64,000 bases of DNA from positions 2,281,501 to 2,345,500 of the forward strand of contig NZ_FXAM01000001.1 in the NCBI RefSeq assembly GCF_900155475.1, in the 5' to 3' direction. Source of the stretch: Methylomagnum ishizawai. GTDB lineage: Bacteria; Pseudomonadota; Gammaproteobacteria; Methylococcales; Methylococcaceae. Positions 1 through 64,000 of the stretch are shown here, piece after piece. How positions within the stretch are numbered: position 1 is the first letter of the stretch; each line of letters begins with the position of its first letter. The position numbers were made by a program, and so were the translations under genes. Below the pieces are notes generated by a model. The model did no database searches. It was not told the DNA's origin and saw only the letters and a list, made by a program, of their open reading frames with translations.

Positions 1-1564
1 CACCACCGCCGCCGCTGACGGGCCGTGCCGCCGGCACCGCGCCCGCCGCCGGAGCCACGGCGACCTTGTAATCGCGGCCATTGACCGACAGCACTTCGCC
101 GCTGCCCGCATCGACCCGGTAGACCCGGCCATTCACGGTCACGTCGAACGCGGTGGCCTGCGATGCCGTTTTTTCGGCGCTGGGCGGTGGCTCGAAGGCT
201 TCGGGCTTGCCGCGGTTTTGCAGGAATTTGAGGCCGATCTGCGGGAACAGGGCATAGGTCAGCACATCGTCGATGGCGTCCCCGGCCAGTTTGAAGCCTT
301 GTTCGGCGGCGAGCTTGTGGAGTTCCGCCGTGAGCTTGTCCATCTCGGGTTCCAGCAGGTCGGCGGGTCGGCAAACGATGGGTTCGGCCCCTTGCAGCAC
401 CCGCTCCCGCAATTCGGCGTTGACCGGGGCGGGCGTGGACCCGTATTCGCCTTTCAGGATGCCTTGGGTTTCCTTGGCGATGGATTTGTAGCGCTCGCCC
501 ATCAGGACGTTCATCACCGCCTGGGTGCCGACGATTTGGGAGGTGGGCGTCACCAGCGGGATGAAACCCAGGTCTTCGCGCACGCGGGGGATTTCTTCCA
601 GCACGGCGTCGAATTGGTCCAAAGCGCCTTGTTCCTTCAATTGGCTTTCCATGTTGGTCAACATGCCGCCCGGCACCTGGGCCACCAGGATGCGGCTATC
701 GACGCCCCTAAGGCTCCCCTCGAACTTGGCGTATTTTTTCCGCACCTCGCGGAAATAGGCGGCGATTTCTTCCAACAGCTTGAGGTTCAGGCCGGTGTCG
801 CGGTCCTGGCCTTCGAGCGCGGCGACCACGGCCTCGGTGGCACTGTGGCCGTAGGTCATGCTCATCGAGGAAATCGCGGTATCGACGTTGTCGATGCCGG
901 CTTCCGCGCATTTGAGGATGGTGGCGGTGCTTAAACCCGTGGTGGCGTGGGATTGCATGTGGATGGGCACGCTGACCGCTTGTTTCAGGCGGCCGACCAG
1001 TTCGTAGGCCACATAGGGTTTCAGCAGCCCGGCCATGTCCTTGATGGCGATGGAATGGGAACCCATGTCCTCCAGGCGCTTGGCGAGGTCCACCCACATC
1101 TCGATGGTGTGGACCGGGCTGACGGTATAGGAAATCGTGCCCTGGGCGTGCTTGCCGACGGCCAGGGTGGCGCGGATGGCCCGTTCGAAATTGCGGGGGT
1201 CGTTCATGGCGTCGAAGATGCGGAACACATCCACCCCGTTGACGGCGCAGCGTTCCACGAATTGATCGACCACGTCGTCGGCGTAATGCCGATACCCTAG
1301 GAGATTCTGGGCGCGCAGCAGCATTTGCAGCGGCGTCTTCGGCAGCGCTTGCTTGAGGGTGCGGAGGCGTTCCCAGGGGTCTTCGCCGAGATAGCGGATA
1401 CAAGCGTCGAAGGTCGCCCCGCCCCAGCTTTCCAGCGACCAAAAACCGACTTGGTCCAGTTTTCCGCAGATCGGCAACATGTCCTCGATGCGTAGGCGGG
1501 TCGCCAGCAGGGACTGGTGCGCGTCGCGCAGCACGACATCGGTGATGCCTAAGGGAGTAGCCAT
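1..1564 (-). CDS. oadA: Oxaloacetate decarboxylase alpha subunit (partial, C-terminus outside window)
   Basis: The alpha subunit carries the carboxyltransferase that moves CO2 from oxaloacetate to a biotin arm for the membrane Na+ pump. The start at 1564 follows an AAGGAG ribosome site, and 521 codons lie in the window; the family is about 600 residues. The N-terminal RDAHQS signature (residues 13-18) is the metal-binding start of the HMG-lyase-like barrel. The last residues in view are an Ala/Pro/Gly-rich linker after VNGRDYKV, which normally leads into the biotinyl domain; that domain and its MKM lysine are off the left edge. oadG lies 28 bases upstream, and oadB is expected to follow outside the window. 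A pyruvate carboxylase B subunit is the alternative, but the adjacent oadG argues against it. Confidence 0.93.
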
Positions 1565-1592
1565 TGAACAAGCTCCTTATTGTTGTGGGGTT

Positions 1593-1832
1593 TCACGGGT
1601 GCCGGTAACGGTGGAGCGCCGCGCCGATGACGGCGACGACCTCATCCTCTTCGGCTTCGCCCAGCCCCAGGCTGGAACGGGCCGGGCCGGGTTCCGGGGT
1701 ATAGCGGTTGAGCAGCTTGTGCGTCATGCCGATGATCCAGACCAGCAGAGCCAGGAAGAGGTACACGATGCCCATGCCGATTAACATGAGCTTGGCGCCT
1801 GAGAGCAATAGTTCGGGCAGCGAGGGTTCCAT
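1593..1832 (-). CDS. oadG: Oxaloacetate decarboxylase gamma subunit
   Basis: Small membrane subunit (79 residues) that assembles the oxaloacetate decarboxylase Na+ pump. One hydrophobic helix (about residues 10-36, with MLIGMGIVYLFLALLVW) is followed by a charged C-terminal tail, the usual OadG layout. The GMGIVYLFL segment is typical of the family. The start codon at 1832 is preceded by a GGAGG ribosome site. It is the first gene of the minus-strand oad operon and directly precedes oadA. The conserved His-rich C-terminal end (LHRYRH) fits the zinc-binding tail described for OadG. Confidence 0.88.
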   Translation of the reverse strand: MEPSLPELLLSGAKLMLIGMGIVYLFLALLVWIIGMTHKLLNRYTPEPGPARSSLGLGEAEEDEVVAVIGAALHRYRHP

Positions 1833-2210
1833 AACTGGTCAAACCTCCGGGAGTCATGTCTGGAACGATAGGGGGAATTTTTTTAAGAATTTAAAAAACA
1901 GCGCTCGGGGCGGGGGGGTGCCCGAATAATAATGCCCCACCTAGGGAAAGTCGAACCTGGATTGCCCGGTGGGAAACGGCCTCCCGGCGCGGGCGTAAGC
2001 CGGAAAAAGGCCCGTCCATGCGTTCCGGCGACCCGGTTTCCGGGAGCGGGGAAGCTCTGGGCGGGTGCGGAAGGCACACCGGAATAGCCTGTTTCCCGGA
2101 TAGCGGGACTGTGCGGCAAAAGCCGGAGCCGGTGTGTCAATCCGCATATCCTCTATCCGCCGTTATCCATGGCATAAGAACCTCTGATAGGGACACGGGC
2201 AAATAGCCTG

Positions 2211-2324
2211 TAGAATTTATGCCTACCTCAACAGGACTTTCGCGGTGGGCCACTTTCGTTCCCTCGGGTGCGCCGGGCCAAAAGTTCTCCTCCTCTTGGC
2301 GACCCTCGGCGGTCGCTTTTTTTT
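2211..2324 (+). ncRNA. Candidate small RNA ending in a perfect terminator
   Basis: A -10-like TAGAAT (2211-2216) lies about 85 bases before a perfect six-pair hairpin with an eight-T run (2299-2324). No coding frame accounts for the terminator. The stretch before the hairpin is single-stranded-looking and contains CTCCTCCTC, which could pair with Shine-Dalgarno sequences, as many regulatory RNAs do. No convincing -35 box is visible. This is an inference from layout only. Confidence 0.28.
2299..2324 (+). terminator. Rho-independent terminator
   Basis: Perfect stem GCGACC/GGTCGC around the loop CTCGGC, followed by eight T. Confidence 0.75.
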
Positions 2325-2328
2325 GCCC

Positions 2329-2364
2329 AAAAAAAAGCCCGCGACTCTGGCGGGCTGATTTTTT
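2329..2364. terminator. Bidirectional terminator
   Basis: Stem AGCCCGC/GCGGGCT with a seven-base loop, eight A on the left and six T on the right, so it can stop transcription from either side. Confidence 0.7.
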
Positions 2365-2826
2365 ATTGTTTTTTTTACTGTATGGACGCCGCTGGGGGCG
2401 GTCCGTGCGTAGTGCTTTTTTGTTGTTGTATATAGCCCAACCGGGCTTCCTCCTCTTTGACGACTCTCAAAGTTGGCTTCTTCCCTGAAGCTGCGCGACA
2501 GTCTAAAGAAAAAAAATTCAGTGTCCACACTTTTTTCTTAAGCCTGTTAGGCATGTCCGATTGTCCTTTTAAATCAAGCATATGGCAAAACCGGTTTTAG
2601 CGCGGGCCGGGCCGGATTCAGCTTGGGTTCAGGATCGTCCGTTCCAGCCACCGGGAACCAGGGCTGGGGCGGCTCTGTCCGGCCCGGCATGAAACGCCAG
2701 TGGCGGGCTTATAATGGCGGCCGGCAGCGGATCGCGTTGGGATGATTCTAGTATCGGATACCCCGGTCCGGCATTGCCTGCCATTCCTATAAACAAGGAC
2801 GGGTATAACACCCAGAGGAGGAGACT

Positions 2827-3210
2827 ATGAGAATAATAATACTATTGGTCGCGGTTTTGGCTTTGGTGTCTTGTGGCAGGAAAATACCACCGGAACTCCA
2901 GGCCGCGCTGCAAAAGCAGTTCGCCGGGGAGAAAATGGAAACCGGCTGGCAATTCGTCAAAGTCACCCATGGCTTCGGCGATCAGGAGTTGGTCGCGGAT
3001 ATCCTAGTGAAGGAGGCTATCCCCGGCCCGCCCGAGGCACAGCAGGCGCGGCTCAAGGGTGAAATCTGCCCGGCTCCGGCGGGTAACGATGCGTTTTGGA
3101 AGCAATTGCAGGGCTATAAGCTGTCCGTAGCCGCTTATACCCAGGATCGGAAATTCACGGTATTGGTGGATTGCGATAATCCGCTCGCGATGGCGGATGG
3201 AGGCAAGTAA
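2827..3210 (+). CDS. Small putative lipoprotein of unknown function
   Basis: A 127-residue protein with a short charged N-terminus, a hydrophobic stretch and the lipobox LVSC at residues 13-16, so it should be lipidated at Cys16 and membrane-anchored. The start follows a clear AGAGGAGGAG ribosome site. The mature part is soluble, mixed alpha/beta in appearance, with two further cysteines (about residues 79 and 118) that could form a disulphide. I do not recognise the family. It stands alone between the terminator region and trkA, with 339 non-coding bases after it. Confidence 0.75.
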   Translation: MRIIILLVAVLALVSCGRKIPPELQAALQKQFAGEKMETGWQFVKVTHGFGDQELVADILVKEAIPGPPEAQQARLKGEICPAPAGNDAFWKQLQGYKLSVAAYTQDRKFTVLVDCDNPLAMADGGK

Positions 3211-3549
3211 ATGAACCGCCTCCATCGGTATGGGATGGATGCGTTGCCTGATTGTTTCCACCGGCCCGAAATAAGTGTCATCGCAAAACCGTTTGTGGTG
3301 AATCTTTGGCGACCCTGCACGGTCAAGGCCAGTCGTTACGGCGGCGGCCTTGTCAAGGTGTGTGCTTGGGGTGGTTTTGTGGATATTGGCCTGCGTTGTG
3401 GCGGTCCGCCTGCTGGGGGGTGATTGGCGCATCCCCGCTCTCCCGGAACGGCGGCTTGCCCATCCCCGAACCCTGTTAAAATGCCCGCCCGGCGCAGGCC
3501 GCCCCTGGGACGGCCTACCGGCAATCCCTCCCATCAAGCCAAACCCAAC
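3211..3549. other. Intergenic region upstream of trkA
   Basis: No gene, RNA or clear hairpin terminator seen. Short open frames here overlap each other in all phases and lack ribosome sites. The trkA reading frame is open back to 3424, but the residues encoded there are low-complexity Pro/Arg-rich and not TrkA-like. Confidence 0.5.
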
Positions 3550-4926
3550 ATGAAAATCATCATCCTAGGCGCGGGCCAGGTTGGCAGCAGCGTCCTCGGC
3601 AGCCTCGCCAGCGAGGCCAACGATATCGTCATGGTCGATAGCCAGCCCGGCCTCTTGAAGGATTTGCAGGACCGCTTTGATATTGGCACGGTCCAGGGCA
3701 ACGCCGCCCATCCCACCGTGCTGCAACGGGCCGGGGCCGCCGAAGCCGATATGCTCATCGCCGTTACCAGCGACGACGAGACCAATATGCTGGCCTGTTC
3801 CATCGCCGATGTCCTCTTCAAGGTGCCGCGCAAGATCGCCCGCGTCCGCGCCTTGGAATATTTCACCTATCCCGGCATGTTCTCGCCGGAAGCCATCCCC
3901 ATCGATGTGGTCATCAGCCCGGAACGCATCATCACCCAGTTCATCGAGCGCCTGCTGGAATATCCCGGCGCGTCCCAGGTCTTGGATTTCGCCGAAGGCA
4001 AGGTGCGCCTGGTTTCGGTCAGCGCCCGCGAGGGCGGTCCCCTGGTCGGCCACGAAATCCGCGAATTGCATCAGCACATGCCCAACGTCCATGCCCGCAT
4101 CACCGCGATCTTCCGCAAGGGCAAGGCCATCGTGCCCAATGGCCGCACTATCATCGAGGACGGCGACGAGGTGTTCTTCCTGGCGTCCGCCGAGGAGATC
4201 AAGGACGTGATGGGCGAATTGCGCAAGACCGAAAAGCCCTATAAGCGCCTGATCTTCGCGGGCGGCGGCCATATCGGCAAGCGGGTGGCCTTGGCGCTGG
4301 AATCGCGCTACCAGGTCAAGGTGATCGAGAAGGACCGGAAAAGGGCTAAGAAGATCGCCAGCGAACTGGCCAATACCGTGGTGTTGGCGGGCGATGCCTC
4401 CGACAAGGAGTTGCTGCTGAACGAGAACATCGAGAACACCGATGTGTTCTGCGCCATCACCAACGACGACGAGGCCAATATCCTCTCGGCCATGCTGGCC
4501 AAGCGGCTGGGGGCGCGGCGGGTCATCAGCCTCATCAACAAGAGCGCCTACGCCGATATCGTCGATAACGCCCAGGTGGATTTGGTGATTTCACCGCACC
4601 AGGCCACCATCGGCGCCTTGCTGCGCTATGTCCGGCGCGGCGATATCGTGCAGGTGTATTCGCTGCGGCATGGGGCGTCCGAGGCCATCGAGGCCGTGGC
4701 CCATGGCCGTCCCGGTTTTTCCAAGGTGGTGGGCCTCCCGCTCGGCAAGATCAAGATTCCCCCCGGTGTGGTGATGGGGGCGCTGGTGCGCGGCGAGGAG
4801 GTGATCCAGTTCCACCACGACACCGTGATCGAGGAGGGCGACCATGTCATCATGTTCCTGATCGACAAGAAGCTGATTCCCGCCGTGGAGCAGATTTTCC
4901 AGGGCGAGGGCGAGGACCGGCCATGA
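3550..4926 (+). CDS. trkA: Trk potassium uptake regulatory protein TrkA
   Basis: Cytoplasmic NAD-binding peripheral subunit that gates the Trk potassium channel (TrkH/TrkG). The start at 3550 gives 458 residues, the usual full length, and puts the Rossmann motif GAGQVG at residues 7-12. A second Rossmann half begins at about residue 234 (FAGGGHIGKRVA), so the protein has the expected duplicated RCK-N/RCK-C layout. The frame is open upstream to 3424, but that extension does not resemble TrkA. The last four bases overlap the following methyltransferase start. No trkH is in the window; a Kup transporter is encoded at 10839. Confidence 0.95.
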   Translation: MKIIILGAGQVGSSVLGSLASEANDIVMVDSQPGLLKDLQDRFDIGTVQGNAAHPTVLQRAGAAEADMLIAVTSDDETNMLACSIADVLFKVPRKIARVRALEYFTYPGMFSPEAIPIDVVISPERIITQFIERLLEYPGASQVLDFAEGKVRLVSVSAREGGPLVGHEIRELHQHMPNVHARITAIFRKGKAIVPNGRTIIEDGDEVFFLASAEEIKDVMGELRKTEKPYKRLIFAGGGHIGKRVALALESRYQVKVIEKDRKRAKKIASELANTVVLAGDASDKELLLNENIENTDVFCAITNDDEANILSAMLAKRLGARRVISLINKSAYADIVDNAQVDLVISPHQATIGALLRYVRRGDIVQVYSLRHGASEAIEAVAHGRPGFSKVVGLPLGKIKIPPGVVMGALVRGEEVIQFHHDTVIEEGDHVIMFLIDKKLIPAVEQIFQGEGEDRP

Positions 4927-5477
4927 CGCGGGACGGGCGGGCGGCGCGGGAGAAATGGGACCGGATTTACCGGGTCCGGGTGGCGGGCGCGGTGCCGGAA
5001 CCGGCGCGGGTGTTGGCGGAACATGCCGCCCATCTGCCCTTGGGCGGGGCGGCGCTGGATTTGGCCTGCGGCCTGGGTGGCAATGCGCTGTTCCTGGCCC
5101 GCCGTGGCTTGGCTACGACGGCCTACGATATTTCCCCGGTCGCCCTGGAGCGCTTGGCGGAATCCGCCAGGGCGGAAGGCTTGGCGGTCGCGGTCGAGGC
5201 CAGGGATGTGGTGGCGCGGCCCCCGGCGGCGGACGGCTTCGATGTGGTGGTGGTCAGCCGGTTCCTGGACCGGGATTTGGTCCCGGCCCTGATGGCGGCG
5301 CTGCGGCCCGGCGGCGTGTTGTTCTACCAGACCTACACCGTCGGAAGTGCAACGGGGCCGTCCAATCCGGCCTATTTGCTGCGGCCCGGCGAATTGCGCC
5401 TGCTGTTCGGGGCATTGGAACCGCTGGCCTATTGCGAAGACGGGGACCAAGCCCGGCTGGTTGCCCAAAGACGCTGA
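4923..5477 (+). CDS. Class I SAM-dependent methyltransferase (TehB-like)
   Basis: A 184-residue methyltransferase of the small Rossmann type. Motif I is DLACGLGGNALFLA (about residues 45-58), followed by the acidic end of strand 2 (YDISPVAL) and motif IV in the region FDVVVVSRFL. The ATGA overlap with trkA shows translational coupling. The substrate cannot be told from sequence; relatives include TehB-type tellurite/thiopurine methyltransferases and uncharacterised detoxification enzymes. The rhodanese gene follows after 47 bases. Confidence 0.8.
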   Translation: MTRDGRAAREKWDRIYRVRVAGAVPEPARVLAEHAAHLPLGGAALDLACGLGGNALFLARRGLATTAYDISPVALERLAESARAEGLAVAVEARDVVARPPAADGFDVVVVSRFLDRDLVPALMAALRPGGVLFYQTYTVGSATGPSNPAYLLRPGELRLLFGALEPLAYCEDGDQARLVAQRR

Positions 5478-5524
5478 TTTTTTGCCGCGGCCTTGGCCGC
5501 GCCCACCTTCGATGGAGCAATCCC

Positions 5525-5923
5525 ATGACTGCGATTAAACGTTTGACCCCTCCCGAAGCCTACGCCGCGTTGCAAGCCGGGGCGGCCGCCCTGTTGCTGG
5601 ATGTGCGCGATCCTTTGGAATATTCGTTCATCGGCCATCCGCTGGGGGCGGTCAACCTGCCCTGGAAATTCGCGCCGGATTGGCGGCCCAACCCCGAATT
5701 CCTGGAACGCGCCCGGCAGTTGGCCCCGGACCCGGAAACCCCGGTGTTCCTGCTGTGCCGCAGCGGACAGCGCTCCTGGGACGCCGCCAACGCGCTGGCG
5801 GCGGCGGGCTACCGCAATCTGGCGAATATCGAGGAAGGATTCGAGGGGCCGCTGGATGGGCAGAAACACCGCGGCGCGGTGGGCGGTTGGCGCTGCCATG
5901 GCCTGCCTTGGGAGCAAAGCTGA
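5525..5923 (+). CDS. Rhodanese-like domain protein
   Basis: Single-domain rhodanese of 132 residues. It has the entry motif LLDVRDPLEY (residues about 21-30), and the active-site loop CRSGQRS holds the catalytic cysteine that would carry persulphide. The start at 5525 is downstream of a GATGGAGCAA ribosome site. The C-terminal WRCHGLPW is typical of gammaproteobacterial single-domain rhodaneses. It probably hands sulphur to an acceptor or detoxifies cyanide/thiosulphate; the exact role is not known. A strong terminator follows. Confidence 0.85.
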   Translation: MTAIKRLTPPEAYAALQAGAAALLLDVRDPLEYSFIGHPLGAVNLPWKFAPDWRPNPEFLERARQLAPDPETPVFLLCRSGQRSWDAANALAAAGYRNLANIEEGFEGPLDGQKHRGAVGGWRCHGLPWEQS

Positions 5924-5941
5924 CGGGGTTGGACGGATGGG

Positions 5942-5983
5942 AATCCCCGCGACCACCGGATTGGGCGGCGCGGGGATTTTTTT
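5942..5983 (+). terminator. Rho-independent terminator after the rhodanese gene
   Basis: Ten-pair stem AATCCCCGCG/CGCGGGGATT with a 17-base loop and a T run ending at 5983. Confidence 0.75.
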
Positions 5984-5988
5984 ATGGC

Positions 5989-6405
5989 CTATGGCTGGCC
6001 TTCGGTGCTGACGAAGGCCATCTTGCCGATGCCGGCCCGTTGCACGGCGGCCATGACCTTGGCGACCTGGGCGTAGTTCACGGCCTGGTCGGCGTAGAGG
6101 TGCACGGCCAGTTCAGGATTGCTTTGGACCTCGGTCTTCAGCGTGGTTTCCAGCGCGGCGAGGTCGGCGACCGGCTGCGTGTTCAGGGTGACGCCGCCCT
6201 GGGCGTCGATGCCCAGCTTCATGGGCTGGTCCTTGTCGCTTTGGTCGGTGCTGGCGGTCTTGGGCAGGCTGACCTTGACCGATTGGGTCAGCAGCGGGGC
6301 CGTGACCAGAAACACCACCATCAGCACCAACATCACGTCCACCAAGGGCGTGACGTTGATCTCGCTCATCGCTTCCTGTTCTTCGGATTGGGCTTGGAAC
6401 GCCAT
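5989..6405 (-). CDS. exbD: Biopolymer transport protein ExbD
   Basis: 138-residue ExbD/TolR family protein, part of the proton-driven motor that energises TonB. It has a short cytoplasmic N-terminus, the motif INVTPLVDVMLVLMVVFLV (about residues 16-34) with the proton-carrying Asp of the single membrane helix, and a periplasmic domain. It is the last gene of a minus-strand tonB-exbB-exbD operon, one base after exbB. It is paired with TonB and not with TolA, so ExbD fits better than TolR. Confidence 0.92.
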   Translation of the reverse strand: MAFQAQSEEQEAMSEINVTPLVDVMLVLMVVFLVTAPLLTQSVKVSLPKTASTDQSDKDQPMKLGIDAQGGVTLNTQPVADLAALETTLKTEVQSNPELAVHLYADQAVNYAQVAKVMAAVQRAGIGKMAFVSTEGQP

Positions 6406-6406
6406 G

Positions 6407-7072
6407 TCAGCGGCCTCCGTTGGCGGTGTCGGGGTTGAGGACCAGATGTAGGAAATCGCGTCCGAAGCTTTCCAATCCCAGCCGCTGCAACTTGGCCCGG
6501 CGCAGGAAGAAGTTGTAGGCCAGAACGGCGGGCACGGCCACGGCGATGCCGATGGCGGTGGCGATCAGGGCTTCGCCGATGGGACCGGCCACCACGTCCA
6601 GGGTCGCGGTGCCGGCTTTGCTGACCTCGTGCAGGGCGTGCATGATGCCGACCACGGTGCCGAACAGCCCGACGAAAGGCGCGGTGCTGCCCATGCTGGC
6701 GAGCGGGGTGAGTCCGCGTTCCATGGCGTGCTGCTCTTTCCGCAGTTGGCGTTGCAGGGCGCGTTCCAGCAATTCTTCCGGGGTGCCGCGGTATTTCAGG
6801 CGTCCCGTGGTGTCGCTCCTGAGTTCCTTGAGCCAGAGGAAACCGGCGCGGGCGATGCGGGCCTTGGGTCCGGCTTCCGGGTCGGCGGATAGCCGTTCCG
6901 CCGTTTCCAGGTCGGGCGTGTCCCAGAACGAGGTATGGAAGGTCCGGTTCTGCCGTCCGCTGCGCCAGATTTGGACGCTTTTGAACAGGATGATGGTCCA
7001 GGTCGCCACGGAAAACGCGGTCAGGGTGTAGAGCGTGCCATCGACGATGGCGGTGGCCGGGATTTGGGACAT
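6407..7072 (-). CDS. exbB: Biopolymer transport protein ExbB
   Basis: 221-residue MotA/TolQ/ExbB proton-channel protein. Hydrophobic helices lie near residues 12-30, 120-145 and 165-190. The conserved ATAIGIAVAVPAVLAYN segment and the preceding GLFGTVVGIM stretch are the family hallmarks. A charged cytoplasmic loop (residues 35-115) separates helix 1 from helices 2 and 3. It forms the stator pentamer around ExbD. It lies between tonB and exbD in the same transcription unit. Confidence 0.93.
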   Translation of the reverse strand: MSQIPATAIVDGTLYTLTAFSVATWTIILFKSVQIWRSGRQNRTFHTSFWDTPDLETAERLSADPEAGPKARIARAGFLWLKELRSDTTGRLKYRGTPEELLERALQRQLRKEQHAMERGLTPLASMGSTAPFVGLFGTVVGIMHALHEVSKAGTATLDVVAGPIGEALIATAIGIAVAVPAVLAYNFFLRRAKLQRLGLESFGRDFLHLVLNPDTANGGR

Positions 7073-7079
7073 GGTTCTC

Positions 7080-7889
7080 CTAGTCTGCTTGCTTGAGGGT
7101 GAACTTGATGACGACTTCGTAGGTGTCGGAAACGGGGGTATCGCCTTTCATCGAAGCGGAGAACCGCCAGCGGTCCCGCACGGTTTCCACCGCCGCCTCG
7201 TCGAGGATTTCATGGCCGGAACTTTGGACGACCGCCACTTTTTCCACCTCGGCGCTGGCCGATACCCAAATCTTCACTTTCACATGGCCGGTCAAGCCCC
7301 GCGATTTGGCCGATGCCGGGTAGTGCGGTTCGGGCCGGCTCAACAGCCTGCCGTGGGCGACCGAGACCGGGGTCGGCGCTTTGACCACGGGCGCGGCCCT
7401 CGGCGGGACCGGGGCTTCCACGGCGTGCGCGGACTCGCGGGGGGGTTCCGGCGGGGCGCTGTCGCGTTCGGGCGTGGGTTCGGGACGCGGCGGGGCATCG
7501 GGGCTTTTCTGCACCGGCTTGGGTGCCGGTTTGACCACTTTTTTCACTACCGGCTTGGGCGGCGGAGGCTTGACCACAGGTTTGGGTTTGGGGGGTGGCG
7601 GCTCGACCTTTTGTGGCGGAGGTGGCGGCGCGGGGGGTTGCGGCACCGGCTCCGGGGCGGCTTGGGGCTGCGGGATTTCGGCGGCGACCAGGGCCACATC
7701 CATGGGAGGGGGGACCGGCGGTTTTTCCTGGATGGGCACATGGGCTTGTTTCAGCCACACCAGCGCCAGGAAATGTAGGGAAACCACCAGGACGGCCAGC
7801 AAGCTCCAGAGCCGGGTGGGATGTTCTTCCCCGTCCATGATCCACGCGATGAAAGGGGCTGGACGTGGGGGCTGGTGGTCCGGGTCCAT
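7080..7889 (-). CDS. tonB: Energy transducer TonB
   Basis: Transmits the ExbB/ExbD proton-motive energy to outer-membrane receptors for iron or copper chelators. The start at 7889 gives 269 residues. There is a cytoplasmic N-terminus, a membrane anchor (WSLLAVLVVSLHFLALVWL), a long Pro/Lys-rich periplasm-spanning region (about residues 70-180) and a C-terminal domain with HYPASAKSRGLTGHVKVKI, the typical TonB YP box region. The frame is open further upstream, but the extra 52 residues are not TonB-like and would cross towards the Fur-box-like site. The operon is probably iron-regulated. Confidence 0.9.
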   Translation of the reverse strand: MDPDHQPPRPAPFIAWIMDGEEHPTRLWSLLAVLVVSLHFLALVWLKQAHVPIQEKPPVPPPMDVALVAAEIPQPQAAPEPVPQPPAPPPPPQKVEPPPPKPKPVVKPPPPKPVVKKVVKPAPKPVQKSPDAPPRPEPTPERDSAPPEPPRESAHAVEAPVPPRAAPVVKAPTPVSVAHGRLLSRPEPHYPASAKSRGLTGHVKVKIWVSASAEVEKVAVVQSSGHEILDEAAVETVRDRWRFSASMKGDTPVSDTYEVVIKFTLKQAD

Positions 7890-7987
7890 GCCTGTCCGGT
7901 TCGCGGCGCTGCCGGGGCTTCCGTTGGAATCGCTTAAAAACACGGTTCTAGTCGAGGGTAAAAGTTCGATTCTATTCGAGTTTCGTG

Positions 7988-8006
7988 CCAAATGAAAATC
8001 ATTCCG
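7988..8006. promoter_or_regulatory. Fur-box-like site upstream of tonB-exbB-exbD
   Basis: The core ATGAAAATCATT (7992-8003) matches the Fur palindrome core ATGATAATCATT at 11 of 12 positions. It lies about 100 bases before the tonB start, where Fur repression under iron repletion would be expected. Confidence 0.55.
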
Positions 8007-8231
8007 GGAATCGGACGGCGGTTCACATCCCCCAATTCCAAACAATGGATGGTATGCGTTATATACAATATTTATTGTGTTATTTGACGCAACAATTTGA
8101 GGTCATGAGGTGGGCCGCATAGCTTGAAAATCAAGCGGGCGTCGCTTGAATAGCGCGTGGCTATTCCATTGGGTTGCTTTGGGGAGGCGTTTTATATTCA
8201 TTTGCATCGTTTCCAGGGCATGGCTTGCCCC
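8007..8231. other. AT-rich spacer between the tonB promoter region and the cti 3' end
   Basis: No gene seen. The stretch near 8060-8100 is rich in A and T. With the Fur-box-like site and the tonB upstream sequence it fills the 342 bases between tonB (7889) and the end of cti (8232). Confidence 0.4.
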
Positions 8232-10649
8232 TTAAAGGTTATCGTAACGGTTCAGGTCGAACCAACCCGCCGTGACCGGATGGCGGTTGTGGTGGCGCTG
8301 GTTGAAGAAGTCCGAGAATTCCCAGAACCTAGGGTCGGCGCGGCGGACGCCGAAGCGTTCCACCAAGGCCGCGACATCGTCCGCGCCCTTGATCGCAGTC
8401 ACCCGGCCCACGAATTCCGGCAGGTCGCGGCGGTCGAGGTCGAAGAAGAAATTGGGATAGCTGCCGACCAAATCCGGCACCACGGTCAGGGTATCCTCGC
8501 CCGGTAGCCGCCGGAGGTTTTCCATGAACAGCAGCGACACGTTCGTGAGCGCCTCGTTCTTGACCAGGCTGAATACCGGGCTGGCCTCGGTCTTGGCCGG
8601 GCCGTCGTGGACGCGGAGGTACGAGAGTTCCGGGAGGTATTGGATGCCGCCGCCTTGCAATTCGTCCAAGGGCTTGAGCGCCGCCGCCACGCTTTGTTCC
8701 AAGGCCGTGAGCGGGCGCGGGCCGCATTCCCGGCCCGGACAGCTATCGAATCCGGCGGGCGTGGGCCGGGCTTCCGCCACCTTGGCCCGGATCAGTTCGA
8801 ACAACTCGCGCTTAGGGTCGGCGGTTTGGAACGCCACCGCCGAATCCGGCCCGTAGCCGTAATAGGGGTTGTAGATCGCCGCGTGCAACTGGCCCAGGGC
8901 GCCCCGGTTCCATTGGTCGTGTATGGCTTTGCGTTCCCGCGCCGGCAACAGGCTCAGGAGATTGTTCTCGCCCTCCAGCCGCATCATGTCCATGAAGGTC
9001 CGGGTCGCGAGCTGGTGCTTGACGTTGCCGAACACGTTGAAGCCCGCCACCAACAGGTAATGGATGCGCTCCAATAGCGGATAGTCCAACAGCCAGCCGG
9101 TCAGGGGCGCGTCGCCGATGAAGCCCCGCTCCAGCGAGGCGCTGTCGAAATGGCGGAAGGCGGTCAGCAGCGCGTCACGGTTGCGTCCGCCGCCGTCCCA
9201 GATCGCCGCCAGCGAGTTGCGTGGATGGCCGTCCAAGCGGTTCAGGTATTCGTGCTTGGCCTTGAGGTAGGACTTTTGGATATCGGCATAGCCCGACCAG
9301 GCGTCGCCCAGTTCGATATCGTTGTTCTTTTCACTGGGGATGCGCAGCCGTTCGCCCTGCTCGGCCAGGAAGGCCGCGTCGTTGCTGATGGCGTCCTGTT
9401 CCGGGTCGAAGAACGCTACCCAGAAGCGGTCGCGGATCACGTTCAGCGCCACCTGTCCCCGGCACACCGGCCCTTTCATATAGCCCGCCACGAAGAAATA
9501 GGCGTCGTCCAGCATGAACTGGTAGCGCGAGCGCGGCGGGATGGCGGCGAAAGCCTTGAAGGGATTGGCGGCGATCTCGGGCGCGTAGCCGGGCATTTCC
9601 CTCACCTCGTAGCCGGGTTCGATGAACAATTGCTGGAAGCGCCGCAGCCGCGCCGCGCCCAGTTCGTAGACCAGGTGGCTTTTGTCCACCACGGTTTCCC
9701 GCAATGGCAACAGGCGGTAATAGACCCGCCCGGTGCCGGGATCGTCGTAGGGCTTGGGCGTGGCGATTTCTTTGACTTCCGCGCCGGGCGGGGTGGTGGA
9801 GCGCACCAGCCGGAAGAATTCGCGCTCGGTATAGCCTTTGAAGTGCAGATGCCCCGCGAACAAATGTTCGTAGAGGTAGCGCGAGACCAGTTGTTGCTTG
9901 GGCGTGTCCTGGTTGAGGAAGCTTTCCCATTGTTTCACCTCGGCCTGGGCGCGGGCGGACACCGGGGCGGGTGGTGGCACCATCGCGCCTTGCTTGAGCC
10001 ACAGGGTAATCGTGTCGAATTCCTGCGGGCGCAGGCCGGGGAGGCCATAGGGCATCCCCCAGTCCGGGTGTTCGCGGGCGAAGCCTTGGAATTCCTCGCG
10101 GGCCGGGCAATGCAACTCGCGGTCCAGGCCGAACTCGAACGTGTCCGGCAAGCGTCCGCCGGTCGGTAGGGGATGCTGTTTTTTGAGCAGCAGCATTTGG
10201 TAGAGCAGGGCGTTGTCGGTATTAGCCTGCTCGGACTCCATGCGCTCGTTCAGCACCGGGAAGAAGCCCTTGTCCCGCCAAGCCGCCGTGTCCTGGGCAT
10301 CGATGAACAGCCGGGTGGGGGGCGCGGCCTTCATGCGGGCGCCATCGTAGACCAGGGTCTTGGACGCGCCCCGGTCCAAACCTTCGGCGGATTCCAATTT
10401 CAATTGGCAAGGGGCGTCGTAGCAGCCATGGCAGACCACGCAGCGCGAATCGAGGATGGGTTTCACATCGCGCCCGAACGAAACCTTGCCCTCGGCAAGG
10501 CGATGTGTATATTGTTCGCCGGTTAGCCAGCGTGGTTTGGGGTGGGCGGGTCCGTACAGGACCGAAAAATCCTGTTTCGCCACGAAAGCCGCGCAGCCGG
10601 CCAATAAGGCCAGCCCCAAGCATAGGAAGAGCCATTTCGGTGGGTTCAT
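8232..10649 (-). CDS. cti: Fatty acid cis/trans isomerase (haem-containing, periplasmic)
   Basis: Converts cis-unsaturated fatty acyl chains of membrane phospholipids to trans, stiffening the membrane under solvent or heat stress. The 805-residue length agrees with Pseudomonas Cti. The N-terminus has a membrane signal that ends in LLAGC, a possible lipobox (Cys19). A cytochrome c-type haem motif CVVCH lies at about residues 71-75, inside a Cys-rich segment (CHGCYDAPC) typical of Cti. It is a single gene divergent from kup. Isomerases of this family are known from Pseudomonas, Vibrio and Methylococcus. Confidence 0.9.
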   Translation of the reverse strand: MNPPKWLFLCLGLALLAGCAAFVAKQDFSVLYGPAHPKPRWLTGEQYTHRLAEGKVSFGRDVKPILDSRCVVCHGCYDAPCQLKLESAEGLDRGASKTLVYDGARMKAAPPTRLFIDAQDTAAWRDKGFFPVLNERMESEQANTDNALLYQMLLLKKQHPLPTGGRLPDTFEFGLDRELHCPAREEFQGFAREHPDWGMPYGLPGLRPQEFDTITLWLKQGAMVPPPAPVSARAQAEVKQWESFLNQDTPKQQLVSRYLYEHLFAGHLHFKGYTEREFFRLVRSTTPPGAEVKEIATPKPYDDPGTGRVYYRLLPLRETVVDKSHLVYELGAARLRRFQQLFIEPGYEVREMPGYAPEIAANPFKAFAAIPPRSRYQFMLDDAYFFVAGYMKGPVCRGQVALNVIRDRFWVAFFDPEQDAISNDAAFLAEQGERLRIPSEKNNDIELGDAWSGYADIQKSYLKAKHEYLNRLDGHPRNSLAAIWDGGGRNRDALLTAFRHFDSASLERGFIGDAPLTGWLLDYPLLERIHYLLVAGFNVFGNVKHQLATRTFMDMMRLEGENNLLSLLPARERKAIHDQWNRGALGQLHAAIYNPYYGYGPDSAVAFQTADPKRELFELIRAKVAEARPTPAGFDSCPGRECGPRPLTALEQSVAAALKPLDELQGGGIQYLPELSYLRVHDGPAKTEASPVFSLVKNEALTNVSLLFMENLRRLPGEDTLTVVPDLVGSYPNFFFDLDRRDLPEFVGRVTAIKGADDVAALVERFGVRRADPRFWEFSDFFNQRHHNRHPVTAGWFDLNRYDNL

Positions 10650-10838
10650 GGATCGAGCCGTTTTTTTTTATGGGTCCGAGGGAGCGGATACCGGGCCGCC
10701 ATGGCCGGGTCCGAGGCTGTTTTAAAGATAATAATAAATTTCCGATGCGTACCTTTGGTCGATCCTTCCCGGTGTCCCGCCCGCCTGATCCGATCCCCTG
10801 GGACGGGGTGTTTCCATTCACCTTCCACACGGTCCACG

Positions 10839-12725
10839 ATGCCCTCCACCCTTTACGCTTCCATTCAACCCAAAGATCAGAAAAACCTGGTGATCGCCGC
10901 CCTGGGCGTGGTGTTCGGGGACATCGGTACCAGCCCACTTTACACGATGCGCGAATGTTTCGGAGGTGCCCACGCGGTGGAACCGACCCCGGACAATATC
11001 CTGGGGGTCTTGTCCCTGATCTTCTGGGCCATCCTGATCGTGATCTCGCTCAAGTACGTGGTCTTCATCATGCGGGCCGACAACAAGGGCGAGGGCGGCA
11101 TCATGGCCTTGATGTCCCTCATCACCCAGAAGGCGCGGATCGCCCCATCCTGGCGCGCCGCGCTGATGATGCTGGGGCTGGCGGGGGCTTCGCTGTTCTA
11201 TGGCGACGGCATCATCACCCCGGCGATCTCGGTGTTGAGCGCGGTCGAGGGCCTGGGGGTCTTGAAGCCGGAGCTACACGCCTACGTCATCCCCATCGCG
11301 CTGACGGTATTGATCGCCTTGTTCGGGGTGCAGCGCAGCGGGACGGCGGTGGTCGGGGCGTTGTTCGGGCCGATCATGGTGCTGTGGTTCCTGGCCTTGG
11401 CCGGGTTCGGCATCCATAGCCTGGCCGGCGCGCCCGGGGTGTTGGCGGCGCTCAATCCTTGGCACGCCGCGCATTTCTTCGCCGCGCATGGTTGGCATGG
11501 GATTTTGGTGCTGGGTTCGGTGGTGTTGGCGGTGACGGGGGGCGAGGCGCTCTATGCCGACATGGGCCATTTCGGAGCCGCGCCGATCCGCAAGGCCTGG
11601 TTCTACATGGTGTTGCCGGCCTTGCTGCTGAATTATTTCGGCCAGGGCGCCTTGCTCATCCAGGATGCCACGGCGGTGCAGAATCCCTTCTACCTGCTGG
11701 TGCCCAACGAATGGCTGGCCCTGATGATCGGCCTTGCCACCCTCGCCACCATCATCGCCTCGCAGGCGGTGATTTCCGGGGCGTTCTCGCTGACTTCGCA
11801 GGCCATGCACCTGAGCTTCCTGCCCCGTTTGAACGTGCAGTACACCTCCGAGGAGGAGATGGGGCAAATCTATATCCCCTGGATCAACTGGGCGCTGATG
11901 ATCGGCATCGTCGCCCTGGTGCTGGGTTTCCGCTCGTCCTCGAACCTGGCCGCCGCCTATGGCATCGCCGTGACCGGCACCATGGCCATCGATACCCTGC
12001 TGGCCTTCGTGGTGGTCTATAGCCTATGGAAATGGAATCCCTATCTCAGCGGCGTGGTGGCGTTCCTGTTCCTGCTGGTCGATCTGGCGTTCTTCGGGGC
12101 CAATTCGCTGAAGATACCGGAGGGCGGCTGGTTTCCGCTCGCCATCGGCCTGACCGTGTTCACGGTGCTGACGACCTGGAAGCGGGGCCGTGATTTGCTG
12201 ATGGAGCGCTTGAAGGAGGAAGCGATGCCGATCAATGTGTTCCTGGCCCGCGTCGCCGAGCAACCGCCGGTGCGGGTGCCGGGGACCGCCGTGTTCATGA
12301 CTGGGAGCCAGTTCGGCGTGCCCTTCGCCCTGCTCAACAATCTCAAGCACAATAAGGTCTTGCACCAGACCGTGGTGGTCATGACCGTGCTGACCGAGCC
12401 TTTGCCCTGGGTGGCGGCGGAACGGCGGCGGGAAGTGACCAAGCTGGCCGACGGCATGTTCAGGATCGTGTTGCGTTATGGCTTCATGGAAACCCCGAAC
12501 ATTCCCCGCGTACTGAAATCGAGCAGCCGCGAATTCGATATCGATCCCGCCGACACGACGTTTTTTCTCAGCCGCGAAACCCTGCTGCCATCGCCGAACC
12601 CCAGGATGGCGCTGTGGCGCATGAAGCTGTTCATCGGGCTGGCCCGCAACACCAGCAGCGCCGCCAGCTATTTCAGGATTCCCTCCGACCGGGTGATCGA
12701 ACTCGGCACCCAGGTGGTGTTGTGA
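10839..12725 (+). CDS. kup: Low-affinity potassium transporter Kup
   Basis: Inner-membrane K+/H+ symporter of the KUP/HAK family. The start at 10839 gives 628 residues (E. coli Kup 622). The signature [17 protein letters not shown] (about residues 23-39) opens the first membrane segment. About twelve hydrophobic helices extend to residue 440, followed by a soluble C-terminal domain. The frame is open 46 codons further upstream, but those residues are not transporter-like. It stands alone, divergent from cti and upstream of typA. With trkA in the same window, the organism has at least two K+ uptake routes. Confidence 0.94.
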
Positions 12726-12890
12726 ATCCCGCTCCACGGGGCGCATAGGCCATCGGGTGGACGCTGTGTTTCGCCTTGGGCGGAGCTTGGCATGGAATGC
12801 GCTAAGCCGCGCCTGACGGATCGCAGCCCGACTCTGTTAGAATCCCTGGCTTTTCCCATCCCCGCCCGAATCCGGGTTATTTTTCCCATC

Positions 12891-14714
12891 ATGATCGAAA
12901 AATTACGCAACATCGCCATCATCGCCCATGTCGACCATGGCAAAACCACCCTGGTGGACAAGCTCCTACAGCAATCCGGCACCTTCGCCGCCCACGAGAA
13001 GGTGGAGGAACGGGTCATGGATTCCAACGCCCTGGAGAAGGAGCGCGGCATCACCATCCTGGCGAAGAACACCGCCATCGATTGGAACGGCTACCACATC
13101 AACATCGTGGACACTCCCGGCCACGCCGATTTCGGCGGCGAGGTGGAACGGGTGCTGTCGATGGTGGATTCGGTGTTGCTGCTGGTGGACGCGGTGGACG
13201 GCCCCATGCCGCAAACCCGCTTCGTGACCCAGAAGGCGTTCGCCCTGGGCCTGCACCCCATCGTGGTCATCAACAAGATCGACCGGCCCGGCGCCCGCGC
13301 CCATTGGGTGCTGGACCAGACCTTCGACCTGTTCGATAAGCTCGGCGCGACCGAGGCGCAACTGGATTTCCCGGTGGTCTACGCCTCCGCCCTCAACGGT
13401 TATGCCGGGGATAATCCCGACATCCGCGAGGGCAGCATGGACCCCTTGTTCCAAACCATCGTCGACAAGGTGCATCCGCCCCTGGTCAAGGAGGAGGGCG
13501 GCTTCCAGATGCAGATCAGCCAGTTGGACTACAACTCCTATGTCGGCGTGATCGGCATCGGGCGCATCCAGCGCGGCGCGGTCAAAACCAATACCCCGGT
13601 GGTGGTGGTGAGCCGCGACGGCAAGCAGCGCACCGCCCGCGTGTTGCAGGTGTTCGGTTTCAAAGGCTTGGAACGGGTCGAGGTGCCGGAGGCCAGCGCG
13701 GGCGATATTATCGCCTTCACCGGCATCGACGCCCTGGAAATCTCCGACACCATCTGCGCCCCCGACGCGGTGGAGATGTTGCCGCCCTTGACCGTGGACG
13801 AGCCCACCGTGACCATGACCTTCCAGGTCAACAATTCGCCGTTCGCGGGCAAGGAGGGCAAGTTCGTGACTTCCCGCCAGATCCGCGAGCGCTTGCAGCG
13901 CGAATTGCTGCATAACGTGGCGCTGCGGGTGGAGGATACCGCCGACCCCGACAAGTTCAAGGTCTCGGGCCGCGGCGAACTGCACCTCTCCATCCTGATC
14001 GAGAACATGCGCCGCGAAGGCTATGAACTGGGCGTGTCGCGCCCCGAGGTCATCGTCCGGGAAATCGATGGCGAGGCTTGCGAGCCTTACGAATCCGTCA
14101 CCATCGAGGTGGAAGAGGCCAACCAGGGCGCGGTGATGGAGAAACTGGGCGAGCGCAAGGGCGACCTCCTCAACATGGTGCCGGACGGCCAGGGCCGGGT
14201 GCGCCTCGAATACATGATGCCCTCGCGTGGCTTGATTGGCTTCCAGACCGAGTTCATGACCGCGACTTCCGGCACCGGGCTGCTCTACCATGTTTTCGAC
14301 CACTATGGCCCGATGAAGAAGGGCGATATCGGCCAGCGTATCAACGGTGTGTTGGTGTCGATGGTGGCGGGCAAGGCGCTGGGTTACGCGCTGTTCAACC
14401 TACAGGAGCGCGGGCGGCTGTTCATCGAGCATGGCACCGAGGTCTATGAAGGCATGATCCTCGGCATCCATTCCCGCTCCAACGATTTGGTGGTCAACCC
14501 GACCAAGGCCAAGCAATTGACCAATATCCGCGCCGCCGGCAGCGATGAAAACATCCTGCTGACGCCGCCGATCAAGTTCAGCCTGGAGCAGGCGCTGGAA
14601 TTCATCGACGACGACGAACTGGTCGAGGTGACGCCGAAGTCCATCCGCATCCGCAAGAAGCTGTTGTCCGAGAACGACCGCAAGCGGGCGGGCCGCGCCG
14701 CCGCCGCCGAATAG
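12891..14714 (+). CDS. typA: Ribosome-associated translational GTPase TypA/BipA
   Basis: EF-G-like GTPase that binds 70S ribosomes and helps ribosome assembly and stress adaptation. The start at 12891 gives 607 residues, the normal length. G1 is AHVDHGKTT (residues 11-19), the effector region contains [12 protein letters not shown]3 is [11 protein letters not shown] and G4 is NKIDRPGA. The BipA-specific C-terminal part is present ([18 protein letters not shown]). A strong terminator follows directly, so this is the end of its transcription unit. Confidence 0.96.
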
Positions 14715-14724
14715 GCCGGACAAT

Positions 14725-14756
14725 AAAAAGCCCCGCCGGTCCGGCGGGGCTTTTTT
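14725..14756. terminator. Bidirectional terminator between typA and pssA
   Basis: Nine-pair stem AGCCCCGCC/GGCGGGGCT flanked by an A run on the left and a T run on the right. It can end both typA (plus) and the ilv-pssA operon (minus), which converge here. Confidence 0.9.
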
Positions 14757-14779
14757 ATGCCCGGTGGTTGGGAAAAGCC

Positions 14780-15550
14780 CTAGACCTTGCGCTCGCTCCG
14801 CATCTTGCGCAACCGGACCAGGGTCAGGGCCGGGCCCGACACCGCGTAGCCGCCGAAGATCACGAACAGCATCAAGGGCGGGTTGGTGAACACCAGGGCG
14901 AACACCAGCATGATGAGGATGGCCCACAGGAAGGGCACCCGGCCCCGCAGGTCGAAATCCTTGAAGCTGTAGTAACGGAAGTTGCTGACCATCAGGAGTC
15001 CGGTGGCCAGGGCCAGCCCGGCGGCGACATAGCTCACCGATTCGGCCTGGATCCCATGGCTCTCGCTGAACCATAGGAAGCCCGCCAGGATGGCGGCGGC
15101 GGAGGGGCTGGGCAGCCCTTGGAAGTAGCGCTTGTCGGCGGTGGCGACCTGGGTGTTGAAGCGGGCCAGGCGCAGGGCCGCGCCCGCCGCGTGGACGAAG
15201 GCCGCGACCCAGCCGAATTTGCCGAGGCCCGCCAGCGACCAGACGTACATCGCCAGGGCCGGGGCCGCGCCGAACGAGACCATGTCGGCCATGCTGTCGT
15301 ATTCGGCCCCGAAGGCGCTCTGGGTGTTGGTTAGGCGGGCGACGCGGCCATCCAACCCGTCCAGCACCATGGCGATGAAGATCGCGATGGCGGCGGTCTC
15401 GAAGCGATGGTCGAAGGCGGCGGTGATGGCGTAGAAACCGGCGAACAGGGCCGCCGTGGTGAACAGGTTGGGCAGCAGGTAGACGCCGCGCCGGGGTTTG
15501 CCAGGGGGGGTGTGGTTGCGTTCCATCGTCGGCTCGTGCAAGGGCGGCAT
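14780..15550 (-). CDS. pssA: CDP-diacylglycerol-serine O-phosphatidyltransferase
   Basis: Integral membrane enzyme that makes phosphatidylserine, the precursor of phosphatidylethanolamine. The CDP-alcohol phosphatidyltransferase signature is intact: DGLDGRVAR, then GAEYDSMAD (about residues 64-90), giving the D-G-x2-A-R-x8-G-x3-D-x3-D pattern. Several membrane helices follow. At 256 residues it is the Bacillus/Gram-negative membrane-type PssA, not the E. coli soluble type. The start could also be Met9. It follows ilvC on the minus strand, an arrangement found in many gammaproteobacteria. Confidence 0.92.
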   Translation of the reverse strand: MPPLHEPTMERNHTPPGKPRRGVYLLPNLFTTAALFAGFYAITAAFDHRFETAAIAIFIAMVLDGLDGRVARLTNTQSAFGAEYDSMADMVSFGAAPALAMYVWSLAGLGKFGWVAAFVHAAGAALRLARFNTQVATADKRYFQGLPSPSAAAILAGFLWFSESHGIQAESVSYVAAGLALATGLLMVSNFRYYSFKDFDLRGRVPFLWAILIMLVFALVFTNPPLMLFVIFGGYAVSGPALTLVRLRKMRSERKV

Positions 15551-15611
15551 AGAACGGGCGGAACCCCGCCCGCACGGAAGGGCGGACGCTAGGGTCCGCC
15601 CGGCGGGTCGA

Positions 15612-16628
<1,017 letters not shown>

Positions 16629-16698
16629 TTAGGTTCCTCTATTTTCTTGGCGCAATATCGATTCAAAAGTGGGACGGGGCTGGCCGTCCCGTACGTAC

Positions 16699-17181
16699 TC
16701 AATCCGGCTCGACCCGGTGCGGAAACGCCGGTATCAAGCGCGAATATTCCAATACATCGAGATCATCGTAGAAGCTCAGCTTGCCGGTGTCGTCGCACAG
16801 CCAGAATTCGACCGCGCCGCCCCTGAGATATAAATCCTTCTTATGGAGCAGGCGTTCGACGTTTTCGCCCGGTGCCAGTACTTCCACACAGACTTCCGGC
16901 ATGATGGGGCTGATTTCGCTGTGCATCATCTGTTCGTAGCGCTCGGGGGAGAACCAGACCACATCGGGCATCTTGACGTTCTCCGGGGTCATGACCGGCA
17001 GGCATTGCAAGGTCTTGCCGTAGCCCGCGATGACTTGCTTGAGTTGGTCGGAGATGATGTTGCGCATCAGCACATGGCGCACTTTCATCGGGTTCATGAC
17101 GATTTGCCCCCATTGATCGAGTTCGACTTTGAAAGGCAGGTCGGAGAGTAGGGCGTCGGTCCAGACATGGTCCCAATCCAT
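16699..17181 (-). CDS. Uma2-family (DUF820) putative endonuclease inside the ilv operon
   Basis: 160-residue protein of the Uma2/DUF820 family, a PD-(D/E)XK-fold group that is abundant in cyanobacteria and some methanotrophs. The family pattern PDVVWFSPERYEQ...PEVCVEVLAPGEN...KKDLYLRGGAVEFWLCD is clear. In this pattern the Asp, Glu and Lys residues match the usual nuclease core. The start at 17181 lies 5 bases after ilvH; an in-frame Met ten codons upstream would overlap ilvH. No function is established for the family, and its position between ilvH and ilvC looks like an insertion of a mobile-type gene into a metabolic operon. Confidence 0.8.
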   Translation of the reverse strand: MDWDHVWTDALLSDLPFKVELDQWGQIVMNPMKVRHVLMRNIISDQLKQVIAGYGKTLQCLPVMTPENVKMPDVVWFSPERYEQMMHSEISPIMPEVCVEVLAPGENVERLLHKKDLYLRGGAVEFWLCDDTGKLSFYDDLDVLEYSRLIPAFPHRVEPD

Positions 17182-17185
17182 CGTG

Positions 17186-17683
17186 TTAAACCGCCAAACC
17201 CCGTTCGCCACGCAGGATGCCGGTGGTGCCGGAACGCACCACTTCGATGATGTGTTCCGCGCCCACCGTTTGCAGGAAGGCGTCCAGCTTGGACTTTTCT
17301 CCGGTGATTTCGATGACGTAGGTGGTGGCGGTCACGTCGAGGATGTTGCCGCGGAAGATATCGGTCAGGCGTTTGATTTCATCGCGCATTCCGTCCACGG
17401 CGCGGGTTTTGACCATCATCAACTCGCGCTCGATGTGGGTGGAGCCGGAGCCGGAGATATCGATTAGCTTCACCACGTCGATCAGCTTGTTAAGCTGCTT
17501 GGTGATCTGCTCGATGATCTCGTCGCTGCCGGAAGTGACCAAGGTCATGCGCGACAGCGAGGCGTCTTCGGTCGGGGCGACGGTGAGGGATTCGATGTTA
17601 TAGCCACGGGCGGAAAACAAACCGGCCACGCGGGACAAAGCGCCTGATTCGTTCTCGATCAGGATGGAGATGATGTGACGCAT
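17186..17683 (-). CDS. ilvH: Acetolactate synthase small (regulatory) subunit
   Basis: 165-residue regulatory subunit that binds valine and activates IlvI. The N-terminal ACT domain begins MRHIISILIENESGALSRVA, with the typical Asn-Glu-x-Gly-Ala-Leu feedback site. A second ferredoxin-like domain covers the C-terminal half (VYVIEITGEKSKLDAFL). The start codon overlaps the ilvI stop, so the two subunits are translationally coupled. Confidence 0.96.
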   Translation of the reverse strand: MRHIISILIENESGALSRVAGLFSARGYNIESLTVAPTEDASLSRMTLVTSGSDEIIEQITKQLNKLIDVVKLIDISGSGSTHIERELMMVKTRAVDGMRDEIKRLTDIFRGNILDVTATTYVIEITGEKSKLDAFLQTVGAEHIIEVVRSGTTGILRGERGLAV

Positions 17684-19404
17684 CAGGCCAACTCCCGCTC
17701 GGTGGGAGTGCCGGGGGCGAGGCGCATGTCGTGATGGGCTTTGCCGGCCTCGATCATGGGGTAAACGTTCTCAGTGGGGTCGGTCAGGAAATCCATGAAC
17801 ACGGTACGATCTTTGAGTTTCAGGGCTTCTTCCAGGGCCGGGCGCACATCGGCGGGTTTGTCGATCCTCATGCCGACATGGCCGTAGGCTTCGGCCAGTT
17901 TGACGAAATCCGGGATGGTTTCGAGGTAGGAATGGGAATAGCGGCTTTCGTAGGTGAATTCCTGCCACTGCCGGACCATGCCCATATAGCCGTTGTTGAG
18001 GTTCACGATCTTGATGGGGGTGCGGTATTGCAGGGCGGTGGCCAGTTCCTGGATGCACATCTGGATGCTGGCTTCGCCGGTGATGCAGGCGACATCGGCA
18101 TCGGGATGGGCCAGTTTCACGCCGATGGCGGCGGGCATCCCGAACCCCATGGTGCCGAGTCCGCCCGAGTTGATCCAGCGCCGGGGCTGGTCGAACTTAT
18201 AGAACTGCGCCGCCCACATCTGGTGCTGGCCCACGTCGGAGGTGACGAAAGCCTCGCCACGGGTGGCTTCCCAAAGTTGTTCGATGACGTATTGCGGCTT
18301 GATGACCTGGGCGGCGCGGTCGTAGCGCATGGAATCCAGCGAGCGCCAGCCGGAGATTTTTTCCCACCACGCCGCAATATCGGGGCGCTGACCGCTCGCG
18401 GCCAGGATGTCGATCATATCGGTCAAAACCCCCGCGACTTCGCCGACGATGGGGATATCGACGCGGACGGTCTTGGAAATCGAGGCCGGGTCGATATCGA
18501 TATGGACGATCTTGGCGTGCGGGCAGAATTCGGCCAGTTTGCCGGTGACGCGGTCGTCGAAGCGGGCACCCACGGCCAGCAGCACATCGCATTCGTGCAT
18601 CGCCATGTTGGCTTCGTAAGTGCCGTGCATCCCCAACATGCCGACGAATTGCGGGTCGGTGGCGGGATAAGCCCCCAGGCCCATCAGGGTGTTGGTGATG
18701 GGGAAACCGAGCATCCGGGTCAATTCGGTCAATTGCGCCGAAGCTTCGCCCAGCACGACGCCGCCGCCCGAGTAGATCATGGGGCGCTTGGCGGTCAGCA
18801 GCAGATCGACCGCTTTCTTGATCTGCCAGCGGTGGCCTTTGATATGCGGGTTATAGGAGCGGATCGACACCGAATCCGGGTATTCGTAGGGCACTTTGAC
18901 CCTGGGGTCGGTGACATCCTTGGGGATATCGACGACCACCGGGCCGGGCCTGCCGGTGGTGGCGATGTAGAAGGCTTTCTTGAGGGTTTCCGCCAGCTTG
19001 CGCGGGTCTTTGACCAGGAAATTATGCTTCACGCAGGGGCGGGTGATACCGATGGTGTCGCATTCCTGGAAAGCGTCGCTGCCGATCACGGGCAGGGGCA
19101 CCTGTCCGGTGATGATGACCATGGGGATGGAATCCATGTAGGCGGTGGCGATGCCGGTGACGGCATTGGTGGCACCGGGGCCGGAAGTGACCAGGACCAC
19201 GCCGGGTTTGCCGGTGGCGCGGGCGTAGCCGTCGGCGGCGTGGGTCGCCCCTTGCTCGTGACGTACCAGGATGTGCTTGACAGCGTCCTGCTTGAACAGG
19301 GCGTCGTAGATATGCAGGACCGACCCGCCGGGATAGCCGAAAATATACTCGACCCCTTCGTCCTTCAGGCACCGGACGATGATTTCAGCGCCGCTAAGCT
19401 CCAC
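17683..19404 (-). CDS. ilvI: Acetolactate synthase large (catalytic) subunit
   Basis: ThDP- and FAD-dependent enzyme that starts branched-chain amino acid synthesis. 573 residues, the full length. The catalytic glutamate region is YPGGSVLHIYDAL with GATHAADGYARATGKPGV (about residues 24-70). The C-terminal ThDP motif follows the GDG pattern loosely as GEASIQMCIQELATALQYRTPIKIVNLNN. Normally this region starts GDG; here it is GEA, a conservative change seen in some IlvI proteins. It is the first gene of the ilvI-ilvH-Uma2-ilvC-pssA operon. Confidence 0.95.
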   Translation of the reverse strand: MELSGAEIIVRCLKDEGVEYIFGYPGGSVLHIYDALFKQDAVKHILVRHEQGATHAADGYARATGKPGVVLVTSGPGATNAVTGIATAYMDSIPMVIITGQVPLPVIGSDAFQECDTIGITRPCVKHNFLVKDPRKLAETLKKAFYIATTGRPGPVVVDIPKDVTDPRVKVPYEYPDSVSIRSYNPHIKGHRWQIKKAVDLLLTAKRPMIYSGGGVVLGEASAQLTELTRMLGFPITNTLMGLGAYPATDPQFVGMLGMHGTYEANMAMHECDVLLAVGARFDDRVTGKLAEFCPHAKIVHIDIDPASISKTVRVDIPIVGEVAGVLTDMIDILAASGQRPDIAAWWEKISGWRSLDSMRYDRAAQVIKPQYVIEQLWEATRGEAFVTSDVGQHQMWAAQFYKFDQPRRWINSGGLGTMGFGMPAAIGVKLAHPDADVACITGEASIQMCIQELATALQYRTPIKIVNLNNGYMGMVRQWQEFTYESRYSHSYLETIPDFVKLAEAYGHVGMRIDKPADVRPALEEALKLKDRTVFMDFLTDPTENVYPMIEAGKAHHDMRLAPGTPTERELA

Positions 19405-19474
19405 GGTTTACCCACCTCAGAAAAAGAATCAGGGCGTTGGACGCCCCGCGAAAAAACAAGATAAATGGTTGATA

Positions 19475-19503
19475 AATTTACTGGGAATCCCAAGATGAGT
19501 CAA
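19475..19503 (-). promoter_or_regulatory. Sigma70-type promoter of the ilv operon
   Basis: On the minus strand, -35 TTGACT (19503-19498) and -10 TAAATT (19480-19475) are separated by exactly 17 bases. The predicted leader is only about 60 bases, too short for a classical leader-peptide attenuator. Confidence 0.6.
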
Positions 19504-19773
19504 GCGCGAACCGAACCCTACACCGGGTTTTGTCTGTTCGGGCGGGAGCGGGGGAGGAGTGTCCAGCCCGGTGGCGGGACGTGATGCGCGGTGGGCTGAC
19601 TGCACAATGCTGCAACTGCCCGCCCGCCCGGTAGGCTAAAAAAACCAACGGCTTTGTCTGCCCATGATTGGACGCGCTGCCCTATGTAAAAGACAATGTG
19701 GCCGCCATTAGGACGATGCGGATACGCCTCAAGGAGGATTTTATCCAATTTCCTTGTTCCAGGAGTTCCGGCC
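19504..19773. other. Intergenic region between the ilv promoter and the GH19 gene
   Basis: No gene or RNA recognised. The sequence just before 19774 contains the CAGGAG ribosome site of the GH19 gene. Confidence 0.4.
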
Positions 19774-20562
19774 ATGTGTATTAAAAAATCCGTCGGCAAC
19801 GGCGGCGCCAATGAATCCAGCGATGTCAAAACCATCCAGCTTTTGCTCAATATCAATATCGCCAAGCTCGCGCCCATAACGCGGCTGGTGGTGGACGGGG
19901 GGATCGGCCAGAAGACCATCGCGGCCATCGAGGCTTTCCAAAGCCAGGTCATGGGCCTGACCAGGCCGGATGGTCGCGTCGATCCCGATGGCGGCACCCT
20001 CGCCGGGTTGCGGGCGGGCCTTACCGGCGGGCTGTCGGCGGATGCGCTGCAAGGCATCATGATCCACGCGGCGGCGGCGCACATCGACAAATATGCCCAG
20101 CCCCTGGCCGATGAAATGGCCCGGAACCGGATCGATACCCCCTTGCGCCAAGCCCATTTCCTGGCCCAGGTCGGCCATGAGAGCGGGGAATTGCGCTATT
20201 CGGAGGAGATCGCCAGCGGCGAGGCCTACGAGGGCCGCAAAGACTTGGGCAACACCCAGCCCGGCGACGGCAAGCGCTTCAAGGGCCGTGGACTCATCCA
20301 ATTGACCGGGCGGACCAACTACACCCACTATGGCGAGGCGCGGGGCAAGGATTACACCACCGACGCCACCGCCAAACTGTTGGCCACCGATCCCGTTGTG
20401 GCTGTGGATGTGTCCTGCTGGTTCTGGACCACCCGCGACCTCAACGGATTCGCCGATAAGGACGACATCCTCACCATCACCAAGCGGATCAATGGCGGCA
20501 CCAACGGGCTCGACGACCGCAAGGAAAAGCTGGTCCGGGCCAAGTTTTTCCTGAAGGTTTGA
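19774..20562 (+). CDS. GH19 chitinase/endolysin-like protein with peptidoglycan-binding domain
   Basis: 262-residue protein with two parts. Residues about 1-90 form a peptidoglycan-binding-type helical domain (VKTIQLLLN, GIGQKTIAAIEAFQ). Residues about 95-262 form a glycoside hydrolase family 19 lysozyme-like domain. The latter shows FLAQVGHESGELRYSEE with the likely catalytic Glu, GRGLIQLTGRTNY and the Asn-rich ITKRINGGTNGLDDR end. Proteins of this build are phage endolysins or interbacterial cell-wall toxins. No holin, spanin or signal peptide is visible. Its neighbours are an IS element and terminase-like remnants, so a prophage origin is plausible. The start follows an AGGAG site. Confidence 0.85.
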   Translation: MCIKKSVGNGGANESSDVKTIQLLLNINIAKLAPITRLVVDGGIGQKTIAAIEAFQSQVMGLTRPDGRVDPDGGTLAGLRAGLTGGLSADALQGIMIHAAAAHIDKYAQPLADEMARNRIDTPLRQAHFLAQVGHESGELRYSEEIASGEAYEGRKDLGNTQPGDGKRFKGRGLIQLTGRTNYTHYGEARGKDYTTDATAKLLATDPVVAVDVSCWFWTTRDLNGFADKDDILTITKRINGGTNGLDDRKEKLVRAKFFLKV

Positions 20563-20882
20563 GGCGCGAGCGGGTCGGCCTTCCGCCCCGCCCCGGTGCG
20601 CCCACCGGAAGCCGGCCCGTTCGTTCTGGGGCGGCGCTGTCGGTTTTCCGACCCGGCGGGTCCGGATTGGCCGGAGGGTGACAAGGGCGGCGGGATGGAT
20701 AAACAGGGGCGGAGGCCGGAGCGGCTAATGCCGCCGCGGGTTGCCGCGTCGCGATGGCGCGCGGGGCGGTTGGCATGGTTCGCGCTTGGTGAAGGAAGTT
20801 ATCCCACCGGAGCCAGCCTTATACCCATGCCTACGGCCCACAGGGCCGCTTCCCTCCCATCATAGTCCGCGAGGTTATTGCC
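20563..20882. other. GC-rich intergenic region
   Basis: No gene, RNA or hairpin terminator that I can support. Confidence 0.4.
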
Positions 20883-21125
20883 ATGCTCACACCATCGATA
20901 GACACCTGGATCAGGCGCAGCCTGAAAGCCCTCACTCTTTGGGGATATGGTTGGAAGCGCAGGAAGCAGCGCGATAGCGTTTCCTACCGTATCGAATGGC
21001 AAGACCCCTGCACCGGCCAGTGGCATGGCGAGAAGAACGCGGTGCGGCTGCTGAAATCCCACGTCCTGGCCGATTACAACCAAGCGGCCCGCCGCCGGTC
21101 CCGCGATTACCACAGCTATTTCTAG
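20883..21125 (+). CDS. Small basic protein of unknown function
   Basis: 80 residues, strongly basic, with YRIEWQDPCTGQWHGEKNAV in the middle and a C-terminal RRRSRDYHSYF. The composition looks like a folded small protein and not random sequence, but I do not recognise it. The ribosome site is weak (GAGG at about 12 bases). It ends 19 bases before the left end of the IS element. It could be a truncated or accessory phage gene. Confidence 0.45.
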   Translation: MLTPSIDTWIRRSLKALTLWGYGWKRRKQRDSVSYRIEWQDPCTGQWHGEKNAVRLLKSHVLADYNQAARRRSRDYHSYF

Positions 21126-21144
21126 GAGTGTGTCGGACTTGAAC

Positions 21145-21157
21145 GCTTGGTGTGATT
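21145..21157 (+). repeat. Left terminal inverted repeat core of the IS element
   Basis: Thirteen bases identical to the inverted right end at 22175-22187. Confidence 0.7.
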
Positions 21158-21163
21158 TCAATT

Positions 21164-22090
21164 TCACCAACTGATCAATTTGACGAACGCCAAAGAAGGC
21201 CTTCCAAGTTTCCGGTTCAGCCAGATGCAGAAATTATGGAGCGCCATCTTGGCGGTAACCCTGGCGGCGAACCCGCCGAGTTCGTGGGGCCGTTCCCGGT
21301 CCAGGCGGAACATGTGATGCAAACTGCCATTCACGGTCTCGACCACCTGGCGAATCCCGGCCAACCAACGGCGCCAAGCGCGGGGCCAGGGTTTGCGGCT
21401 GTTCCGCTTGGGCGGGGTGATTACCTCCGCCCCATAGTCCTCCCGCCAGTGCGCGTGCCAATCCTCGCCCTCGAACCCCTTGTCGGTCACGTAGGGGATG
21501 TCGGCGGACAGGCCCACCGTCGGCAGGCGGGCGTCGGCCCGGTGGCGCGCCGCGAAGAAGGTTTCCGCCATGGGCTGGTCCTTGGCGCTGGCCGGGGCGA
21601 ATCCGAAACCGGTGACGACGCCGGCCGGGCCGACCGCCAGCAGCAGGTGGAACCCCTCGAACCACCCCAGGCGGTTGCTCCAGCCGATGTCCGCCAGGCC
21701 GGGAAGCCATCCCAACCCCCGGCGCTTGGCGTCGCGGGTCGGTGCCGCCGTGCCGTCCAGGGCCTCGAACAGGTCGGCGGGTTCGCGCAAAACCTCCGCC
21801 AGGCAGCGGAAACTGGCGGCGATGTCGTCCTGGGCCAGGCGGATCAGCCGGTTGAACTGGCTGCGGTCGGGCAAGCCGGGAAAAGCCCCTCGCAGGTGCC
21901 GCTGCGCGTAGCGGTAGAAGCCGCGTTCGCTCCCAAAGCATTCCCACTGACCCGCGATGGCCAGGGTCACCACCTCGCTGCGCGTCAACCCCGCCGGTGC
22001 GCCCCGCGATCTTTCCGGTGCCCACCGGCTTTTGCAGAAGTCTTCGACGAAGACGTACAGGGCGGTCAGGAAGGTCTTGAAATCGATCAT
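21164..22090 (-). CDS. IS982-family DDE transposase
   Basis: 308 residues from Met at 22090 (the frame is open further upstream into the inverted repeat). The catalytic triad candidates are Asp in FEALDGT, Asp in YVTDKGFEGE and Glu in RQVVETVNG. The ADIGW, FEGFHLLLAV and GFAPASAKD segments match the order of conserved blocks in IS982 transposases. The frame appears intact and the C-terminus is complete, so the element may still be active. Confidence 0.85.
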   Translation of the reverse strand: MIDFKTFLTALYVFVEDFCKSRWAPERSRGAPAGLTRSEVVTLAIAGQWECFGSERGFYRYAQRHLRGAFPGLPDRSQFNRLIRLAQDDIAASFRCLAEVLREPADLFEALDGTAAPTRDAKRRGLGWLPGLADIGWSNRLGWFEGFHLLLAVGPAGVVTGFGFAPASAKDQPMAETFFAARHRADARLPTVGLSADIPYVTDKGFEGEDWHAHWREDYGAEVITPPKRNSRKPWPRAWRRWLAGIRQVVETVNGSLHHMFRLDRERPHELGGFAARVTAKMALHNFCIWLNRKLGRPSLAFVKLISW

Positions 22091-22174
22091 CGCCGTGCTC
22101 CGAATCCAGATGGGATTCAGAGTCTTCCGCGCCCCCGTACTCTCCGTCCGGGCGTTGGATTCGGCCAAATCAAT

Positions 22175-22187
22175 TCACACCAAGCGT
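22175..22187 (-). repeat. Right terminal inverted repeat core of the IS element
   Basis: Reverse complement of 21145-21157. Confidence 0.7.
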
Positions 22188-22489
22188 TTCATCCGCGTGA
22201 AAGCGGCTTATGACCGATTGGACGGGGGCGGGGCATGATCCGGCACCAACGGCCCGCGCTACGGAATCACCATCCGCGCCTACCCTGCGCTGCGGGCGGA
22301 TAGGCTTGTGGATTCAAGCGGTTGCGCGAAAGTAAACGCGGCACTGAACGGCAAACTAAACGGGTTTACCGCCGAAAAACTGGCCTCCCGCCCCGATGGC
22401 CGACGTAATCTCCAGCCCGTCGCCGGGAACGTGGACCGATAAGACAGACGGAGTGGAACCTTCATGAACTACACGACAGCGAACCCCAC

Positions 22490-23254
22490 ATGAAAAACGG
22501 CGCGAAACCCAGTGAAACCAAGAGTTCCACGGAAAGGAACCCCACGACACCACAGCATCCTTGGGAGCGTCGGCCGGGCGAGTCGGAGAGAGCCTTTGCT
22601 GCATTCTGCCGGTATCGGGACATGCAGGTGGGGGAAAGGAGCATCGCCAAGTCGGCGGGGGAGGAGGCAAGTACCCAGAAAGTACGCCGCCACAAGGTTT
22701 GGAGCGCGGAATTCTCATGGGTGGAACGCGCCGCCACCTATGCTGACCACCTGGACCGGATCGCCCGCCAGGAAAGGGAACGGGCCATCCGGGCCATGGA
22801 ACGCCGCCACGCCCACAGCGCCCAGGCCATGCACGCCGTCGTGAACGCCAAGCTGCAAGCCTGGACCAGTACCCCCGAAGCATTGCGGGAAGCCGCCGAG
22901 GCGTTGACGCCCTACCAACTCGCGAGGCTGCTGGACACGGCCACGCGGGTGGAGCGTGCCGCCCTGGGGCATGTGCCCGACCCGCCCCCGAAGAAGCCCG
23001 ACCGGAGTGCCATGCTGGCCGAACTGGCCGAGGTCAAGGCGAAGGCGCGGGAAGGCGGGGATTGGAACCTGTACTTCCGGGCGATGCAGGAGGAACGCCT
23101 CCTCACGGGCGAGGGGACACCCATCGCGGTCAAGGTCGAGGGCGGCGGCGATTGGAAGGCCGACCTGCAAGCCGTGGGCATGGACCCCGACGCCGTGTTC
23201 GAGGAGGCCGTGCGGCTCGCCATGGCGAAGCTGGAAGCACCCACCCAACTATAA
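22490..23254 (+). CDS. Phage terminase-small-subunit-like protein
   Basis: 254-residue soluble protein. The N-terminal part (about residues 25-90) has RPGESERAFAAFCRYRDM, then a putative helix-turn-helix (RSIAKSAGEEASTQKVRRHKVWSAEFSWVERAATYADHLDRIARQ region). This arrangement is common in small terminase-like proteins of tailed phages. The rest is helical, with a charged C-terminus. DNA recognition for genome packaging is the likely original role. No large terminase or portal gene is nearby, so it is probably a leftover of a decayed prophage. Confidence 0.55.
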   Translation: MKNGAKPSETKSSTERNPTTPQHPWERRPGESERAFAAFCRYRDMQVGERSIAKSAGEEASTQKVRRHKVWSAEFSWVERAATYADHLDRIARQERERAIRAMERRHAHSAQAMHAVVNAKLQAWTSTPEALREAAEALTPYQLARLLDTATRVERAALGHVPDPPPKKPDRSAMLAELAEVKAKAREGGDWNLYFRAMQEERLLTGEGTPIAVKVEGGGDWKADLQAVGMDPDAVFEEAVRLAMAKLEAPTQL

Positions 23255-23433
23255 GCCGTGAATCCGGCTTGCCCAGCACTAACACTCCGCGTGGGCAAAG
23301 AGGCGCGGCAGGGAGTGGGAGGCGTAGGTTCTCAGGGCGGAACCCCGGAATATGGGTGGTTCGGCCTCCGTCGTCCGTGAAAATTCCGGTTCCCGATTTT
23401 TCATTTCGTTTCGCTTGAGGCCATGGGAGACAG

Positions 23434-23720
23434 ACGGAAAACCTCTACCCGGTGGACGTGTTCGCCAAACTGTTCGACCTGACCCCCAGGCGCATCAGCA
23501 GTTGGCGAACGATGGGCACTTCCCCAAGGGCGCGAACGGCAAATACGCCCTGGTGCCCACCATCAAGGGCTACATCCGCTTCCTCAAAACACGGCACGGC
23601 GAAGGGAACGACTGGTGTTTCGCTACGCCGGGAGAAAGCCTTGCTCGTCCGCGAGCAACGACTGTCCGCCCAACGGGCAAACCAGACGAGGATGGGAATC
23701 AAAGACAAGGCGGGGGGAAA
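23434..23720 (+). pseudogene. Frameshifted Nu1-like terminase small subunit remnant
   Basis: Three consecutive pieces of one protein can be read in alternating frames. First comes ENLYPVDVFAKLFDLTPRRIS. After a shift near 23500 comes QLANDGHFPKGANGKYALV and IKGYIRFLKTRHGEG. After a shift back near 23610 comes EKALLVREQRLSAQRANQ. Together they match the winged-helix Nu1-type terminase small subunit layout (LF-x-T-x-R-x-I, LA-x-x-G, KYxLxxxIxGYIxFL). At least two frameshifts make it non-functional. Confidence 0.5.
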
Positions 23721-23760
23721 CCGGTCCACCCGGTTCGGTCCAGTCCTTGTAACCCGTCGG

Positions 23761-23810
23761 GTCCACAAGCTTGTGGACCTGCATCCGCGTCTCGTTTGTG
23801 GTCATAATAC
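23761..23810 (+). promoter_or_regulatory. Operator palindrome and -10 element in front of the CRISPR operon
   Basis: GTCCACAAGCTTGTGGAC (23761-23778) is a perfect 18-base palindrome. A good -10 box, CATAAT (23803-23808), starts 28 bases after its CACAAGCTTGTG core. No good -35 is visible, so an activator bound at the palindrome is plausible. The same core recurs near 32874 and 35029. Confidence 0.6.
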
Positions 23811-23839
23811 GGCAACTTGAAAACGAAGGATGCCATGTT

Positions 23840-24985
23840 ATGAACGCAACCGAGGCGACCCCCACGCAGCCGGAAACCTATCCCCGCCGCATCCTGTTGG
23901 CGGTCACCGGCCTGACGCCACAGGTGGTGACCGAAACCCTCTACTATCTGGCCCGTCTGCGTGCCGTGCCGTACATCCCGACCGAAGTGCATTTGTTGAC
24001 GACAGGGGAAGGCGCGTCGCGGGCGGAACTGACCTTGCTGGACGCGGACAAGGGATATTTCCACCGGTTCTGCGATGACTATGGGTTGACCGGCCAAATC
24101 CATTTCGGGCGGGAACATATCCATGTCATCACGGACGGCGACAACCGGCCATTGCCGGATATTTCCACTGAGGAGGACAGCCACGGGGCCGGGGATTTCA
24201 TCGCCAACCGGATACGGCAGATGGCGGAATTCGCGGACAGCTCGCTCCATGTGTCGATTGCCGGGGGGCGCAAGACCATGGGGTTCTATGCGGGCTACGC
24301 GCTGTCGCTGTTCGGGCGGCCACAGGATCGCCTGTCGCATGTCATCGTGTCCGATCCTTTCGAGTCCACCCAGGAATTCTATTACCCCCCGCCCAAACCA
24401 CGGGTGATCTTCACCCGCGACCAGCGCCCGGTCCGCACCGACGAGGCCCGCATCATGCTGGCCGAAATCCCCTTCGTGCGCCTGCGGGACGGGGTTCCCA
24501 AGATGCTGCGCCAAGGCCGGGCCAGTTTCGGCGAGGTGGTGGAGGCCACCCAGCGCAACCTGCTACCCACCTTGGTGACGCTCCTGCCCGTCCGTTGTTC
24601 GGTCCGGGTCGGGGAGGTGGAAGTCCGCCTGGAACCCCGCCAATTCGCGTTCTATGGCTGGCTGGCCGAGCGGCAGGCGGCGGGCGAGCCTCCCCTGCGG
24701 GCCGTCGAGGCCGACGCCGGGGCGTTCCTCGACATCTATTCGCGGGTGTTGCGCGCGCTGGGCCGGGACGAGTTCGCCATCGACGATGTCCTGGACCGCT
24801 TCGAGGGCCGGACCCGGCTCGACCGGAAATTCATCCATGAAACCTGTAGCCGGATCAACGGCAAGCTTGAGGATGCCCTGGGACCGCTGGCCCGTCAGGT
24901 CCACGGCATCCTGGCGACCGGCGAGCGCGGCGAGTCCGAATACGCGCTGGCGGTGCCCATGGACCGTATCAATTGGGAGGAATAG
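23840..24985 (+). CDS. CRISPR-associated CARF protein, NE0113/Csm6-type
   Basis: 381 residues. The N-terminal CARF-like domain begins RRILLAVTGLTPQVVTETLYYL (about residues 16-37) and contains LHVSIAGGRKTMGFYAGYA (residues 136-154), the ligand-site motif of the NE0113 family. These proteins bind cyclic oligoadenylate made by Cas10; some members are classed as ring nucleases or Csm6-like effectors. The C-terminal third is helical and charged (DVLDRFEGRTRLDRKFIHETC), possibly a winged-helix or effector part; I do not see a clear HEPN motif. An AAGGA ribosome site and the operator palindrome precede it. cmr1 starts at the next base after its stop. Confidence 0.82.
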   Translation: MNATEATPTQPETYPRRILLAVTGLTPQVVTETLYYLARLRAVPYIPTEVHLLTTGEGASRAELTLLDADKGYFHRFCDDYGLTGQIHFGREHIHVITDGDNRPLPDISTEEDSHGAGDFIANRIRQMAEFADSSLHVSIAGGRKTMGFYAGYALSLFGRPQDRLSHVIVSDPFESTQEFYYPPPKPRVIFTRDQRPVRTDEARIMLAEIPFVRLRDGVPKMLRQGRASFGEVVEATQRNLLPTLVTLLPVRCSVRVGEVEVRLEPRQFAFYGWLAERQAAGEPPLRAVEADAGAFLDIYSRVLRALGRDEFAIDDVLDRFEGRTRLDRKFIHETCSRINGKLEDALGPLARQVHGILATGERGESEYALAVPMDRINWEE

Positions 24986-26194
24986 ATGTTCGAGGTCAAG
25001 AAGAAAACCATCGAAGCCGAATTCGAGCTGGTGACGCCCGCCTTTATCGGCGGTGCCGACCAGGACCGGGCCGAATTGCGCCCGCCTTCGATCAAAGGGG
25101 CGCTGCGGTTCTGGTGGCGGGCTTTGCGGTGGGGAGAGTTCTACCGGAACAGCGAGAGGAACGAAGCTCAAGCTTTGCGTGAATTGCACCAAACCGAAGC
25201 GGCGTTGTTTGGCGCAGCGATGGATTCCGAACAAAATCACGGCCAAGGATTGTTTTTAATAAAAGTCACCCAACGGCCAAAATCGTTGAAGTTTACAGAA
25301 AATGAAAATATATCACCGGGCTATCAATATCTGCTTGGGATGGGTCTATTCCAAAAAGAGGGGATACGGAGGGGCGTGGTACTTGGTAATTTTTATGTCC
25401 ATTTGCTGTTCAAGAAAGGTTCAGATAAATATCAGATGGAAATCGCAGACTCCCTATGTGCGCTCGGAATGTTCGGAGGGTTGGGCAGTCGGTCCCGTCG
25501 TGGGATAGGTTCAGTCAATCTCCGCAAGCTGGCAATTAACGGTGAATTACAGCCACAAATGGTGCCTGCGGATGAGGATGGCTATATGAAACAAGTTGAA
25601 CGCCTATTTGGAAAAGCATACGGTGAATCTCCACCATTTACGGCGTTTAGCCCGGAGAGCCGGGTTGATATATCGATACACGCTGGGAGCTATAAGGGAT
25701 GTGCCAGGAGTTGGCAGGATGCTCTAAGCCGCATTGGCGATGATTTCCAATTATACAGAAGCTATAGGATAGAAAAAGCGAAGCGCAATTTTGAAGATGA
25801 CCATAACCTGGTTTTAAAAGTCGCAAATCTCAACAAAGTATATCGAGCGCCTAGGCGTATGGTATTTGGGTTGCCGCACAATTATTTTTATAGCAGCGTA
25901 AACGCCAACGTTGAATTGAATCCAGTACACTCCAAAAAGAACCATATTATGGTCCTGACTAAGGAGGGCCGTTCGCGGAGGTCATCGCCGTTTTTTATCC
26001 ATATTCATAAGTTCGGCGCTGGAAAATTCTGCGCGGTACAAATGGTTATACCTGCTTGTTTTTTGCCTGCGGGGGACCGCTTGGAATATTCCGTCAAGAA
26101 AAGGGCGGTTTGCAATGTGACACCTACGCCGGATTGGAAATGCATTACAGACTATCTCGATAGGTTCGGCACACCGTGGAGATTTCCCAAGTGA
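24986..26194 (+). CDS. cmr1: Type III-B CRISPR RAMP protein Cmr1
   Basis: 402-residue Cas7-like subunit that caps the Cmr effector complex. The family signature TPAFIGGADQDRAELRPPSIKGALRFWWRA is nearly perfect in residues about 18-47. A glycine-rich loop GMFGGLGSRSRRGIGSV (about residues 158-174) is the second RAMP hallmark. From about 25200 to 26190 the DNA is visibly richer in A and T than the neighbouring cmr genes, suggesting this gene was replaced or acquired separately. It is directly joined to the CARF gene upstream and overlaps cmr2. Confidence 0.92.
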   Translation: MFEVKKKTIEAEFELVTPAFIGGADQDRAELRPPSIKGALRFWWRALRWGEFYRNSERNEAQALRELHQTEAALFGAAMDSEQNHGQGLFLIKVTQRPKSLKFTENENISPGYQYLLGMGLFQKEGIRRGVVLGNFYVHLLFKKGSDKYQMEIADSLCALGMFGGLGSRSRRGIGSVNLRKLAINGELQPQMVPADEDGYMKQVERLFGKAYGESPPFTAFSPESRVDISIHAGSYKGCARSWQDALSRIGDDFQLYRSYRIEKAKRNFEDDHNLVLKVANLNKVYRAPRRMVFGLPHNYFYSSVNANVELNPVHSKKNHIMVLTKEGRSRRSSPFFIHIHKFGAGKFCAVQMVIPACFLPAGDRLEYSVKKRAVCNVTPTPDWKCITDYLDRFGTPWRFPK

Positions 26195-28317
26195 TAGACG
26201 CTCAATATTTCCATTTCACCCTAGGCCCGGTGCAATCCTTCGTCGCCCAGGCGCGGCGGACGCGGGACTTCTGGGCCGGGTCGTTCCTCTTGTCCTGGCT
26301 GTCCGCCGTGGCGATGCGCGAGGTCGAGGCGCAGGGCGGGAAGATTGTCTTTCCGGGGTTGGACTTGGCGTTCCGGGATGCCTTGACGGGTGGAGCGAAG
26401 CAACGGGGGCCGCAGCAGGGCAGTGTGCCCAACCGCTTCAAGGCCCAGGTCGGCCCCGGATTCGCGCCGGAGCAGGTTGACGTGGCGGTGTGGATGGCTT
26501 GGAAAGCGCTCGCGGAACTCGTGTGGCGGGAAGACTTGGCGGAATTGGTGGGGAAAATCGACGACGGCTCGAAATCGAAAACCGGCCGGCCCAAGATCGA
26601 ACGGCTCTGGCGCAACCAGATCGGGGGATTCTGGGAGATGACTTGGTGCCTGACCGGCGATCCCCTGGAAAGCGACCTCCTGGACCGGCGCAAGAATTGG
26701 CGGACCTACCTGCCGCCGCCGCAAAGCGGGGCCAAATGCGCCGTGATGGAGGGGTGGCAGGAGCTTTCCGGGGCCAAACCGCCGCCCAAATCCAAGGACG
26801 GTTTGGAACAGGCGGCAGCGGAGCGGGAAAGGCCGGATTTTTGGGCCAGGGTCCGCGCCCACCTCCGCACCAGCGACTTGCGGGACGACGAGCGGCTCTG
26901 TGCCATCGCCTTCGTCAAGCGGCGCTTCCACCGCCATTTCCATCGGCTGCAAGGTGTCACCATGCCCGGTGGCTGGACCCTGTACGGCTGGCGTATCGAA
27001 ACCGGCGTGCCTTCGGTGGGCTTCATGGCCGCCGTCCCTTGGCTCGCCGACCTGATCGCCGATCACGACAAGGTGGCGGACGGGGTGTTGGAAGCGCTTT
27101 ATGAAAATGGCTTGGCGCTGGCCGGCGACCACGACGAATGGCGCACCCGCATCCGTTGCGTCGAATCGGCCCTGGACTCCCGCCCTGGGTCCAAGGCGTG
27201 GGAACTGGCCCGCCTGGATGGCTCGGTGTTCTTCCCCGACCTGTACGGTTCCCAGTTCAAGGGCAAGGGGGACGCCGAGAAGAACGCGATGCGCGAAGCC
27301 CTGGCCCGCCTGGGCCGGGGTACGCCGCCGCCGTTCTACGCCCTGCTGCTGATGGACGGCGACAACCTGGGCAAGTCTCTTTCCAACGGCGTGCCCGAGA
27401 CTGGCGATCCCAAAACGAGGAGGCAAGCCGCCGAGAAGCGCGAGCGCCTAATCGCCTTGGCGCTGGAGAAGTTCACTGCTAGGGTCTCTGGCTCCAACAA
27501 GCCCGTGGACACTGTGGCCCTGCCCGATAAAGGCACGGTGGATTTGCATGATGGCTTCCTCGTCTACGCCGGCGGCGACGATGTGCTGGCGCTCCTGCCG
27601 GTGCGCAGCGCCCTGGAATGCGCCCGCAAGCTTCGGCAGGACTACCTGGAATGTTTCGGCGAAGCCCATCGGGTGCTTGGGATCGATCCGGCAAAGCGCA
27701 TTCCCTGTTCGATTTCGGCGGCGATCCAATTCGTCCACGTCCATTGTCCCCTGACCCGCGTCTTGCGCGATGCCCATCATTTGCTTGATGAAATCGCCAA
27801 GGACGGTTGCGGGCGCGATGCCCTGGCGGTGCGGGTGGTCAAGCCGGGCGGCGCGACCTTGGAATGGGCCATGCCCTGGGAAACGGCCCTGACACGGGAC
27901 GAACAAGGGGAAGAAAGCTTGGTGGTCGGCCACATGGCGCGGCGCTTCGCCCAGGAACAGGCGCAGGCAACCGGCCTTAGCAGCAAGTTCCTGTTCGGGA
28001 TGCGGGATATTTTCGACCTCCTGACCGAACCCCCGGACCCGGACGGTCCCGATTGCCCCAAGCGGGCCGACCTCGGCCTCGACGACAGGGCCATCGTCGA
28101 TTTGCTCATGGCGGACTATCTGGCTTCGGGCGGCAATACCGCCCTGCGCGGGGACGGCGAAGCCCGGCCCGCGATCCGTGCCGCCATCGAAGCCCTGTTC
28201 CGGCAATGCCAGCCGCAAACCCGCGGCCCGGAGGGAGGTTTGATCGACATTGGAAGCCCCCGCGCCGACGCCGCGCTGCTGGTGCGCTTCCTCGCCAGCC
28301 AGGGAGCCGCCGCATGA
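26191..28317 (+). CDS. cmr2: Type III-B Cas10 (Cmr2)
   Basis: Large subunit of the Cmr complex and the predicted cyclic oligoadenylate synthase. The GTG start at 26191 is chosen because it overlaps the cmr1 stop as GTGA; an earlier GTG at 26176 is possible. The protein (708 residues) opens with FHFTLGPVQSFVAQARRTRDFWAG, the Cmr2 N-terminal block. The cyclase palm shows LLMDGDNLGKSL (about residue 387) and YAGGDDVLALL with GGDD at about residues 461-464. No HD pair is seen at the N-terminus and the protein is shorter than HD-containing Cmr2 proteins. DNA cleavage is therefore probably absent while signalling is kept. Confidence 0.93.
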   Translation: MIDAQYFHFTLGPVQSFVAQARRTRDFWAGSFLLSWLSAVAMREVEAQGGKIVFPGLDLAFRDALTGGAKQRGPQQGSVPNRFKAQVGPGFAPEQVDVAVWMAWKALAELVWREDLAELVGKIDDGSKSKTGRPKIERLWRNQIGGFWEMTWCLTGDPLESDLLDRRKNWRTYLPPPQSGAKCAVMEGWQELSGAKPPPKSKDGLEQAAAERERPDFWARVRAHLRTSDLRDDERLCAIAFVKRRFHRHFHRLQGVTMPGGWTLYGWRIETGVPSVGFMAAVPWLADLIADHDKVADGVLEALYENGLALAGDHDEWRTRIRCVESALDSRPGSKAWELARLDGSVFFPDLYGSQFKGKGDAEKNAMREALARLGRGTPPPFYALLLMDGDNLGKSLSNGVPETGDPKTRRQAAEKRERLIALALEKFTARVSGSNKPVDTVALPDKGTVDLHDGFLVYAGGDDVLALLPVRSALECARKLRQDYLECFGEAHRVLGIDPAKRIPCSISAAIQFVHVHCPLTRVLRDAHHLLDEIAKDGCGRDALAVRVVKPGGATLEWAMPWETALTRDEQGEESLVVGHMARRFAQEQAQATGLSSKFLFGMRDIFDLLTEPPDPDGPDCPKRADLGLDDRAIVDLLMADYLASGGNTALRGDGEARPAIRAAIEALFRQCQPQTRGPEGGLIDIGSPRADAALLVRFLASQGAAA

Positions 28318-29633
28318 CCGCCACGACCTATCTCATCGAGCCGGTGGACACCTGGTTTTTCCGCGACGCCCTGCCGTTCGACGCGGTGGGCGGGACCGAC
28401 CTGCGTAGCCTGTTCCCGCCCCCGGCCCGCACCGTGGCCGGTGCCTTGTGGCAGGCCCGGAACGGGGACGTGCCCAATCTGCAAACAGAAAAACGCCGGT
28501 TCCTGCCGCGGCATCCAGAAGCTGCCAAGGCGGGCAGCCCGGACAGGGAGAACGATCCCTTCATGGCGGCGCTGTGCCGGGGGCCATATCTCGCCTACCG
28601 GGCGGCGGCGCAAGACGGGGAACCGGAACAGGCTTATCAGAAGCTTTATCCGATGCCGCTGGACCTGTTGTGGCATAAGGAAGCAAGCCGCTTCGTGCGC
28701 CTTAGCCTACCTTTGCGGCCCGTGCATTGCGACCTGGGCCAAGTATTCCTGCCCAAACTCGCCCGCGAAGACCGGGAGGCGAAGGTGTTGGAACAGGCTT
28801 GGATGACCGGGGAACAACTGGCGGCCTACCTCGCCGGGACCGGGTTGCCGACGGGCGAACCCCTCCAGGCCGGGACGCTGTTCACCCCGGAACCCCGGAT
28901 CGGATTGGCCCGCCACAACGCCCGGCGCACCGCCGCCGACGGTCTTCTGTACAACAGCACCCATGTCCGGTTGCACGCCGACCCGGACCCCCGGCACGCC
29001 GGGGCCGGTTTATTCATGGAGGTGGCTTGGCCGGACCCGGACCGCGACCCGCCTTGGCCGGGCGGATTGGTGCGCCTGGGCGGCGAGGGTCGGCTGGCCG
29101 AGGTCCGGGAATGGACGGCACCCACCCCGCTGGGTCCGGTCGCCATCGCGGCGGGCGAGGCCGTGTCGCCCGAGTTGGAAGCGGACGGACCCGCCGGGCA
29201 AATCCTGGGCCTGATCCTGCTGTTACTGACCCCCGGCCAATTCGGACCCACCCCGGTGCCGCCGGGTTTGAAGCTCGCGACCCGCGAGGGCCGCGACGTG
29301 GCCGCCGGGACGCTGCGTTATTGGAAGCACGGCAAGCCGGGCCGCATGGAGGTGATCGTCCATGCCGGGGTGGTCGGCAAGGTCCAGCGCGAAGGCGGCT
29401 GGAACCCGGCCAAGCACCGCCCGCGCCGGGTGCGCGGCCTGCTGCCCGCCGGGAGCCTGTGGTATTGCACCTTGCCCGGTTCCCAGAATATTGATTCGCT
29501 CAATGCCGCCATCTCCGCCCTGCACGGTGCCCAGCTTGGCGAAGACATCCATCTCGGACGCGGCGAACTGGCGGTCGGCCTCTGGCGTCGGTCCCCATTG
29601 CCTGTGTCCCATCCCACCGCCCAGGAGAACTAA
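28314..29633 (+). CDS. cmr3: Type III-B CRISPR protein Cmr3
   Basis: 439-residue Cas5-like RAMP that binds the 5' tag of the crRNA and contacts Cmr2. The N-terminus YLIEPVDTWFFRDALPFDAVGG is the family mark (ExxDxWFFRDxxPF). The gene overlaps cmr2 by ATGA and ends two bases before cmr4. The middle segment GLLYNSTHVRL and the C-terminal HRPRRVRGLLPAGSLWY fit Cmr3 proteins. Confidence 0.9.
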   Translation: MTATTYLIEPVDTWFFRDALPFDAVGGTDLRSLFPPPARTVAGALWQARNGDVPNLQTEKRRFLPRHPEAAKAGSPDRENDPFMAALCRGPYLAYRAAAQDGEPEQAYQKLYPMPLDLLWHKEASRFVRLSLPLRPVHCDLGQVFLPKLAREDREAKVLEQAWMTGEQLAAYLAGTGLPTGEPLQAGTLFTPEPRIGLARHNARRTAADGLLYNSTHVRLHADPDPRHAGAGLFMEVAWPDPDRDPPWPGGLVRLGGEGRLAEVREWTAPTPLGPVAIAAGEAVSPELEADGPAGQILGLILLLLTPGQFGPTPVPPGLKLATREGRDVAAGTLRYWKHGKPGRMEVIVHAGVVGKVQREGGWNPAKHRPRRVRGLLPAGSLWYCTLPGSQNIDSLNAAISALHGAQLGEDIHLGRGELAVGLWRRSPLPVSHPTAQEN

Positions 29634-29635
29634 CC

Positions 29636-30568
29636 ATGCCCCAGACCACGGCCCTGCTTGGGCTACTCGCCGAGACCCCGTTGCACGCCGGGACCGGCCA
29701 GACCTTCGGCCTCATCGACCTCCCCATCCAGCGCGAGGCCCATACCGATTGGCCCTGCGTGTATGGTTCGGCGATGAAGGGCGCGTTGCGTGCCCGCGCC
29801 GAGGATTTGTACCCGGATCAACGCCGGACCGGCTGGATCGTCGATGTGTTCGGTCCCGAAGCCACGCCCGAGAAGGGGGACGGGGCACCGCAACCGTCCG
29901 ATCATGGCGGTGCCCTGGCCGTCACCGACGCCCGTTTGCTGCTGTTGCCGGTGCGCTCGCTCACCGGCTTCTACAAGTGGGTGACTTGCCCGGCCCTGTT
30001 GCGCCGTTTCGGGCAGGACCGGCGGCGGCTGTTGGGCGAAGAACCGTTCGCGCTGGCGGAGGCAGCGCTGCCCAAGGACGATGGGAAGCGGCTGGAAGCC
30101 GTGGTGTGCCAGGACGGCGGCGACTTGTTCCTGGAGGAATTCCGCTTCGTGGCCCGGACGGAATCCAAGACGTTGGAGCCGGTGGTCGGGGCCATCGCGC
30201 CCTTGCTGGGGGGCAACCCGGCCAAGCCGGATTTAAGGCAACGGCTGGCCGTGGTCGGCGACGACCTGTTCACCCATCTGGCGCGGTTCGCCACCGCCGT
30301 GGCCGCGCATATCAGGATCGAGGGCGAACGCAAGACCGTCCGCGACGGTGCCCTGTGGTACGAGGAAACCCTGCCGCCCGATACCGTGCTGTACACGGGT
30401 TTGCTGGCGGCGGCTTCGCGCCGGGAGGGGGCCACCTTGACGGCGGCGGATATCCTCGCCCACGCCACCCGTAGCCTGTTTCCCGCGGGCGACGAATACC
30501 TCCAGGTCGGCGGCAACGAGACCGTGGGCATGGGCTGGTGCCGGGTCGTCACCATCGGGCGGGGTTGA
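29636..30568 (+). CDS. cmr4: Type III-B CRISPR RNase subunit Cmr4
   Basis: 310-residue Cas7-like backbone protein whose copies line the crRNA and cut target RNA every six bases. The catalytic-loop aspartate is at residue 28 (FGLIDLPIQRE), preceded by LHAGTGQTF with a conserved His17. Strand and thumb signatures are VYGSAMKGALR and LLLLPVRSLTGFYKWVTCP. The C-terminal EYLQVGGNETVGMGW is the characteristic Gly-rich RAMP loop. The RNase site looks intact. Confidence 0.94.
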   Translation: MPQTTALLGLLAETPLHAGTGQTFGLIDLPIQREAHTDWPCVYGSAMKGALRARAEDLYPDQRRTGWIVDVFGPEATPEKGDGAPQPSDHGGALAVTDARLLLLPVRSLTGFYKWVTCPALLRRFGQDRRRLLGEEPFALAEAALPKDDGKRLEAVVCQDGGDLFLEEFRFVARTESKTLEPVVGAIAPLLGGNPAKPDLRQRLAVVGDDLFTHLARFATAVAAHIRIEGERKTVRDGALWYEETLPPDTVLYTGLLAAASRREGATLTAADILAHATRSLFPAGDEYLQVGGNETVGMGWCRVVTIGRG

Positions 30569-30570
30569 CC

Positions 30571-31008
30571 ATGCAAACCATGCAACAGCAACGCGCCCGC
30601 CACGCCCTGGCCCAGGTCCGGGCCGCGCAGGCAAAACTCGGCGCCAAGGAGCGCAAGGAGTTCCGCGCCCATACCCAGGGCTTGCCGTACATGATCCACG
30701 TCAACGGGTTGGGGCAGGCTTACGCCTTCTACCTGAGCAAGCGCGAGAAACCCAGCTACCGGGCCCTCTGCGGCACGCTGGCGGTTTGGCTGTTGGCGGA
30801 GGGCAATCCCTGCCACGACGGCCAGGGCGACGGGAACAACGCCCCGGAACGGCTGCTGGCGGCGCTGGTCGATGGCGACCAGCAGCGCTACCTGTCGGCC
30901 CAGGCCGAGGCCATCGCCTATATGGGCTGGGTCAAGCGCTTCGCCGACGCCTTCCTGGTCGAGGACAAACCACGGGAGGAGGAACCGCCATGCCCGCCCC
31001 AAGAATAA
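30571..31008 (+). CDS. cmr5: Type III-B CRISPR small subunit Cmr5
   Basis: 145-residue helical protein that stacks along the Cmr filament and guides target RNA. MQTMQQQRARHALAQV is the typical Cmr5 start, and GLPYMIHVNGLGQAYAFYL (about residues 39-57) is the conserved core. It begins 2 bases after cmr4 and overlaps cmr6 by 19 bases. An in-frame Met 11 codons upstream lies inside cmr4 and is less likely. Confidence 0.9.
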   Translation: MQTMQQQRARHALAQVRAAQAKLGAKERKEFRAHTQGLPYMIHVNGLGQAYAFYLSKREKPSYRALCGTLAVWLLAEGNPCHDGQGDGNNAPERLLAALVDGDQQRYLSAQAEAIAYMGWVKRFADAFLVEDKPREEEPPCPPQE

Positions 31009-31898
31009 GCCTGATCGGTGGCCTGCCGCTGTACCGGGAGGCGGCGGAAGCGAGGCCGGGATTACGGCCCGACGGCCACGCCGGGTTGTGGTTCGACCGC
31101 TTTTTCAACGCCTATCACTGGGATGCCGGGGAAGGCGTCCTCGCCATCGACAAGAACGGCGGCAAAAAAGGGGAGAAATCACGGCAGGATCAATGGTTGG
31201 ACGCCTTGGTCCGGGCTTCCGCCCGCGATCCGGCACCCTTGGCCCGGAGGTTGGCGGCGTATCGCGCCCGTGTGGAGCGCTTGGTCAAGGCTCGGGGCGG
31301 ACGGACCCAGGCGTTCCGGTCCGACTGGAATTTCGTGACCGGGATGGGCCTGCCGCATCCCCTGGAAAATGGGTTGGCGTGGCATCCGACGCTGGGCGTG
31401 CCGTATCTGGCCGGGGCCGGGGTCAAGGGCTTGCTGCGGGGGTTTTTCACGCACTGGACGGACTTGGACGGCGGTTTGATCGAACGCTGGTTCGGACCGG
31501 AGTTGGACGGCCCGGAAGACGAGGCGGCGGCGGGCGAATTCGTGTTTTTCGACGCGGTGCCGGTGGTGCCGCCCGCGCTGATGGTGGATGTGATGACCCC
31601 GCACATGGGCAAGTGGTATGAGGAAGGCGGGGAGATCGAACTGGACGAAAAAGGCCGCTTGCCGCCGGAGCGGGTGCCCGCCGACTGGCACGACCCGGTG
31701 CCGGTGAAGTTCCTGGCGGTGCGGGATATCCGGTTGCTGTTCGCCATCGCGCCGCGCCGCCGGGGGGCGGGGGACGTCCCGGAGGCCGAGGCCTTGAAAG
31801 CGCTGTTCGATGGGTTGCGCGGGGCGTTGGAATGGGTCGGCGCGGGGGCGAAAACCGCCGTGGGCTATGGCCGATTTGAAGAGAGCGCAGAAGCTTGA
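30990..31898 (+). CDS. cmr6: Type III-B CRISPR RAMP protein Cmr6
   Basis: 302-residue Cas7-like subunit at the 3' end of the crRNA in the Cmr complex. Signatures are FVTGMGLPHPLENGLAWHP, LGVPYLAGAGVKGLLRGFF and the C-terminal Gly-rich loop WVGAGAKTAVGYGRF, all standard for Cmr6. The start at 30990 has a GGAGGAGG ribosome site inside cmr5. The last codons overlap the beginning of the conserved CRISPR leader, so the array promoter region reaches into this gene. Confidence 0.92.
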   Translation: MPAPRISLIGGLPLYREAAEARPGLRPDGHAGLWFDRFFNAYHWDAGEGVLAIDKNGGKKGEKSRQDQWLDALVRASARDPAPLARRLAAYRARVERLVKARGGRTQAFRSDWNFVTGMGLPHPLENGLAWHPTLGVPYLAGAGVKGLLRGFFTHWTDLDGGLIERWFGPELDGPEDEAAAGEFVFFDAVPVVPPALMVDVMTPHMGKWYEEGGEIELDEKGRLPPERVPADWHDPVPVKFLAVRDIRLLFAIAPRRRGAGDVPEAEALKALFDGLRGALEWVGAGAKTAVGYGRFEESAEA

Positions 31899-32016
31899 TT
31901 CCATTGGGAAAAATGGCTATTTTGACCCTCCGGCGCGGGTCCGGGGCTGGAAATGCCCGGCTCGCGCCGCAAACGGCCCCTGGAAGCCACGCCCGGCGCG
32001 GTTTCCAGGGGCGGCA
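31885..32016 (+). promoter_or_regulatory. Leader of CRISPR array 1
   Basis: 132 bases that recur with few changes before array 2 (34323-34454). The final part holds a 12-pair inverted repeat (CCCCTGGAAGCC against GGTTTCCAGGGG, one G-T pair) ending five bases before the first repeat. Its left end overlaps the cmr6 3' end. Confidence 0.7.
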
Positions 32017-32814
32017 GTTGACGGATTCGCCCTTTGTCGAAGGGTTTGAAACACGATTACCGCCACAGAAGCGGGATCGTTGATAAGTTGACGGATTCGC
32101 CCTTTGTCGAAGGGTTTGAAACTTTGAACCATCTTCGGTAGGAAAAAAATCATCTTGTTGACGGATTCGCCCTTTGTCGAAGGGTTTGAAACTTCCTTAT
32201 TGATTTGCGCCGCCCGTCGCCTCCGCGTTGACGGATTCGCCCTTTGTCGAAGGGTTTGAAACACTTCCTGCGTGATTTGGTCAGCAAGCTTCTGACGAGT
32301 TGACGGATTCGCCCTTTGTCGAAGGGTTTGAAACCTCCGAGCACATCGCAACGCGATGCGCGAAACTGTTGACGGATTCGCCCTTTGTCGAAGGGTTTGA
32401 AACTACGCAACGCGGCTTGTTGATTGGCAACCTCCGTTGACGGATTCGCCCTTTGTCGAAGGGTTTGAAACTTGGTTAATCCATTGAATAATGACTCCAA
32501 GGGGTTGACGGATTCGCCCTTTGTCGAAGGGTTTGAAACTCCGCAGGGGACTTGTTCGGCAATAACCCCAGGTTGACGGATTCGCCCTTTGTCGAAGGGT
32601 TTGAAACACGGACCGATGATCTTGCCGTCCGTAGTCAAAAGTTGACGGATTCGCCCTTTGTCGAAGGGTTTGAAACACGGACCGATGATCTTGCCGTCCG
32701 TAGTCAAAAGTTGACGGATTCGCCCTTTGTCGAAGGGTTTGAAACCAGAGGCGAACACGAGGGATTCGGTCAGGATGAGTTGACGGATTCGCCCTTTGTT
32801 GAAGGGTTTGAAAC
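32017..32814 (+). CRISPR. CRISPR array 1: twelve 36-base repeats, eleven spacers
   Basis: Repeats start with GTTGACGGATTCG and end with CCCTTTGTCGAAGGGTTTGAAAC, written here in part as a CCCTT/AAGGG hairpin plus TTTGAAAC. They begin at 32017, 32087, 32157, 32227, 32299, 32368, 32436, 32504, 32572, 32641, 32710 and 32779. Spacers are 32-36 bases. Spacers 9 (32608-32640) and 10 (32677-32709) are identical. The last repeat has one change (C to T in the loop), so the right end is the old end and the leader is on the cmr6 side. Confidence 0.97.
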
Positions 32815-32870
32815 CCTAACCTTTTCAAGCTCCCATCCCCTCCCGCCGCGTCCGGGAGGGGAAATTTCCC

Positions 32871-32918
32871 CACCACAAGCTTGTGAACCCGCAAACGCCA
32901 CCGGCGTTGGGATAGGCT
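32871..32918 (+). promoter_or_regulatory. Second copy of the operator palindrome, upstream of the 179-residue gene
   Basis: The core CACAAGCTTGTG (32874-32885) is perfect. A weak -10-like TAGGCT begins at 32913, 27 bases after the core, close to the spacing seen at 23775/23803 and 35040/35069. Confidence 0.5.
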
Positions 32919-32952
32919 GGTTCCGTCCTTTCCCAACGACGGAGAACCCCCC

Positions 32953-33492
32953 ATGGCCGTTCTGAGCGCCCTCGAAAAAATCGCGTCCTACTTCCGCCCG
33001 CCCACCCATACCCCCGAACCCGAAGCGACGACCGGGCCGGACTCCACCGCCAACCCGCCGACCGAACCCCGGACCACGCCCTTCGAGGCGCTGGCCGGGC
33101 GGCTCGGTGACTATGGGGTCGTGCTGGAAGCGCGGGGTTCCGACAGCGCCCGGCTGCTGGCCACCACCGGCTTCATGCTGGGCGAACACCACGATGCCAT
33201 CGCGCCCTTGCTCGATGCGGTCCTGGCCAGCCCGCCCGGCGCGGCGATCCGGCTGGACCTCGGGCAACACCCGGCGGCGGACATCGGCATCCTCTGCCAG
33301 TTCGGCCAAACCCTGGACCGGCTGGGCCTGCTGGCCGGTTACGAATACCGGCGGGCACCCCACTACCTGCTCACGGCCACGGCGCGGGACTGCCCGGAGG
33401 GGCGGCGCTTCCTGGCCGAGGGCTGGTTTCCACACTATGGGCGGGTGGCGGTGTTGCGGCGGCTGGGCCAGCCCAGTACAGTGGGCCGGTAG
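32953..33492 (+). CDS. Unrecognised CRISPR-locus protein
   Basis: 179 residues lying between the two arrays, with its own copy of the locus operator. The N-terminus (residues 1-45) is Pro/Thr-rich and probably disordered. The rest looks folded: FEALAGRLGDYGVVLE, then LLDAVLASPPGAAIRLDLGQ, then a helical GILCQFGQTLDRLGLLAGYEYR and FLAEGWFPHYGRVAVLRRL. The FL-x-x-GW-x-x-xY string faintly resembles the segment before PD-(D/E)XK nuclease cores in some CRISPR ancillary nucleases, but no nuclease core follows. I cannot assign a function. Location and shared control suggest an ancillary role in type III immunity. Confidence 0.65.
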   Translation: MAVLSALEKIASYFRPPTHTPEPEATTGPDSTANPPTEPRTTPFEALAGRLGDYGVVLEARGSDSARLLATTGFMLGEHHDAIAPLLDAVLASPPGAAIRLDLGQHPAADIGILCQFGQTLDRLGLLAGYEYRRAPHYLLTATARDCPEGRRFLAEGWFPHYGRVAVLRRLGQPSTVGR

Positions 33493-33547
33493 GCATACCC
33501 GCCTAATCCAGCCATCCCATAAGGCTTTATAAAAACCGGAGTAAAAA

Positions 33548-34276
33548 ATGAGCCATTGGTCCCTACCCGCACTGTTATCCAACCTACATCGAGATATACA
33601 AAACCGTCTTGCCATATCCCGAGATTCGCTAGCCCATCCAGTCGCCAAAGGGGATGCGAGCGAAAGTATCTGGCTGGAGCTATTCCAAACCTATTTGCCA
33701 CAGCGCTATCAAGCCGCTAGCGCCCATGTCGTCGATAGTCAAGGGAAATTCAGCGAACAAATAGACGTGGTGGTTTTCGATAGGCAATATTCGCCGTTCA
33801 TCTTCAATTATCAAGGACAGAAAATCATCCCGGCGGAAAGCGTTTATGGGGTATTTGAAGCCAAACAAATTCTCAAGGCCGAAACCGTCGAATATGCCCA
33901 AGCCAAAGTCGCTAGCGTCCGCCGCCTGCATCGGACCAGCCTGCCCATACCCCATGCGGGCGGCACTTATCCGCCCAAGCCGTTGGTGCCGATCCTGGGG
34001 GGTATCTTGGCGTTTGAAAGCGATTGGAAACCCGCCTTGGACCAACCGCTGCTCGCCGCGCTGGATAGGGCTGACACCGATTCGCGCCTGGATATGGGAT
34101 GCGTTGCCGCGCATGGCATCTTCGATTACCGGCGGGAGGACTCTGCCTATCACCTGACCCCCCAGGAAAAACCCGCGACGGCGTTTCTGTTCGAGTTGAT
34201 TTCCCGCCTACAATCCAGCGCCACCGTGCCCATGATCGATATCAAGGCTTATGCCGCGTGGCTGGCGATTTCTTGA
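33548..34276 (+). CDS. DUF6602 protein, PD-(D/E)XK nuclease-like
   Basis: 242 residues. The pattern KGDASESIWLELFQTYLPQRY, then SEQIDVVVFDRQYSPFIF and ESVYGVFEAKQ fits the DUF6602 family. Asp in IDVVV and E-x-K in VFEAK are the usual PD-(D/E)XK metal and lysine residues (about residues 73 and 103-105). Such proteins are found in defence islands and may cut or bind DNA; no biochemistry is known to me. The gene starts 56 bases after the 179-residue gene with a GGAG site and is less GC-rich than its neighbours. It ends shortly before the array 2 leader. Confidence 0.7.
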   Translation: MSHWSLPALLSNLHRDIQNRLAISRDSLAHPVAKGDASESIWLELFQTYLPQRYQAASAHVVDSQGKFSEQIDVVVFDRQYSPFIFNYQGQKIIPAESVYGVFEAKQILKAETVEYAQAKVASVRRLHRTSLPIPHAGGTYPPKPLVPILGGILAFESDWKPALDQPLLAALDRADTDSRLDMGCVAAHGIFDYRREDSAYHLTPQEKPATAFLFELISRLQSSATVPMIDIKAYAAWLAIS

Positions 34277-34322
34277 GGGGCGGGCCTGTTGGAGACGGCG
34301 GAGTACCGGATTTTATGAAACC

Positions 34323-34454
34323 GCGCAGAAGATTGATTCCATTGGGAAAAATGGCTATTTTGCCCATTCGGCGCGGACTTGGGGCTGGAAATGCCCGGCC
34401 CGCGCCGCAAACGGCCCCTGGAAGCCACGCCCGGCGCGGCTTCCAGGGGCGGCA
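34323..34454 (+). promoter_or_regulatory. Leader of CRISPR array 2
   Basis: Close copy of 31885-32016. The terminal 12-pair inverted repeat is perfect here (CCCCTGGAAGCC against GGCTTCCAGGGG), and the one difference from leader 1 keeps the pairing. Confidence 0.7.
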
Positions 34455-34973
34455 GTTTCCGAATTGACCCTTTGTCGAAGGGTTTGAAACGGAACAGTAA
34501 ACGCGACCATAGATTCGCTTCGCGTTTCCGAATTGACCCTTTGTCTAAGGGTTTGAAACTTCCGCGCCATCTCCGGGTCGGTGATGCTTTTCGTTTCCGA
34601 ATTGACCCTTTGTCGAAGGGTTTGAAACAAACTCATACCCAGTGCTGGAACAGCTTTGCTCGGTTTCCGAATTGACCCTTTGTCGAAGGGTTTGAAACGG
34701 GGTGTACCGCTGGGAAAATTGCTTGCTCAACTGTTTCCGAATTGACCCTTTGTCGAAGGGTTTGAAACGCTCAAATCCTTGAGTCGCTGCAAGTTCATGG
34801 GTTTCCGAATTGACCCTTTGTCGAAGGGTTTGAAACTTGCATATACCGGACATCCAAAATCATTTGCCTGTTTCCGAATTGACCCTTTGTCGAAGGGTTT
34901 GAAACAGACCATGGATTGCCAGACCAAAGAAAACCACGTTTCCGAATTGACCCTTTGCCTAAGGGTTTGAAAC
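34455..34973 (+). CRISPR. CRISPR array 2: eight 36-base repeats, seven spacers
   Basis: Repeats start with GTTTCCGAATTGA and share the 3' part (CCCTTTGTCGAAGGG plus TTTGAAAC) with array 1. Starts: 34455, 34524, 34593, 34663, 34733, 34801, 34870 and 34938. Spacers are 32-34 bases. Repeat 2 has one change and the last repeat (loop GCCT instead of GTCG) has two, so the old end is on the right. The 5' half differs from array 1, but the processing hairpin and 3' tag region are the same, so both arrays can feed one complex. Confidence 0.97.
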
Positions 34974-35025
34974 AACAGAATTCCTTGCCGGATTCCGTAC
35001 AGAAACCTCTCTAGAAAAACTCCCG

Positions 35026-35074
35026 CACCACAAGCTTGGGGAAACCCACCCCCTCCGCGTGCCGTCCCTATACT
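35026..35074 (+). promoter_or_regulatory. Third operator copy and -10 element upstream of the membrane CARF gene
   Basis: CACAAGCTTGGG (35029-35040) differs from the palindrome core at one position. A good -10 box TATACT starts at 35069, 28 bases after it. Confidence 0.5.
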
Positions 35075-35147
35075 GGCCGCGTCCCCGCCCACCGCCACCG
35101 ACCGGCGCTGGGCGGTTTTGCTCCCTCCCTCATCCACGGAGTTTTCA

Positions 35148-36029
35148 ATGACGCCCGCAACTCAAAAGCGCCCCAGCGCGGCCCCCGGCCTATGGGACGA
35201 ACTGGCCCACAAAATCCTGTCCCAGCTGTTCGCCTCCGGGCGGCCCTGGCCGGTGGTGCTGGTCGCCCTGGTCATGACCGCCCTCAACCTGTTCGCCAGC
35301 AGCCTGTTCGAGCTGACGGCCTGGCTCGACGACCGGCACGCGCTGGGCTGGATACACCTCGGCTTGGGATTCCTGGCCTTCCCGGTCCTGCTTTGCTGGC
35401 TGATCCGGGCCGCCCGCAAGGCCCGGCAACGGCTGCGGCCCGTGGTCACGGAAGAACGCCCCCAACCCGTCCGGGGACTCATCCTCTACCTCAGCGTGCT
35501 GCACGCCGACCACGCCGCCAAACTGGCCGACCCCGCACGGGAAAAGCTGGACTTGGCGGGCTTCCGCCAACGCTACGAACGCGCCAGTTGGCGGATGCCG
35601 GTGGAAGCGATAGCCCACCATGCCGGGCGGCTGGACTATGTGGTGGTCATCCCCTCGCAGGGCGCGAAGGGCAGCGCGGAACAACTGCCGCGGTTCCGGG
35701 AACTGCTGGCCGAGCTATTCCCCGCCGCCGGGTTCCGGCGCGTGGACATCGGGCAAATCCCGCCCGGCCATTCGGCGGACGGCGACTACCGGGGCGGTCT
35801 GGATTTCGAGGGGGATTCGGAACGGCTGGCGGCGGCCACCGACGACGCCTACGACTACCTGCGCGGCCATGGCCTGCAAGCCAAGGACATCCTGATCGAC
35901 ATCACCGGAGGCCAGAAAACCACCAGCATCGTCGGTTCCGCCGTCGCCCTGGCCGAGGGGCGGCGCATCCAATACGTCAGCACCCACGATTACGGTGTCA
36001 GGGTCTACGATGTGAGTTATGGGATATAG
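35148..36029 (+). CDS. Membrane-anchored CARF-domain protein (putative type III CRISPR effector)
   Basis: 293 residues from the ATG at 35148 (CGGAG ribosome site). Two membrane helices are clear at about residues 35-57 (VVLVALVMTALNLFASSLF) and 66-88 (LGWIHLGLGFLAFPVLLCWL). A basic stretch follows, then a Rossmann-type domain from about residue 108. Its motif DILIDITGGQKTTSIVGSAV (residues 247-266) is the nucleotide-site signature of CARF domains, D-x-TGG-x-K. No HEPN or nuclease domain is attached, so the membrane part is the likely effector, as in Cam1 or Csx23-type proteins that perturb the membrane on binding cyclic oligoadenylate. That action is inferred. A ring-nuclease-like gene follows in the same unit. 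Confidence 0.8.
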   Translation: MTPATQKRPSAAPGLWDELAHKILSQLFASGRPWPVVLVALVMTALNLFASSLFELTAWLDDRHALGWIHLGLGFLAFPVLLCWLIRAARKARQRLRPVVTEERPQPVRGLILYLSVLHADHAAKLADPAREKLDLAGFRQRYERASWRMPVEAIAHHAGRLDYVVVIPSQGAKGSAEQLPRFRELLAELFPAAGFRRVDIGQIPPGHSADGDYRGGLDFEGDSERLAAATDDAYDYLRGHGLQAKDILIDITGGQKTTSIVGSAVALAEGRRIQYVSTHDYGVRVYDVSYGI

Positions 36030-36071
36030 GCGACGGAAACCGGGCGGACCCGCCCCAGGAGGACACACCCC

Positions 36072-36395
36072 ATGGCCTTGATTTACGTCATCAATTCCCC
36101 GGTGCTGACCGGCTATGGCCTGTGGCGGTTCGAGGGACCGCTGGCGGAATCCGCCGCCCGCGAGCTGCTGGCCGGGGGTTTCGTGTCGGCGCTGGGCCAC
36201 GCAGGCGCGGCGCGGTTCCTGTCGGCCCGGCTGGGCCTCGGAATCCCGGTGAACCGCGTCCGGGTGGAACTACAACCGGGCGACCGGGCGCTGGTGCTGC
36301 GGTTATTGGAGCGCCTGCCGGAAAACCGGGCGCTGAGCGCCGCCGAGATGGAGGAATTGCCGTTCGAGTTGGGGTTGCTGACCCGGTTGGAATAG
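36072..36395 (+). CDS. crn2: STIV-B116/AcrIII-1/Crn2-like ring nuclease
   Basis: 107 residues of the DUF1874 family. The order VINSPVLTGYGLWRF, GGFVSALGHAGAARFLSARL, IPVNRVRVEL, GDRALVLRLLERLPENRALS and LPFELGLLTRL matches the family along its whole length. Viral members (AcrIII-1) and bacterial Crn2 degrade cyclic tetra-adenylate. The likely active His is residue 43 in LGH. The usual Thr two residues before the AA pair is Gly here. It sits 42 bases after the membrane CARF gene with an AGGAGG site, as expected for an off-switch made with its effector. A host-borne anti-CRISPR from a virus is the alternative reading. Confidence 0.82.
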   Translation: MALIYVINSPVLTGYGLWRFEGPLAESAARELLAGGFVSALGHAGAARFLSARLGLGIPVNRVRVELQPGDRALVLRLLERLPENRALSAAEMEELPFELGLLTRLE

Positions 36396-36605
36396 GCGGC
36401 GGCGCGGGCTGGACCCACCGCCATGACCCAGGCCAAGCCCTGGCGGCTTGGCAACGCCGGGACCGTAGCGGTGGAATGATAGGGCGGGTTCTGGGCCGAT
36501 TGTCCCTGGTCAAGGCTGTCGGCCTGGGGTGGGGTAGGTTCTTCCAGCGGGAAGGCTGGATACGGGTAGGACGCCCCCGATATTTGGCTAGCCGCGCACC
36601 GTAAA

Positions 36606-36726
36606 ACTTGGTCCGCATTCCGCGGAAATCCGCGGAGCAAGTGCGGGAATAACGCCAGAAAAACAACCGCTTGGGCGAAACTTGGTCCGCACTTGGTCCG
36701 CAACTTGGTCCGCAACTTGGTCCGCA
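36606..36726 (+). repeat. Five direct repeats of ACTTGGTCCGCA upstream of an HTH gene
   Basis: Copies at 36606-36617, 36680-36691, 36691-36702, 36703-36714 and 36715-36726. The last four are head to tail at 11-12 base steps, about one helical turn, and end five bases before the following ATG. The arrangement resembles iterons or an operator array. The rest of 36396-36605 holds no gene I can support. Confidence 0.7.
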
Positions 36727-36730
36727 CTCC

Positions 36731-37165
36731 ATGCCGAAACAGGGAATATCGATCCGCGAAGCCGCCCGCCGCCTTGGGGTAGATGAAAAGACCCTGCGGA
36801 ATTGGCGCGTCCAGGGCTTCCTGGCGCTCCTGGACGACGGCAGCATCGACCCGGCCCGGCTGGACGAAGGCACGACCAGGGCGGGCCGCGCCCAGTCCCC
36901 CATCCATGGCGGCAAGCGGGCGAAGGGCCGGGCGGGAAATAACCATCTATCCTACCGGAACCCTCGGTTTCGTCCGAACAGCTTCTTCACCAGGGCAGGC
37001 CGGGCCGGTTCCGGCTGTTGTACTTCCTGTACTTGCTGTACATGGTTAGAAGTTTCCGGGGCCGGAAAAGAAAGGTCGCCCCCGCCAATCCATGTGCAGG
37101 TGCGCCCAGGTTCCCGACTGAACCGCCGGGATGCCGCTCTTTTCGTGTGGTGCGCGGTGGAATAA
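36731..37165 (+). CDS. Helix-turn-helix protein with a doubtful C-terminal half
   Basis: The first 45 residues are a clear MerR/excisionase-type helix-turn-helix (ISIREAARRLGVDEKTLRNW, then RVQGFLALLDDGSIDPARL). After about residue 50 the sequence becomes low-complexity (GRAQSPIHGGKRAKGR, CCTSCTCCTW) and looks untranslated or decayed, so the real product may be shorter or the gene broken. The gene starts five bases after a tandem repeat block that could be its operator. It ends at a terminator. Confidence 0.45.
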   Translation: MPKQGISIREAARRLGVDEKTLRNWRVQGFLALLDDGSIDPARLDEGTTRAGRAQSPIHGGKRAKGRAGNNHLSYRNPRFRPNSFFTRAGRAGSGCCTSCTCCTWLEVSGAGKERSPPPIHVQVRPGSRLNRRDAALFVWCAVE

Positions 37166-37190
37166 AAAAACCCGCTCGAAGCGGGTCTTT
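37164..37190. terminator. Terminator upstream of tRNA-Leu
   Basis: Stem ACCCGCT/AGCGGGT with a short CGA loop, an A run on the left and TCTTT on the right. It can serve the tRNA transcript coming from the right (minus strand, A run read as T) as well as the plus strand. Confidence 0.65.
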
Positions 37191-37290
37191 GGGTGCGGGT
37201 TATCCCGCTCGGTCCGTCTACATTGCGTTTACACGATTTTGGCATCTTGCCGGTGCCGTCTGTTCGATCTACGCAAGTCTTTGAATTTAT

Positions 37291-37377
37291 TGGTGCCGGA
37301 GGTCGGAATCGAACCGACACTTGGTTTCCCAAACCAGATTTTGAGTCTGGCGCGTCTACCAGTTTCGCCACTCCGGC
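37291..37377 (-). tRNA. tRNA-Leu (anticodon CAA)
   Basis: 87 bases including an encoded CCA. The acceptor stem is GCCGGAG/CTCCGGC, the anticodon loop CTCAAAA gives CAA, there is a long variable arm as in class II tRNAs, and the T arm has GGTTCGATTCC. Confidence 0.95.
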
Positions 37378-37506
37378 GTTAAGAGCCGCGTATTATAGGG
37401 AAACCCTTCCAAAAAGCCAACCGTTTTCGCGATGCGACTTCGGACCCCTGCCCGGACTAAACTTGCAGGGGTCCATCCGCCCGTCATCTGCCGAAGGAAA
37501 TCCCCA

Positions 37507-39705
37507 GTGAGCCCAACCATCCCAGCCCATGCCGAACCGGCCTCCTTGAAGGCGCTGTACCAAGAACTCCACGCCCTGGCCGCCCAGGGCCGCGATCAGC
37601 CCTACGACCTCGCCATCGCCGGGCGTATCGAAGCCCTGGTCGGCCACCATCTCGCCGAACTCAAGGCCAAACTGGTGCAACAGGAAAGCCAGAAACTCCT
37701 GGAGTTCGTCGCCACCATCGCCGACCTGGGTAAGCGCATCCCCATCGGCGATTTCGAGGACGAAGCCTTCCTGGGCGCGTTCGGCCACGCCTGGGGCAGC
37801 CATCTGGACCGCCACTTGCGGCATCCGGTGGAGCGCGGCTATTTCGCCAGGACGCTGGCCGACATGGCCGGGCGCTGCAAGGAAAGCGCGGGCGTGCTGG
37901 CCCGGCTGCGCCGCCAGCGCCAGGAATTGGCCTATCAGATCGCCGAGCAGGAAGCCGCGCTGGGCGGGGCCGGTTTCAAGCAGCGCCGGGAGTTGCTCAA
38001 CGCGCTGGTCGCCCTCAAAAGCCAGCAGGGCGAGGCCGAGCGCGGCATCGCCCTGGAGGAAATGAGCGCCCTGGAAATCCTGTTGCCGCCCGGCGTGGAT
38101 TACGCGGCGCTCACCGCCGATCCGCCGCCCTTGGCCTTCGTGCCGGAAAAATTCCATGCTTCCGCCGTCGCCGCGCTGTTCGCCTGGCCGGACGCGCCGC
38201 CCTACGAGGAAGTCCGCCCGCTCAACTCGATGGCCGAGCCATTCGCCCCGGAACCCGTCCCGGACCCGGTGCCGGTCGAGGAAATCGCTTTGGATGGGGT
38301 CGCCGAAGCGCCGCCGGAACCGCACGAGGAAGCGTGGTACCGGACCTTGTTCACGGAAGAGGAAACGCCGTCCGCCCCGGCTCCCGAAGCGGAACCCGTC
38401 CCGGCGGCGGTGTCCGCCGAGGCACAGGCCGTGGTCCCGCCGCCGCCCGCCGAACCCGTCCCGGAGCCGGAATCCGCCCCGCCCGCCTATGCCGAGGATT
38501 GCGAAACCGCCGTCCAGCGCTTCATCGCGGCCTATCGCGACAAATCGCCGGATTTGGGCGTGGCCATCGAGAACGTGGCTTTCCATTGGATCGACCGGGG
38601 CTATGTCAACGTGGCCTACACCACCTTGAAATCGGCCCAGTTCAGCCACTTGCCCATTCCCAGCCTGTTGGTCCCGGATTTGTTCAAGGCGGCGTATTTC
38701 GGGATGCATGTGTGGTCGCGGGAGGATGAAGCCCTCGCCACTTCCCAACGCTTGCTCAATTTCCTGTCCCCGCCCTTGATCGACGAACTCTGCGCCCGGC
38801 GGCCCGGCGGCCCGGCGGTGCCCTATTTGCTGTTCGTGGCCAGTTTCCAGCCGGCGCTGTTCGGCGGGAGCCATACCCAGGCGCCGGCCTTGGTGGAATA
38901 CGCCGGCCATGGGTTCGGGGAAGGTTTCCGCCAGCGCTTGGAGCAATTGCTGCGCTTGTTCGGCAGCGACGGTTCTCTGGGTTTGGAGGTGTTGCGGAAA
39001 CTCCCCGCCGGCGATGAGCGTAGCGCCCGTGCCCAGTTGTCGGCCCGCCTCGCCGATTGGCATGTGCGTATCCTCGACAAGCAGAACGGTTGGGGTCCGG
39101 TGCGGGCGGCCTTGGGTAATTGCCTGGCCCGCAACGAGTTCGACCGGGCCATCAAGGCCATCCAGGCTCCGGATTCCAACGATGTCGAGGGTGTGGCCGC
39201 TTTCGCCGCCAAGTACCGCGACCGCAAGGCCATCGGCGCTTTGATGGAAGCCCAGGTGGCTTCGGTGCTGTCCTCGCCCGAGCCCTTGCCCACCGAGGAG
39301 CGCAATGCCAAGTCCTGGTTCATCCTCAATATGCTCGACCTGTGCGGCATCGCCAATGATTGGCTGGCCGAGCAGCGTTTGCGGCGTGGGGCCGATCCCG
39401 CGGGCGGCGGTTTGATCGGCGGCGTGCTGAATCCTTTGGCGGCGCTGCGCGAGGAGATCGAGCGCTCGGTCACGCCCGCCGCCCCGTTCGAGCAGCGGGT
39501 GGCGGCGCGGCTCGCGGCCCAGGCCATCGGCAAGGTCCGGCTCGCCATCGAGGATGTCCAATCCAGCGTGGTGTGGAGCGCCAAGCAGACCAACGCCTGG
39601 CTCTCGCTGCCCTACGACATGATGGAGGCGGTGGGTTTCAGCGGGGACGCCGAGGGCGAGTTGGTGTGGCTGGTGGACCGGATCGGCTCGGTGCCGCCCG
39701 CTTAG
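37507..39705 (+). CDS. Large protein of unknown function next to tRNA-Leu
   Basis: 732 residues from a GTG at 37507 that follows AAGGAAAT. Residues 1-235 are helical and charged (HAWGSHLDRHLRHPVERGYFARTL). Residues about 239-332 form a Pro/Glu/Ala-rich linker. Residues 335-732 are again mostly helical (CETAVQRFIAAYRDKSPDLG, HWIDRGYVNVAYTTLKSAQF). No membrane segment, nucleotide-binding loop or metal motif is visible. I do not recognise the family. Codon use matches the chromosome, so it is not obviously foreign. Confidence 0.75.
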   Translation: MSPTIPAHAEPASLKALYQELHALAAQGRDQPYDLAIAGRIEALVGHHLAELKAKLVQQESQKLLEFVATIADLGKRIPIGDFEDEAFLGAFGHAWGSHLDRHLRHPVERGYFARTLADMAGRCKESAGVLARLRRQRQELAYQIAEQEAALGGAGFKQRRELLNALVALKSQQGEAERGIALEEMSALEILLPPGVDYAALTADPPPLAFVPEKFHASAVAALFAWPDAPPYEEVRPLNSMAEPFAPEPVPDPVPVEEIALDGVAEAPPEPHEEAWYRTLFTEEETPSAPAPEAEPVPAAVSAEAQAVVPPPPAEPVPEPESAPPAYAEDCETAVQRFIAAYRDKSPDLGVAIENVAFHWIDRGYVNVAYTTLKSAQFSHLPIPSLLVPDLFKAAYFGMHVWSREDEALATSQRLLNFLSPPLIDELCARRPGGPAVPYLLFVASFQPALFGGSHTQAPALVEYAGHGFGEGFRQRLEQLLRLFGSDGSLGLEVLRKLPAGDERSARAQLSARLADWHVRILDKQNGWGPVRAALGNCLARNEFDRAIKAIQAPDSNDVEGVAAFAAKYRDRKAIGALMEAQVASVLSSPEPLPTEERNAKSWFILNMLDLCGIANDWLAEQRLRRGADPAGGGLIGGVLNPLAALREEIERSVTPAAPFEQRVAARLAAQAIGKVRLAIEDVQSSVVWSAKQTNAWLSLPYDMMEAVGFSGDAEGELVWLVDRIGSVPPA

Positions 39706-39806
39706 GCGGGGCTGGTTAGGGCCGGGCGCGACGGCGCAAGCCCGTTCGCTGGTTCCCAAGCTCCCTGGCCACAGGCGGTAAGGCGGGGACTCCCAGGGCT
39801 TTGGAA

Positions 39807-40175
39807 TCAGCGCAGGTCGCGCCCGAACGGCAGCAGCGACAGCGGGATCAGCTTGATATGCTGCACGGCGAAGGGAATGCCGATGATGGTCAGGGCCAGT
39901 ATGCCCGCGCTGGTCAGGTGCGCCACCGCGATGGGCCAGCCGAACAGCAATATCCACAGCAGGTTGAAGACCACCCGCAGGACGCTGTTGGCGTCGGGCA
40001 GTTCCACCACGTCCTTGCCGAACGGCGCGAACACCGCCAAGCCCAGCTTGATCGATTGCAACCCGAAGGGAATCCCCACCACGGTCAGGCACAGGGCCAG
40101 CCCGCCCAGGAGATAGCCCAGCCCGGCGATGAAGCCGCCGAATAGCAGCCACAGCAAATTTCCCAATAAACTCAT
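39807..40175 (-). CDS. yccF: YccF-family inner membrane protein
   Basis: 122 residues with two repeats of a hydrophobic unit. GGLALCLTVVGIPFGLQSIKL (about residues 25-45) and AGILALTIIGIPFAVQHIKL (about 89-108) are the paired motifs of the DUF307/YccF family. Four membrane segments are likely. The function is unknown. The start overlaps the stop of the diguanylate cyclase gene by four bases, so the two are co-translated. Confidence 0.88.
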   Translation of the reverse strand: MSLLGNLLWLLFGGFIAGLGYLLGGLALCLTVVGIPFGLQSIKLGLAVFAPFGKDVVELPDANSVLRVVFNLLWILLFGWPIAVAHLTSAGILALTIIGIPFAVQHIKLIPLSLLPFGRDLR

Positions 40176-41593
40176 GATCTACCTCCCATCTGGGCTGGTG
40201 CCGACGCCGCCATGCGGTTGGTGTGCGCTTGGGTCCGGCCCGTCTCCGGGGTTGGCCATTCCAGGCGGACGGGGTCGGGTGCCTTGCTGTAATAGGCGAA
40301 TTGGTTGCGCCCGGCGTCCTTGGCCCGGTAGAGGGCGTTGTCGGCCATGCGGATCAATTCCTCGATATCGATGTGGTCCTCGGGATAGAGGCTGATGCCG
40401 ATGCTGGCCGAGACCGATAGCGCGTGGCCATCGATGGAATAGGGCGAATCGACCGCCACGCACAGCGCATGGCCGATTTCCGCCGCCATTCCGGGGTCGG
40501 CCAGATCGCCCAGGATGACGGCGAACTCGTCGCCGCCCAGCCGGGCCACGGTGTCGGTGCCGCGCAATTGCCGCTTGAGGCGCTGGCCCACCTCGATCAA
40601 TAGCTTGTCGCCGACGATATGGCCCAGGCTGTCGTTGATGTGCTTGAAGCGGTCGAGGTCGATGTACAGCAGGGCGAACATCCGGTTGTCGCGGCGGGCG
40701 CGGAGCAGCGCCTGCTCCAGGCGCTCCTTGAACAGGGCGCGGTTGGGCAGTTCGGTGAGGGGATCGTAGAACGCCAACCGCCGGATGGTTTCCTCCGAGT
40801 TCTTGAGTTCACTGATATCGTGGGAGACCGCCACGTAATGGGTGATGGCCCCGTCGCCGTCCTTGACCGGGGCGATGTAGAGCATCGACCAGTACAAATC
40901 GCCGTTCTTCTTGCGGTCCAGGAGTTCGCCCTGCCAGGAGCGGCCCTCCGAGAGGGTGCGCCATAAATCCTGGTAGATGGCCGGATCGGTGAAGCCGGAA
41001 CCCAGGATCGAGACCTTGTGGCCCAGGAGTTCGCGTTCCTCGTAGCCCGTGCCCTGGCAGAACGCCGGGTTGCAATATTCGATCACGCCTTGGATGTCGG
41101 TGATGATGACCATGCTGGAACTATGCGCCATCGCCAGCGACAGCGTGCGCAATTCGCATTCGGTGGCGCGGTGTTTTTCCAGGATTTCGGCCAGTTCCTG
41201 GTTGATCGCCAGCAATTGCCGGGCGCTGGGGATCGCCACCAGTTTGGGCAGCAAGGGCCAGATCAGGGCGGCGGTCGCCATCGATGCCAGGGCGGTGACG
41301 GCCTTCACCAGCCCGGACAGCCAGTAGTCCGGCACCCAGGTGGTCCAGATCGCCAGCAGGTGGGTGGTGCCGCACAGGAAGATGAACAGCCCGAACAGCC
41401 TGAGCATCCAGTCGAACTGGAGGTCGGTGCGCCGCCGCACCAAGGCCAGGATGGCGAAGGGGATCGAGTAATACGACAGGACGATCAAGCCGTCGGAGAC
41501 CACATGCAACCATAGCACGCTGGGTAGCCAGAGGTAGCAATTGCCGTGCGGCATGAAATGGGAGAAAGACAGTAATTCGGCCATATCATTCAA
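40172..41593 (-). CDS. Diguanylate cyclase with ethylene-receptor-like membrane domain and PAS
   Basis: 473 residues. Three membrane helices (about residues 21-125) carry SDGLIVLSYYSIP and IFLCGTTHLLAIW. The residues matching the copper/ethylene site of plant ETR1 (Asp34, Tyr41, Pro45, Ile71, Cys74, His78) are all present with ETR1-like spacing. A PAS domain follows (about 150-270, YCNPAFCQGTGYEERELLG). The GGDEF domain (about 290-440) has the intact site RLGGDEFAVIL, so it should make cyclic di-GMP. No EAL domain is present. The sensed ligand is inferred to be ethylene or copper. It is translationally coupled to yccF. Confidence 0.9.
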   Translation of the reverse strand: MNDMAELLSFSHFMPHGNCYLWLPSVLWLHVVSDGLIVLSYYSIPFAILALVRRRTDLQFDWMLRLFGLFIFLCGTTHLLAIWTTWVPDYWLSGLVKAVTALASMATAALIWPLLPKLVAIPSARQLLAINQELAEILEKHRATECELRTLSLAMAHSSSMVIITDIQGVIEYCNPAFCQGTGYEERELLGHKVSILGSGFTDPAIYQDLWRTLSEGRSWQGELLDRKKNGDLYWSMLYIAPVKDGDGAITHYVAVSHDISELKNSEETIRRLAFYDPLTELPNRALFKERLEQALLRARRDNRMFALLYIDLDRFKHINDSLGHIVGDKLLIEVGQRLKRQLRGTDTVARLGGDEFAVILGDLADPGMAAEIGHALCVAVDSPYSIDGHALSVSASIGISLYPEDHIDIEELIRMADNALYRAKDAGRNQFAYYSKAPDPVRLEWPTPETGRTQAHTNRMAASAPAQMGGRS

Positions 41594-41675
41594 TATAAGT
41601 CACTTGCAAAACGGACCGAACTCCCTATGGGCCGGCGTGGTTTTGCGATAATCGTAGCCGCAAACTCCCCACCCT

Positions 41676-43187
41676 ATGAGCCATCCAACGATGAACCCAT
41701 ACCTCGCCGCCATAGACCAGGGTACTACCAGTACCCGTTGCCTTATTTTCGACCGCCAAGGCCGTGAAATCGCACGCGCCCAACGCGAACACCGCCAATT
41801 CTATCCCCGGCCCGGCTGGGTTGAACACGATCCCTTGGAAATCCTCGCCCAGACCCAGGCCGTGGTGGCGGGGGCGCTGGAACGGGCGGGCCTGGGCCCG
41901 TCCCAACTCGCCGCCGTCGGCATCGCCAACCAGCGCGAGACGGTGGTGTTGTGGGAGCGGGAAACCGGGCGGCCAGTCCATAACGCCATCGTCTGGCAGG
42001 ATACCCGCACCGCCGAGTTGTGCGGGCGGCTGGCCGGGGAATTCGGCCAGGATCGGTTCCGGGCGCGGACCGGCCTGCCTATCGCGACCTATTTTTCCGG
42101 CCCCAAACTGGGTTGGCTGCTGGACCATGTGGAGGGGGCGCGGGCCAGGGCGGAGCGCGGCGAACTGCTGTGCGGCACCATCGACACCTGGTTGATTTGG
42201 AATCTGAGCGGCGGTCCCAGGGGCGGCGTCCATATCACCGATCCCAGCAATGCCTCGCGTACCCTGTTGATGGATTTGGCCCGGCTGGAGTGGGATGCCG
42301 GGTTATTGGAGGCCATGGCGATCCCGCGCCCGCTGCTCCCGGAAATCCATGCTTCCTCTGAGGTTTACGGCGTATGCGCGGGAAGCTTGAGCGGCGTGCC
42401 CCTGGCCGGGGATTTGGGCGACCAGCAAGCGGCTTTGTTCGGGCAGGGCTGTTTTGCGCCGGGCGAGGCCAAGAACACCTATGGCACCGGCTGCTTCATG
42501 CTGCTGAATACCGGACGGGAGCCGGTGGTGTCGCGCCAAGGCTTATTGACCACGGTGGCCTACCGCCTGGGATCGGAACCGCCGGTCTATGCCCTGGAAG
42601 GTTCGGTGGCGGTGACGGGAGCGCTGGTGCAATGGCTCCGGGACAATCTGGGGCTGATCGACAGCGCCGCCGAGGTCGAGACCCTGGCCGCGACCGTCGC
42701 GGACAATGGCGGCATCTACATCGTGCCGGCCTTTTCCGGGCTGTTCGCGCCCTATTGGCGCGGCGACGCCCGCGGGGCCATCGTCGGCTTGACCCGCTAT
42801 GTCAACAAGGGCCATTTCGCCCGCGCCGCCCTGGAAGCCGCCGCCTACCAGACCCGTGAAATCCTCGACGCCATGCGCGATGAAACCGGCCAGGCCCTGG
42901 CGGAACTCAAGGTCGATGGCGGCATGGTGGCGAACGATTTATTGATGGGCTTCCAGGCCGACCTGTTGGGTATGCCGGTGGTGCGTCCGGCCATCGCCGA
43001 AACCACGGCGCTGGGCGCGGCCTATGCCGCCGGTTTGGCGGTCGGATTCTGGCGCGATGTGGACGAATTGCGCGGACTGTGGCGGCGCGACCGGGTGTGG
43101 TCGCCCACGATGGCCCCCGCAACCCGCGAATGCTTGTACGCGGATTGGAAAAAGGCGGTGACGCGGACGTTCGATTGGGTGGAATGA
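41676..43187 (+). CDS. glpK: Glycerol kinase
   Basis: ATP-dependent phosphorylation of glycerol to glycerol 3-phosphate. 503 residues, full length. The FGGY-family N-terminus is [16 protein letters not shown], with the glycerol-site region [14 protein letters not shown]. The ATP site region [16 protein letters not shown] and the C-terminal [21 protein letters not shown] are typical. The start could also be Met6 (41691); neither has a strong ribosome site. No glpF or glpD is adjacent. Confidence 0.94.
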
Positions 43188-43276
43188 AGGAGGCGGGTTC
43201 CGGGCCGTTCAGTCCCCATTCACCGGCCCAGGCCGATACTCTGTCCCGGCTCGTTCGATCACAGAGGAAAAACGCC

Positions 43277-43588
43277 ATGAACATCCCGAACCGTATCTTG
43301 AGCGTCCTGGCTTGCGTCGCGATCCTATCCGCCTGCGCCGCGCCCGGCAACTATGGTTATAGCCAGCCCGGCTATCGCGGGGCGCTGACCGGGGCCGCCG
43401 TGGGGGCGGCGGGGGGTGCCCTGCTGGGCTACGCCGCCGACGGGGGGCGCGGCAACGGGGCTGTGACCGGAGGGGCGCTGGGCGCTGTGGCGGGCGGGGC
43501 GATTGGCTATGCCATGGACCGCAACCAGGAGCGTTCCGACCCGTATCCCTCGTACCCCCAAGACCGTTCGGGTTACCGTCCCCGCTAG
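43277..43588 (+). CDS. Glycine-zipper lipoprotein
   Basis: 103 residues with signal and lipobox ILSAC (Cys near residue 21). A glycine-zipper region GAAVGAAGGALLGYAAD, repeated as GGALGAVAGGAIGYAMD, could span or insert into the outer membrane. The C-terminus is a short Pro/Tyr/Arg-rich tail. It belongs to the SlyB/OsmB-like group of envelope stress lipoproteins; the exact role is unknown. An AGAGGAA site precedes the start. Confidence 0.82.
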   Translation: MNIPNRILSVLACVAILSACAAPGNYGYSQPGYRGALTGAAVGAAGGALLGYAADGGRGNGAVTGGALGAVAGGAIGYAMDRNQERSDPYPSYPQDRSGYRPR

Positions 43589-43655
43589 CGCGTGGGGGTG
43601 CGGAAGATTCCGGGTGTTTGGAGTCCAAGACCGGCTTTGCGCCGACGCATCGGCC

Positions 43656-44339
43656 TCACGGCCAGGAGGGGGATGCGCCCTGGCATAAGGATTCGCAAGG
43701 CACGCCGTCCTTGTCGCTGTCCAGGCGCTTGACCCCGCAGCGCTGGAGATAGAACAGCGCCTCGCCGCAATCCACCATCTCGCCGCAAGTACGCTTGGCC
43801 CCGCAGAGGCCGCCGCGTTGGGCCTCGCGGTGTGTGCCGCCGTCCATGTGGCGGAATTCCCAAGGCGGCTGGGGGTTCCGCGCCGACCACAGGCCGATCC
43901 GCCGCCGCCGCGCTTCCGCCTCGTAGCCGCGCAACGCCGCGTCCTGGCTGTATTGGGCGTAGAACCAAGCATGGCCCGCCTTCACCTGCTCGGCGTTGGC
44001 ATCGGTGCCGCCGCAGCTGACCCGGCCCAAGGTCCGGTCGTATTTGTCCACGCCCTGGTCGTGGATACTGGCATCGCGGTTGAGGCACAGGCCCACCAGC
44101 GCCCGCCGGGCCGCCTCGCCGTGGGGTTGGTCCAGTTCCGGGGCGTCGATCTCGTTCAGGCGTACCGTGACTTCGCGGCCCGCCCGTAGCAGCGTCAGCG
44201 TATCCCCGTCATGCACCCGCAGCACCCGGCCCGACCAATCCCCGGCCTCCGCCGCGCCCCAGGCCAAAAGCGCCGCGCCCGCCGCCGCCAATCTCAAGCA
44301 TAATCCGCGCAACGCCGCACCGGGTTTGGTCCGGCGCAT
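43656..44339 (-). CDS. Secreted thermonuclease-like protein with Excalibur domain
   Basis: 227 residues from Met at 44339, giving a signal peptide (LCLRLAAAGAALLAWGAAEA). The staphylococcal nuclease-type domain has VHDGDTLTL, VRLNEIDAPELDQPHG and KYDRTLGRV, which keep the Asp, Arg and Glu pattern of the active site. The C-terminal end (CGEALFYLQRCGVKRLDSDKDGVPCESLC) is an Excalibur calcium-binding domain; DSDKDGVPCE is its core. It probably degrades extracellular DNA or RNA. Earlier in-frame Met codons overlap the divergent GH57 gene start and lack a signal-like beginning. Confidence 0.87.
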   Translation of the reverse strand: MRRTKPGAALRGLCLRLAAAGAALLAWGAAEAGDWSGRVLRVHDGDTLTLLRAGREVTVRLNEIDAPELDQPHGEAARRALVGLCLNRDASIHDQGVDKYDRTLGRVSCGGTDANAEQVKAGHAWFYAQYSQDAALRGYEAEARRRRIGLWSARNPQPPWEFRHMDGGTHREAQRGGLCGAKRTCGEMVDCGEALFYLQRCGVKRLDSDKDGVPCESLCQGASPSWP

Positions 44340-44355
44340 CCTTCCTGTGTGTTGA

Positions 44356-46494
44356 ATGGGGCAAGCCATGACAGTGTTTTCCAGGTTCGTGAAGATCGAA
44401 ATTCCCGAGCGGCTCGACGGGGCCACGACCGGCAAAAATCCCGAGTTCGAGGTCCGGTTCGCCGCCGATGGCGCGATTCCGTTCCCGCAGGTGATCCTGC
44501 ACGGCCAAGGCCAGCAAAAGCTCGTCAACGGCGCGGCCATCCGCTTGTTAGGGGAGAGCGCGGACGGCGTGTGGACCTATGCCGCCACCGTGCCCGCCGG
44601 TTTATTGCTGGCGGGCGAAATCAGCCTGCAAATTGAAGGCTGCCGCACGGCCGATTTGGGACAGGCGGGCGGTGGCGATTGGATCAAGGTATACCGCACG
44701 CTCAAGATGAGCCTGCCGACCCGGCCCAAGCCGGAAGTCCGGGTGTCGGTGGCGGGCGGCGGGCCGGTCAAGGTGTATTTCGGCATCCATAAGCACATGC
44801 ACCAGCCGTACTACAACACCACCGACCGCGATTATTGGGACGGTGAGAAGGACGGCATCTTCGGCTCGCGGGTCGGCAACTATACCGGCTTCGTGCCTGA
44901 GGCGGTGCGGCAATACATCGACGGCGGTTTGCCGCATGGGGGGCTTTCCACCAGTTGGAGCGGTTCCTTGATCGAGCAACTGGACCGCTGCGCCGAGCGG
45001 GGCTGGTGCGGCGGCGGTTTTTCCGGCTGGAACGGGGCGTTGCGCGACATGGCGGAGGCCAAGACCGCGCTGGGGAATCCCCGGCTGTCGTTCTCGGCCT
45101 TTGGGTTTTTCCATCCGCTGATGGCCTTGATTCCGCACCGCGACATCGTGCGCCAGATCGAATGGCACCGGGGCATCGTCCGCGCCGTCTTTGGGGCCGA
45201 GGCGTCGCGGGTGCTGTTCCCGCCGGAAACCGCCTTCCATGTGCGGATGATCCCGGCCTTGCTGGAGGCCGGGATCGAGGCGGTGATCTACGACTCCATC
45301 CACCGCTACCGCGCCTGCCGCGATTATCCCTATGCCGGGCCGGGGGGGGGTCTATTGCCGCCCAATCCGGCGGAACAGGCCAATCCGCCGGTGGACGATT
45401 GGCTGCAATTGCGCAACATTTGGGCCGGCTCGAAGATTTCGCCCAGCCTGCTGCGGCCCGAATATGTCGGCTACGAAGACCCGGACGGGCGGCTCCACAC
45501 CATCATCGCCGTGCCCGCCGAGCGTTATATCGGCAACGAGGACGCCCGTGGCGGTTTCGGTGCCTTGCAATATCCCGATGTGTTGGGGCAGGTCTACGAC
45601 CGGGTGGTGGAAACCGGAAGTTTCGATCCCGCGCATCCGCCGTTCTTCCTGCTGCATTCCGACGGCGATAACCACGGCGGCGGGGCCGACAGCTATTACC
45701 GCCACAACACCGGAGCCCTGGTGCGCTGGCTCCAAAACGATCCGCGCTTCGAACTGACCACGGTCGAGGATTATCTGCGGCGCTTCCCGCCCGATCCCAA
45801 GCATGTGGTGCATGTCGAGCCGGGTTCGTGGAGCGGGGCCGACAACGGCGATCCCCAGTTCATGAAGTGGTTCAGCCGCTACGACCAGCCTTATTCGCCC
45901 GATCTCAACTCCTGGGCGGTGCTGACCGCCTTGCAGAACAGGGTTTATACGCTGGAGGAGGCGGGGGCCGAATCGCCCGCCCTGGCCGAGGCGGTGCGCC
46001 TGCTGCTGACCGCCGAGACCAGTTGCTATTGGTACTGGACCGGGCAGCGGGTGTGGGATCAGCAGGTGACGAATGCCGCCAATCTGGCTTATGGACTCAT
46101 CCAGGGCGCGGTGGAGGCGGTGGTGCGGGCGGGCCGCGACCGTACCGGGCCGACCCTTTTCGCGCCCTGGGTCACGCCGGAGAATCCGGGCGGGAAGCGC
46201 TGGGGCAATGGGGGCCTGCTGGACGCGCCGCGCGAGGGCGTGGTGCATAGCTTCGTGTCCGATGTGTCGGGGCTGGAGCGGGTGGATTTGGTGTTGCGGA
46301 CGGCGGGTGGGGAAACCCGGCTGAAGATGCGGAGCCATGGGGCTTATCCTTCCGAAACCGGGGCCAGGGTGACGGCGGAGTATTTCACCGCCGCATTGCC
46401 GGTCGGGGCGGGGGAGGTGAGGTATTACATCGAGGCCGAGGATAAATGCGGGAATGTGGCGCGGGGGGCGTTGGAGCGGGTGTTTTTGGCTTGA
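44356..46494 (+). CDS. Glycoside hydrolase family 57-like protein
   Basis: 712 residues, no signal peptide, so cytoplasmic. Residues 1-130 are a beta-rich N-terminal domain. The catalytic part begins with VYFGIHKHMHQPYY (about residues 138-151), the His-x-Gln-Pro start of GH57 enzymes. FPPETAFHVRMIPALLEAG and LLHSDGDNHGGG (about 436-447) are further blocks. The C-terminal 110 residues (GVVHSFVSDVSGLERVDLVL) form another beta domain. It is likely an alpha-glucan-acting enzyme (amylase, branching or transferase type); the substrate cannot be fixed. The start could also be Met5. Confidence 0.75.
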   Translation: MGQAMTVFSRFVKIEIPERLDGATTGKNPEFEVRFAADGAIPFPQVILHGQGQQKLVNGAAIRLLGESADGVWTYAATVPAGLLLAGEISLQIEGCRTADLGQAGGGDWIKVYRTLKMSLPTRPKPEVRVSVAGGGPVKVYFGIHKHMHQPYYNTTDRDYWDGEKDGIFGSRVGNYTGFVPEAVRQYIDGGLPHGGLSTSWSGSLIEQLDRCAERGWCGGGFSGWNGALRDMAEAKTALGNPRLSFSAFGFFHPLMALIPHRDIVRQIEWHRGIVRAVFGAEASRVLFPPETAFHVRMIPALLEAGIEAVIYDSIHRYRACRDYPYAGPGGGLLPPNPAEQANPPVDDWLQLRNIWAGSKISPSLLRPEYVGYEDPDGRLHTIIAVPAERYIGNEDARGGFGALQYPDVLGQVYDRVVETGSFDPAHPPFFLLHSDGDNHGGGADSYYRHNTGALVRWLQNDPRFELTTVEDYLRRFPPDPKHVVHVEPGSWSGADNGDPQFMKWFSRYDQPYSPDLNSWAVLTALQNRVYTLEEAGAESPALAEAVRLLLTAETSCYWYWTGQRVWDQQVTNAANLAYGLIQGAVEAVVRAGRDRTGPTLFAPWVTPENPGGKRWGNGGLLDAPREGVVHSFVSDVSGLERVDLVLRTAGGETRLKMRSHGAYPSETGARVTAEYFTAALPVGAGEVRYYIEAEDKCGNVARGALERVFLA

Positions 46495-46611
46495 GGGTTC
46501 ATGGGAGGGGCGGCGCGATGATGCGCCGCCTTTGCCGTTCCCGCGTGGCCCGGATTCCGTGGCGCGCCATGAGCTTTCCGGCTTGGCTTTTCCGAACAAC
46601 CGCGAAAAACC

Positions 46612-46636
46612 AAAAAAGGGCCGGTTTAACCGGCCC
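46612..46636 (-). terminator. Terminator after aspS
   Basis: Near-perfect palindrome GGGCCGGTT/AACCGGCCC, followed on the minus strand by a run of six T. It lies 12 bases beyond the aspS stop. Confidence 0.8.
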
Positions 46637-46647
46637 CGCGCCAAATT

Positions 46648-48438
46648 TTAATTGGCCTCGCCCTTCGCCTCCGGCGGCTTCCTGAGCTTGATCCCCAACT
46701 CCCGCAACTGCATATCCGTGACTGGCGCGGGCGCATCGATCATCGGACACCACGCCGATTGGGTCTTGGGGAAGGCCATCACTTCGCGGATTGAGTTGGC
46801 CCCGCTCATCAGCATCACCAAGCGGTCCAGGCCGAAGGCGATACCGCCATGCGGCGGAGCGCCGTATTTCAGCGCGGTCAGCAGGAAGCCGAACTTCTGC
46901 TGGGCCTCCTCGTCCTCGATACCGAGCAGCTTGAACACCACATCCTGCATGTCCTGGCGATGGATACGCACCGAACCGCCGCCGATCTCGGTGCCGTTCA
47001 GCACCATGTCGTAGCCCTTCGACAGCGCCTTGCCGGGATCGGCCTTGAGTTCCTCCACGCCGCACTTGGGCGCGGTGAAAGGATGGTGCATCGCGAACCA
47101 GCGCCCGTCCTTGTCGTCCCATTCGAACATCGGGAAATCCACCACCCATAGGGGCTTCCACTCGCCTTCCGCGAAGCCGCGCTCATGACCCAGTTTGATG
47201 CGCAACGCGCCCAAGGCCTCGCTGACGATCTTGGCCTTGTCGGCCCCGAAGAACACCACGTCGCCGGTTTCCGCGCCGACCCGGTCCAGGATCGCCAGCA
47301 CGGCTTCGGGCGGCAGGAATTTCACGATGGGCGATTGCAAACCCTCGATCCCGGTGGCGCGGTCGGTGACTTTGATATAGGCCAAGCCCTTGGCGCCGTA
47401 GATGGCGACGAAGGCGGCCAGATCATCCAGTTCCTTGCGCGACAGTTCCGCGCCCTTGGGTAGGCGCAGGGCAGCGACCCGGCCTTCCGGGTCTTTGGCC
47501 GCGCCCGCGAATACCTTGAATTCGCAGGTGGTCAGCAAATCGGCCACGTCCACCAGCTTGAAGGGCACGCGCAAATCCGGCTTGTCCGAACCGTAGTCGC
47601 GCATGGCTTCTGCATAGGTCATGCGCGGGAACGGGTTGGGCAGTTCCGCGTCCAGCACCTCTTTGAACAGGGCGCGGATCATCTCCTCCATCAGGTCGGT
47701 GATGGCGTCCTGGTCCATGAACGAGGTTTCGATATCGAGTTGGGTGAATTCCGGCTGGCGGTCGGCGCGGAGGTCTTCGTCGCGGAAGCAGCGCACCACT
47801 TGATAATAGCGGTCCAGGCCGGACACCATCAGCAATTGCTTGTAGAGCTGGGGCGATTGCGGCAGGGCGAAGAAATGGTTCGGGTGGGTGCGGCTCGGCA
47901 CCAGATAATCGCGGGCGCCTTCCGGGGTGGCCTTGGTCAGGAACGGCGTCTCGATTTCCCAAAAGCCGTTGGCATCCATGAAGCCGCGCAGGGAGCGGGT
48001 GATGTCGCGGCGCATCCTGAGCTTTTGCTGCATGGCCGGGCGGCGCAGGTCGATGTAGCGGTAGCGCAAGCGGGTTTCCTCGCTGACCTCGACCTCGCTT
48101 TCCAACGGGAAGGGCGGGGTTTCGGCCTTGTTGAGGATTTCCAACTGGGTCGCCAACACCTCGACCTTGCCGGTGCCCAGGTTGGGGTTTTCGGTGCCGG
48201 CGGGGCGGGAGCGCACCTTGCCGTGGACCTTCAGCACATACTCGCTGCGGACGCTTTCCGCCAGCTTGAAGGCGTCGGCGTAATCGGGATCGAACACGAC
48301 CTGGACCAAGCCTTCCCGGTCGCGCAGGTCGATGAAAATGACGCCGCCGTGGTCGCGGCGGCGGTGGGTCCAGCCACAGAGATCAACTTCTTGATCCAAC
48401 TGGCTTTCGGTCAATTCTCCACATCGGTGGCTACGCAT
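46648..48438 (-). CDS. aspS: Aspartyl-tRNA synthetase
   Basis: 596-residue bacterial-type class II synthetase. The N-terminal OB-fold begins [26 protein letters not shown]. Class II motif 2 is [26 protein letters not shown], and motif 3 is [13 protein letters not shown]. The bacterial GAD insertion lies in the middle (about residues 290-420). It follows fmdB on the minus strand and ends at a terminator. Confidence 0.97.
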
Positions 48439-48501
48439 GGCCTGGGTCTCCCGTGAGTAAAAAGGCGGGAATCTTACGGGGCGGTCGTCCGTGGCACAAG
48501 C

Positions 48502-48762
48502 TCATGAGGCATCGGCGGCGGCGGGTTTGGCTTCCGTTTTGGCGGCGCCTTCCCCGGCCAGATTCTTTTTCTTGTCCTTGCCGCCCTTGAAGTCGGTTTC
48601 GTACCAGCCGCCGCCCTTGAGCCGGAAGCCCGCCGCCGAAATCAGCTTGGTCAATTCCAGGTCGCCGCAGGCCGGGCATTCCTTCAGCGGGTCGTCGGAG
48701 ATTTTCTGGATGGCTTCCAGTTCGTGACCGCAGGCTTTGCATTGGTATTCGTAGATAGGCAT
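48502..48762 (-). CDS. FmdB-family zinc-ribbon protein
   Basis: 86 residues. The N-terminal zinc ribbon has two Cys pairs, CKACG (Cys 8 and 11) and CPACG (about 34-37), after MPIYEYQC. The second half is basic and low-complexity (KGGKDKKKNLAGEGAAK). FmdB-type small proteins often sit next to aspS in gammaproteobacteria, as here (63 bases upstream in the same direction). The function is unknown; a regulatory role has been proposed for some relatives. Confidence 0.87.
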   Translation of the reverse strand: MPIYEYQCKACGHELEAIQKISDDPLKECPACGDLELTKLISAAGFRLKGGGWYETDFKGGKDKKKNLAGEGAAKTEAKPAAADAS

Positions 48763-48881
48763 GGGGATAACCTCTTAAAGTGGAAGGGGAAAACAAGTTT
48801 CCACTATAGGGCTGTCCACCGCGTTTTCAATAGCCGGGCGCTACAATGGGCCTTTCACCGCCAGCGACAGCCGCCCCGACC

Positions 48882-49349
48882 ATGACCCAAAATCTTCCTC
48901 CCCAACCCGCCATCGGCGTCGGTGCCGTGGTGTTCGACGGCCTGGGCCGGGTGTTGCTGGTGCGGCGGGGCCAGCCGCCTGCCCTGGGCTGTTGGTCCCT
49001 GCCCGGCGGCAAGCAGGAAGCGGGCGAAACCCTGCGCGAATGCTGCCGCCGCGAACTCCGGGAGGAAACCGGCCTTGCGGTCGAACCCGGCCCTATCGTG
49101 GCCTTGGCCGAGCGGCGGCTGGAGGGGTTCCATTATGTGATTGTGGATTTCCTGGCGGAGTTGGCGGTTGCCGAACCTGTGCCAGAGCCGGTTCCGGCCA
49201 GCGATGTGACCGATGCGCGGTGGGTGGATTTGGCGGAATTGGAGACTTACGACTTGGTGGCAGGCTTGGGCGCGGTGATCCGGGCCGCGCTCGGAAGGAC
49301 GGGATTGGTGGATGTCGATGGGGCGGGGTGGTTGTTTTTGCCGGGGTGA
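48882..49349 (+). CDS. Nudix hydrolase
   Basis: 155 residues. The Nudix box GGKQEAGETLRECCRRELREETG is complete in the G-x5-E-x7-REUxEExGU pattern. The start at 48882 begins just before the beta-sheet GVGAVVFDGLGRVLLVRRG; an in-frame Met 12 codons upstream is less likely. The sequence resembles NUDIX/ADP-ribose or 8-oxo-dGTP-type enzymes, and the substrate cannot be assigned. It is divergent from fmdB. Confidence 0.85.
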   Translation: MTQNLPPQPAIGVGAVVFDGLGRVLLVRRGQPPALGCWSLPGGKQEAGETLRECCRRELREETGLAVEPGPIVALAERRLEGFHYVIVDFLAELAVAEPVPEPVPASDVTDARWVDLAELETYDLVAGLGAVIRAALGRTGLVDVDGAGWLFLPG

Positions 49350-49455
49350 TGATGCAATGGGACAGCGTCGGCAAGGCACTTACGGGGCCGTTGGGCGCAT
49401 ATTGGCGCTACCGTGTGGGCGATTATCGAGTGGGCTTTTTCAGGGATGGTAAAAA

Positions 49456-50529
49456 TCACCCCGCCCGCATCCGCATCAATCCAATCATCGCCCCCACCAA
49501 GGCCAGCCCGGTCGGGAACGAGGCCGCGAAGATCGGGTTCATCTCGTAGATCAGGCCGAAATGGCTGAACATCCGGTCGAACAGATAGAAGCCCAGCCCG
49601 ATCACCACCCCCACCACGATGCGTTGGCCCATCCCGACTTCGCGCTTGATGGTCAGCACGAAGGGCACCGCCACCAGCAACATCACCAAAGTGACCGCCG
49701 GTTGCACGATCCGGCCCCAGAACGCCTGTTCCACCGGCAGCGGGTTCTGGCCGTTCTCCCGGAGGTAGTCGATATAGCGGTCCAGTTCCCAGGCCGAGAG
49801 GTTCTCGGGCCGGATCACGAAGGCGTTGAGGAGGTCCGGGGCCAGCACCGAGGACCAATCCATGGCCGGTTTCAAGTCGGCGGTGACTTCCCCAGGCCGG
49901 AAATAACTGGCCCGTATCTTGACCAAGCCCCACTTGGCACCGTCGTAGATGGCTTTGTTGGCATGGCTCGCCAGCAACAGCCGCTTGTCCGGCGAGACCT
50001 CGTAGATATTGATATCGCCCAGGTTTTCCGGCTGATCGACCCGGCGGATGTTGATGAAGATGTTGCCGTCGCGCACCCAGAACCCGTACTTGGTGCGCGA
50101 GGCGACTTGTTTTTTGAGCGCCGTGGATTTCAGCGCGTTGGCCTCGCGCTCGGCCCCCGGCGCGACCAGTTCGCCCACGGCCACCGAAATCGCCAGCAAC
50201 ACCAAGCCGCCACTCAATACCGCCCGGATGATCCGCGCCCTGGACGCCCCCGCCGCCTGCATCGCCATCAGTTCGCGGTTATTGGCGAGGCCACCCAGCG
50301 TCACCAAGCCCCCGACCAGGGCGGCGGAGGGCATGAGTTCATAGAACGCCCTGGGCGAAGTCAGCGCCAGATAGCCGAAAATCTGCTTCATCCCGTAATC
50401 CCCTTCGCCCAAATCGCCCAGTTCGTCGGCGAAGGTGAAGAAGTTCAGCAGCGCCAACAGCACGGTGACGGCGATCAAGGCACCCTTGATGACTTCCTTG
50501 GCGACATAACGGTCCAGTGTCCTCAACAT
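49456..50529 (-). CDS. lptG: LPS export permease LptG
   Basis: 357-residue inner-membrane subunit of the LptB2FG transporter that extracts lipopolysaccharide. Two N-terminal and four C-terminal helices (three hydrophobic blocks near 20-35, 60-125 and 270-350) surround a periplasmic beta-jellyroll domain. ELMPSAALVGGLVTLGGLANNRELMAMQAAG is the coupling-helix region typical of LptF/LptG. lptF ends directly upstream, so the pair is one operon. Confidence 0.93.
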   Translation of the reverse strand: MLRTLDRYVAKEVIKGALIAVTVLLALLNFFTFADELGDLGEGDYGMKQIFGYLALTSPRAFYELMPSAALVGGLVTLGGLANNRELMAMQAAGASRARIIRAVLSGGLVLLAISVAVGELVAPGAEREANALKSTALKKQVASRTKYGFWVRDGNIFINIRRVDQPENLGDINIYEVSPDKRLLLASHANKAIYDGAKWGLVKIRASYFRPGEVTADLKPAMDWSSVLAPDLLNAFVIRPENLSAWELDRYIDYLRENGQNPLPVEQAFWGRIVQPAVTLVMLLVAVPFVLTIKREVGMGQRIVVGVVIGLGFYLFDRMFSHFGLIYEMNPIFAASFPTGLALVGAMIGLMRMRAG

Positions 50530-51669
50530 TCAGGCGCTCCTCTTGAATAAATGGATGAACCAGCGGAATCCCAGGTTCTTCAGGAACAAGCCCAGGGTGA
50601 TCGCCGTCAGCACGGTATAGATGCCGGAATAGCTCAGCCACAGCGGAATCTTCCCGGTCATCAACATGCCCTGGGAAATCTTCTGAAGGTTCTCGTAGAC
50701 CACATAGATCAGGAAGGCGGTGAACACATTGCCATAAGGCCCGCGGCGGGGCGCGACCCGTGCCAGCGGCACCGCCAGCAAGGTCAGGAACACCACGCCC
50801 AAGGGCACCGCCAGCCGTTTCTGGAGTTCCGCCAATTCCTTGGGGGTCCATTCGCGGATCAGTTCCAGGGTGCTTTTGGCCTCGCGCTTGAGTTCCGCCG
50901 CTTCTTCCTCCGGTCCCGGAATCCTCACGGCATATTCCCCGAACTCGCTGACGATGTAATCGGCCTGGCCGGGTTTGCCTTGGTAGCGCCGCCCGTCGTT
51001 CAGCACCACGAAATATTCGTCCAACCCGGTGTGCTGCAAATGGCCATGGTCGGCGATGGTGACTTCGGTGCCATTGTCCAGGCGGCGCTGGACGAACATG
51101 TTGGTCATGAGGTTGTCGTCGTCCATGGACTCGGCATACAGCACCGTGTCGCCGGAGCTGAATTCGTTGAAGCGCCCCGGCTTGATGCCGCGGATATCGG
51201 CGCTTTCCTCGTCCTTTTTCATCAGGGCTTGGGCTTTTTGCTCGCTCCAGGGCATCACGTCCAGCGCCAAATAACCCGACAACAGGAACACCGGCACCGC
51301 CATCCAGGCCAAGGCCCGGTATAGGCGCGACGCCCCGACGCCGGCCGAAGCCAGGATCGCCATTTCATGGTCGCGGTACATGCGGCCGATCACGGTCAGG
51401 ATCGCCATGAAGGTGGCGGGCGGCAGCAGCACGGCGGTAGCGCTGAGGGTCTTGAGCCCCAGCAGTTGGAACAAGGTATCGCCCGAAACCTCGCCCTCAA
51501 TGGCCTTGGCGAGGATGTTGAGGAATTTGCGGCTGACGATGATGACCACCAGCACCAGCAGGATGGCGAACAGGGTTTTGGCGAGTTCGGAGGCGACCAT
51601 GCGGTCGATGACCGCGAACAAGGGGCGGCGGCCTTGGGGGCCGGTCGCGGCGGAAGCTTGTGGGTTCAT
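50530..51669 (-). CDS. lptF: LPS export permease LptF
   Basis: 379 residues from Met at 51669, partner of LptG in the LPS extraction transporter. ELAKTLFAILLVLVVIIVSRKF is the first helix, and LPPATFMAILTVIGRMYRDHEMAILASAGVG is the conserved coupling region. The C-terminal helices follow after the periplasmic domain. The frame is open 32 codons further, but that N-terminal extension is basic and not LptF-like. Stop and next start touch, so lptF and lptG are coupled. Confidence 0.92.
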   Translation of the reverse strand: MNPQASAATGPQGRRPLFAVIDRMVASELAKTLFAILLVLVVIIVSRKFLNILAKAIEGEVSGDTLFQLLGLKTLSATAVLLPPATFMAILTVIGRMYRDHEMAILASAGVGASRLYRALAWMAVPVFLLSGYLALDVMPWSEQKAQALMKKDEESADIRGIKPGRFNEFSSGDTVLYAESMDDDNLMTNMFVQRRLDNGTEVTIADHGHLQHTGLDEYFVVLNDGRRYQGKPGQADYIVSEFGEYAVRIPGPEEEAAELKREAKSTLELIREWTPKELAELQKRLAVPLGVVFLTLLAVPLARVAPRRGPYGNVFTAFLIYVVYENLQKISQGMLMTGKIPLWLSYSGIYTVLTAITLGLFLKNLGFRWFIHLFKRSA

Positions 51670-51902
51670 GCGGTTGGGGATGCGGCGGAGGCGGGATGGG
51701 GATGGAGACGTGATTTTACCGGGTTTCCGCGAAAAGCCCCGCTTCTTTAGCTCGACTTTGTCCAAATCAAGCCGCCTGAGTACATGACAAAAAACTTAAC
51801 CATCTAATTTAGTATCTGGCCGGAAATAACTTCCCGTTTTCCCCCCGGAACAAGCGAGCCGGTGGATAATGGAGGCCTTGGCGGATTGAGGGATGAGCGG
51901 GG

Positions 51903-52224
51903 ATGATGGGTTACGGCGAAGCCATCGAGACGGCGGGCGACCCGGTGCTGAGCATCGACACCAAGAAGAAGGAATTGATCGGCAACTTCGCCCGCGGGGG
52001 CCACACCCATACCCAGGTGCCGGTGGCAGTGCTGGACCACGACTTCCCCAGCGCCGGGGAGGGCAAGTTGATCCCGCCCGGCCTTTACGACCTGGGGCGG
52101 AACGAGGGGTACATCCACCTCAACACCAGCCACGACACCAGTGAACTTTGCTGCGATAGCGTCGCCCGGTGGTGGGAGCGGTATGGCCGCCAGCGCTACC
52201 CCAGTTCCCGGCGGTTGCTCTTGC
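51903..52224 (+). pseudogene. ISAzo13-type transposase fragment
   Basis: About 107 residues match the middle of ISAzo13/Rhodopirellula-type DDE transposases: VLSIDTKKKELIGNFARGG, then HDFPSAGEGKLIPPGLYDLG, and DTSELCCDSVARWWERYG with RYPSSRRLLLL. The first block holds the catalytic Asp. The fragment lacks both the N-terminal DNA-binding part and the following DGGGSN region and degenerates towards the cysE 3' end. Confidence 0.7.
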
Positions 52225-52233
52225 TGAGGGAAA

Positions 52234-53013
52234 TCAGGCCGCGTCGGCCAACTCGGGTCGATCCTGTGACGCGGGAAGATGGCAAACGGTTTCGGCGTGG
52301 CAGGAGGCGCATTCCTCGATTTTCTCGTGGACCGCCAGCTTGGCTTCCAACACCTCGATGCGCTCCATCAAACAGGCCATAGCCTTGCCCACCGGGTCGG
52401 GAATCAAATGATGGTCCAGGTCGATCCCGAACGAATTCTCGGTGGATGTGTCTTTCCGTTGCACGATTTTGCCCGGAATGCCGATCACCGTGCAGCAGGC
52501 CGGCACATCCTTGATGACGATGGAATTCGCGCCCACCCGCACTTTATCGCCCAGCACGATGGGACCGAGAATCTTGGCCCCGGCCCCGACCAACACCCCG
52601 TTGCCCAAGGTCGGATGGCGCTTGGTCTTGTGCCAGGAGGTGCCGCCCAGCGTGGTGCCATGGTACAGGGTCACGTCGTCGCCGACCTCGGCGGTTTCGC
52701 CGATCACCACGCCCGCGCCATGGTCGATGAACAAGCGGCGACCGATGGTCGCGCCGGGATGGATGTCCACATTGGTCAGCCAGCGGGTCAGGAAGGCCAG
52801 CAAACGGGCGGGGAATTTCCAGCCGCGCCGCCATAGCCGGTGGCTGATCCGGTGCAGCATGATCGCGTGGACGCCGGGATACAGGAAGATCACCTCCAGG
52901 AAGCTACGCGCCGCCGGATCGCGGGCGAACACGCAGGACACGTCTTCCCGCCATTGCGCCCACAGCGAGGTGGGGGCCGGGGTGGGGGGTACGAGGCTTA
53001 TTCCGGCAGCCAT
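52234..53013 (-). CDS. cysE: Serine O-acetyltransferase
   Basis: 259 residues; makes O-acetylserine for cysteine synthesis. The left-handed hexapeptide repeat region runs from about residue 75, with [37 protein letters not shown] and the catalytic His/Asp pattern ([11 protein letters not shown]). The protein is of the short EpsC-type with a C-terminal tail. The start at 53013 is chosen because upstream residues are low-complexity. A small upstream frame overlaps its 5' end. Confidence 0.92.
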
Positions 53014-53162
53014 GGGTTCAGGCTCCAAGCGATTTTGCCGGGCACGGGCGGGGCCGGGATGCGGTAGAAGCATTCGTCTTCGGGGAGTCCGCTGTCGCGG
53101 GGCGTGGCGGCGAGGCCGGCGGCGGGGCTGGACTCTTGGGGTTCGCGGTAATCGGGGTTCAT
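52998..53162 (-). CDS. Possible small protein overlapping the cysE start
   Basis: 54 codons ([16 protein letters not shown] to the C-terminal [11 protein letters not shown]). It overlaps cysE by 16 bases, as coupled genes often do, and has the amino acid mix of a real peptide, but it has no known relatives that I recognise. It may instead be untranslated leader. Confidence 0.3.
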
Positions 53163-53408
53163 GGCGGCGGTCTCCAAATCGTTGTGGGGGCTAGGCTGCG
53201 CGGTATGGAGGTCCGCGCCCGGCAAGCACTCCGCAAACGCCATGCCAGCCCATGGCGGAGGCTAAGTGTATGATCTTGGAAGGGGTGGCGGGAGATTCCC
53301 CAGTGTCCGCAATGTTGGTTAAGGCACCGGGGAGGGCGGGTTTGTCGGGTTCGCGACAAGGCTGCCGCTTCCCAAGTGCCGCTTGGGAACCCGTGCCGAT
53401 GCCGGAGG

Positions 53409-53843
53409 TCAGCGCAAGGGCGCGACCGCGCCCGCCTCTCTAAAACGCCGGTAATCCGCCAACACCAGGGCATGGTCGAAAGCCAAGGGCTGGGGCAAAT
53501 CGTCCAAGCTGGAAACGCGGACGGTCTTGGCGTCGTCGTCGGCGACCGGGCTGCCGTGGGCCTCGGCCACATAGACCGCCGTGACGGTGTGGCCGCGGGG
53601 ATCGCGCTCCGGGTTGGAATACAGCCCAAGCAGGGCGAGGAGTTTCACGTCCAGCCCGGTTTCCTCGCGGGCTTCCCGCACGGCGGCGTGTTCCAGGCTT
53701 TCCCCCACATCGACGAAGCCGCCGGGGATGGCCCAGCCCGCCGGGGGATATAGCCGCTCGATCAGGACGATGGGGCGGCCCGGCAGGTCGATGAGTTCGA
53801 TGATGGCGTCGGCGGCGATCAGGGGCGTGACGGGTCTGGCCAT
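53409..53843 (-). CDS. Nudix hydrolase, ADP-ribose pyrophosphatase-like
   Basis: 144 residues with the complete Nudix box GGFVDVGESLEHAAVREAREETG (about residues 41-63) after WAIPGG. The region LLGLYSNPERDPRGHTVTAVYVA resembles bacterial ADP-ribose pyrophosphatase-type Nudix enzymes. It is independent of the Nudix gene at 48882. It lies 34 bases after tusE on the same strand and might belong to that unit. Confidence 0.87.
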   Translation of the reverse strand: MARPVTPLIAADAIIELIDLPGRPIVLIERLYPPAGWAIPGGFVDVGESLEHAAVREAREETGLDVKLLALLGLYSNPERDPRGHTVTAVYVAEAHGSPVADDDAKTVRVSSLDDLPQPLAFDHALVLADYRRFREAGAVAPLR

Positions 53844-53877
53844 GGGGAACGGTCCTCGGTATGGGTGAAGGAAGCTT

Positions 53878-54213
53878 TCAAACGCAGCCGGGCGGCTTGG
53901 GTAAACCGGCCACCAGGCAGGCGTATTTCAAAGGGCTGTCCGGGAACAGCCGGTGCAGGTAACGCGAATTCCCCTTGTCCCCGCCCAGTTCCTTTTGCAC
54001 GGCTTTCACGAACATGCGGGTATTCGGCAGGTGTTGGAAGCGCTGGTGGTAGCCGCGGATGAATAGCACGATTTCCCAATGGGCCGCGGTCAATTCGATG
54101 GGAAGGGTCGCGGCCAGGGCCAGGGCGACCCGTTCGTTCCAGGCGGAGCTATCCACCAGGAAACCGCCGTCGGTGGTGGCGAGCTGCTGGCTGTCGATCT
54201 CGAGTATGGGCAT
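53878..54213 (-). CDS. tusE: TusE/DsrC sulphur carrier
   Basis: 111 residues of the DsrC/TusE family. TAAHWEIVLFIRGYHQRF and the C-terminal KYACLVAGLPKPPGCV contain the two conserved cysteines; the last Cys takes the persulphide. In TusE it passes sulphur to MnmA for 2-thiouridine in tRNA. The start overlaps the tusB stop. The genes lie in the order tusD-tusC-tusB-tusE on the minus strand. Confidence 0.93.
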   Translation of the reverse strand: MPILEIDSQQLATTDGGFLVDSSAWNERVALALAATLPIELTAAHWEIVLFIRGYHQRFQHLPNTRMFVKAVQKELGGDKGNSRYLHRLFPDSPLKYACLVAGLPKPPGCV

Positions 54214-54518
54214 CAGAACCAGGATTGGATGGGGTTGTGGGTGGTGGTCAGGGCGACGAAGCCGGTGTAATCGACCGGGACGATGCCCGCGGCGAGGTCG
54301 GAGGTCGCGAGTCCACGCGCCGCAAGGTCCGGGGCCAGGGCATACAGGGCCACCCGCCCGGCGGCGAGCCGCGTGGTTTCCGTACCCACGTTCCCGACCG
54401 CCGCGTAGACGCCTGCCTCGATCAACAAGACCGCATCGCCCGCGCCCGCCCGGAGCAGGCAATCCGCCCAGGCCCGGTTTTCATGGGGAGAGTGGCCCAC
54501 CAGATGTAAAACCGCCAT
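54213..54518 (-). CDS. tusB: Sulphur relay protein TusB/DsrH
   Basis: 101 residues of the DsrH/TusB family. It starts MAVLHLVGHSPHENRAWADC; the residues VLLIEAGVYAAV and the C-terminal TTHNPIQSWF are family features. It forms a heterohexamer with TusC and TusD that receives sulphur and gives it to TusE. The start overlaps the tusC stop and the stop overlaps the tusE start. Confidence 0.88.
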   Translation of the reverse strand: MAVLHLVGHSPHENRAWADCLLRAGAGDAVLLIEAGVYAAVGNVGTETTRLAAGRVALYALAPDLAARGLATSDLAAGIVPVDYTGFVALTTTHNPIQSWF

Positions 54519-54877
54519 CAGCAGGCCACCACGATATCCTGCGCCGCCGTCAGCCCGGCCACGGCGGCGCGGTCCAACAGGCGGACCGGGATGATCAAAT
54601 CGGCGGGTTCCAAGCCCCGCTCGGCCAGGGATTCGCGTTCCACCCACACCTCGTCCACATCGTACAATTCCAGCGCCTCGAACAGCTGCGCCACCGGCGG
54701 CAAACCGGCGGTTTCAGGATGCTGGCCGCGCTTGAGCGGGTAGACGCCATCATCCAGGCATAACAGGGCGACGGCTTGGTCGAAGGCGGCGGCGGTGAGG
54801 ATCATATCCAGGCTTTCGCGCAGGCGGAATCCGGCGTGGGGCGGGCGGCGCAGGACGAACAACAGTTTCTTCCCCAT
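54518..54877 (-). CDS. tusC: Sulphur relay protein TusC/DsrF
   Basis: 119 residues. KKLLFVLRRPPHAGFRLRESLD is the DsrF/TusC start, and AAAFDQAVALLCLDDGVYPL is the conserved core. It follows tusD with a one-base gap and overlaps tusB, as in the E. coli tusDCB order. Confidence 0.9.
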   Translation of the reverse strand: MGKKLLFVLRRPPHAGFRLRESLDMILTAAAFDQAVALLCLDDGVYPLKRGQHPETAGLPPVAQLFEALELYDVDEVWVERESLAERGLEPADLIIPVRLLDRAAVAGLTAAQDIVVAC

Positions 54878-54878
54878 T

Positions 54879-55259
54879 TCAGCCCCCGAACACCAAAACC
54901 CGGTCGGCCTTGAGGCAGGCTTCCATCCATTGCCCCAAACCCCCGGCCCGGAAACCGGGGGCGATGGCTGGGGATTCCGGCCAATCGTTTTCTTCCGGCG
55001 GCAACAAACCCCGCCGGGCCGCCGCCGAGGCGCATAGCACCAGGTCGAGCCCATGCGCCCCGGCCAGGCCCGGCCAGTCCGGGAAGAGCCTGGGTGTGTC
55101 GGTGCCGCCCGGTCCGAAACCCTGCTGCACGCCATCGTGGTAGAAAAAAATCCTCACGATTTCGTGGCCTTCCGCCAACGCCGCTTTGATAAACTGGTAG
55201 GCGGTATGGGCCGCAGGGGTTTGCCCCGGCCCGCCGTGTACCTGGATCGCGTATTTCAT
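54879..55259 (-). CDS. tusD: Sulphur relay protein TusD/DsrE
   Basis: 126 residues of the DsrE family, catalytic subunit of the TusBCD sulphur relay. MKYAIQVHGGPGQTPAAHTAYQF and IVRIFFYHDGVQ are family marks. The likely active cysteine lies in LDLVLCASAAARRG. The start at 55259 is first in the tusDCBE unit, divergent from bepA across 52 bases. No dsrAB gene is present, so a tRNA-thiolation role is more likely than sulphur oxidation. Confidence 0.9.
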   Translation of the reverse strand: MKYAIQVHGGPGQTPAAHTAYQFIKAALAEGHEIVRIFFYHDGVQQGFGPGGTDTPRLFPDWPGLAGAHGLDLVLCASAAARRGLLPPEENDWPESPAIAPGFRAGGLGQWMEACLKADRVLVFGG

Positions 55260-55311
55260 CCATCGCCTCCGCCGCCCGTCGTATCCATGCCCTTCGAGGG
55301 CGCTGCCACCT

Positions 55312-56784
55312 ATGAAACTCCAGAAAACCCTGCTCGCCCTGCTCATCCCCGCCCAACTCGCCCTGTCGTTCCCGTCCCCGGTCCTGGCCGAGGCGGAGGA
55401 AAAGAAAATCGAACTGCCCGATATCGGCGACTCCACCGGCACCTTGATGACGCCGCAGCAGGAGGCGGAATTGGGCGAGGCGTTCTACCGCAACCTGCAC
55501 AGCCAGTTGCAGATCAGCCAAGACCCGGAAGTGCTGGATTATATTCAATCCATCGGCCAAAAACTGGCGGGCGAGAGCGACAATCCGGCCCAGCCCTTCC
55601 ATTTCTTCGTGGTCGATGAAGTCGCCATCAACGCCTTCGCCGGTCCGGGCGGCTATATCGGCGTCAATTCCGGGTTGATCCTTTTGACCGAGGCCGAGAG
55701 CGAACTGGCCTCGGTGCTGGCCCACGAAATTTCCCACGTCACCCAGCGCCATCTTTACCAGGCGTTCCAGGCCGCGAGCCGCATGGCGATCCCCACCGCC
55801 GTGGCGATGTTGGCGGGAGCCTTGCTCGGGGCCAGGGGCGGCGGACAGGCGGGCATGGGCGCGATGATGGCGGCCCAGGCCGCCAATTTGCAATACCAGA
55901 TCAATTTCACCCGCGACAACGAGGCCGAGGCCGACCGGGTGGGGATGCAAATCCTGTCCAAATCGGAATTCGATCCCAGGGCTATGCCGGACTTCTTCGA
56001 AAGGATGCAGCAATCCACCCGTTTCGCGGGCAGCAAGATGCCGGAATTCCTGCTGACCCATCCCGTGACCGTCTCGCGTATCTCCGATACCCGTGGCCGG
56101 GCCGAGCAGTTCCCGTACAAGCAATACCCGGATTCCCTGGCCTACCGCATCGTCCGCGCCAAACTCCGGGTCGAGACCGCCGTCAACCCCAAAGTGGCCT
56201 TGGATTATTTCAAGGCGATGAGCGGGCAGGGCACCAAGGTCCAGCAGGATATCAACAGCTATGGCCTGGCCTTGGCCCTGATCAAGGCTTCCCGTGGCGA
56301 GGAGGCCAAGCCCGCGCTGCAAAAACTGATGCAGGCCTATCCCGACCAATCGCAATTCGTCAACGCGCTGGCGGAGGCGCACCTGGACACCAAGGATTAT
56401 GCCAAGGCGGGGCAGTTGTTCGATTCGGCCTTGCAGCGTTTCCCCGGCAACCGGGCCTTGACCCTGAATTATGTCCGCGTGTTGTTGATGACCGGCAAGG
56501 CGATGCAGGCGGGAAAGCTATTGCACGATTACACCCGCTTCCACGCGATCACGCCGGAAGTCTACGAACTGATGGCGGAGACCTATAGCAAGCTGGGCAA
56601 CGAGGCCGAATCGCACCGCTATCTGGGCGAGGCCTATTACGCCGATGGCCAGACCCGCACCGCTATCCTGCAATTGCGCTTGGCGAAGAAATTCGCCGGG
56701 GATAACTTCTATTTGAATTCGGTGCTGGACGAGCGTTTGAGGGAATTGCAGGCCGAGGAGATGGACCGGCGCAAGGAGAGATAA
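55312..56784 (+). CDS. bepA: Periplasmic M48 metalloprotease BepA-like with TPR domain
   Basis: 490 residues. A signal peptide (LQKTLLALLIPAQLALSFPS) precedes the M48 protease domain with the zinc motif HEISH at residues 138-142 and the third ligand in DNEAEADRVG. From about residue 280 a TPR-like helical domain follows (KDYAKAGQLFDSALQRFPGN). This build matches BepA/YfgC, which assembles or degrades LptD and BamA at the outer membrane. GAGG at the ribosome site precedes the start. Confidence 0.92.
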   Translation: MKLQKTLLALLIPAQLALSFPSPVLAEAEEKKIELPDIGDSTGTLMTPQQEAELGEAFYRNLHSQLQISQDPEVLDYIQSIGQKLAGESDNPAQPFHFFVVDEVAINAFAGPGGYIGVNSGLILLTEAESELASVLAHEISHVTQRHLYQAFQAASRMAIPTAVAMLAGALLGARGGGQAGMGAMMAAQAANLQYQINFTRDNEAEADRVGMQILSKSEFDPRAMPDFFERMQQSTRFAGSKMPEFLLTHPVTVSRISDTRGRAEQFPYKQYPDSLAYRIVRAKLRVETAVNPKVALDYFKAMSGQGTKVQQDINSYGLALALIKASRGEEAKPALQKLMQAYPDQSQFVNALAEAHLDTKDYAKAGQLFDSALQRFPGNRALTLNYVRVLLMTGKAMQAGKLLHDYTRFHAITPEVYELMAETYSKLGNEAESHRYLGEAYYADGQTRTAILQLRLAKKFAGDNFYLNSVLDERLRELQAEEMDRRKER

Positions 56785-56850
56785 TGGCGTGCTACGGACA
56801 TGGCCCCAGGAAGGGGAAACCGTCTGGGACATATTAGGGAGGGGAGGATT

Positions 56851-56926
<76 letters not shown>

Positions 56927-56937
56927 TTATAGATAGA

Positions 56938-57049
56938 TGGAGGCTGAGGTCGGAATCGAACCGGCGTACACGGCTTTGCAGGCCATTTGATCCGTTGATT
57001 TCTTTGGGTTAGAGCGCGTTAGCCATGCGCTTAACCACTTTCCTAGGCC
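56938..57049 (-). tRNA. tRNA-Cys-like sequence (anticodon GCA), aberrant 5' half
   Basis: The 3' half, from the anticodon arm (GGCCTGCAAAGCC) through the T arm to an encoded CCA with U73, is a normal tRNA-Cys. The 5' half is not. GGCCTAG pairs only partly (five of seven) with the 3' acceptor strand. About 45 extra bases lie between a D-loop-like GTGGTTAAGCG and the anticodon arm, including a strong hairpin. It is either a tRNA with a large insertion, a decayed gene, or the 3' tRNA fragment left as an attachment site by an integrated island. Confidence 0.5.
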
Positions 57050-57194
57050 TCCCACACCCTTTGGGCGCTGGATCGGGCGGAGTTTGCGACTTGGCCGCTT
57101 TGGCTTGTTCGTGCCGGTAGCGTTGTTCGTGTTCCGCGCCCTTTCATCCGCGTATTGTATCCTGTGTGGCTTTTAAAAAACAACCATTGCCCCG

Positions 57195-57296
57195 CTAAAA
57201 AAATGCGGGCACTTCTCCCCTGTTTGCCATTTCGCGGATGAGCGGCACGGAGACCCGGAGCAAGTCGGCAGCTTCTTGGGTGTCGAGGGTGTCCAT
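57195..57296 (-). pseudogene. Excisionase-type helix-turn-helix fragment
   Basis: 33 codons, MDTLDTQEAADLLRVSVPLI then REMANRGEVPAFF, are the start of an excisionase/antitoxin-type DNA-binding domain that ends early at a TAG. The downstream sequence does not continue it, so the gene is truncated. Confidence 0.45.
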
Positions 57297-57419
57297 CAAC
57301 TTGATGATCCGGCCCGCCACCCAGGTATGACCTTTTTTAGATATCGCCTAAGCTTTATCATTGATTCGACTTTGGTCATTTTCGATTCCGCAACTGAAAG
57401 CGGTGGCTGGAGACTGCGG

Positions 57420-58070
57420 CGTTCACGGTGGTGGGCGACCGTGCCTATATGCCCGCGTGGTCCTGGCCCATGCCTGTTCGGCTTCCCGGAAACGTAGTAG
57501 CTGGGTCGGCGGAGGCGCAAGCCCAAGACGGACCAACCGGGCGAACCCTGGCGGGAAACCGGGGTGGCTTGGTACGGAGGCGAACCCAAGGTGGTCCGGT
57601 TGCCCGGCGGGGTGGCCCTCTGGCACACGCCCGGCGAAGACCCAATCCGCCTGCGCTGAGTCCTGGTCGTGGACCCCACCACCGGCGAAACCCGGCCCCA
57701 GGCCTGCCTTCGCCACCGACACCGGGCTGACGCCCGAGTGGATCGTGGAGGTCACTTTCGAAGAGAGCCGTCGTCACCTTGGCGTGGAAGCCCAGCGGCA
57801 GTGGCTCGCCATTGCCCGGACTACGTCCGCCTTGATGGGCTTGTTTCCCCTGGTCTGCCTGATGGCCTGGTGGAAAATGGAACCCTGCCGGTCCGGCAGG
57901 CCGCTTGGCACCCAAAGACCGACGCGGCTTTTTCTGACATGCGGGCCTTCGTCCGCCGCGCCATATGGGCACTCAAGCATATCATCAACTCCGAATCCGG
58001 CGGCGAGCGGTTGGAATTATCGCCACGCGATTGCATGGTTCTGTTAAGTCAACCCGCTGCCACGGCGTAA
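57420..58070 (+). pseudogene. Decayed DDE transposase (IS701-like)
   Basis: Segments of one transposase can be read on the plus strand in changing frames: KVVRLPGGVALWHTPGEDP, VVDPTTGETRPQACL, TPEWIVEVTFEESRRHLGVE, AIARTTSALMGLFPLVCL and QAAWHPKTDAAFSDMRAFV. At least three frameshifts make it inactive. The family assignment is by recollection of the RRHLG-VE-QRQW block and is tentative. Confidence 0.6.
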
Positions 58071-58164
58071 AAGGCCAAAGTCGAGTCATTGATATTTTTT
58101 GCAATGATGTTTATTTGCTATATCAACAAAACCTGGCACATTCCTACCCCACTCAGAGAGCATC

Positions 58165-58440
58165 ATGACGAAATCTGAATTAACTTCTTTTATTAAGCAA
58201 GAAATCGCTGATCGCTTTGAAAAACCACTCGATGCGATTAGTGATGACACCGATCTCATTGAAGATATGGGTGCCGATTCCCTGGAAATGACGGAGATTC
58301 TGGTCAGTATTGAAGATAAACTGGGCGTCCGGTTTGAGGACGACACGATCGCACTCCTAAGTACGCCCGCCAAGCTCGCCGAATTCATGGAGAGCTATCT
58401 GGCATCCATCGATTATCACGGCATTCCAACCAACGTATGA
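58165..58440 (+). CDS. Acyl carrier protein
   Basis: 91 residues. The phosphopantetheine site is MGADSLEMTEI, Ser39. The N-terminal LTSFIKQEIADRF and the four-helix pattern are typical. It carries acyl chains for the neighbouring ketosynthase; being separate from the fatty acid operon, it is probably dedicated to the secondary metabolite cluster. An imperfect -35/-10 pair (TTGATA at 58089) lies upstream. Its stop overlaps the ketosynthase start by ATGA. GC content drops from here compared with the chromosome to the left. Confidence 0.9.
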   Translation: MTKSELTSFIKQEIADRFEKPLDAISDDTDLIEDMGADSLEMTEILVSIEDKLGVRFEDDTIALLSTPAKLAEFMESYLASIDYHGIPTNV

Positions 58441-59678
58441 AACGCAGGGTGGTCATTACCGGTGTGGGAGCGATTGGCCCCAACGGGCACTCGGTCCCGA
58501 TGATCTGGGACAATGTGGCCCAAGGGGTCAGTGGTATCGGCTCGCTGACCTTGATTGATCCCGCCCCGTTCTCTTCGAAGATTGCCGGAGAGGTTCGTGA
58601 CTTCGATTTCTCGCGGCACTTTTCAAAAAGAGATCGATTAAGACTCGATCGCTACACTCAGCTTGTGCTTGTCGCCTATCAGGAGGCGGCCAGACAGGCT
58701 GGCTGGCACACTGCACCGCCGACGCCCCAACGCACCGGGGTCTATGTGGGCTCGGCAGCGGGTGGCATAGGATCCCTTGACCAAAATCATCAAAAGTTCT
58801 TGCAAGGCGACCACCGCCACATCAGCAGCACCCTGATTCCCATGATGATCGCCAATATGGCCGCAGGTGAGATCGCGGTCAGGCATGGGCATACTGGCCC
58901 TAACTTCGCCCCCCTCTCCGCCTGCGCAACCGGCAATCACAGCATCGGCCTGGGGTTTCGTAGTATCCAGTATGGCGAGGCGGACGCCGTCGTGGTCGGT
59001 GCAGGGGATGCTCCCATCACGGAGACGATGATGGCCGGCTTTGACCGCATGAATGCACTCTCGGTAAGAAACCATGCGCCTGCTACAGCGAGCTGCCCTT
59101 TTGATCGAAACCGAGACGGTTTTGTGTTATCAGAAGGAGCGGGGATCTTGCTTTTGGAGGAGCTTGAATACGCCAAACGCCTTGGCCGCCCCATCTTGGC
59201 TGAAGTCGTCGGCTTTGGTATGACCGCTGATGGCTATCACATCACCTCGCCCGCCCCGGGTGGTGAGATGGCCGCCAAGGCGATAACGGATGCCCTCGCG
59301 GACGCTGGTATCGTCCCCAGCGCGATCAACTACATCAATGCCCACGGCACATCTACGCCCGCCAACGACAAGACAGAAACCCGGGTCATCCGCCGCGCCT
59401 TGGGTAAAGCCGCTGAACAGGTTGCCATCAGTTCGACCAAATCGACAACCGGGCATTGGTTAGGCGCCGCCAGTGCCCTGGAAGCCATTTTATGTACCCA
59501 AACCCTGCTGACAGGTTTTATCCCGCCCACAATCAATCTGCATGATCCCGACCCTGAGTGTGATCTTGATTACACGCCACTTCGTGGTCATCATTCCTCT
59601 GTGGAATATGCCCTCTCTAACGCCTTTGGATTTGGCGGACATAATGCGGTAGTCGTATTGAGAAAATATGCAGCCTGA
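58437..59678 (+). CDS. Beta-ketoacyl-ACP synthase (FabF-like)
   Basis: 413-residue KAS II-type condensing enzyme. Cys163 (SACATGNHSIG), His303 (NAHGTSTPAND) and His340 (STTGHWLGAAS) form the intact catalytic triad. The overlap with the ACP gene suggests the two work as a pair, elongating or starting an acyl chain. It may supply a beta-keto or lipid starter to the NRPS further along. A full fatty acid set is not present. Confidence 0.92.
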   Translation: MKRRVVITGVGAIGPNGHSVPMIWDNVAQGVSGIGSLTLIDPAPFSSKIAGEVRDFDFSRHFSKRDRLRLDRYTQLVLVAYQEAARQAGWHTAPPTPQRTGVYVGSAAGGIGSLDQNHQKFLQGDHRHISSTLIPMMIANMAAGEIAVRHGHTGPNFAPLSACATGNHSIGLGFRSIQYGEADAVVVGAGDAPITETMMAGFDRMNALSVRNHAPATASCPFDRNRDGFVLSEGAGILLLEELEYAKRLGRPILAEVVGFGMTADGYHITSPAPGGEMAAKAITDALADAGIVPSAINYINAHGTSTPANDKTETRVIRRALGKAAEQVAISSTKSTTGHWLGAASALEAILCTQTLLTGFIPPTINLHDPDPECDLDYTPLRGHHSSVEYALSNAFGFGGHNAVVVLRKYAA

Positions 59679-59761
59679 AGGAGGATTTTCAACGCAATTC
59701 TGGTTTCGCATAACATGCAGCACCTTGCAACTGGTCGTCAACACAATCTAAGGATATTCCG

Positions 59762-60826
59762 ATGAAGGTTACTAGCATTGATGGAATGGGTAGCTATGGC
59801 GTCTATATAGATGGCGTGGATTTTGAACATCTCACCGACGAGCAGTGGAGAGAGATCGGCCATATCCACATGAAGAGCCTGGTCACCATTATTCGTGACT
59901 GCAATCTAACCTGCGAGAACCAGCTTGGATGGATAAGGAAGCTTGGCGAACCCAGACATGGCTTGTACTACAGGCTAATGAAGAAATACGGTATTACATC
60001 GATGGGGTTACTTGTTCGACTGGGTTTGAGCGATACCAGCGGTATTGACGCAGAAGACAAGGGTGTGATACGGGAACACATTAGATATCAGCAATCGACT
60101 TCCGAAGGCGCAGGTATCGCGCGGGTTAGTGGGATCAAAAATGACAAAGGACTGTCGACCGGACTATTTAATGATGGTGAATTGCTTTGGCATTCTAATG
60201 AAGCGGCCACCCTGACCTTTGTCCCCGGCGTGGCGTTGCTGGGTGGAAAGTGCATGGTGGGTTCGTCAACGGGTTTTTTGCAAACCGCAGATTATTATGA
60301 ATCAGTCAGTGAGTCGTTCCGTTCGGAGCTGGATGAGATGGTTTTGACTCACCGCTATACAGAGGGAAAGATAAACCCGATCCTCAATGACAATCTCGGT
60401 CGTTCCAACATGTGTCCAGTGGATGGTGCCGAGATTCCGATGGTCATCATGAGTCCTGGAGGCATTAAGGGGTTGCACTACCCATTAAATACGGTTTATG
60501 GGGTTCGTGGAATGAGTAAGGCCGAAAGCGATAGCCTCTTCGCAGAAATCAACGAACATTTGTTCGTCGATTACTATATTTACGATCATTGGTACAAAAA
60601 TGACGGCGACCTTCTGTTGTTTGACAACTCGATCACGCTGCATCGGCGTCTTGGAAATGTATCGGGTCGCCTCGCTTATCGCATCCAGCACGACTACAGC
60701 GAGTTACAGGATGACTTCTGGCAGCCTTACTTCCAGAAAGAGTTTGCGGATAAATATAAGGAAGATATCACAGACTTTGTCGAGACACTGGGTATCCAGA
60801 GTTTTAAGTTGCCTCAAGCTGGCTAG
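59762..60826 (+). CDS. TauD/TfdA-like oxygenase with altered metal motif
   Basis: 354 residues. The TauD-type core shows GELLWHSNEAATLTFVPGVALLGG (about residues 139-162), the later ITLHRRLGN (distal His) and GRLAYRIQ (oxoglutarate-binding Arg). At the first metal site the usual H-x-D/E reads His-Ser-Asn followed by Glu. Either iron is bound with a changed ligand set or the enzyme uses the next Glu. Such tailoring enzymes hydroxylate amino acids in NRPS pathways. An AAGGAT site precedes the ATG. Confidence 0.7.
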   Translation: MKVTSIDGMGSYGVYIDGVDFEHLTDEQWREIGHIHMKSLVTIIRDCNLTCENQLGWIRKLGEPRHGLYYRLMKKYGITSMGLLVRLGLSDTSGIDAEDKGVIREHIRYQQSTSEGAGIARVSGIKNDKGLSTGLFNDGELLWHSNEAATLTFVPGVALLGGKCMVGSSTGFLQTADYYESVSESFRSELDEMVLTHRYTEGKINPILNDNLGRSNMCPVDGAEIPMVIMSPGGIKGLHYPLNTVYGVRGMSKAESDSLFAEINEHLFVDYYIYDHWYKNDGDLLLFDNSITLHRRLGNVSGRLAYRIQHDYSELQDDFWQPYFQKEFADKYKEDITDFVETLGIQSFKLPQAG

Positions 60827-60903
60827 TTAAGCGGCTCCAGATAAATATATTGCTCGGGCGTTCATTGTGATGTCGCAAAACAACGTGTTAGGTACAATTG
60901 AAA

Positions 60904-61971
60904 ATGCAAAGAAGCCGTCTCGATCATTACCTTTTGGACAATCCATCCCTGCAAAGGCGCTATAAGAAAATCAAGAAGCATGTCAATCGTCTGATTATTT
61001 CAGGCTATGACATTACCAATCGATGCAATCTCCGCTGCAAAGGGTGCTACTTCTTTGAAGGCGAACGCTCCTCCAACTTCAATGATGACCGGACCCTGGA
61101 TGAGTTCGACGCTTTTTTTGCCAGTGAAGTCAAGCGTGGTGTGACCATGCCCCATTTTGCCGGTGCAGAACCGGCAAAAGTTCCGGAGCGGCTCGCATTG
61201 GCTGCCAAGTACTGGAATCGAGGCGTTATCTATACGAATGGCACCTTGCCCATCGCGCCGGATCTGCCCTTTATGCTGCATATCTCGCTTTGGGGGGCGG
61301 AGGAAACGGATGCGCGCCTGAGAGGGAAACATGCCTTCAGAAGTGCGCTCGATAACTTCTCTCGGGATGCGCGGGCGGTTTTTATCTTTACCATAAACCG
61401 TCAAAATATCGGTGAAATGGCGGAGGTGACAGATATCTGCGCCCAGCATGGGACTAAACTCTCGTTCAATCATTATAGTCCTACGCGCTGGTACGGATCG
61501 TCAGGCACTGAGATGCCCAACGAAATACGTTTCAGAGGTAAGGGACGTTTCAGTGGCCCTGACGACCAGCTTGCTTTACGCCTCGAAGACCTGAACATCA
61601 TAAGAGGTCACATACGGGAGCTGCTTATCCGTTATCCGGATACCCTGATTTATTCATCTTATTACAACGAGCGCATCAATAGCCCTGATGTCCTTTTCAA
61701 TATTGATTCCCAAACGGGTGTTGCGACGAATTGCGCCATACTCAATTCCGCTCATCATCGTGAATATAGAACCGATCTAACCTGGGATGACGCCGATTGC
61801 TGTATTCCTAATACCGATTGCGCCACCTGCCGCCACTATGTTGCTAATTACAGTAAGATCATGGGCGAATTTCATAACCATCTTGACAGCATTGACCAAT
61901 TCGATAGATGGCTGGAGGTCTATGAGACCTGGTGCAAATTGAATATTAGAAACTGGGATACCCTGGACTGA
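60904..61971 (+). CDS. Radical SAM protein
   Basis: 355 residues. The [4Fe-4S] motif is CNLRCKGCYFF (Cys41, 45 and 48), within a TIM-barrel-like sequence. The C-terminus has a Cys-rich part (CCIPNTDCATCRHY) that may bind auxiliary clusters. An earlier TTG two codons upstream is possible. The substrate is unknown; its position between the TauD-like gene and the NRPS suggests it modifies an amino acid or the peptide product. Confidence 0.85.
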   Translation: MQRSRLDHYLLDNPSLQRRYKKIKKHVNRLIISGYDITNRCNLRCKGCYFFEGERSSNFNDDRTLDEFDAFFASEVKRGVTMPHFAGAEPAKVPERLALAAKYWNRGVIYTNGTLPIAPDLPFMLHISLWGAEETDARLRGKHAFRSALDNFSRDARAVFIFTINRQNIGEMAEVTDICAQHGTKLSFNHYSPTRWYGSSGTEMPNEIRFRGKGRFSGPDDQLALRLEDLNIIRGHIRELLIRYPDTLIYSSYYNERINSPDVLFNIDSQTGVATNCAILNSAHHREYRTDLTWDDADCCIPNTDCATCRHYVANYSKIMGEFHNHLDSIDQFDRWLEVYETWCKLNIRNWDTLD

Positions 61972-62027
61972 GCCAGCAGAAGCTTTCGGATATTCTGTTC
62001 TATCCTAATGAACATCTGACTAAATTT

Positions 62028-64000
62028 ATGGGCAGTAATTCTGTACCCGAAACTGTAGTTCATCCTAGCCCCGCGCCGCTTTATCCCTTGACGCAGACCC
62101 AGCAAGAAATCTGGTTCAATCAGATATTGCATGAGGGGCTGCCACTGTACAACATCGGCGCAAAGATACATCTGCCCGGGGCAGTGGATATTGCGCGATT
62201 TCGGGAGGCTGTCCGCTTACTGGTATTGAAACACGACTGCCTGCGTATTCAATTAACCCAAAGTCGGGATGAAAACGGAGTCCCCCAACAGACCATTGTT
62301 CAGCCCTTCGAACCCGAGGTGATCCTGCACGATTTTCGGGAAGAGGCAGATCCCCTGATTGCCGCAACGCAGTGGATGCAGCGACGTTTTATGGAACCAT
62401 TCGTGCTCGATGGTTTTCCATTGTTCCGCTACGACCTGGTCCGGGTAGCCGAGGCCGACTACTACTGGCTGATGCAATATCACCACCTGATCACGGACGG
62501 TTGGGGTAGTTCCCTGTTGGTCCGCTCACTTGGGGGACTCTATACGGCCTTGGTTCGCGGAGAGACACCTGACCTATGGAGTCCATCCTACCTCGATTTT
62601 ATCGCCAACGAACAAGAGTACAGACGTTCCGAGAGATACCGGAAGCATGGAGAATTCTGGAAAGGGCAATTCACCTACCCACCCGAACCCCTGTTGATAC
62701 CCAAGTCGGGAAGCCATTTACCAGCACCCAGCGATTGTCGCAGCCCGCAGGTGCCGAGAGCGCTGATCCAACGACTCGAGACCTTGGCCAAGGCTTATCA
62801 GGGGAGTTTTTTTCATGTTTTGATCGCTGTCCTGGCACTCTATTTCTCGCGTACCAGAGGCGTGGATACACTGGTGATCGGTCTTCCGATGCAGAATCGG
62901 TCCAGTGTCCAATTCAAGCAAACCGCAGGGCTTTTTACCTGGGTCTTCCCCTTCAGCTTGCGGGTCGATCTTAGGGAATCTTTTGATGTTTTTTTACAGC
63001 GGATTGCCAAGCAGCTCTTGCAATGCTACCGCTATCAGCGCTATCCCATCAGCGCCATCTACCATGATATCCGGCCAGTCACGGCCCACCGGCAACTGTT
63101 CGACATCGTTCTGTCCTATGAACGGCAGGACTACGACACATCTTTTGGGGAGATCGTTAGCTACACAGAAGGCATGCTGAATGATGCGGAGCAAATTCCA
63201 TTGGTGCTTGCTTTTCGCGATTACTACGTCCACTCGGATGCGCGTTGGGATTTTGTCACGAATCGGGCCTACTTCGACGATCAACAGCGGGCGGCTATAC
63301 AAAGCCATCTGTTACATCTGCTGGAGGCCGTTGCTAAGCAACCGAGGCGCACGCTCGACCGGATTTCCCTGGTGCCCGAATCTGAAGTGACGCAATTACA
63401 TGCCTGGGGCCAGGGTCCTTGCACCGTTCCCCTGCAACAGACCGTGGTAGGGCTGTTCGAGGCACAAGCGGCAGGTCGTCCCGAGGCCCCGGCTGTGGAG
63501 TTTGGCGAACGGCGGCTCAGCTACCGCGAACTGAACGAGGCGGCCAACCGCGTAGCCCATGGACTGATGGCCCGGGGCGTAGGTTCCGATGTCCTGGTAG
63601 GCCTAGTCTGCGCACGCTCGATTGAGCTGATTGTGGGCCTGCTGGGCATCCTCAAGGCCGGAGGGGCCTATGTGCCCATCGATTCGGACTATCCGCAGGC
63701 GCGGATCGAATATCTGCTGGAAGACAGCGGGGCGCGGATATTGCTGACCCAGCGGGGCCTGCGGGACCGAATCCCGCAGGGTGAGGGCGTAGAAGCCTTG
63801 TGCCTGGATGGAACGGAGGAATGGCCGGCCTCGGTGGAAAATCCCGTCAGTCGGGCCGGACTGGATGATCTGGCCTACGTGATCTATACCTCCGGCTCCA
63901 CTGGACGGCCCAAGGGTGTCATGCTGCCTCATGGCGCATTAGCCAATCTCATAGCCTATAGTCGTCAACAGCCTGGACTTGGGGAAGCCTATAGAACGCT
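62028..64000 (+). CDS. Non-ribosomal peptide synthetase (partial, runs off right edge)
   Basis: 657 codons are in the window. A condensation domain comes first (about residues 17-440, LYPLTQTQQEIWFNQ, HHLITDGWG at about 152-160). The adenylation domain then shows A1 LSYRELNEAAN, A2 LKAGGAYVPIDSDYPQARIE and A3 YVIYTSGSTGRPKGVM. The substrate-code residues lie outside the window. A condensation domain at the N-terminus with ACP/KAS upstream suggests acylation of the first amino acid (lipo-initiation), an inference. The start at 62028 has no strong ribosome site. Confidence 0.93.
   Translation, partial: MGSNSVPETVVHPSPAPLYPLTQTQQEIWFNQILHEGLPLYNIGAKIHLPGAVDIARFREAVRLLVLKHDCLRIQLTQSRDENGVPQQTIVQPFEPEVILHDFREEADPLIAATQWMQRRFMEPFVLDGFPLFRYDLVRVAEADYYWLMQYHHLITDGWGSSLLVRSLGGLYTALVRGETPDLWSPSYLDFIANEQEYRRSERYRKHGEFWKGQFTYPPEPLLIPKSGSHLPAPSDCRSPQVPRALIQRLETLAKAYQGSFFHVLIAVLALYFSRTRGVDTLVIGLPMQNRSSVQFKQTAGLFTWVFPFSLRVDLRESFDVFLQRIAKQLLQCYRYQRYPISAIYHDIRPVTAHRQLFDIVLSYERQDYDTSFGEIVSYTEGMLNDAEQIPLVLAFRDYYVHSDARWDFVTNRAYFDDQQRAAIQSHLLHLLEAVAKQPRRTLDRISLVPESEVTQLHAWGQGPCTVPLQQTVVGLFEAQAAGRPEAPAVEFGERRLSYRELNEAANRVAHGLMARGVGSDVLVGLVCARSIELIVGLLGILKAGGAYVPIDSDYPQARIEYLLEDSGARILLTQRGLRDRIPQGEGVEALCLDGTEEWPASVENPVSRAGLDDLAYVIYTSGSTGRPKGVMLPHGALANLIAYSRQQPGLGEAYRT

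Follow-up and report, generated by a model that had tools for sequence, protein, structure and literature searches.

Ethylene receptors of the plant ETR1/ERS type, which share the membrane domain described in Pfam as ETR1_N, work through kinase-type outputs in eukaryotic signalling. In ETR1, Cu(I) is bound at D25/C65/H69 with a Kd near 1.3e-15 M, and Cu(I) alone rigidifies the receptor with an effect that reaches its C-terminal part, according to the accessible portion of the published work (PMC12643061). The accessible portion of PMC6586836 gives C65, H69, I35, P36 and I62 among the residues essential for binding ethylene and places the copper site at the dimer interface in a model; D25 is named as an essential residue in those of PMC12643061 and PMC11819568. 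Two bacterial proteins with such an ethylene-binding domain (EBD) are of particular relevance here. SynEtr1/UirS (Slr1212) from Synechocystis PCC 6803 is described, in the text available, as an ethylene binder that affects cell surface and biofilm. For AzoEtr1 from Azospirillum ethylene binding was reported as well (PMC11819568). The available text of the same source states that ethylene reduces biofilm and root colonisation in Azospirillum, that cyclic di-GMP (c-di-GMP) is lowered by ethylene treatment by a route left open, that signalling follows an inverse-agonist scheme in which ethylene turns the receptor output off, and that the effect on biofilm is opposite in Synechocystis and Azospirillum. 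In the literature covered, as far as its text was accessible, the bacterial ethylene receptors (SynEtr1, AzoEtr1 and a predicted pair from Geitlerinema) end in histidine kinases.

The window analysed here, a stretch of 64,000 nucleotides from the genome of the gammaproteobacterium Methylomagnum ishizawai, contains on the minus strand an open reading frame of 473 amino acids (40172..41593) in which an EBD is joined to a different output. Pfam searches revealed ETR1_N at amino acids 26-120 (41234..41518, minus strand; E 2e-38), a PAS domain at 161-262, or about 155-264 in a wider delimitation (40808..41113 for 161-262, minus strand; PAS_9, E 5e-20), and a GGDEF diguanylate cyclase domain at 274-431 (40301..40774, minus strand; E 4.2e-51). 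The initial annotation had read this gene as a c-di-GMP synthase whose copper site resembles that of an ethylene receptor, and at the level of sequence this reading was borne out by the profile match, seven conserved residues, 52% identity to AzoEtr1 and an intact cyclase motif. The start codon is a TTG or, equally, an ATG at codon 4, and the spacing of the residues discussed below is the same either way. The ATG of the adjacent gene for a YccF-family inner-membrane protein (39807..40175, minus strand; Pfam YccF, E 1e-33) overlaps the stop codon of the cyclase gene (ATGA), and both genes probably form a two-gene operon. Such an overlap of the cyclase stop codon with an ATG recurs in the other genome of the host's genus, where the counterpart of the cyclase is 93% identical and has the same domain architecture. 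Upstream of the cyclase gene and divergent from it lies a gene for an FGGY-family carbohydrate kinase, probably glycerol kinase. Folding of the leader RNA gave no signal (z -0.51).

Two further regions of the window were recorded. The plus-strand region 35118-36395 holds the gene for a protein of 303 amino acids, which has hydrophobic segments near its N-terminus and contains the stretch DITGGQKTTS; a gene for a STIV_B116-like protein (Pfam E 6.5e-20) comes next. We take the DITGGQKTTS stretch to recall CARF-type domains, and the two proteins may act as a pair in defence or in an ancillary role to CRISPR. For a protein of 757 amino acids at 37432-39705 (plus strand) the Pfam search yielded nothing at E 0.001. 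By position it corresponds to an open reading frame of 759 amino acids in the same-genus genome (L313:4237-6516).

The membrane domain scored 131 bits with the ETR1_N profile (PF25487; cut-off 27) and covered positions 2-96 of the 97 profile positions, and the profile matched none of 14 control genomes. For D34, Y41, P45, I71, C74 and H78 it had been proposed that they keep the spacing of their ETR1 counterparts. This is exactly the case, and I44, which corresponds to Ile35 of ETR1, is present in addition, so that all seven ethylene-binding residues are kept. Tyr32 of ETR1, the counterpart of Y41, we take to be the remaining essential residue of the plant receptor. In a search of all six frames of 1,084,385 bases, made up of the window and of loci not selected for an EBD, the exact seven-residue spacing occurred in no other gene; the two matches obtained (in the window and in L004) are one and the same gene. 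Simple hydropathy analysis revealed three hydrophobic stretches in the domain with maxima centred within 28-45, 67-78 and 101-115, and these are the predicted counterparts of the three N-terminal transmembrane helices of an ETR1-type EBD. A chance resemblance to ETR1_N was ruled out by the E-value of the profile match, the control genomes and the unique spacing of the residues.

Using the EBD as query in a tblastn search of PLSDB, 19 plasmid records were matched, and the identity to Azospirillum brasilense Sp7 was 52.1% over 117 amino acids. The corresponding Sp7 reading frame (L324:2468-4045, 525 amino acids) carries D35, C75, H79 and K98 exactly where they have been described for AzoEtr1 and is therefore AzoEtr1. 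Over the whole N-terminal stretch both proteins are 46.6% identical in 133 columns. They share the copper and ethylene residues and the order of EBD and PAS domain, and K97 of the window protein aligns with K98 of AzoEtr1 and K91 of ETR1, a position that has been linked to receptor output in the accessible part of PMC11819568. The plant ETR1/ERS receptors have all seven binding residues and the K91 equivalent in common with the window protein. In contrast, the outputs differ: AzoEtr1 ends in a histidine kinase with an adjoining response-regulator gene, whereas the window protein has the GGDEF domain in the same chain. SynEtr1/UirS likewise begins with an EBD but continues, according to the text available, with a cyanobacteriochrome and then a histidine kinase.

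The GGDEF motif of the window protein is intact at positions 353-357 and is preceded by the RxxD of an inhibitory site at 344-347; profile (PF00990) and intact motif together fit a predicted diguanylate cyclase. Neither HisKA nor HATPase was found among the Pfam matches of the protein at E<=1, and a histidine-kinase type of ethylene receptor was rejected, as the GGDEF domain stands in place of any kinase match. The nearest solved structures for the PAS domain in a PDB sequence search were PAS-A/B of MmoS from Methylococcus capsulatus (3EWK, E 4e-41) and NifL (2GJ3, E 2e-19). MmoS is a sensor in the copper regulation of the soluble methane monooxygenase, and the PAS domains of MmoS and NifL bind FAD, as stated in the accessible parts of PMC8694187 and PMC9668731. 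The flavin contacts of MmoS given there, T103, H132, N164 and R195 (PMC9668731), correspond in the alignment to T165, V194, D226 and S257 of the window PAS domain. Opposite Asp226 stands the Asn of the NRRKDG stretch in MmoS, an Asn that was identified as N164 by counting 32 residues from H132 and 31 residues to R195 in the alignment. The flavin-binding Asn (N85 in Aer, N164 in MmoS) is thus absent from the window PAS domain, which has Asp226 instead. Because V194, D226 and S257 stand at the contacts H132, N164 and R195, neither binding of FAD nor a canonical FAD redox PAS domain of the MmoS/NifL/Aer type is supported, although the domain may bind FAD all the same.

At the domain level the protein joins two known families, and the combination of ethylene receptor and c-di-GMP output would be the new element. 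An EBD-GGDEF fusion was not met in the literature searched, which was covered in part and allows no claim that the architecture is unpublished. A search of genome contigs with the whole protein was dominated by the PAS-GGDEF half, as in each of the 80 matches listed the best segment started no earlier than residue 119, and it contributed no relative of the EBD to the analysis. The ETR1_N profile was above the cut-off in 25 of 61 relatives, in 128 of the 251 genomes that sampled the host's order (defined as the order of the host genome in the database used), in 31 of 397 genomes of a phylum sample and in 13 of 360 of a class sample. Among the relatives 52 of the 53 matches above the cut-off were examined (one fragment of 103 amino acids and five matches below the cut-off were dropped). 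The 60 loci from the order sample were the new ones among those ranked best by EBD score in the matches listed; they are not a random set and give no unbiased frequency. Outside the order we examined 29 of 31 matches above the cut-off from the phylum sample, leaving out a fragment of 48 amino acids, a match of 1246 amino acids (G294) and two matches below the cut-off, together with eight further loci of the class sample, from which four matches below the cut-off were dropped, and 17 loci of an alphaproteobacterial genus.

GGDEF/EAL outputs were found at 52 of 112 EBD loci examined within the order (17/52 in the relatives and 35/60 in the score-ranked order set) and at none of 54 loci outside it (0/29 in the phylum set, 0/25 in the class set plus the alphaproteobacterial genus). 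The outputs were classed with home-made HMMs, which some kinases escape; L223, for example, is an HWE kinase by Pfam. ETR1_N together with GGDEF was confirmed by Pfam for 17/17 fusions of the relatives and 6/35 of the order set, and the other 29 rest on the home-made HMMs. A kinase ATPase domain is present at most loci outside the order. For 5/29, 4/8 and 1/17 of the phylum, class and alphaproteobacterial loci, respectively, the search gave no output domain; some of these are short frames and at least one, the L223 mentioned above, is a missed kinase. Predicted EBD fusions related to the window protein are common in the host's order, and the form with GGDEF and without EAL is confined to four of the 112 loci, namely the window gene, its counterpart, L255 and L301. 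Other proteins of the order (e.g. L171 and L172) have EBD, PAS and GGDEF in the same order as the window protein but continue into a C-terminal EAL domain. As the window protein has no EAL, it should only synthesise c-di-GMP. One genome of the order (G506) has six ETR1_N matches, among them L284, L286, L287 and L296 on C1 and L256 on C2; two of the six are neighbouring genes about 4 kb apart, of which one (L286) ends in a kinase ATPase domain. In the classing of outputs L286 had been scored on the truncated EBD of its neighbour and entered as having none; judged by its own gene it moves to the kinases, and the 35/60 for c-di-GMP stays as it is. The alphaproteobacterial genus, which contains an AMO-bearing genome, has an EBD in 14 of 39 genomes, and 16 of its 17 loci (among L316-L323 and L334-L344) end in a kinase ATPase domain, none in GGDEF/EAL. 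Ethylene-receptor-like genes may thus occur in a second, distant group of methanotrophs with a different output.

To follow the c-di-GMP output through the family, it was mapped as a label on a tree of 78 of 81 EBDs (141 columns, rooted solely at the midpoint; L190, L228 and L067 were left out). The label required five changes, four of them forced by well-supported branches, versus 15.7 with shuffled labels, and none of 500 shuffles was as low as five. A branch with support 99/88 sets the window EBD and five others, all linked to c-di-GMP and coming from two families of the order, apart from the rest; EBDs of EBD-PAS-GGDEF-EAL proteins such as L171 and L172 fall on the side of the window EBD. 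In the simplest reading, which is tentative as many forks are open with 141 columns and L152 and L157 stand on a very long branch, the ancestor of this group was an EBD-PAS-GGDEF-EAL protein and the window lineage lost the EAL domain. The metal triad D/C/H is kept in 49 of 52 c-di-GMP-linked versus 74 of 80 kinase-linked EBDs, and all seven residues in 42/52 versus 55/80. Asp was lost in three of the 52 fusions (L180, L181, L199), in one of which His was lost as well. As fusions and kinases keep the residues about equally often, the site is maintained.

The 5.48-Mb host genome contains three genes of the pMMO/AMO-A family, one of them on contig C2, and the host is probably a methanotroph of the Methylococcales. 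A locus of C2, a gene for CusA-type efflux, matched a Methylomagnum ishizawai plasmid at 93% over 28% of the query, which points weakly to Methylomagnum or a close genus. Copper is the metal of pMMO. Methane monooxygenases co-oxidise ethylene to toxic epoxyethane, and methane oxidation is inhibited by ethylene, as stated in the accessible part of PMC11507031. The copper-linked or ethylene-exposed metabolism for which a coupling of ethylene or copper to biofilm control had been suggested fits the host as far as the sequence speaks to it, on the basis of the three genes and the ethylene co-oxidation described in that source. A MEDS-domain regulator was proposed there for epoxide genes, in a main text that does not use the word 'receptor' (PMC11507031); methanotrophs may therefore also have other routes of ethylene response. 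Among the 61 relatives an AMO-family gene was detected in 21 of 25 genomes with an EBD versus 20 of 36 without (Fisher p 0.027, with kinship ignored), which hints weakly that EBDs go with pMMO. Four EBD genomes are without a detected AMO gene. Since 20 of 41 AMO-bearing relatives have no EBD, and entire families of the order lack it (f5, with AMO in 5/6 genomes, and f6, with AMO in 4/5), ethylene sensing seems to be optional and no general need of methanotrophs.

Besides the window gene, the ETR1_N profile identified three other EBD genes in the host genome. One codes for a PAS-histidine kinase of 551 amino acids, one for a hybrid kinase of 1316 amino acids that includes a receiver and an Hpt domain, and one for an EBD-PAS-GGDEF-EAL protein of 719 amino acids (G000:C1 about 1112977-1115133; L152:1978-4134; minus strand). 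The latter has GDDEF instead of GGDEF, with the EAL and DDFG motifs intact, and is therefore likely a phosphodiesterase. Two of the seven positions of its EBD are changed, with Phe and Ala at the positions of Tyr32 and Ile62. In the EBD tree a very long branch (4.19) leads to the L152 protein and to L157, its equivalent in the second genome, yet both genomes of the genus have retained the gene. The host thus probably pairs an EBD-linked synthase with an EBD-linked hydrolase.

Taken together, we assign a probability of about 0.6 to the reading that the window protein is a Cu(I)-dependent one-component ethylene receptor whose output would be the synthesis of c-di-GMP and not histidine phosphorylation. 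In the proposed mechanism C74 and H78, assisted by D34, would hold Cu(I) in the three-helix membrane domain, one ion per subunit of a putative dimer, and ethylene dissolving in the membrane would be bound by this Cu(I). The signal would then pass through the helix after TM3 to the PAS domain and on to the GGDEF domain and set the frequency at which two GGDEF subunits come together for c-di-GMP synthesis, with feedback of the product through the RxxD site. By analogy with the inverse agonism of ETR1, SynEtr1 and AzoEtr1, ethylene would switch this output off, and the predicted phenotype would be less c-di-GMP and less attachment. We lean only weakly to the assumption that ethylene lowers the output of the cyclase, because ethylene acts oppositely on biofilm in Synechocystis and Azospirillum; the protein may control biofilm in the host.

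The conserved residues may also be compatible with a ligand of Cu(I) other than ethylene, and the PAS domain may be the dominant input. The domain could report its own loading with Cu(I), and with it the copper sufficiency for pMMO, to the c-di-GMP pool, ethylene being incidental. The copper of pMMO, the three AMO-family genes of the genome and the similarity of the PAS domain to MmoS, itself part of copper regulation, would suit such a copper sensor, as would the rigidification of ETR1 by Cu(I) alone up to its C-terminal part (PMC12643061, accessible part). However, Y41, I44, P45 and I71 are kept although they are no ligands and would be needless for a bare copper site, with a Kd as reported for ETR1 (PMC12643061, accessible part) the site would hardly ever be empty, and ethylene is sensed by kinase versions of the same domain according to the available text of PMC11819568. 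We therefore consider a mere copper sensor unlikely. Another possibility is that the membrane domain senses a different pi-acceptor or hydrocarbon gas such as acetylene, propylene or carbon monoxide, or a C1 intermediate. Methanotrophs are exposed to several gases of this kind, and other small unsaturated ligands can, in principle, bind to Cu(I) sites, but the set of residues and the 52% identity indicate the same pocket as in a proven ethylene receptor and no sequence feature was seen that marks another ligand, so that we rate this possibility lower still.

Least probable in our view is that the EBD now serves only as membrane anchor and dimeriser and that the NifL/MmoS-like PAS domain is the working sensor, for redox or another signal. 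Its position between EBD and GGDEF and its resemblance to FAD redox sensors would agree with this, as would the loss of two of the seven residues in the sister protein L152 of the same genome. All seven residues are, however, intact in the window protein and in its same-genus counterpart (L153), and with Asp226, Val194 and Ser257 at flavin contacts of MmoS there is no support for an FAD sensor either. Sensing of ethylene through Cu(I) remains the reading we prefer.

As ethylene is a co-substrate of methane monooxygenase and is made into toxic epoxyethane, it would be a danger cue for a methanotroph, besides being a cue for roots and soil. We tentatively propose, as a possibility that we hold at less than even odds, that in gammaproteobacterial methanotrophs ethylene receptors became linked directly to c-di-GMP enzymes more than once. 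Ethylene, which is a gas of plants and soil and a poison co-oxidised by methane monooxygenase, would then be turned into a decision to stay or to leave within one protein; in the present host the synthase and the EBD-PAS-GGDEF-EAL protein with its degenerate GGDEF, the likely hydrolase, would act as an antagonistic ethylene-linked pair. If the receptor reading is correct, the link from ethylene to c-di-GMP, which is open in Azospirillum, would become directly testable in one purified protein, and an ethylene-responsive c-di-GMP module would be at hand for engineering. It would also provide a molecular entry to the reported inhibition of soil methane oxidation by ethylene, which is relevant to methane emissions, and ethylene, a reported poison of methane oxidisers, may directly steer their lifestyle.
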